Positions 1 to 24,281 of a DNA stretch of 24,281 bases are shown here, in pieces. The DNA is from a virus: positions 1-24,281 of IMG/VR virus record IMGVR_UViG_3300042430_000681, one strand, 5' to 3'. Under the pieces are notes generated by a model, which saw only the letters and a list, made by a program, of their open reading frames with translations, was not told where the DNA came from and made no database searches. Numbering within the stretch: position 1 is the first letter of the stretch; every line of letters starts with the position of its first letter. The translations under genes were made by a program, and so were the position numbers.

Positions 1-97
1 TGCGCATTGAATTATTTTTTGACAATTGTATACTAACACAAGGCCACTTGTTTTTGTGAAACTTTTTTAGAAATGCAGTATTGTCCCAGTCAATCAT
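1..97 (-). CDS. Unknown protein, N-terminal 32 residues only (gene runs off the left edge)
   Basis: An open frame begins with ATG at 97-95, inside the stop of the preceding phosphoribosyltransferase gene (TAATG overlap), and stays open to base 1. The visible start reads MIDWDNTAFLKKFHKNKW, followed by a Cys-Val-Ser-Ile stretch. The overlap with an obvious real gene and the absence of stops support a translated, coupled gene. The family cannot be recognised from this fragment. Confidence 0.6.
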   Translation of the reverse strand, partial: MIDWDNTAFLKKFHKNKWPCVSIQLSKNNSMR

Positions 98-591
98 TAA
101 TTCCACCATTTTTCCCAAGGAAAAACGCACCATAAGTCTGGTGTCTCGTGCTTATTAATCTTCATTCCCGAGTAATTAACATCGAACACGCTGCTAGAAT
201 TTTCAACTAACGTAGCAAATTTAATAGTCTTGTGGAAAATGAGTTGATCCCATTGCTCGGGGCTATCATCAATTGCCTTCGCCCAATCATCTCTAAGCCA
301 GTTAAGAGTATTGCCAGTATCGCTGATATCATCTATAATCAGTATGCGTTTGCCCTGCAGTGCGTATTTTGCTAGTACTGCATTGCTTGCATTGTCAATG
401 CCGTCACTCATTCTTATACTCAAACTATGCATTGTACAATCTAGATAATGACTCAATTTTATGGCTGGAACTACCCCACCCCGTGATAGACCCACGATAA
501 TATCTGGCTTAAAGTTGTCCTGCCACATCTGTCTCAGAATTTCTTGAAGAAAACTGTTAACTTGGTCGTCAGTGAAGATTAACTGTTTCAT
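97..591 (-). CDS. Purine phosphoribosyltransferase (Gpt/xanthine-guanine type)
   Basis: The 164-residue protein has the type I phosphoribosyltransferase layout. An early IIVGLSRGGVVPA segment (about residues 31-43) is the loop that contacts pyrophosphate. The PRPP-binding motif ILIIDDISDTGNTL (about 83-96) carries the two acidic residues and the Thr-Gly loop. The end, WCVFPWEKW, resembles the C-terminal hood of Gpt-type enzymes, which transfer ribose-5-phosphate from PRPP to guanine, xanthine or hypoxanthine. Length is close to E. coli Gpt (152). It lies in the same strand run as a GMP reductase, so a role in purine salvage is likely. The exact base specificity cannot be read from sequence. 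Its stop overlaps the next start by one base. Confidence 0.85.
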   Translation of the reverse strand: MKQLIFTDDQVNSFLQEILRQMWQDNFKPDIIVGLSRGGVVPAIKLSHYLDCTMHSLSIRMSDGIDNASNAVLAKYALQGKRILIIDDISDTGNTLNWLRDDWAKAIDDSPEQWDQLIFHKTIKFATLVENSSSVFDVNYSGMKINKHETPDLWCVFPWEKWWN

Positions 592-600
592 ACATCACAG

Positions 601-762
601 TTAGATGTACGATTCACTGGTTTGTAGTTTATTTTTCAACGCTTCCCACAGTGGTTCCAGCGCAATATGCTTGTCTAATTGAACTTCAGTGTCTGTGATA
701 GCTTGTTTGCTAAATTCTACAGTAATTTTTTTGCCTTTGTTGTCTTCATATGTTAGTTTCAT
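601..762 (-). CDS. Small unknown protein, 53 aa
   Basis: ATG at 762-760 opens a 54-codon frame ending in TAA at 603-601, filling the space between the Smr-like gene and the phosphoribosyltransferase. The protein starts MKLTYEDNKGKKITVEF and ends KLQTSESYI. It looks like two beta strands followed by an amphipathic helix, and it is acidic and soluble. No family is recognised. Support comes from its exact fit between neighbours on the same strand and its coding-like composition. Confidence 0.65.
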   Translation of the reverse strand: MKLTYEDNKGKKITVEFSKQAITDTEVQLDKHIALEPLWEALKNKLQTSESYI

Positions 763-769
763 AAATGCC

Positions 770-979
770 TCATAATTTAGTAATTATAAATGATCCATAA
801 TGTGAGTTAAAAGTCTCACATTTCAGTCTATCAATAACATTCTTTACTAGTTTTATCATCTGCTGGCTATTACCACAGATAATCGTAAGCGGTAAATCTT
901 GCTGATTCATCAGAATGAAGTTTTCGACCATTCGATCCACTTCTTGATGTTTGACGCCGTGTAAATCCAAACGCTTCAT
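770..979 (-). CDS. Small Smr-domain-like protein
   Basis: The 69-residue protein opens with LDLHG (residues 4-8), the signature that begins Smr domains of MutS2 and related nucleases. It continues with a helix, then LTIICGNSQQMIKLVKNVI, which sits where Smr domains have their strand, Gly-rich turn (usually TGxG or HGxG) and helix. Here the turn is CGNS, so it is a variant. It ends SFIITKL, like the last Smr strand. Known Smr domains nick or bind branched DNA or RNA, but this protein is a bare domain slightly shorter than usual (about 80). Activity is uncertain because of the altered turn. Confidence 0.6.
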   Translation of the reverse strand: MKRLDLHGVKHQEVDRMVENFILMNQQDLPLTIICGNSQQMIKLVKNVIDRLKCETFNSHYGSFIITKL

Positions 980-980
980 T

Positions 981-1217
981 TTATTTCTTTAAAATTCTGT
1001 ATATCTTGATTTTACTTAATTCATCTAAAAATTCAGCTTCTTCTGGGAATTCAGGCAGATTTTTTATGACATCGTCTAGAAAAAACTGTAATTTGTATAG
1101 ATCTTGTTTCAGTGCCCAAGACACAAATCCATCGTTATATGGAGAACGTATTTCACTAGCAGTGCTCTGTATCTGAGATATGATATCCTCGGAGTTTAAT
1201 GACTTCTTGAATCCCAT
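981..1217 (-). CDS. Unknown 78 aa protein
   Basis: A helical, acidic protein (MGFKKSLNSEDIISQIQSTA..., ending KIKIYRILKK). Its central part, from PYNDGFVSWALKQDLYKLQF onward, suggests an alpha-helical bundle. Its ATG shares one base with the TAA of the upstream 63-residue gene, so the two are probably translationally coupled. No recognisable family, membrane segment or catalytic motif. Confidence 0.65.
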   Translation of the reverse strand: MGFKKSLNSEDIISQIQSTASEIRSPYNDGFVSWALKQDLYKLQFFLDDVIKNLPEFPEEAEFLDELSKIKIYRILKK

Positions 1218-1408
1218 TAGATGTTCAACTCTTTTTTAGCTCTCAAGTACCAATCAGTGTTGTAATCGGTCAAGCCAGTATGACTAATCATTATGACTGC
1301 CTCTTTTAACAATCTCTCCAATTCATATCTTTTGCTGCCTTCTAGTTCCAATCTAGCTTCCAATTCGCAAACTTTTTGAAACAACTGACCGTTGAAATCT
1401 TCGTTCAT
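1217..1408 (-). CDS. Unknown 63 aa protein with predicted coiled coil
   Basis: The N-terminal half (about residues 8-40) is a heptad-rich helix containing LEARLELEGSKRYELERLL, likely a short coiled coil. The tail ends DWYLRAKKELNI. It begins only six bases after a large hairpin (1415-1448) that contains a TAAATA motif, so its expression may be controlled by that structure. There is no strong Shine-Dalgarno sequence directly before the ATG. Function unknown. Confidence 0.65.
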   Translation of the reverse strand: MNEDFNGQLFQKVCELEARLELEGSKRYELERLLKEAVIMISHTGLTDYNTDWYLRAKKELNI

Positions 1409-1414
1409 CTTTGT

Positions 1415-1448
1415 GTCTCTCGATCACTTATTTAGTGATCTCAGAGAC
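1415..1448 (-). promoter_or_regulatory. Two-tier hairpin with a TAAATA motif in its loop, between the GMP reductase and the next gene
   Basis: GTCTCT (1415-1420) pairs with AGAGAC (1443-1448), and GATCACT (1422-1428) pairs with AGTGATC (1434-1440). The five-base loop is TATTT, read on the coding strand as AAATA within CTAAATA. The structure lies just after the GMP reductase stop and ends six bases before the next ATG. No U-run follows, so it is not a classical terminator. It may be an mRNA-processing or translation-control element. The CTAAATA could also act as a late promoter, as at other junctions in this window. Confidence 0.5.
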
Positions 1449-2570
1449 TTATTTGCTAAAAATCGAATTAAATTGCTGAGTTACTCGGATAAATGTAGTG
1501 CATTTGCTAAGATTCTTAAGACTATCGGCCCCTACATAAGTACATGTGCTACGAATTCCACCAAGTAGGTCTAACACAGTCTTTGATACTGGCCCTCTAT
1601 AAGGTACCTTTACCGTCCTACCTTCGCTGCTCCTGTAATTAGCAACGCCACCGCTGTGCTTATGCATAGCAGTATCACTGCTCATCCCGTAAAATTCCAC
1701 GAACTTTTTTGTTTCGTATTTGGGATGATATCGAAGATGCGGCATTAAGATACTATCTTCAGAATGCTCACCTATAATTAAGGTATCTTGTTCTTGACTT
1801 TTATAAACTGCTTCTGTGATTTTACCACCGCCTTCATCATGGCCTGCCAGCATGCCGCCTAACATCACGAAGTCCGCACCTGCACCAAAAGCTTTAGCAA
1901 CATCGCCAGGACAAGCACATCCGCCGTCGGCAATGATATGGGCGCCTAAACCGTGGGCAGCATCAGCACATTCGATGATAGCTGATAATTGGGGGTATCC
2001 GCATCCCGTCTGCAACCTCGTCGTACACACCGACCCAGGACCAATACCCACTTTAATAATGTCTGCTCCGCGCAAGATAAGTTCTTGCGTCATATCCGCT
2101 GTAACAACGTTACCTGCAATAATCGTGTGCTTAGGGTAAGCTTCACGCACTTTGCTTACAAAATCGCCAAAATGCTCGCTATATCCATTAGCAACATCGA
2201 TACAAATATACTGGATCTCGGGATAGGCGTTAAGAACCTGATTCAGACGATCAAAATCTCTCTCGCCGATACCAGTGCTTACTGCAAAATAGTCGGTACC
2301 AATGCTGATGTGATCGTGAAACTGAGAAGCTTCATAATTTTTAACCAAGCAAGTAAACATTTTATGTTTACTTAACTCGTTGGCCATAGCAAAGGTACCA
2401 ACTCCATCCATGTTTGCAGCCATTATGGGAACACCAACATATACTTTGCCGCTGTGCTTAAATGTGAACTTACGTTCAAGATCAACCTGACTGCGACTGC
2501 TCAGTGTACTACGTTTCGGCCTGATCAAAACGTCTTTGAAGTCGAGTTTCAGTTCATTTTCTAGTATCAT
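1449..2570 (-). CDS. guaC: GMP reductase with an extra internal insertion
   Basis: This enzyme converts GMP to IMP with NADPH, releasing ammonia. The 373-residue protein follows GuaC/GMPR family members closely from [17 protein letters not shown] at the N-terminus to RSTCTYVGA and FIRVTQQ at the C-terminus. The catalytic loop [11 protein letters not shown] is present with Cys182, followed by [30 protein letters not shown] and [10 protein letters not shown]. No CBS domains are present, which argues against IMP dehydrogenase. Between GHDEGGG (244-249) and FYGMSSD (293-299) there are about 31 more residues than in human GMPR. The start is supported by AGAGG upstream of ATG 2570. With the nearby phosphoribosyltransferase it would form a guanine to GMP to IMP route. 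Confidence 0.95.
2351..2373. repeat. Perfect 10-bp inverted repeat inside the GMP reductase gene
   Basis: AAGTAAACAT (2351-2360), a TTT spacer and ATGTTTACTT (2364-2373) form a perfect hairpin in the early part of the gene, at about codons 66-74. No T-run follows on the coding strand, so it is not a terminator. It may be an mRNA structural element or chance in AT-rich DNA. Confidence 0.5.
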
Positions 2571-2608
2571 GGTGTTCCTCTATGGATATTAAAATGCGAT
2601 AATATTAA

Positions 2609-2818
2609 TCACACTTTACCGTCGGCTGCCCACATATCCTTTGGGTTCTTACCCTGTTCAAGTCGCTGAAATTGCTTGTAGGCAAAGCTGCGAAAATTGT
2701 ATAGATCGGATTCATCATACTTATATCCGAAATTTCGGCAGAAAGAAAGATATCGTTCCAGATCTTCAAAAATCTTGGTTACGCGAGGGTTGGTGGTTTG
2801 ATTCATTTGCTTGTTCAT
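2609..2818 (-). CDS. Unknown 69 aa protein
   Basis: ATG 2818 is preceded by a good TAGGAGT ribosome-binding site. The protein has a Gln/Asn-rich start, then a basic, aromatic-rich helical region (IFEDLERYLSFCRNFGYKY and NFRSFAYKQFQRLEQGKN), ending KDMWAADGKV. Composition suggests a small helical nucleic-acid- or protein-binding protein, but no family is recognised. It directly precedes the GMP reductase in the same transcription direction. Confidence 0.7.
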   Translation of the reverse strand: MNKQMNQTTNPRVTKIFEDLERYLSFCRNFGYKYDESDLYNFRSFAYKQFQRLEQGKNPKDMWAADGKV

Positions 2819-2840
2819 GATTTACTCCTAATATATAAAA

Positions 2841-3041
2841 TTAACGTTCTTCACTAATGTCAACTACTTCGTGGTCTTGTTCCCACTGGATTCGACTGAA
2901 TTTTCTAATTTCTGTCGAATAACGATATCGCTGTTCCTGTAAAGCGTTGCGCTTCTCTGCTGGTAGCATGCTATTTGCAAGATTTTTGTCAATAATTTGT
3001 ATGCAATCTTGTAGAATACTGATTTTACTTCGATAACTCAT
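2841..3041 (-). CDS. Unknown 66 aa protein
   Basis: A charged, helical protein (MSYRSKISILQDCIQIIDKN..., ending QDHEVVDISEER) that could form a helical hairpin. Its ATG overlaps the stop of the upstream gene as ATGA, with GAGGA close upstream, so translational coupling is likely. No known domain. Confidence 0.65.
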   Translation of the reverse strand: MSYRSKISILQDCIQIIDKNLANSMLPAEKRNALQEQRYRYSTEIRKFSRIQWEQDHEVVDISEER

Positions 3042-3379
3042 TCACATTCCTCATTTACATCATTGCCAATAATAGCCAGAATTAAATCTAGCCGCTCTTT
3101 TAAATCACGAACCACTGGATATTGATTCGCGAGATTCGTTAATTTCTTTTCTTCTTGCATTTTTGCTTTTGCCCATGCAATAACTTCACTATCTTCACTG
3201 GAAAGTTCAGTCTGAAACGATGCAGCTATTGTTTCCCAATAAGAACCATTAAATACCTGTAACTTTTGCGTAGAATTATTCCATCGAAAATCATGTTTAC
3301 TGTAATCTTCTTTTTCAGCCACGAAAATGGCATTGGTATATTTCGTGGCTATTAGTGTTTTGCTTCGATGTTCAATCAT
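3038..3379 (-). CDS. Unknown 113 aa protein
   Basis: The N-terminal half is beta-rich (TLIATKYTNAIFVAEKEDY, then STQKLQVFNGSYWETIAASF). The C-terminal half is a long helix (SEVIAWAKAKMQEEKKLTNL, then VVRDLKERLDLILAII). The stop overlaps the next gene by four bases. The 59 bases upstream (3380-3438) contain no convincing gene or promoter. Function not recognised. Confidence 0.65.
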   Translation of the reverse strand: MIEHRSKTLIATKYTNAIFVAEKEDYSKHDFRWNNSTQKLQVFNGSYWETIAASFQTELSSEDSEVIAWAKAKMQEEKKLTNLANQYPVVRDLKERLDLILAIIGNDVNEECE

Positions 3380-3438
3380 AGTTTAAATCTTGTGGGAAAG
3401 ATACAGAATTACTCATATACATGCAAGCAGTTAAGTAC

Positions 3439-4368
3439 TCAAATACGTCCTGGTGTGTCTGGAGAAACTTCCACAATCTCTAGCCCATAGTTATTAATAT
3501 CTTCAGAAAGAGCGATGCCTGACCTTCGTTTCAACTTGGTTTGCTTAAACGGCAGATAGTTAACATGATGATGTTCACGTTTGAACTTCCACACTAGGTC
3601 AGTGTATTCAGGATAAACTTCCTTTAGCATTCTACTTTTAGACGCAGTGCCTTCCCGAGAATAGAATTCACCAGTGTTGCCACCACCTAATAGCTGAGTT
3701 CTCATTTTGTCTTGAAGAAAAGCGTTAAACTGCACTGTGCAGTATCCTTGAGTTAGCATATCTAGACTCAGTATCGTATCTTCATTAAATCTGCCACGCC
3801 ACCTAAAAGGTTGACCTGCACGATCACCCGAGATCCATTTAGCGTCATTTTTGATTAGGTTGCAACTATAAATTCGCGTGTTCTTAACATATGGCGGCAT
3901 AGAGGCATTTTGACTAGCAAAACTTCGGTAGTTTGGACCAGCCATAGTGACATTTTCATACCTAAGTGAAAAATCTTCCATGACTCGAAATGGTGTGCCG
4001 TCACCGCATTTAATTTTTAAATTGTTGTTCAATCGAAGAAAATTAGCAATATTGTCGTCTGCAACCCAATGATAGTCAAACCCGTTCTTAACGGCGTGAT
4101 CCCATGCGAAATTTCTCGCTGGGCCAGGGCCCGTGCTCTTTGTCAGTCCAAGATCATCGCATAGTTCATAATTTTTCTTATATTCATTATCCAAGATTAA
4201 GATCGTAGTGTATTTGCAATCTTTGGTTGCGGAAACATACTGATCATATTCCTGCTCTTCTACTATCAGATAATGAGGCACTTGCATAAACTCCAGTGCT
4301 TTATTAGTCAGTCTGGAGTCAGCACGACCTTTTGTCGGAATATAGAATGGATAACGCGGATTACTCAT
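3439..4368 (-). CDS. TET-associated-type (TAGT/GREB1-like) glycosyltransferase, probable DNA base glycosylation
   Basis: The 309-residue protein opens YPFYIPTKGRADSRLTNKAL (6-25), the start typical of phage TAGT proteins. It continues with GPGPARNFAWDHA (80-92), an acidic HWVADDNIANF motif (100-110) expected to bind the metal and sugar nucleotide, and RWRGRFNEDTILSLDML (189-205) with the likely catalytic acid. Family members in phages are associated with sugar transfer to 5-hydroxymethylated pyrimidines in DNA, protecting against restriction. No TET dioxygenase or cytosine methyltransferase is visible here, so partner enzymes would lie elsewhere. Its first bases overlap the end of the upstream 92-residue gene by 8 bp. 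Substrate is inference. An alternative is glycosylation of another target. Confidence 0.7.
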   Translation of the reverse strand: MSNPRYPFYIPTKGRADSRLTNKALEFMQVPHYLIVEEQEYDQYVSATKDCKYTTILILDNEYKKNYELCDDLGLTKSTGPGPARNFAWDHAVKNGFDYHWVADDNIANFLRLNNNLKIKCGDGTPFRVMEDFSLRYENVTMAGPNYRSFASQNASMPPYVKNTRIYSCNLIKNDAKWISGDRAGQPFRWRGRFNEDTILSLDMLTQGYCTVQFNAFLQDKMRTQLLGGGNTGEFYSREGTASKSRMLKEVYPEYTDLVWKFKREHHHVNYLPFKQTKLKRRSGIALSEDINNYGLEIVEVSPDTPGRI

Positions 4369-4639
4369 TGTTTTTTTCTTGATCTTTCGTGCTTTTATCG
4401 AACCAGAATAGATCAGCTACGTTATTTCTCTCACGATGAGGGAACCAGATACTCTTGGTTTTCTCGGTAAACTGAGTACCTAGTAGCTTTGCAAACTTGC
4501 TTACTGCCTCTTCGTCTTCGAAACTGATAATAATCTGCCTATATGCGCCATTGTCCGGTTGATTGAACTCAGGCATTCCTCGCCATTCTTCGCGAGAATC
4601 ATCCGTATCATCCCAGTCAAATAATGAATTTTTCGACAT
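4361..4639 (-). CDS. Small conserved phage protein (WRGMPEF / TEKTKSIWFP type)
   Basis: I use ATG 4639 (MSKNSLFDWDD, 92 aa), which starts one base before the end of the clamp gene. A longer frame to 4693 would run deep into the clamp gene. The protein has an acidic start, WRGMPEFNQPDNGAY, a strand IIISFEDEEAVSKFAKLLG, then FTEKTKSIWFPHRER. I recall this pattern as a small domain of unknown function found beside DNA-modification genes in phages. Here it directly precedes the glycosyltransferase and overlaps it, which agrees with a shared role. No catalytic residues can be assigned. Confidence 0.7.
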   Translation of the reverse strand: MSKNSLFDWDDTDDSREEWRGMPEFNQPDNGAYRQIIISFEDEEAVSKFAKLLGTQFTEKTKSIWFPHRERNNVADLFWFDKSTKDQEKNNE

Positions 4640-4640
4640 A

Positions 4641-5372
4641 TTACTTGATTTGTCCTGGTAGCTGATAGGTATAATCGGCAATACCACTGTCAACTGTGAT
4701 TTCTACAGCACCCTGATCGCTGATCTTTACCTTCTTGTCACCTGGCAGATCCATGATTGATAGGAATACCTTTACTGGATATTTCCAAGTGCGACTTAGC
4801 GATCCATTGATGCCTGATGCAAACACAAAATTACCAGAGTGAGTAGAAGGATTACCGAAGTAAACTTTCAATTCATTCTTTTCAGTTTTAATGGTAAAAC
4901 TGTCTTCTTCAGCATTAGCAGAAGCCTGCTTCTTCAGTCGCATGATGCTCTGAATGCTTGGTTCAAATTCAACATTCCAGCTAGCACCCTTGAAAGTGAC
5001 AGTAATTACCTTGTCTTCTACGATAAGACGAGACATCAGACGATAATCGTTTGTAAAGTCACCTGAGGCAGTTTCAAAATGAATTGCGCTGGGCACATCT
5101 TCACCTTCTTTATTGACCCTCAGAACACTGATGTTAGCAGTCTCATCGTAATCGTCAAATCCCAGAATAGTCCTGAGTTTTGACAGATTCGGCATGCCAA
5201 AAACGCCTTTAAATTCAGGCATTGCTGTTTTCATCTTTCCTGACGCGATTACTGATTTATCGACCGCAACGGCATTCATCAAAGTTTCCGTGTCAGTTCC
5301 TGTGATTTTAATAGTATCAATCACCCCTAATCCTAATGTGTATTGAATCAAGTCTTGTAGATTGCTTTTCAT
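4641..5372 (-). CDS. 45: DNA polymerase sliding clamp, gp45-like
   Basis: This is the processivity factor that encircles DNA and tethers the polymerase. In T4-like phages it also activates late transcription with gp33 and gp55. From ATG 5372 the protein has 243 residues, beside 228 in T4. An upstream ATG at 5396 exists, but GAGGGAATT sits directly before 5372, so the shorter start is preferred. Sequence such as FKGVFGMPNLSKLRTILGF, then VEFEPSIQSIMRLKKQ, and a final DYTYQLPGQIK matches the clamp fold. It lies immediately after the polymerase gene, with its own promoter at 5409-5437. Confidence 0.88.
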   Translation of the reverse strand: MKSNLQDLIQYTLGLGVIDTIKITGTDTETLMNAVAVDKSVIASGKMKTAMPEFKGVFGMPNLSKLRTILGFDDYDETANISVLRVNKEGEDVPSAIHFETASGDFTNDYRLMSRLIVEDKVITVTFKGASWNVEFEPSIQSIMRLKKQASANAEEDSFTIKTEKNELKVYFGNPSTHSGNFVFASGINGSLSRTWKYPVKVFLSIMDLPGDKKVKISDQGAVEITVDSGIADYTYQLPGQIK

Positions 5373-5408
5373 AATTCCCTCGTTTTTATTTACCATAATA
5401 ATCTGTGT

Positions 5409-5437
5409 AATATACAGATCTTTTTTACCGATATCAA
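5409..5437 (-). promoter_or_regulatory. Sigma70-like promoter of the sliding clamp gene, with an overlapping palindrome
   Basis: On the coding strand a -35 TTGATA (5437-5432) and a -10 TATATT (5414-5409) are separated by exactly 17 bases, with one mismatch to consensus in each hexamer. The predicted start lies near 5402, giving a short leader before ATG 5372. An inverted repeat (ATCTGT at 5401-5406, ACAGAT at 5414-5419) overlaps the -10 and could be an operator. It allows clamp expression independent of the polymerase gene. Confidence 0.6.
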
Positions 5438-5444
5438 GCGTATT

Positions 5445-8171
5445 TTACCCAAAGCTGAACAGATCGTTGAATGTAGAATTTGTATCTGTTTTACTTCGCA
5501 AATCCCAGTCAAGAACACCAAGAAGATTTTCAATCTTTTTGTCTACCAGTGTTTCTTCCATTGCCAAATCGTCAAACGGCAAATCAGTGAACCATTGGGG
5601 CAATCTGAGTTCGTCTACTGGATAGGCAACACTGGTAAAGTTCAGTGCATTTGGCTTTAATTTACAAACCACAATTTTCATACCATCTACAATTTTTATG
5701 GAATAATTATCGCTGTGCATATTCCGAAGTCTGTTCCAGTTCAGTGCTGCGCGAACATGTCCAGGCATATTGGCTTTGCCAGTACTGCTGTTATTTTCGA
5801 GTTCCTGATAACTGGTCAAACTGTTAGCAGATTTAGGCGATCCTTTTGTCCAGCTAGCTTGTTCTGCTAGTTTGAGCTTGAACTCTTTGATAGCTTCTGC
5901 GATTTCTTCTTGTTTTTTACCTGCAAGCGTCAGTTTTAAAACGGACATTAGAAATTCTTGAACGTATTTGGGAGTATCAGAGCGTTTGAGATCTAGACCC
6001 ATTGCTTTGATTTTTCCCATTTCACCATTGTTATCTAATCTTTTACCTTCTTTGTCAAAGATATTGATAGCATAGCGTTTTTTTGTGATAAAGATAGCGC
6101 GATCTCCAATCAGTTCTCTGCCTGCTTTGATGATCTCTCCATTTTTTCTTGGACAATGGAAAGCACGTTCCATGAATGCAGGGAAGCTCAAGTTAGCTTG
6201 TTCAGCTATGCTATCATACAGGGCAATGCAAGTTTCCTTATTCCAATCCAATTCACCTTTTTTGATCTGCTGACTTAGAGCAGGGAATGCGGTAAAATAG
6301 CAACTGTCAGTATCTCCGTAAATGATAGCCTTACCTTCATGAGAGTATTCCCCAGTCACAGTCTCATTGATTGTACTCATCATGTGTCTGACAATCTGTC
6401 TACCTGTGAGCGTGACAGACTGACCTAATCTTTTGTCGTAAAATCTGCAATGTTCATTGAGCAATGCGCCATAGGCTGAGTTGAGTAAAATCTTGCGTAC
6501 TAGCTGACGTTTATCCCAGTATTCCCTATCAGCCTGAGTTGCAGATTCTTTGAGTTTCTTCTGCATTACTTTACGATCTGAGTACCATCTAGAAAGCAAT
6601 CCAGGGATTACGCCTTCCTGATCAGATCTAAAAATAGTACCGTTAGCAGACAAGATGAGAGTGTTGTTAGAATCAAATATCATTTGCCAGATTTCGGCAG
6701 CAGATTGCTCTTCGCTTGTGCCATCTTCGTAGTCAATTGTGAGCATTGTGCCACGCTCTTGACGCACCACCGCTTCATATTCAAGAGAGCCAAACAGACC
6801 TTCCCACAATAGAGAAGTCATTTTAATATCGTCGGTATCTTTTCTTCGCTTTTTCTCACCAGCCAGTTTTTTTGCTTTTTCCATCAGATACTGATCGGTC
6901 ATAGTCTGTCTAATCTGACCAACTATCGTTTCAGGTGCCATATTAAGTGCTCTGATTGCAGAAGGATAAAGAGAGTTGATGTCAACTGCACCTACGTACT
7001 CATGAATACCTTTCTTTGGATTAGCTACGAATGCACCAGCAGCAGTAGTTTCTTCATCTTCTTCGTCATCAAACTCTGCATCTGTACTCTTCTTATTAGG
7101 AACAACAAGCCCGCGTTCGTGTGCTTCGTTGAAAATAGCCATCTCGATCATTTGTACCGAACCCATGACTGTGGGAATAAGCACAGTATTCTCGTGAGCA
7201 AGAGTATTTGCCAGATCAAGAAATTTCAGTTTGTCATGAATTCTGAATAGAAGCATCGTGTCCTGGCGATTGTATTCAATGAATTTCTTGAAATCACGGT
7301 TGTACAGTTGATCTAGGGTGCCTTCGTATTTTGTCTTGGTTTCACCCAACTCTAGTTCAGCGATAGAATCCAGACTATAAGAGTGTCTGGACTCGTAGTT
7401 GTACTTTTTGTAGAGTTGCAAATAGTCAACATGAATTCTGCCAACCAGATCATAGGTGCTTTGCTCTTTTCCAAATCTGGTAAAAGTACGCTGTTTAGGA
7501 AATTGATCCAGCAGACAGAATTTACGAGTATCATTTTTTGTCATGATCTTGATAACACGATTTACCAAATAAGGAATGTCATATCCCTCAGAGTTCCAGC
7601 CTGTCATTACATCAGCGTCTTCGATCAGTTGAAACATAGTTTCAAACATCTCTATTTCGCTTCGAAATAGAATGCAGTTAGAAAAATCCCGAGTTAGATC
7701 ATTAGCAGTTTCATCGCTCAGGTGTTTAGGAGGAACTGCCAAAGTGATCAGTTCGCCTAACCAGTCAAGATACATTGAGATAGAAGTAACTGGATTGAAA
7801 GGATCGTCTGTAGGAGCATATCCTTGATCAAGATCAAATCCTACTTCGATGTCAAAGAAGCATGTATGAAGCTTTGGTGCATCTGATTTGAGATAGTTCT
7901 CAGATAGACATCTGAATACTGGATTTATGTCCGCTTCAAAGGTCTTTCTGTTGCTATGAACACGCTTTTCTTTCTCAAACTCTGAGCGTTTACGAGTGGA
8001 AAAGCGCGACACAGAATTGCCAAATATCGAACGATATTTACCTTTAGAATCTTCGTAGTAAAAAACATAGTTAGCGGCATGCTCGCTGTAGTGACGAACT
8101 CCCTCTGAATTCCGTTCTACAACGAGTATGCGATCACTATCGCGATCTAAGATCGCATCCACATACGACAT
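5445..8171 (-). CDS. 43: Family B replicative DNA polymerase with 3'-5' proofreading, gp43-like
   Basis: The 908-residue length matches T4 gp43 (898). Exonuclease motifs are intact: Exo I FFDIEVGFD (D107, E109), Exo II GWNSEGYDIPYL (N193, D198) and Exo III YNRQD (Y300, D304). Polymerase motifs follow in order: A, DINSLYPSAIRAL (from D397); B, RKILLNSAYGALL (K560, Y567 region); and C, YGDTDS (618-623). FITKKRYAINIF is also present. The C-terminus NDLFSFG resembles the clamp-binding peptide of gp43. An acidic loop of Asp and Glu (367-374) precedes motif A. It starts on the stop of DsbA (TAATG) and is followed by the clamp gene, as a replisome cluster. No intein or frameshift is seen. Confidence 0.97.
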   Translation of the reverse strand: MSYVDAILDRDSDRILVVERNSEGVRHYSEHAANYVFYYEDSKGKYRSIFGNSVSRFSTRKRSEFEKEKRVHSNRKTFEADINPVFRCLSENYLKSDAPKLHTCFFDIEVGFDLDQGYAPTDDPFNPVTSISMYLDWLGELITLAVPPKHLSDETANDLTRDFSNCILFRSEIEMFETMFQLIEDADVMTGWNSEGYDIPYLVNRVIKIMTKNDTRKFCLLDQFPKQRTFTRFGKEQSTYDLVGRIHVDYLQLYKKYNYESRHSYSLDSIAELELGETKTKYEGTLDQLYNRDFKKFIEYNRQDTMLLFRIHDKLKFLDLANTLAHENTVLIPTVMGSVQMIEMAIFNEAHERGLVVPNKKSTDAEFDDEEDEETTAAGAFVANPKKGIHEYVGAVDINSLYPSAIRALNMAPETIVGQIRQTMTDQYLMEKAKKLAGEKKRRKDTDDIKMTSLLWEGLFGSLEYEAVVRQERGTMLTIDYEDGTSEEQSAAEIWQMIFDSNNTLILSANGTIFRSDQEGVIPGLLSRWYSDRKVMQKKLKESATQADREYWDKRQLVRKILLNSAYGALLNEHCRFYDKRLGQSVTLTGRQIVRHMMSTINETVTGEYSHEGKAIIYGDTDSCYFTAFPALSQQIKKGELDWNKETCIALYDSIAEQANLSFPAFMERAFHCPRKNGEIIKAGRELIGDRAIFITKKRYAINIFDKEGKRLDNNGEMGKIKAMGLDLKRSDTPKYVQEFLMSVLKLTLAGKKQEEIAEAIKEFKLKLAEQASWTKGSPKSANSLTSYQELENNSSTGKANMPGHVRAALNWNRLRNMHSDNYSIKIVDGMKIVVCKLKPNALNFTSVAYPVDELRLPQWFTDLPFDDLAMEETLVDKKIENLLGVLDWDLRSKTDTNSTFNDLFSFG
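7629..7670. repeat. Two adjacent perfect inverted repeats inside the polymerase gene
   Basis: TTGAAAC (7629-7635), ATA, GTTTCAA (7639-7645) form a 7-bp hairpin. Six bases away, CTATTTCG (7652-7659), CTT, CGAAATAG (7663-7670) form an 8-bp hairpin. They fall between the Exo I and Exo II coding segments, at about codons 168-181. Two perfect tiny-loop hairpins side by side are unusual. They may be an RNA-processing signal or chance. Confidence 0.45.
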
Positions 8172-8431
8172 TAGAGAGTTCGACCTACCGTTTCTAGAAT
8201 GGTATTCAGTTGTTCATTCTCTTGATTTGTTTCACCTAGCTTGGATTTATAGGCAACTTTAATTGCCTTTTTCAGAACGCTGGGCTTGACTTCCAATTCC
8301 TCGGCTATTGCCTTGATCGTGTCAGTCAGACCGCCATTTAGCGTTTCGATTTCACCCATCACACCGATTCCATCTTGAATCAATTGTGTGAGTTTGATTT
8401 TAGCTTCGTTATTAAAAGTTCGGGTTGTCAT
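8171..8431 (-). CDS. dsbA: DsbA-like double-stranded DNA-binding protein (late-transcription associated)
   Basis: T4 DsbA binds dsDNA near late promoters. This 86-residue protein (from ATG 8431) has similar length and helical pattern: an N-terminal helix, a conserved-looking segment GLTDTIKAIAEELEVKPSVL, KKAIKVAYKSKLGE, and a C-terminal acidic helix NEQLNTILETVG. A perfect AGGAG lies upstream of 8431, so an in-frame upstream ATG at 8497 is not used. Its last base pairs with the start of the polymerase gene (TAATG), suggesting coupled expression. Family assignment rests on pattern and context rather than strong identity. Confidence 0.7.
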   Translation of the reverse strand: MTTRTFNNEAKIKLTQLIQDGIGVMGEIETLNGGLTDTIKAIAEELEVKPSVLKKAIKVAYKSKLGETNQENEQLNTILETVGRTL

Positions 8432-8480
8432 AGTATCTCCTTTCTGATTTGATTTAGTGTATGAACGTAGCGTGAATAAG

Positions 8481-9086
8481 TCAAACATTTTGCGCATCTA
8501 AGTTAGATAGCACCATTTTTTTGACGACCTTATGCAATCCTGGATTAACCTTCAAGGCTACAGGCACAAGATGTTTTCTGACATAATTTCTGGTATAAAG
8601 TTCGGACTGATTACTAGTATCTTCTGCCCATTCCAGTGTATGTTTTCTGCACCAATACACAAACTGATCTTTGGTCGTGGTAAGAAATGGTCGATAAACA
8701 TTCTTGTGTTTAGGCAATACGATTTTAGAATTGCCATGCAAACTAGACCACAGATAAGTTTCCACGCAGTCATCAAGATGATGAGCAGTGACCACGTATG
8801 GAAACTGCGCCAGAAACCCATATCGTTGATTGCGCCAGAATTCTTCCCAGCTTTCCGTCTTGGGCTTGCTTGACTTGAGATATCCCTCTGTAAGGGTCAG
8901 TTTATTGCTCTTGCAATATTCACGGACTACTTTTTGTGCGAGTTCACTGTTTTCAGTTCCGTGATGATAGAACGCACAATGCACTTTGTGATTGCGTTTC
9001 AAGAAATCCACGACAGCAAGACTGTCTACTCCACCGCTGAAGGCGACGGTAAGTTCTCGTGGGAGTTTAAACAGTACTTTGATCAT
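8481..9086 (-). CDS. tilS: TilS-like tRNA(Ile)-lysidine synthase, minimal N-terminal-domain form
   Basis: TilS uses ATP to attach lysine to C34 of the CAU-anticodon isoleucine tRNA, so it reads AUA and not AUG. The 201-residue protein has the PP-loop SGGVDS (17-22), TAHHLDDCVETYLW, the RPFL segment and WAEDTSN with the later RNYVRKHLVP. These are TilS-specific signatures of the catalytic domain. It lacks the C-terminal tRNA-binding domains of the E. coli enzyme (over 400 residues), so it resembles the short form known from some bacteria. No tRNA gene was found in the window. The predicted promoter at 9093-9121 would start RNA at or next to the ATG, implying a nearly leaderless message. Confidence 0.85.
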   Translation of the reverse strand: MIKVLFKLPRELTVAFSGGVDSLAVVDFLKRNHKVHCAFYHHGTENSELAQKVVREYCKSNKLTLTEGYLKSSKPKTESWEEFWRNQRYGFLAQFPYVVTAHHLDDCVETYLWSSLHGNSKIVLPKHKNVYRPFLTTTKDQFVYWCRKHTLEWAEDTSNQSELYTRNYVRKHLVPVALKVNPGLHKVVKKMVLSNLDAQNV

Positions 9087-9092
9087 ACTGCT

Positions 9093-9121
9093 ATGATACT
9101 ACACTTTAGCTAAAATATCAA
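9093..9121 (-). promoter_or_regulatory. Sigma70-like promoter in front of tilS-dsbA-polymerase
   Basis: TTGATA (9121-9116) and TATCAT (9098-9093) are separated by 17 bases on the coding strand. The -35 hexamer is identical to that of the clamp promoter. The predicted start falls about 6-7 bases after the -10, at the tilS ATG (9086). It lies in the short gap after the metallopeptidase gene and would begin the replication block, probably as an early or middle promoter read by host RNA polymerase. Confidence 0.55.
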
Positions 9122-9868
9122 CTATTGAAAAATTTGCTTGTTTTTCTTGCCGTATATCTTGATGTACTTTCCTGCAAGTTCGTCCGCTTGTTTTTCAATA
9201 GGAGAACCTGGATAGCTGCTGTTTGGCTCAATTAATCCTAGTTCATGCTGTTTGATATGAACTAGCTCATGACACACTGTTCTTAGAATGTCTACTAAAT
9301 TTCTATTTTTTGCATAAACCCAAATACTACCATCGCCCGGTATCATTTTACCAGTGTGATGATGCTCTTGCGCTTCAGCATGATCTAGACTGAGAATAAT
9401 TTTTGGTATTTGATTGATTTTTAATGCATTAGCTGCCAATTTGACAAATTTAGCAACTTCGTCTTTTTGAAAGTTGATATCCAGCCCTTCGTTCAGTTTC
9501 TTTTTGATCCAAGCATCAGGAGTTTTTCGATACTTTTTGACCCAGAGATCGTGTAATTTTTTCGCACTAATCTTATGCGTTTTAGCGATTTTACGCATGA
9601 GTTTATCAATCGTACCGTAATTGTGTTTAGAAAGACGAGGTAATTTTTTTGCTAGATCGGTAACTGCTGATTCATTGATACTCTCACCGCCGCCCCCACC
9701 GCCGTCTCCAGACCCACCTGAAGAATCTCCAGATGTGCCCCCACTAAAGCCGTAATAGCCAAAGCCAGGATAATAGTACCTGTTTAAAGTTGCTTTCTTC
9801 TTGCTAGCCTTCTTTTTCTTGCGTCGATTGGCTCGCTTGATTTCGATAATAAATTCTTTTGCACGCAT
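9122..9868 (-). CDS. Putative zinc metallopeptidase (HExxH) with capsid-targeting-like N-terminus
   Basis: The 248-residue protein starts MRAKEFIIE, like the T4 internal-protein capsid-targeting sequence whose cleavage follows a [LI]-x-E motif. A Lys/Arg-rich stretch (11-30), a Tyr/Gly/Ser low-complexity linker (31-62) and a helical segment (about 70-125) follow. The end holds CHELVHIKQHE (199-209), the zinc-binding HExxH helix, with EKQADELAG (225-233) likely supplying the third ligand. SINE/S (64-67) and KLNE/G (124-128) could be additional cleavage sites that would release the peptidase domain. Substrate unknown. It may be a virion-borne protease acting on cell wall or host proteins, which is inference. 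The catalytic motif is directly visible. Confidence 0.7.
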   Translation of the reverse strand: MRAKEFIIEIKRANRRKKKKASKKKATLNRYYYPGFGYYGFSGGTSGDSSGGSGDGGGGGGESINESAVTDLAKKLPRLSKHNYGTIDKLMRKIAKTHKISAKKLHDLWVKKYRKTPDAWIKKKLNEGLDINFQKDEVAKFVKLAANALKINQIPKIILSLDHAEAQEHHHTGKMIPGDGSIWVYAKNRNLVDILRTVCHELVHIKQHELGLIEPNSSYPGSPIEKQADELAGKYIKIYGKKNKQIFQ

Positions 9869-9872
9869 CTTG

Positions 9873-9879
9873 TATTTAG
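9873..9879 (-). promoter_or_regulatory. Late-promoter-like CTAAATA at the junction before the metallopeptidase
   Basis: CTAAATA lies five bases upstream of ATG 9868, and its TAA is also the stop codon of the preceding gene. T4 late promoters carry TATAAATA at -10 and need no -35. The same motif in the same position occurs before the next gene (10366-10372). A start from here would give an almost leaderless RNA, so the promoter role is tentative. Confidence 0.3.
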
Positions 9880-10361
9880 CTTGACATCTTACTTATCATG
9901 AAGTCATAGTATTCTGTCCAATCTCCCTGCCAAGCATATGTTAATAGTTTTGCGTTCATTCTAGCCATTCGATAGTAACGCATATTGTAAAATTCTATGA
10001 ATTCTTCGTGGGTAATACGAGCTAAACTGAGATTGCCATAATCGCATACTATCTCCACTAAAGGAGCAGGAGCATAGATCTTAATACGACGATCTTTGAA
10101 AGAAATAGTGTCTATTTCCAGAACTGGAAAGACTAATCTTGCTTCTGAGGCTGCTTCTGGTCCAAAGACGTATTGGACATGATATCGGCTTGATATTGAA
10201 GATAAATGGTCTGTAATCGGGTTTGAGTCTCGCTTGGTAAAATAAGCATAAATTTGATTAATGTAATCATCAACATGATGCTCAACACGAGTATCGTTAA
10301 CAACTCCCAATCTATTCTTTTTATAAGACGATTCATAATCTAGACTTTTTAAGTCATGCAT
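9876..10361 (-). CDS. Unknown 161 aa protein
   Basis: A soluble mixed alpha/beta protein. Recognisable stretches are YHVQYVFGPEAASEARLVFP, RRIKIYAPAPLVEIVCDYG and EEFIEFYNMRYYRMARMNAK, ending WTEYYDFMISKMSS. Its start overlaps no other gene but lies eight bases from the thermonuclease stop. No motif identifies a family. A nested frame with a hydrophobic helix (10133-10336) is judged a shadow of this gene. Confidence 0.7.
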   Translation of the reverse strand: MHDLKSLDYESSYKKNRLGVVNDTRVEHHVDDYINQIYAYFTKRDSNPITDHLSSISSRYHVQYVFGPEAASEARLVFPVLEIDTISFKDRRIKIYAPAPLVEIVCDYGNLSLARITHEEFIEFYNMRYYRMARMNAKLLTYAWQGDWTEYYDFMISKMSS

Positions 10362-10365
10362 CTAA

Positions 10366-10372
10366 TATTTAG
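10366..10372 (-). promoter_or_regulatory. Late-promoter-like CTAAATA before the 161 aa gene
   Basis: CTAAATATTAG on the coding strand includes the TAA stop of the thermonuclease gene and forms a small dyad (CTAA/TTAG). It lies just upstream of ATG 10361. It resembles the core of T4-like late promoters and the other CTAAATA sites in this window. Confidence 0.3.
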
Positions 10373-10791
10373 TTGCACCAACTTTTCTTTGCCTCTCCAA
10401 AGTACGGCCTGGCAAAACCAGACTTTATGAGTAGATCTCGGAGACTTTTGCCATTAACGAGTACATCGCCTAATATTCTACCACCAAACTTATCCCATTC
10501 TTTCACAATGATTTGAGTATTTTCTGCATTGTAAACAGTTTCGGTAGTAAACTTGGTGGCTGATTCACCTAGAGTAGCTTCCTTTTTGCATTGTGCTCTG
10601 CCGCCCTTTTCTGGGGTGTCTACTCCATAAATTCTAATCTTTAGTTTATTACCTAATTCAACTGGAAGCCAATCTACTCGTATCTCAACAGTGTCACCGT
10701 CAACGATGCGAACAATTTCGTAGTTGTATGGATTTGCTGATACCGCAGAGCTAGCGAATAGACAGAGCAGGATTAGCAATATCTTCTGCAT
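10369..10791 (-). CDS. Secreted thermonuclease (staphylococcal-nuclease-like, SNase)
   Basis: Residues 1-19 form a clear signal peptide (basic start, LLILLCLFA core, cleavage expected after AVSA). The mature part shows the SNase catalytic pattern: DGDT (31-34), RIYGVDTPE (53-61, with Arg53, Asp58 and Glu61) and FGGR (Arg105), ending GFARPYFGEAKKSWC. Cys68 and Cys139 could form a disulfide after export. The family cuts DNA and RNA with calcium. The signal peptide suggests export to the periplasm, for host nucleic-acid breakdown or exclusion of other DNA. The start shares one base with the upstream stop. Confidence 0.9.
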   Translation of the reverse strand: MQKILLILLCLFASSAVSANPYNYEIVRIVDGDTVEIRVDWLPVELGNKLKIRIYGVDTPEKGGRAQCKKEATLGESATKFTTETVYNAENTQIIVKEWDKFGGRILGDVLVNGKSLRDLLIKSGFARPYFGEAKKSWCN

Positions 10792-11171
10792 TATCGGCGC
10801 TTTGCTCTTCCAGTCTGGCCAGCAACAATAGAGTCGTTAAAATCAACGACACTCTTGACAGCCTTGTCCTGAAGCTGAGCACGCTCCTGAGGCTTGAGGC
10901 TGAGGTAAAGAATCGCAAACTCGCGAAGATCATCCATTGAGGCACGATGCTCTTCGCCGTTCATGAACATCAGAGGAAAATTACCTTCATGATCCATTGC
11001 CTTACGAACCTGCATCAGGATGTTCGGAACAGCATCATTATCCGCATCGTCGGAGGCATCGTCAGAGTCATTCTCGAAATCATCCTCGCGACTCACGCGA
11101 GGCTTACGGCCGCGACGACCCTCGGTAATTTGATTGATGACACTAAGGGCGTTGCGAATTTCGTCGGTCAT
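10791..11171 (-). CDS. Unknown acidic/basic 126 aa protein
   Basis: ATG 11171 is preferred because GGAG lies just upstream. The frame could extend four codons to a TTG at 11183, inside the upstream gene. The ATG and the upstream TGA overlap as ATGA. The protein has a basic patch (EGRRGRKPRVSR), an Asp-rich linker (DSDDASDDADND), a conserved-looking middle FPLMFMNGEEHRASMDDLRE and a helical end KPQERAQLQDKAVKSVVDF followed by a basic tail. It may be a small head or scaffold-associated protein, given its neighbours. No family recognised. Confidence 0.7.
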   Translation of the reverse strand: MTDEIRNALSVINQITEGRRGRKPRVSREDDFENDSDDASDDADNDAVPNILMQVRKAMDHEGNFPLMFMNGEEHRASMDDLREFAILYLSLKPQERAQLQDKAVKSVVDFNDSIVAGQTGRAKRR

Positions 11172-12739
11172 TGTAATCTCCAAGGTAGTGTAAACACAAG
11201 TTCGCCTGTACGTGGGCGTATCATAACACTATCTAAATCTGTGTCAAGCGTATAATTATTTATCTTTGCAACTTTGTTTAGTAGCTCCAGTGTTTTATAT
11301 AGTATCTTGAACCTCGGCGCCGTATAGTTGACATTATCTACAAATTCTGGTCGCTTTTTGACTTTTTCCCAGACTGTTTGCCAGGCCTTGCCTTCTCTAA
11401 TTGCTCTATTCAGCTCATATACTAAGTTTTCTTCAGCACTGTTCTCTGCGATAGGATTCAATTGCTCCATATTGAACATTACATAAGGGGCATTTTTAAT
11501 TTTGATCTCGGAATATTCTTCACCATTGTCTTGCATGAATTTGGGCAGATTAGGTAAATTCGGGTATTTTTTAGTCAGTTCCCAGAATAATCGAATAGCT
11601 TTAGATTCACTTCGATCCGCACTATCTTGCATCAATAGTTTAGCCATTGTTCCCTGATCTTTCATCCATAAGTTGGTGTCTAGCTGCTGATATCCTGCTT
11701 TTTCGAATTTATTGCTGCTTTGAGGCAATTGTTCTAGATACTTTTTTACTTTCTCTAATTCACGATTGTCCAGAGAGTCAAGATGAGCTTTACCTGTCAA
11801 TCGCTTAGTCAATTCAAGAAATTCGGGATCATTGTCCCAAGGAATACCTTTTTTGTCTGCTAGCTGGTGTATATCGTCGGGAGATAGATACTCAGCCTCG
11901 TCCTGATTTTTGAGTTTGCCGCCCAATGCTTTGTTAACGTATGCATCAGTAACTGTGTGATTTTTGCTTATCGCAATACCATATTTTTTTGCAAGATCTA
12001 ATAGAATGTTTGTGTCGGCTGAATTTTCAATAATGGCCGATATTTGAATCTTGCCGTTGGGTTGTTTTTTCACAACAGAAATAACACCGTCTATGCTTTT
12101 GAGATCGCTTTTAAAATCCCTGGTTTTAACATCATCATATTTGATCGGCAAGAACTGAATCTCTTGATAGGAGGTCTCTTCGTCACTAGCTTCATTAGTC
12201 AAATCTCTGAGATGCATTCGTGCTTTCTTTTCATTAACTGGTGTTTCAGGTTCCCAAATGAATGTGTCATCGTCGCGCAGTGTGAATCCTTGATCCGTGT
12301 AAAACTTCCTCAGTTTATCCGCACTGACAGAACCTTTTTCCCATACTTGTCCTTCCAATCCGTAGCCAAATTTTTGTGCCAGAGCTTTCAATTTACTCAT
12401 GCCTATCTTGCCTACGCCACTTTTTGTGGGAACTGCTCTTATAAAGTTTACGTGAACCCAATCACTGCCTAGCTGTGAAGGTGACAGTTGAACTAAGACT
12501 AACTTGTCATCTTCCTGGTGCAGAATGACTTCTTTGAAATTAAGAGGATTGCGCTGATAAATTCCACTGTTATAAATGTGTTTAATTAGCTCGTTTGATT
12601 CTATATTTTTATTTTGCAGTTTTAACACTTCTTCTTTATACGCGATATCGTCTCTTTCGACAGATTCCAGTAAACGAGAAGCGAGATTCTTGGCAGTTAC
12701 CTCGCGTTTGTACTCGACAATTATTTGATGAATCTTCAC
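11168..12739 (-). CDS. Multidomain protein: capsid-targeting-like tag, GNAT acetyltransferase-like domain, helical module
   Basis: The 523-residue protein begins MKIHQIIVE (1-9), a capsid-targeting-like tag. Residues about 93-163 resemble a GNAT domain: VHVNFIRAVP, then the acetyl-CoA loop-like SGVGKIGMSKLKALA, and LRKFYTDQGFTLRDDDTFIW, the usual closing strand. PVNE/K (167-171) is a possible cleavage site. A later module, GIPWDNDPEFLELTKRL with TGKAHLDSL, is a helical unit I associate with large phage proteins. The C-terminal 110 residues, ending SVMIRPRTGELVFTLPW, vaguely resemble a kinase-like lobe without catalytic residues. Function unknown. It may be packaged and act on host proteins, which is inference. 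Confidence 0.6.
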   Translation of the reverse strand: MKIHQIIVEYKREVTAKNLASRLLESVERDDIAYKEEVLKLQNKNIESNELIKHIYNSGIYQRNPLNFKEVILHQEDDKLVLVQLSPSQLGSDWVHVNFIRAVPTKSGVGKIGMSKLKALAQKFGYGLEGQVWEKGSVSADKLRKFYTDQGFTLRDDDTFIWEPETPVNEKKARMHLRDLTNEASDEETSYQEIQFLPIKYDDVKTRDFKSDLKSIDGVISVVKKQPNGKIQISAIIENSADTNILLDLAKKYGIAISKNHTVTDAYVNKALGGKLKNQDEAEYLSPDDIHQLADKKGIPWDNDPEFLELTKRLTGKAHLDSLDNRELEKVKKYLEQLPQSSNKFEKAGYQQLDTNLWMKDQGTMAKLLMQDSADRSESKAIRLFWELTKKYPNLPNLPKFMQDNGEEYSEIKIKNAPYVMFNMEQLNPIAENSAEENLVYELNRAIREGKAWQTVWEKVKKRPEFVDNVNYTAPRFKILYKTLELLNKVAKINNYTLDTDLDSVMIRPRTGELVFTLPWRLQ

Positions 12740-13176
12740 GCTCTTTCTTTTTTAAGTGTTGCACGGAGCATCCAAGCATGCTTTTCATGTGCATCGATGC
12801 GTTCCGCTATGAAGTTCTCAATACCAAATTTCTTTTCTTGACCTGCTAATTCAAAGCAGTGATGCAGACAATGTAACATAATGTCATTGTCATGCAACAA
12901 TTCAGCGAACATGAGTTCCGCGCGAGGAATCAAAAGCTGTCCTTTGATATCAGAGAGTTCAGCAAATCTTTCCAGACTGCCAGGTGAGTAACTGCCTAGA
13001 GTACGAATGTATTCAGCGATCTTGTCAATTGACCCGTTTACTTCGGAATACAGATCACCAAAAAATTCATGATACTGTGGGAAGTTTTCACCTTCGACGT
13101 TCCAATGGAAGTGTTGTGCTTTGATCGCAAATGCATAGCTATTTGCTAGTAATTTTTTTAAACTTTCCGCTAACAT
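12736..13176 (-). CDS. dps: Dps-family ferritin-like DNA-protection protein
   Basis: Dps dodecamers oxidise and store iron and shield DNA from hydroxyl radicals. The 146-residue protein keeps the four-helix pattern and the intersubunit ferroxidase ligands with exact family spacing: H24 in HWNVEGENF, H36, D51 and E55 (12, 15 and 4 residues apart, as in E. coli H51, H63, D78, E82). Also present are YIRTLGSYSPGS and the late helix FIAERIDAHEKHAWMLRATL. The N-terminus is short, lacking the Lys-rich DNA-binding tail of E. coli Dps. An AGGAAATAATT ribosome site precedes the ATG. It overlaps its downstream neighbour by four bases. Confidence 0.92.
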   Translation of the reverse strand: MLAESLKKLLANSYAFAIKAQHFHWNVEGENFPQYHEFFGDLYSEVNGSIDKIAEYIRTLGSYSPGSLERFAELSDIKGQLLIPRAELMFAELLHDNDIMLHCLHHCFELAGQEKKFGIENFIAERIDAHEKHAWMLRATLKKERA

Positions 13177-13178
13177 AA

Positions 13179-13949
13179 TTATTTCCTGTCTGAACTTATT
13201 TGTTTAGCGTTGCTGTGCTGCACGCTCGTATTCTCTGGCCATGTGTAGATATACTGGCCAAACTCGTCTTTTACTAACAACCATCTAACTCCGTTTGCAC
13301 TATATTGATAGATGTCAGCGCGATATCCTGGAATTATATCATTAAAGTCAATGTCACCTATGCCTAAATCTACGCCATTATTGCGTAGATAACCTGCAAC
13401 AGCATTAACCTCTCTTGCAGTGTTTGGACCCATGCCACCAAGATTACCTATCATATAGATATCGTCGGTTGGGGTCGTAGTAAATATTCTAAACAATTGC
13501 TTTCCCATCTGACGAATGCCACGACTCATATTTCCGGGAAGATTGGCCACTTGATGAAAAGTTGGAGTCATGATGCTGTCTGTGCTTAATGCTTTAGAGA
13601 TAACAACTGGCAGATTCTCGGTGGTTACTTCAACAGATACCTCTCTACTTGGTTCAGGATAACCCTGATCATCTTCGTCGCCTTCTAAATCTCTCATCCT
13701 AGACATCAGATCACGCATCCTATCAGATGGAGTCATGTTTGCTGTAGCGCGAAGTGTGTCACTCTGAGAAGCTTTCTTGAATTCTTTCTTCTCTGGCTCT
13801 GCGGTGCTGCCTGGTTCTGCGGTACTGTCTGGCTCTACCGTAGCGATGGGACTGTCAATCCTAGATAGAATGTCAGGAGTTTTCAATTGGTCGATTGGTG
13901 TATCAAACGTCGTTTTTTTCTTAGCTTCTTTGATCTTACTTATAAACAT
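13179..13949 (-). CDS. Unknown 256 aa protein with capsid-targeting-like start
   Basis: It starts MFISKIKEAKKK, a looser version of the tag seen in its neighbours. A low-complexity Pro/Glu/Ser/Thr linker with three near-tandem TAEP-type units (about 37-54) follows. A folded region with TENLPVVISKALSTDSIMTP, SRGIRQMGKQLFRIFTTTP and DDIYMIGNLGGMGPNTAREV comes next, then a beta-rich end YSANGVRWLLVKDEFGQYIY. GGAG upstream of ATG 13949 supports the start. No family recognised. The context suggests a virion or internal protein. Confidence 0.65.
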   Translation of the reverse strand: MFISKIKEAKKKTTFDTPIDQLKTPDILSRIDSPIATVEPDSTAEPGSTAEPEKKEFKKASQSDTLRATANMTPSDRMRDLMSRMRDLEGDEDDQGYPEPSREVSVEVTTENLPVVISKALSTDSIMTPTFHQVANLPGNMSRGIRQMGKQLFRIFTTTPTDDIYMIGNLGGMGPNTAREVNAVAGYLRNNGVDLGIGDIDFNDIIPGYRADIYQYSANGVRWLLVKDEFGQYIYTWPENTSVQHSNAKQISSDRK

Positions 13950-13973
13950 CTTTTTACTCCAACAACGCTCTCG

Positions 13974-14153
13974 TTATTTCACACCAATCGATCTTAGTAA
14001 ATGTCTGCGTGTTTTAGTATTTAGTACTAAATGATTTGCCTTGCCAATCCAAATTGTTGGGAAAAGACCATTGACAATATAGATTGCTGCAATACGCCAT
14101 GATCTATAAAGATGATCCCAGTACTCTTTTATTTGTGCTAGTTTGTTATGCAT
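13974..14153 (-). CDS. Small 59 aa protein with a possible membrane segment
   Basis: ATG 14153 overlaps the last codons of the 691-residue gene by 8 bases. The frame ends with TAA at 13976-13974. The protein starts MHNKLAQIKEYWDHLY and has a hydrophobic stretch IAAIYIVNGLFPTIWIG (21-37), possibly membrane-embedded. It has a basic tail KTRRHLLRSIGVK. It resembles small phage membrane peptides in shape only. Family not recognised. Confidence 0.6.
   Translation of the reverse strand: MHNKLAQIKEYWDHLYRSWRIAAIYIVNGLFPTIWIGKANHLVLNTKTRRHLLRSIGVK
14014..14030 (-). promoter_or_regulatory. Late-promoter-like CTAAATA embedded in an inverted repeat
   Basis: TTAGTA (14014-14019) and TACTAA (14025-14030) flank a five-base loop. 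Read on the coding strand, CTAAATA occupies 14024-14018. It lies about 65 bases upstream of ATG 13949 (the 256 aa gene), inside the small 59 aa gene. The same dyad-plus-TAAATA arrangement occurs at 1415-1448 and 20122-20164. Confidence 0.35.
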
Positions 14154-16221
14154 GTTGTTTCTTTATTTCTATTTTTGTTTCTGGATCATTGGCCAAAGCC
14201 ACTTGAGCCAATTGCTCTAAATATGATCGACGGTCATCACGAATTGCTGGCTTACCGTTTACGTATAAAACATATTCGATAGTTGAGGTTTCGACACCTG
14301 AGCTAGATGATTGTGGTATACTGGATTCACGGGGTCTAATTACAGCATGTTGATTGGGAAATTGTTCTTTATATCTTTCTAGTTCCGAACGATCAGAACT
14401 TGTTTTTTTGAGAATACCATCAACATAAAGACTAAATTCTTTATCTTCGGTAGTTATTCCTTTAAGAATTGAACTTTCTGTCTTTTTTTCTAATCTTTTG
14501 AGCTTACTCAATTCACCACGTAGCGGACTATTTCGATTGACTTCTCCTAAGCCAGCAGGTTTAGCTTTGTACTTGCGCATAGCTTGACCTGCACCGCCTC
14601 CAGTGCTGTATATCTGACCTTCGTCCATGTCGTCTCTGGTACTCTCCAGGGCACGCAATTCGTCAGTAAATACTTCGACTAGCTGGTAGACCGCCGACTC
14701 TAGGGCACGCTTCGCAGCGCGAATATCAGATTCGACATCATGTAGCTTGCTAGGATCAATATCAACCTTTTCGGCCAGTTGCTGAATGCCTACGATAATC
14801 TCAGTCAAAGCATCGTCATATCCTATTGCGTTTGTGATTTGTCGAGCTTTTTTAACAGCTTGTTTTAAATCCCATATTCGATCATCACTGTCTGTTTCCA
14901 TGAGTGGCTTTTCTAATATTTTTGTCATAGGACTTTTCTTGATGCCTAATCCAGCACCGCCAACAGTGCCTGCCTGATAACCTTCCTGTACTTTTGATGA
15001 CATATTGTCAGGTATTATAACTATCTGGCCTGATTTAATCATAGGCAGCATTGCACTCTGATACACGAAGTCAGGATCTACGTCGAAAGTTGTTGCCAAA
15101 TGTTTGACCGCATTGTCTATCATGGCTTTAGTAATGTATACTTTGCCGGTCTTAGGATCTTTGAATGGTTCATCGTCTTCCTGAATTGGCTCTGTAACAT
15201 CAGTAGTTGCAATGATCGTGAAGTTTTCAGGATTATCTAAATTATTCAGTTCAGCTTCCGCTGCTTCTAAGCTCGTGAGTCCGGATCGGTATACATCTTT
15301 GGTTCGACGATCCTTGATGCTATACACGTATCTTTTATTAGTTCGATCAGCTTTTTTGTACTCTTCGCTGAACACAAATGGGTCTCTAGGAGGTTTATCC
15401 TTGTATGGCTTAGAGTGATTGTATATGTAAAATACTGTACCTTCTGGATCGGATTCTGCGTCGATGTCAACAATGTCTTTTGCGCCCCAGTTTACGTCAT
15501 CGAACTGCTTTCTTTCTGCGTTGATAGTAAACTCGTCTTTGGTATCAATCGTCATTTTTTCATTATATTCTTTGTTGTTGGGAGTGATGCCTTCTTCAGA
15601 CTTGAATTGTCTCTGTACAGTTTCTGGCTTTCTGCCTCTAATTACGGTAGGTTCTGTTCCAAGTCTGGGTTCACGATGATATTCATCATCTTCTCTGCCT
15701 TCTGGCTCTGTCGGCCAATCTTTTGGAACATAACCTGGCATTCCTGTGTCCCATTCGGCTCGTCCTTTGCTCTGATTCTCGGTGACAGCAGAGTCCAACC
15801 ACTTTAAGTATTCGATAGCAGCACCGCGCATTTTACCGCCAGACGCCTTGATGGCGGCTCTGAGCATCAGTTCTATTCTGCTGATGATAGCAATATATTT
15901 TTTCCACTTGGGGTAGCGACGAATACCGCTCTTTTGCATTTTTGCAATGGAACTCATTTGACCAATAAGGTGCTCCAAAAACTGAGAGTGAGCAAGCGAC
16001 AGTTCTTCGATATCGATTGGCTGGTCCAATAGACGCTTGACCATAGAAAGATACGTTGCTCGATCTTCGTGATAGCGAGTCTCCTTTTTCAAATCGTCTA
16101 GCATCGAAAGCGCCGTTTCCATATCGTTCCGTAGTTCATCAGACTTCAAAATTGACTGCCATTTGGCTAGTCCTTTGCTCTGTTCGCGAACGCTTTTCAG
16201 ACCCTTTATTATGCTACTCAT
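14146..16221 (-). CDS. Large unknown 691 aa protein with repeated modules (probable virion/internal protein)
   Basis: The N-terminal 160 residues are helical and charged (QFLEHLIGQMSSIAKMQKSG, then a YPKWKKYIAIISRIELML segment). A Pro/Glu/Arg-rich linker follows. A middle beta-alpha unit includes NKRYVYSIKDRRTKDVYRSG. Later, KVQE/GYQAGTVGGAGLG and DDMDE/GQIYSTGGGAGQ look like the same Gly-rich module following an acidic cleavage-like site, separated by a coiled-coil-like helical region. The C-terminus carries two divergent copies of a 40-residue unit: EFSLYVDGILKKTSS (595 on) and YVLYVNGKPAIRDD (650 on). No enzyme motif is visible. It overlaps the gene upstream (ATGA) and the small gene downstream. 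Confidence 0.6.
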   Translation of the reverse strand: MSSIIKGLKSVREQSKGLAKWQSILKSDELRNDMETALSMLDDLKKETRYHEDRATYLSMVKRLLDQPIDIEELSLAHSQFLEHLIGQMSSIAKMQKSGIRRYPKWKKYIAIISRIELMLRAAIKASGGKMRGAAIEYLKWLDSAVTENQSKGRAEWDTGMPGYVPKDWPTEPEGREDDEYHREPRLGTEPTVIRGRKPETVQRQFKSEEGITPNNKEYNEKMTIDTKDEFTINAERKQFDDVNWGAKDIVDIDAESDPEGTVFYIYNHSKPYKDKPPRDPFVFSEEYKKADRTNKRYVYSIKDRRTKDVYRSGLTSLEAAEAELNNLDNPENFTIIATTDVTEPIQEDDEPFKDPKTGKVYITKAMIDNAVKHLATTFDVDPDFVYQSAMLPMIKSGQIVIIPDNMSSKVQEGYQAGTVGGAGLGIKKSPMTKILEKPLMETDSDDRIWDLKQAVKKARQITNAIGYDDALTEIIVGIQQLAEKVDIDPSKLHDVESDIRAAKRALESAVYQLVEVFTDELRALESTRDDMDEGQIYSTGGGAGQAMRKYKAKPAGLGEVNRNSPLRGELSKLKRLEKKTESSILKGITTEDKEFSLYVDGILKKTSSDRSELERYKEQFPNQHAVIRPRESSIPQSSSSGVETSTIEYVLYVNGKPAIRDDRRSYLEQLAQVALANDPETKIEIKKQHA

Positions 16222-16967
16222 GATTGTTTTTCCTTTTTCTTAGTCGCTACATTCTTAGCTTTACCCTGCCTATTTGGGTTAGGGTCCTGTCGTCGCTTTC
16301 TCGCTGCGGCGCTAGCTCTGCCTTTCTTACCCAAAGAATAAGCCTTCTTTTGCGGCAAGCATTTGGGTTTACCTTCTTTATTGCTTCCTCTAGCACAATC
16401 TCCTTTGATCTTGCCATCTGGACCAAAGCGAACCCACTTTTCTTTGAACCATTTGCGTAAGTCTTCATTAAGATTTTGATCCTCACTTAAAACTGAGGCA
16501 AAGGAGCTTGGCAATATATTTACACCAGTCTTCTTATACAATGATTTTGTTACAATTACGATGATTTCTGTTATAAATGGTACAAAAAACAGCTTTTTAT
16601 AAATTGCAATCATTCCTACGCCTTTTAAAATATCAAAAAACTGAGCCTTAGCTCTTTTTTTATCATCAGAAGTTAAAGTTTTGTCGCCTTTTGCAATACG
16701 ACTAGCGACACTTAACATATCTTTTGTTTCTTTTGTTTCTTGACTTAATGCTTGCTTGAGTTTTAATGCTTTATCCTTCGTGGAATCTACTTTGTCACGA
16801 AAAGGCATGTATGTCCCAATGTCTAGGCCTATAGGACTTTCATCGATTTTTTTCTTCTTTTTGCCCTGACAATGAGCACGCTGGCTAAACCCGCGAGGCT
16901 TGCCGCAGTCGATGCTGCGTTTGTATTTTTCGCTCCACGCTTCAGTTATAAATTCACTTGCTCTCAT
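16218..16967 (-). CDS. Capsid-tagged protein with LETM1-like hydrophobic segment and Cys-rich DUF5872-like modules
   Basis: The 249-residue protein starts MRASEFITEAW, the best match in the window to the T4 internal-protein tag, with expected cleavage after ITE. Then KRSIDCGKPRGFSQRAHCQG supplies two cysteines. A coiled region and a hydrophobic KLFFVPFITEIIVIVT segment, with a following NILPSSF motif (about 125-155), resemble LETM1-like motifs in phage proteins. NLNE/D precedes LRKWFKEKWVRFG and GDCARG with KPKCLPQKKAYSLGKKGR, resembling DUF5872-type domains. The extremely basic tail suggests nucleic-acid binding. Ribosome site AAAGG precedes the ATG. Its start overlaps the previous gene by 14 bases. 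Confidence 0.6.
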   Translation of the reverse strand: MRASEFITEAWSEKYKRSIDCGKPRGFSQRAHCQGKKKKKIDESPIGLDIGTYMPFRDKVDSTKDKALKLKQALSQETKETKDMLSVASRIAKGDKTLTSDDKKRAKAQFFDILKGVGMIAIYKKLFFVPFITEIIVIVTKSLYKKTGVNILPSSFASVLSEDQNLNEDLRKWFKEKWVRFGPDGKIKGDCARGSNKEGKPKCLPQKKAYSLGKKGRASAAARKRRQDPNPNRQGKAKNVATKKKEKQS

Positions 16968-19047
16968 TTTTTGCCTTTATCCATACTAATAGTTGATCAA
17001 AGGCTTCTTTACCACCGTCCATTGCGAAAATTTCCTGTTTGATCTGCTTGATTTCATTGGACAATGCAATTGCTTTTTTATTTTGTCCCATATATAGTGC
17101 GGTGTCACGCTGAGTACTTTTTAGTACCCATTGATCTAAGAGATTTTGAAGTCCCTTCCCATACATCGCTCTTGCTTTTGTTTTTACTGGTTGCTGTGAT
17201 TCTTTTACCTTGGATTTTTTTCCCCAGTTCTTTGCGCCTACTTTACGACACTTGACTAATGCACCACTCGCATAAGCTGATGGCCAGACTTTGTAACGGC
17301 TCTTGACTTTATAGTAGCAAGCGTCTTTCTTCTCGTTCATTAGTTCTTCGCTGACCATCTTGCCGCCGCAATGTGGGCATTTCTTTTCTGATGGTCTAGG
17401 ACTTGATGTCGAGGTGTAAGAACTTTTTGGTTCAACAATATCTAGTGTGGTCTTGCGATCTGTGCCTAATTCATCACGCCATTTTTTGAATACGGAATCG
17501 TTGTCTGTCCCTTCCGCCACACCTTGCTTGTCACTCTTGTTAATCAAATCAATGTTACCAAACTGACGAAGATGTTTTATCGTGTTACCAAGATGATGGT
17601 GATAATCTGGATCGTCTTTACTGACACCATTTTGTGCTAATAATTTTTCAGCATGACGATGTGTTGGCATTTCTTTCTTCAATAGTTCTGGAGCGCCTTC
17701 CGCCACGCCTTGCTTGTTTACCCTGTCAACATATGCTCTTGCCTGATCCATTGTTTTGAATTGTCTCGCTTCTTTGTCAACCCAATAACTATCACCTCGG
17801 AGAGTGTTATGCTTGAATACTTGAACTTGAACTGTTGGCGTTGGCGCAAACCTCATGATACGAGCCCGCACAGTTCCTTCCTCTGGTTGGGTATCTTCGG
17901 AACCTTCCGCCACACCTTCTTCAAAATTGCTCATGCCACCAGCTAAAACCCCGCCAGTCATTTCCTTCATTTGCTTGGGTTGACCGGTAAAAGGATTTTC
18001 TCCATGAGCTAAACGACGTAATCTGTTTCCATGTCTTATATTCTTGCTGGCTAGCTTAGCGTCTTCAGGACTGAGATTTTTCTGATCTTCCAAATCCCAG
18101 CCGTATTGCACTTTATCAATTCCCTCTGACCCTACTCTATCTAATATGGTAGGATCCATATTACGTAGCATTGTTTTTAATTTTTGTCTTATTGATGCTT
18201 CCTCATCAATTGGCATCTTCTGATCAAAATCTCGATGTTGCAAGTATTCTCTAACAGAGTTCAAGTAATCGTTTGCTTTAATAATCTTTTCTTGAACCCA
18301 GCCCTCTAATCCTTGAGTTTCAGGAACATCTCTTATAATTTTGTAGATTTCGGTAGCATTTTTTGCTGCTTGGAAAAGATCGCTCTTTGCCATTTCAACT
18401 TCATGATCGGTGCGATTGTGCTTTGGTAGTAAACCAGGTTTCAATCTGTGACCTTGACCCGGAATAATGATCAAATCTTGTTCGTTGATTTCTCTTTCAT
18501 GTAGAGTCTGTGGATCAAACTCTTTTTTGGGTACCATGTATTCGAAATCAGTCTCATCGTCTTTAAAATAAATCAAATCATTATCTATGTTAGTTATAGT
18601 TGCACTAGACATCAGTAATCCAGTATTGGGATCATGAAATTCAAGACGCTTTCCTACCGCGGGTACGAAGGGCTGATAGACTTTGGGCACCTTCTTATTA
18701 GTTTGTTCACTCACAGCTTTTTGATCTTCGCGATCTTGCTGCGCTTTTTCTGCCCGATCTAGCCAATGAGAGGGAGGAGTTGCTTTTTTAGTTCCTCTAT
18801 AACCTCTTTCCCAAGCAGCAGCACCTTGCTTTGCAGTTTTTCCTCTTCTTACAAAATAATCTATTACCTGCTGCTTTGAAGCAAATTGGGGAGATTCATA
18901 AAACTTCTTTGTAGTTTTCTTACCCTTGAACATGCTGCCTGCTCTCTTGTGCATCTTTCCTAGACCTTGAGCAGGCGCACCGCCACCTACTGATCCGCTT
19001 GTAGTAGTTTCTGCGACCTTCATTGACTTTTTCTTAGTTCTCATCAT
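16954..19047 (-). CDS. Candidate packaged polyprotein with three VAE/G junctions, a zinc ribbon and DUF5872-like module
   Basis: ATG 19047 is chosen because AAAGGA lies just upstream. The frame extends to 19134 with no ribosome site. The 697-residue product begins MMRTKKKSMKVAETTTSG, then SVGGGAPAQGLGKMHKR, and holds helical modules (DHEVEMAKSDLFQAAKNATE, then GLEGWVQEKIIKANDYLN). It then has three near-identical (KQ)GVAEG junctions at E381, E450 and E512. These bound units of 69 and 62 residues and a final 185-residue unit with CPHCGGKM (zinc ribbon) and a RYKVWPSAYASGALVKC segment. VAE/G matches the style of T4 gp21 head-protease sites. No enzyme motif seen. Cleavage and packaging are inference. 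Confidence 0.6.
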   Translation of the reverse strand: MMRTKKKSMKVAETTTSGSVGGGAPAQGLGKMHKRAGSMFKGKKTTKKFYESPQFASKQQVIDYFVRRGKTAKQGAAAWERGYRGTKKATPPSHWLDRAEKAQQDREDQKAVSEQTNKKVPKVYQPFVPAVGKRLEFHDPNTGLLMSSATITNIDNDLIYFKDDETDFEYMVPKKEFDPQTLHEREINEQDLIIIPGQGHRLKPGLLPKHNRTDHEVEMAKSDLFQAAKNATEIYKIIRDVPETQGLEGWVQEKIIKANDYLNSVREYLQHRDFDQKMPIDEEASIRQKLKTMLRNMDPTILDRVGSEGIDKVQYGWDLEDQKNLSPEDAKLASKNIRHGNRLRRLAHGENPFTGQPKQMKEMTGGVLAGGMSNFEEGVAEGSEDTQPEEGTVRARIMRFAPTPTVQVQVFKHNTLRGDSYWVDKEARQFKTMDQARAYVDRVNKQGVAEGAPELLKKEMPTHRHAEKLLAQNGVSKDDPDYHHHLGNTIKHLRQFGNIDLINKSDKQGVAEGTDNDSVFKKWRDELGTDRKTTLDIVEPKSSYTSTSSPRPSEKKCPHCGGKMVSEELMNEKKDACYYKVKSRYKVWPSAYASGALVKCRKVGAKNWGKKSKVKESQQPVKTKARAMYGKGLQNLLDQWVLKSTQRDTALYMGQNKKAIALSNEIKQIKQEIFAMDGGKEAFDQLLVWIKAKNESK
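17510..17922 (-). repeat. Three copies of a near-identical 14-22 bp element encoding VAEG
   Basis: Copies at 17510-17531, 17696-17717 and 17903-17922 share GTGGCGGAAGG on the coding strand. The first two share 22 positions with a single mismatch. All are in the same frame, spaced by 186 and 207 bases (62 and 69 codons). Identity at synonymous positions, with divergent sequence between copies, suggests recent duplication or recombination at these junctions rather than protein-level constraint alone. Confidence 0.8.
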
Positions 19048-19144
19048 ATTATTTCCTTTAATAAATGCCATTGGTTTCTCTTTAATACAGCGAATACATT
19101 GTTTGTTGGAACGACCGACTACCACATTTGTCATGGTTATAATG

Positions 19145-19150
19145 TATTTA
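19145..19150 (-). promoter_or_regulatory. Late-promoter-like GATAAATAC before the polyprotein gene
   Basis: GATAAATAC on the coding strand contains the TAAATA core of T4-like late promoters (TATAAATA). It lies between the terminator at 19163-19188 and the polyprotein gene, a logical position to restart transcription. The same nine bases occur at the start of the block at 23821. The leader to ATG 19047 would be about 90 bases. Confidence 0.5.
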
Positions 19151-19162
19151 TCTCGTTATAAA

Positions 19163-19188
19163 GCAAAGGGGGCCGAAGCCCCCTTTGC
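19163..19188 (-). terminator. Strong rho-independent terminator with UUCG tetraloop
   Basis: An 11-bp perfect stem (GCAAAGGGGGC at 19163-19173 with GCCCCCTTTGC at 19178-19188) encloses a four-base loop, which is UUCG closed by C-G when read on the minus strand. TTTAT follows the stem on the minus strand. This is the only strong terminator seen. It ends the glycosyltransferase transcript, and the complementary strand would have the less stable CGAA loop, so direction is minus. Confidence 0.85.
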
Positions 19189-19211
19189 TGTTTCATCTCA
19201 ATCAATAATTA

Positions 19212-20114
19212 TCAGACCGGCTTGTTTTTATCATCTACTAAAATAACTTTGCCCTGCTTGACTTGATCTTGCAAGTACATTGGACCAATGTTGTCATATA
19301 GATGTTGCTGATTTTCCATGCAGAAAACGTAAGAACCAGAATGACGCAGAAGAACCCTCTTGTCCGCCCAAATACGACCACCAAGATCACGCCAGTTTTC
19401 GCAGAAAGTCCAGTCTTCTGAATAATAGCGATTCTGACGTACTGCGGTATCAAAGTAGGTCTTTAGATACTTGTCATACTTTGGGTCAAGCCCGATATCA
19501 TTTTTATAGGGCTTGACGGCAGGATGTGAGTTCATCTTGGCAAATACATGTTTCTTCATGAGCAAGAAACCAGTACCGGCTTTGCTGACTTCCTGCAGAC
19601 CATCTGGGCCTTCTTCAGCACCGTCAAATCCATTGACTACCCACTTGATGGGCATGGTCTTCATTGGATACAATCCAGCGATAACATCAACATCGCGATT
19701 GAGCAATACTAATAGATGCCATGGTTCCCAGCCAATATCTGCGTCTACGAAGAACAGATGAGTTGCATCTTGCATATCTAAGAACTTAGCAGTTAGCGTA
19801 TTTCTGGCACGGCTGATCAAACTTTCGTTGACCATTGTTTCAAGTGTCCAGTCTATTCCTAGCTGGCGAGCAGTATTTGCCCACTTGATGAAGCTCATGA
19901 AGGTTGATTCAGTGAGCATGCCACCATAACAAGGCATAGCAATATGTACGCGAGTAGTACGTAGAAAGTCTACGTTGACCTGTACCTGTTGCTGATTAGG
20001 TTGTGTTGGAGCAGTTGCAACATTTGCTGATGCATTTGCGGTTTGCTCAACGATTTCGTGAACTTTTTCTACGGGAACAGTCTTTTCAGACTTAGTGACG
20101 TTTTTCTTTGACAT
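19212..20114 (-). CDS. GT-A-fold glycosyltransferase
   Basis: After a disordered Ser/Thr/Gln/Ala-rich 50-residue start, the 300-residue protein shows RVHIAMPCYGGMLTES, then NESLISRARNTLTAKFLD, then HLFFVDADIGWEPW (about 119-131) with the Asp-Ala-Asp metal and nucleotide-sugar motif. GAGTGFLLM-like loop residues and YYSEDWTFCENWRDLGGRIW (about 231-250) with the acidic catalytic region follow. This matches phage glycosyltransferases of GT2/Anp1-like type. The acceptor is unknown: DNA base, capsid or host surface glycans are all possible. It stands alone between a structured leader (20122-20164) and the terminator (19163-19188). Confidence 0.7.
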   Translation of the reverse strand: MSKKNVTKSEKTVPVEKVHEIVEQTANASANVATAPTQPNQQQVQVNVDFLRTTRVHIAMPCYGGMLTESTFMSFIKWANTARQLGIDWTLETMVNESLISRARNTLTAKFLDMQDATHLFFVDADIGWEPWHLLVLLNRDVDVIAGLYPMKTMPIKWVVNGFDGAEEGPDGLQEVSKAGTGFLLMKKHVFAKMNSHPAVKPYKNDIGLDPKYDKYLKTYFDTAVRQNRYYSEDWTFCENWRDLGGRIWADKRVLLRHSGSYVFCMENQQHLYDNIGPMYLQDQVKQGKVILVDDKNKPV

Positions 20115-20121
20115 GTAATCC

Positions 20122-20164
20122 TCTCAAGTTTTGTAAAGATATTTACTATCGATACAGCTTGAGA
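20122..20164 (-). promoter_or_regulatory. Structured leader of the glycosyltransferase with nested inverted repeats and TAAATA
   Basis: TCTCAAG (20122-20128) pairs with CTTGAGA (20158-20164). Inside, GTAAA (20133-20137) pairs with TTTAC (20142-20146). On the coding strand AGTAAATATC lies at the centre. The outer arm includes the GAGAGG ribosome-binding site of ATG 20114, so pairing could hide it. It is thus both a possible late promoter and a possible translation switch. Confidence 0.45.
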
Positions 20165-20166
20165 AA

Positions 20167-23100
20167 TTATTTTTCTTCCGTATAATCAGTACTTTCCGCA
20201 ACATCAGACTTACGCACATTCATCTTTTTTACCAGAGCTTCGACTTTGTCTAGACGCGCAATGATCTCTTCCATTCTGATTTTGACTTCTTCGCTATCCT
20301 CTTTACTATGCTTAAGACTTCGTGTAACGAATTTTGCAAATGCTTCTTCTTCTGTTTTGGCCATTGGATAATGCTGTTTGGCAAAGTCCATGGTCATGCG
20401 ATACTCAGGATCAATGTCTTTTGAAAAGGTGCCACTGTCCGTTCTACGATCAATTACCGACGGTGAGATGTCTAAATCCTTTTTGGCCTCTTCCATCAAC
20501 CTAATGAGCTTACGGCGTTGCGCAGGTGTTGCATTAGGGATAGCATTCTTGACATTGGTCACGAATTCTTTTAGTTTTTGTTTGTTCATGTTCATACCTT
20601 TATTAGTTAACTTCATTAGTTTTTCTATGTATTTTTGACCCAATTTACTTAGATCGAATGCATTGACCCATTTATCTAATTTATCTTCTGGAGTCAGATT
20701 TTGATCTTTCAAATGATTTCGCAGATCAGTGAACGTAATGCCAGTTCCGCCTGACTCTTGATCTCTAGGAGTTCCAATTACGTTGAATTTTACATGATCG
20801 AATCCTGGATATTTTGGGTTTTTTAAACGTCTGGCCAGATGATTCATCAACCCCTGAAATCCCTCTGATCGGTCATTACCTACCATCATTACGATATGAT
20901 CATATGGCGGTGGATTACTACTGGTAATCAATTCTTTTTCAATTTTCTTACCTATTGATCCGTCTGGTCTTACCAATTGAAAGATATTTTTGTGCTGAGG
21001 ATATAACGTTTGCCAGGTCTTTAGCTTGACTCTAGGTTCGATGGGATCATCAGGACCCACGGTACTTGTAATGTATACATATGGATCTGCTCCGAGTTCT
21101 GCTGCTTTTTGCAAGACCGAATTCACAAGCTGTTGATGACCTTTGTGTCCGACAAAGCTTCCAGCAGTGATCAGTGCTATCTTTCCTGACTTTGGACCAG
21201 ATGATGTTGCTGACTGCTGCTTTTGCTGCATCGCTGCTTTCATGGCAGGACTGGTAATTTTAATAGGGCCAGACTTGGTATGCAGAATGATACCTTCGAA
21301 TTCTGTGCCCAATATGTCTTTACCTGAAATATCAGAGGAGTTGATGAGAATCTCAGCAATTTTGTTCTTAGCTTGCAGCAACACTTGACTTACGTGTTCT
21401 TTGTCTGACTTATCTCTGGAAGCCAATTTTGCTCTGATGTCGTTCAAATCCATATCTTGTAATGCAACAGTTACGTCGATTGATCTTGGAATCTTTGCTC
21501 TGTTGTTTAAAAACAACACATCATCTATACGCTTTAGATTGCAAAGTTTATCAACTATAATTTTGCTATTGGAACTGATCTTGCCATTAGAGGATCTGAT
21601 TACATGAAGAGGAACAACAACCAAGTTGATGCCTTTAGGTATATCGTAAGCCAGATTTATGAATCGATAGCGATTGCCTTCTTTTTCGGCCATAGGCAAG
21701 TAGAGCATTTCACATACTACTTTTTTGTCTTTAAGAAAATCTTCACCAAACGTTGCGTTCAACTTTGAGATTAATCCCATGATTTCGTCATAAAGTTTGT
21801 CGTATTTCTGTGCTCTGTCAACTGTGACTGGATTGATGACTCCCTTGCTCGCCACATACTGAGAAAATGCATTTCTGGATTGAATAGGACCGCTTTTGCT
21901 ACTTTCGAAGAACGGCCTGCCTTGCTGATCTTTACCAAATCTACCGCCTATACCGTCTATTTTCACGGTAATCGGCATACGTCTTATTTCCCATCCCCTG
22001 TCTGTTTTGATTGAATCCAAGAATTCCAGAAACGCTCGATCACTCATTTTTTCCAAGTGAGTGATGCTTTGCTTTTTTGTAGGAATTACTGATTCTTGAA
22101 GCTTGCTTGCCATTCGATAATTAGTCTGATAAGCTTGCACTCGCTGATTAAAATCGGCAGGTAACTCTAGTTCAAGACCTTGAAATAAGGTTCTTATAGC
22201 TGGTATCTTCTCTTTTAGATCACGATCAGGATCATTTTTATACAGTCCTTGAGCGCCTGTATCAATGGTTTTAGCTAGAAACGCATCAGCAACCTGCTTT
22301 TTTCTTTCTGGCTTTAGTATCGCGTTGAGTACGCTGATTAACCCAGTAAAGCTCCAGAATGCAGTTTTTATTTTTTCCGCTTTCTCCGGCCTTAATTGTG
22401 GAAGAAGTCTAGTAACAATTTTGGCAATATCCTGTTCATAATCGCCAGCAGGAGCACGATTCATGACCATCATGCCATTCTTGATCAAGGGTTTGCCAGT
22501 TTGAGTATCTATGACAGGTTTATATTTGTCTCGTAGTCCACCGCCTGCTTTTGCCGAAACAGCAAAAGAAAGCTGATTATCAATCATAGGTTTATCTAGC
22601 TCGGCTCTGTTACTTCCTCTGCCAGCCATTTTGCGAAGAAGAAATTGTTTTTTACTTAATGAAGTAAGAGATTGAATCAAAAATTTATGAAAAACGCCTT
22701 TGATACCTTTTTCCATGTCACGCCATGCACTTGAATGACTGAAAATAGACCAATCAGTTGGTCCATTCTTATCAAATTCCACGAATTCAAAGTCAATCTG
22801 TATATTCAGATTGCTTCTAGGAAAATTCCATAGCGTACTAAACTGTTGATTGCCCTTTTTAAATCCTATAAAAATCGCTGGTCCAACTTGTTTGTCTATT
22901 AATCGATTGAAAAGATCAGCAAGATCAGCCTGCTTCTTTCGGTCGATCATTACGTCAATGTCGCCGACTTTTGGTTTTACTGCTTTGAAATCTCTATCAG
23001 GTATTTTATTCAGATTAAAAAAATGCCTTGAAGAACCACTTAAAAAGTTTTGAGATTCAAATACTTGTGAGTCCCACAACGGCCTGTTATGTAAAGATTC

Positions 23101-23250
23101 GTAAGTTTTATTGATCGAGCTGAACAGTCTGGTAAGTTGTTCAATTGTTTTGCTACGATCTACCTGGGTTAAGTCGATAGGATTAGCGTTGTGACCTCGC
23201 ACAGAAAGATTTCCGCCTTCAATAAGTATTGTCTTTCTATGCTTCATCAC
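20167..23250 (-). CDS. Triple nucleotidyltransferase-like fusion: Pol-beta-type, ligase-type (KxDG) and HxGH adenylyltransferase-type
   Basis: The 1027-residue protein has three visible nucleotidyl-transfer signatures. First, a Pol-beta/MNT-like fold: GDIDVMID (96-103, D97 and D99) plus D153 in IQIDFEFVE. Second, a covalent nucleotidyltransferase (ligase-like) segment: KIDGIGGRFG (430-439, K430), FFESSKSGP, CEMLY (E514), EGIIL (652-656) and IKI (K664). Third, a nucleotidylyltransferase: GSFVGHKGHQQL (698-708, HxGH) and GITFTDLR (837-844) like the ISSTxLR of NMNAT or CoaD enzymes. The ligase-like part resembles a large conserved phage family (DUF6267-like). The start MMKHRKTILIEGG and the VAES near the C-terminus resemble protease sites. 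Reaction unknown. It may concern NAD or RNA/DNA repair, which is inference. Confidence 0.65.
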   Translation of the reverse strand: MMKHRKTILIEGGNLSVRGHNANPIDLTQVDRSKTIEQLTRLFSSINKTYESLHNRPLWDSQVFESQNFLSGSSRHFFNLNKIPDRDFKAVKPKVGDIDVMIDRKKQADLADLFNRLIDKQVGPAIFIGFKKGNQQFSTLWNFPRSNLNIQIDFEFVEFDKNGPTDWSIFSHSSAWRDMEKGIKGVFHKFLIQSLTSLSKKQFLLRKMAGRGSNRAELDKPMIDNQLSFAVSAKAGGGLRDKYKPVIDTQTGKPLIKNGMMVMNRAPAGDYEQDIAKIVTRLLPQLRPEKAEKIKTAFWSFTGLISVLNAILKPERKKQVADAFLAKTIDTGAQGLYKNDPDRDLKEKIPAIRTLFQGLELELPADFNQRVQAYQTNYRMASKLQESVIPTKKQSITHLEKMSDRAFLEFLDSIKTDRGWEIRRMPITVKIDGIGGRFGKDQQGRPFFESSKSGPIQSRNAFSQYVASKGVINPVTVDRAQKYDKLYDEIMGLISKLNATFGEDFLKDKKVVCEMLYLPMAEKEGNRYRFINLAYDIPKGINLVVVPLHVIRSSNGKISSNSKIIVDKLCNLKRIDDVLFLNNRAKIPRSIDVTVALQDMDLNDIRAKLASRDKSDKEHVSQVLLQAKNKIAEILINSSDISGKDILGTEFEGIILHTKSGPIKITSPAMKAAMQQKQQSATSSGPKSGKIALITAGSFVGHKGHQQLVNSVLQKAAELGADPYVYITSTVGPDDPIEPRVKLKTWQTLYPQHKNIFQLVRPDGSIGKKIEKELITSSNPPPYDHIVMMVGNDRSEGFQGLMNHLARRLKNPKYPGFDHVKFNVIGTPRDQESGGTGITFTDLRNHLKDQNLTPEDKLDKWVNAFDLSKLGQKYIEKLMKLTNKGMNMNKQKLKEFVTNVKNAIPNATPAQRRKLIRLMEEAKKDLDISPSVIDRRTDSGTFSKDIDPEYRMTMDFAKQHYPMAKTEEEAFAKFVTRSLKHSKEDSEEVKIRMEEIIARLDKVEALVKKMNVRKSDVAESTDYTEEK

Positions 23251-23257
23251 TCTGTCC

Positions 23258-23632
23258 TTAGTAGGAAAGTTTTACAAACTGCACCACACCGTTTTGGAAA
23301 TCCTCTATTTTTGCTCTCATGTAAACGAAATTACCTTCAATGTTGGTGTACGTACTCACATTACCGCCATTTTGCGATGGGGTATCGGTGTTAATTGGCA
23401 GTTCATATACCTTAAACCAATCATTCTCAGTGGGAGTAGCTGCCAGTGTTGCCTGGATAACGATATTTGCCGTGCAACTTGAAGTTTTAATATTTACCGT
23501 CTGTAAATCCTGATTGCCAAGATAATAGGCAGCAGCTGGTCTGCTTTCACCAGTCAAAGTATATGGAGCACCGTTGCCAGGATTCTGATAGGCGGTTTCT
23601 GGGAAAAGAATTAAGGTGGTAGTCTGTGACAT
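23258..23632 (-). CDS. Unknown 124 aa beta-rich protein, probably virion-associated
   Basis: It begins MSQTTTLILFPETAYQNPG and is rich in Thr, Asn and aromatic residues. Strands include VNIKTSSCTANIVIQATLA and WFKVYELPI, ending GNFVYMRAKIEDFQNGVVQF with KLSY. This pattern suggests a jelly-roll or Ig-like fold, as in small phage structural proteins, and I recall similar C-termini in T4-like phages. The ATG overlaps the previous stop by one base. Function not proven. Confidence 0.65.
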   Translation of the reverse strand: MSQTTTLILFPETAYQNPGNGAPYTLTGESRPAAAYYLGNQDLQTVNIKTSSCTANIVIQATLAATPTENDWFKVYELPINTDTPSQNGGNVSTYTNIEGNFVYMRAKIEDFQNGVVQFVKLSY

Positions 23633-23799
23633 TAGGATTTTACCACTTCAACTACGATACTGTCGCCAACTAACTCCTGAGCAACCTGCTCAAGAGCACT
23701 CTGAACATCCCCGCCAGCGATAACAGGGGCTTGGTCGTCCCCATCCTTGACTATTTTAGAAAATCGTATGATAACGATATCTTCAACAATTTTTGCCAT
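23632..23799 (-). CDS. Small unknown 55 aa acidic protein
   Basis: ATG 23799 is preceded by GGAG (TTGGAG), and the frame ends TAA at 23634-23632, overlapping the next ATG by one base. The protein starts MAKIVEDIVIIRFSKIVKDG, continues with an acidic loop and a helical SALEQVAQELVGD, and ends IVVEVVKS. It looks like a compact alpha/beta fold. No family recognised. Position behind a late-promoter-like site and before a structural-looking gene suggests a late function. Confidence 0.65.
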   Translation of the reverse strand: MAKIVEDIVIIRFSKIVKDGDDQAPVIAGGDVQSALEQVAQELVGDSIVVEVVKS

Positions 23800-23820
23800 A
23801 AACACTCCAATATGTCAGAG

Positions 23821-23826
23821 TATTTA
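23821..23826 (-). promoter_or_regulatory. Late-promoter-like GATAAATAC upstream of the 55 aa gene
   Basis: GATAAATAC on the coding strand, identical in nine bases to the site at 19145. It lies about 22 bases upstream of ATG 23799 with a good GGAG between, a convincing layout for a T4-like late promoter in the gap after the preceding gene. Confidence 0.5.
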
Positions 23827-23846
23827 TCTTTATCTACGTTGATTCT

Positions 23847-24281
23847 TTAATCAAGTTGTAATTGCAGTGTTCTATTGTCAGTTGGCTCTTGTTCAAGCTT
23901 GTAGATCTTAGTCACGTATTCACCGTAAGTCAATTTTAAGATTAAAAATAATCCCTCGTCATTGAATCTAATCCATGGATTGTAAAACCAATTTCCATAC
24001 CGATTAGTTCCATTAAAATAAGAGTGAAGATCTTTACTGCAATCAATTAGACCTTGTAAATTCAGTCCGTTAATATAATTTAAAAAATCATAACTGAAGT
24101 TTCCGTGTTTCATAGTCACTTTATATTTGTATTTTGGAGGGTTTTTGAAATACATAGTACTCTCTTTGAGTCCAACAACTTCAATAACGGTAAGTTCAGA
24201 ATACAGACATTCTGGTAGCTCACTTACTAAATTTAGATCATTGAAGTAGAAATTACGGTCAGAGGTTAACTTATAATCCTT
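23847..24281 (-). CDS. Unknown protein entering from the right edge (C-terminal 144 residues visible)
   Basis: The reading frame stays open from the stop at 23847 through 24281 with no stop codon. The 42 codons before the internal ATG at 24155 read as protein (YKLTSDRNFYFND, then SELTVIEVVGLKEST). The gene therefore probably starts outside the window rather than at 24155, though that ATG has an AGAGAG nearby. The visible part is aromatic- and Asn-rich (FKNPPKYKYKVTMKHGNF, NRYGNWFYNPWIRF), ending NRTLQLQLD. No known family recognised. Confidence 0.65.
   Translation of the reverse strand, partial: KDYKLTSDRNFYFNDLNLVSELPECLYSELTVIEVVGLKESTMYFKNPPKYKYKVTMKHGNFSYDFLNYINGLNLQGLIDCSKDLHSYFNGTNRYGNWFYNPWIRFNDEGLFLILKLTYGEYVTKIYKLEQEPTDNRTLQLQLD

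Follow-up and report, generated by a model that had tools for sequence, protein, structure and literature searches.

A probable cassette polyprotein in an uncultured, T4-like jumbo phage: a conserved DNA junction for module shuffling and a putative head-protease site

The window analysed here, a 24,281-nucleotide stretch of viral DNA (IMG/VR record IMGVR_UViG_3300042430_000681), carries a gene whose product is divided by repeated VAE/G sequences (the slash marks a predicted cut) into units of different sequence, which raises the question of whether one gene could supply several separate proteins to the virus particle and of what keeps the repeated sequence constant. The original prediction had described the product as a packaged, possibly self-dividing polyprotein with sites of the T4 gp21 type. 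The results showed that conservation of the junction extends to its DNA and that modules are shuffled across many viruses by crossover at it, a larger finding which that prediction had missed, and the encoded residues suggest that it is probably a head-protease site as well.

Layout of the polyprotein gene

Translation of the window placed the gene on the minus strand and confirmed the four VAE sites and the two unit lengths of the original prediction, whose coordinates gave the right span without its strand (Table 1). Because the TTTSGSV which follows KVAE aligns with leader-bearing relatives (MKITHIISE/TTTSGSV in L107 and MRFNQIVE/TTTAGSV in L047), KVAE/T is probably a leader cut site; the leader of the window protein itself, MRTKKKSMKVAE, is not a typical one. 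The all-alpha segment of the N-terminal block (EINEQDLII...DHEVEMAKSDL...EGWVQEKI) is common to more than 30 relatives, with the coverage peak at residues 221-280, and two relatives (L218 and L219) begin at the same junction as module 1.

Table 1. Features of the polyprotein gene and of leader-bearing genes in the window
Feature	Position	Strand	Basis or remark
Modular polyprotein gene	16954..19047	-	translation; 697 aa, or 726 aa from an alternative upstream ATG at 19134, 29 codons earlier
KVAE/T site, E13	19009..19020	-	near N-terminus; alignment with relatives' N-termini
N-terminal block T14-E381	17905..19008	-	includes all-alpha segment
Junction 1 DNA core, ...EEGVAE/G (E381)	17903..17924	-	translation and DNA pattern
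Module 1, beta-alpha unit G382-E450, 69 aa	17698..17904	-	relatives' starts
Junction 2 DNA core, NKQGVAE/G (E450)	17696..17717	-	translation and DNA pattern
Module 2, His-rich helical unit G451-E512, 62 aa	17512..17697	-	relatives; predicted structure
Junction 3 DNA core, DKQGVAE/G (E512)	17510..17531	-	translation and DNA pattern
C-terminal block G513-K697	16957..17511	-	translation; relatives' coverage
DUF5872-like basic module KKDACYYKVKSRYKVWPSAYASGALVKCRKVGAKNWGKK	17209..17331	-	inside C-terminal block; phrog_727, cyanophage matches
Next gene, leader MRASEFITE/A, then AWSEKYKRSIDC...GFSQRAHC module	16218..16967	-	leader/junction alignment, offset 0
Candidate packaged protein, leader MRAKEFIIE, HELVH metalloprotease-like motif	9122..9868	-	sequence; inference
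Candidate packaged protein, GTG start, leader MKIHQIIVE	11168..12739	-	sequence; inference

Searches of the window protein against Pfam and NCBIfam gave nothing above cut-off. The zinc-ribbon/DUF5872-like end of the original prediction was borne out in part, in that the zinc ribbon (CPHCGGKM) and the DUF5872-like end both score below the Pfam cut-offs (DUF5872 reached 20.7 bits in one relative in comparison to a cut-off of 27.5), but the C-terminal part matches phrog_727 (E = 2.7e-22) and has matches in more than 300 cyanophages. The proposal that unit boundaries would fall at the VAE/G sites agreed with an AlphaFold model of residues 360-620, in which all three junctions lie in segments of pLDDT below 50 and the core of the His-rich module is predicted with confidence to be helical (pLDDT 84-94), although the model is weak overall, with a mean pLDDT of 57. 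Among viral structures, Foldseek gave no match to the junction region at E < 0.001, and the full-length alignment of the fragments was poor.

Several other genes of the window, all on the minus strand, were also recorded. The gene at 20167-23250 encodes a multidomain protein of 1027 aa, part of which is cytidylyltransferase-like (phrog_3041), and proteins resembling it bear GVAEG junctions elsewhere, such as in L077, L101 and L142. A small nuclease at 10369-10791 bears a signal peptide of the Sec type (MQKILLILLCLFASSAVSA), matches the thermonuclease family of NCBIfam below cut-off and adjoins the candidate packaged proteins, and a gene similar to the Dps/ferritin-like one at 12736-13176 (Pfam Ferritin, E = 3e-26) is found again close to junction genes in L173 and L183. 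An IMP dehydrogenase/GMP reductase-like gene (1449-2570) and a PP-loop (TilS-like) gene (8481-9086), both recognised by eye, are possibly host-derived metabolic genes.

A conserved DNA core at the borders of shuffled modules

The junction is a sharply bounded DNA core of about 20 nt (AAGCAAGGTGTGGCGGAAGGC), with conservation ending abruptly on both sides; its codons in the window are AAGCAAGGYGTGGCGGAAGG at two sites and GAAGAAGGTGTGGCGGAAGG at the third. With up to three mismatches, the pattern CAAGGNGTGGCGGAAGG occurred three times in the window in comparison to 0.07 expected, a count reached by none of 100 shuffles, and as a control the reversed pattern gave one match over 19 contigs, while the real pattern was present in 18 of the 19. 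A scan of IMG/VR found the exact 20-nt pattern in at least 119 contigs, and in all of the stretches listed the KQGVAEG frame lies inside a long open frame. A degenerate KQGVAEG pattern in the same scan order added 26 loci to the 54 strict ones (80 among the matches listed). In the fetched loci, 283 unique contexts of the exact core were in open frames and three outside.

The valine and alanine codons of the junction were GTG and GCG in fractions of 0.92 and 0.93, in comparison to backgrounds of 0.24 and 0.12 in the same frames, values which are in part selected by the search pattern itself; at 509 sites other than the fetching site, GTG was found 366 times and GCG 361 times. For pairs of the same module with less than 75% nucleotide identity, synonymous third positions agreed in 83% at the junction in comparison to 52% within the module. 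Only four contigs from 84,980 prokaryote genomes contained the core, three of them in unrelated-looking frames, and the junction is therefore a viral element. One exact core lies in a 5-kb contig binned as Bacteroidetes (L159, GTDB MAG contig CANHJA010000172.1), which is possibly a misbinned phage contig. No description of the junction was found in the literature searched, preprints and most subscription journals being outside the reach of the search.

Splitting the frames at the junctions, of which a single ORF has up to eight, yielded 434 internal modules in 242 families, with a median length of 73 aa (quartiles 61-115). At least two different neighbour pairs were observed for 54 of the 242 families, and 13 for one of them. 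In pairs with swapped neighbours, identity was about 0.3 directly outside the core and high in the core and module (144 on the left and 131 on the right). The His-rich module of the window, with 25 relatives in IMG/VR, recurs beside many different neighbours, and its relatives at 93-97% amino acid identity share about 95% nucleotide identity in the module and 0.2-0.4 in the flanks. In addition, a whole module with one junction was gained or lost between L209 (order A-C) and L122 (A-B-C), and a tandem module duplication was seen in a comparison of L148 with L133. Domains recognised in modules include GNAT and ParB_N in L078 and TonB_C in L119, and multiple unrelated domains occur in one polypeptide, as in polyvalent proteins. 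The commonest module had no match in 50,697 phage records.

Residue constraint, leaders and export signals at the junction

T4 gp21 cuts after L/I-x-E (PMC9026906), and VAE/G conforms to the cut-site motif of a gp21-type substrate, phi-x-E before a small or variable residue. A head-protease site is the probable role of the junction, because P1 Glu and an aliphatic P3 are kept in decayed junctions, leaders and junctions replace each other without a shift in register, Tat and Sec signals begin immediately after junctions, the junctions fall in low-confidence linkers of the predicted structure, and related contigs carry gp21, gp22 and gp23. These five lines support the original prediction as far as one gene with several units at head-protease sites is concerned, whereas the cleavage, packaging and delivery it proposed stay at the level of prediction.

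For junctions with a single mutation, the changes in the Glu codon were synonymous in eight cases and non-synonymous in one, in comparison to 82% amino acid changes expected (p = 9e-6). P3 was V, I, L or M in 99%, 99% and 96% of junctions with one, two and three mismatches, the last class including some chance matches, in comparison to 93%, 85% and 78% under neutrality, while P4 and P1' vary freely in mutated junctions and the flanking Gly is not preserved. Purifying selection in mutated junctions is thus on P1 Glu and aliphatic P3 only, which is phi-x-E, the gp21 rule. The junction has Val at P3, whereas T4 uses Leu or Ile; Val at P3 is also found in leaders of the same viruses, such as MRAQEFVPE and MRASEFVSE.

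Capsid targeting by IPIII needs no more than its first ten residues (PMC9026906). Alignments of leaders against junctions had offset 0 in 13 of 52 cases (one a self-match), and the next commonest offset had three; for example, the module of the gene next to the polyprotein gene, which begins with MRASEFITE/AWSEKYKRSIDC, follows a junction in exact register in L178 (VAE/AWSEKYKKSINC). A leader-like N-terminus, defined by a motif chosen after looking, was found in 38 of 86 junction ORFs in comparison to 3% for the internal control. Packaging of the product in the head, predicted from these sequences, is the weakest step. Junction-bearing cytidylyltransferases appear, by motif and by phrog_3041, to be homologous to a family detected in cyanophage virions (PMC3037559).

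Twin-arginine signals of the form E[IV]DRRGFLKG were found in 27 distinct contexts, which are homologous and hence not independent, nearly all inside long frames; a phi-x-E site lies within three residues upstream in 17 of the 27, and L/I/V-x-E directly precedes [IV]DRR in all of them, the Glu but not the aliphatic residue being part of the query. Passengers include, in these Tat modules, LysM with transglycosylase (SLT) domains and M48 peptidase, and also TonB_C domains. Sec-like signals follow GVAE/GWKD (sequence GVAE/GWKDVVAGGAMALGALGA). A protein of 1000 aa would have no use for an internal export signal unless it is cut there, and these signals therefore support cutting at the junction. 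The argument rests on the Tat and GWKD families, because the concentration of hydrophobic segments in general at module starts is weak (6 in comparison to 3.1 expected, p = 0.07). A stand-alone gene, MKITE/IDRRGFLKG... (L226, 5451-6335), has a Tat signal with LysM and transglycosylase domains, and its Tat start also occurs behind junctions in other contigs.

The original prediction had proposed a check for a gp21-like protease in the genome, and this search gave no match in the 24-kb window record, but a gp21-family protease (PF03420, E = 1e-25 to 1e-29) was found together with gp23 in 6 of 19 long junction-bearing contigs. The head genes of these relatives are in the T4 order gp68-gp21-gp22-gp23, with core and scaffold proteins; the nearest solved structure to their gp21, which is 209-214 aa long in L163 and L167, is the T4 protease 5jbl, and in their gp23 an L-x-E/[ASNT] site lies shortly before the part that aligns with mature T4 gp23*. 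Neither gp21 nor gp23 was detected by protein search in the other 13 long contigs, which like the window record are possibly fragments, apart from a weak partial gp23-like match in G019. The most likely cutter is the phage's own gp21-family head protease, and the term self-dividing found no support.

The window DNA polymerase is 70-72% identical to those of several junction-bearing contigs and 42-48% identical to those of the jumbo phages Phosso, Atu_ph07 and XaC1, cultured relatives in which the junction was not found. Strings of small basic modules lie between gp16 and gp17 in the cyanophages P-RSM4 (L223, 5058-6816) and ACG-2014f (L224, 5185-6843), with the same modules (KKDACYxKVK... and CWxGYxxxG...) and a MYYQDFIKLVEG leader but without the GVAEG DNA core; to judge from these sequences, they are possibly an ancestral form.

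Alternative readings, known systems and a proposed mechanism

A core that is kept at synonymous positions and bounds swapped modules could also be only a DNA recombination or mobile-element site (integron attC-like or an in-frame palindromic element), with VAEG an uncut linker. We regard this as unlikely, as decayed junctions keep the phi-x-E residues and not the Gly beside them, junctions take the place of capsid-targeting leaders in register, export signals sit right behind them, and a tyrosine or serine recombinase (PF00589, PF00239) was found in none of the 19 long contigs. An integron-type cassette or site-specific recombinase was rejected on the same recombinase result and on the core itself, which is not palindromic and has no conserved flank after it. 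The simplest mechanism would be general recombination between short repeats of shared sequence, with the enzyme a putative one; a RecA-family protein was found in 7 of the 19 long contigs. It is decidedly improbable that a dedicated, unrecognised recombinase or homing nuclease acts on the core in place of general homologous recombination: the sharp bounds and always single orientation of the core and a GIY-YIG-like ORF near one junction gene (L173, recognised by eye) would fit such an enzyme, but the recombinase search and the lack of a palindrome speak against it, as does the presence of general recombination proteins.

Polyvalent proteins also combine many unrelated domains in one polypeptide and are likely packaged and injected, and some are processed, such as DdrB and DarA of P1, with the processing of DdrB ascribed to its own peptidase domain; the consulted portion of that source mentions neither a conserved DNA junction nor a repeated head-protease site (Iyer et al. 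2017, PMC5512222). In phages and plasmids, such proteins can have as many as 15 domains (PMC5512222), and the modules here include GNAT and ParB_N. We nevertheless give little credence to an ordinary, uncut structural or injected multidomain protein of this type, with conserved flexible linkers and duplicated repeats, as ordinary linkers would neither keep the GTG-GCG codons across unrelated modules nor place signal peptides internally. A chance or compositional repeat, or an assembly artefact, is already refuted by the excess of sites in the window, the reversed-pattern control and the occurrence of the core in contigs from different samples.

By analogy, the system would resemble the internal proteins of T4, except that it would be a polyprotein, and also the polyvalent proteins, except that its cut and crossover sites would be standard ones. 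At the polymorphic ip loci of T-even phages, short conserved sequences reportedly adjoin variable internal-protein genes and are said to have been proposed, by Repoila et al. in EMBO J in 1994, to promote shuffling. Short conserved sequences beside variable units are found here as well, but the ip units are whole genes between promoter-containing repeats, whereas here sub-gene modules are joined in frame at a probable protease site. We know of no counterpart to a genetic cassette system for sub-gene modules. The likeness to IPI-III and Alt of T4 lies in the leaders M[KR]xxEF[IV]xE/ at gene starts, including those of the three leader-like window genes, in the phi-x-E/ protease rule, in the small variable proteins, and in the presence of gp21, gp22 and gp23 in relatives (PMC9026906). 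In T4, however, each gene encodes one small protein from which the cut frees the leader (Alt is also trimmed C-terminally), whereas here one ORF has several modules, predicted internal cut sites and a conserved DNA junction. Resembling the scheme predicted here, packaged ejection proteins of SPN3US and phiKZ are cleaved behind the Glu of a short motif by a homologue of gp21, but the cuts described remove propeptides, and the term polyprotein is not used (PMC5694885). Recent shuffling of protein fragments is also described for phage domain mosaicism, in a paper that does not discuss linkers, proteases or internal proteins (PMC10684548).

On balance we think it likely that the product of the window gene is a cassette polyprotein made by an uncultured, T4-like jumbo phage, with a DNA core for module swapping and VAE/G for gp21-type cutting. 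Each cassette would consist of one module, unrelated to the others, about 60-115 aa long and with [K/E]QGVAE at its end, and the core of about 20 nt would provide homology, repeated both inside a genome and from one genome to another, where general recombination by the phage would swap, duplicate, insert or lose modules in frame; the shuffling and its breakpoints at the core are observed, and the recombining enzyme is presumed. VAE/G would serve as the cutting site for a gp21-type prohead protease, a role predicted from the observed residue constraint and leader equivalence. The product would join the prohead core. As the head matures, it would be cut at its leader and at its junctions, and the separate small proteins would stay in the head and be ejected with the DNA. 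In relatives, judging from the signal peptides, some modules may then be exported by the host Tat or Sec pathway and act on the envelope. Taken further, to combinatorial delivery with 'plug and play' modules, for which we see an even chance, one 20-nt coding sequence would be both crossover point and head-protease site in a clade of such phages, and a module placed between two junctions would automatically be translated, brought to the head by the leader it shares with the other modules, released by cutting and injected, with Tat- or Sec-bearing modules further exported to the host periplasm.

If this is true, the virus particle could receive several separate proteins, in a set that can change, from one gene, which would explain how giant phages could quickly exchange injected proteins with their genes unbroken. 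The same code would be conserved as DNA for swapping and as protein for cutting, and to our knowledge this would be the first known case of a protease site doubling as a recombination site. The 20-nt core would also be a sequence tag by which hundreds of candidate anti-defence or envelope-acting modules could be collected from metagenomes, and the role and diversification of internal head proteins, an old question, would become directly testable.
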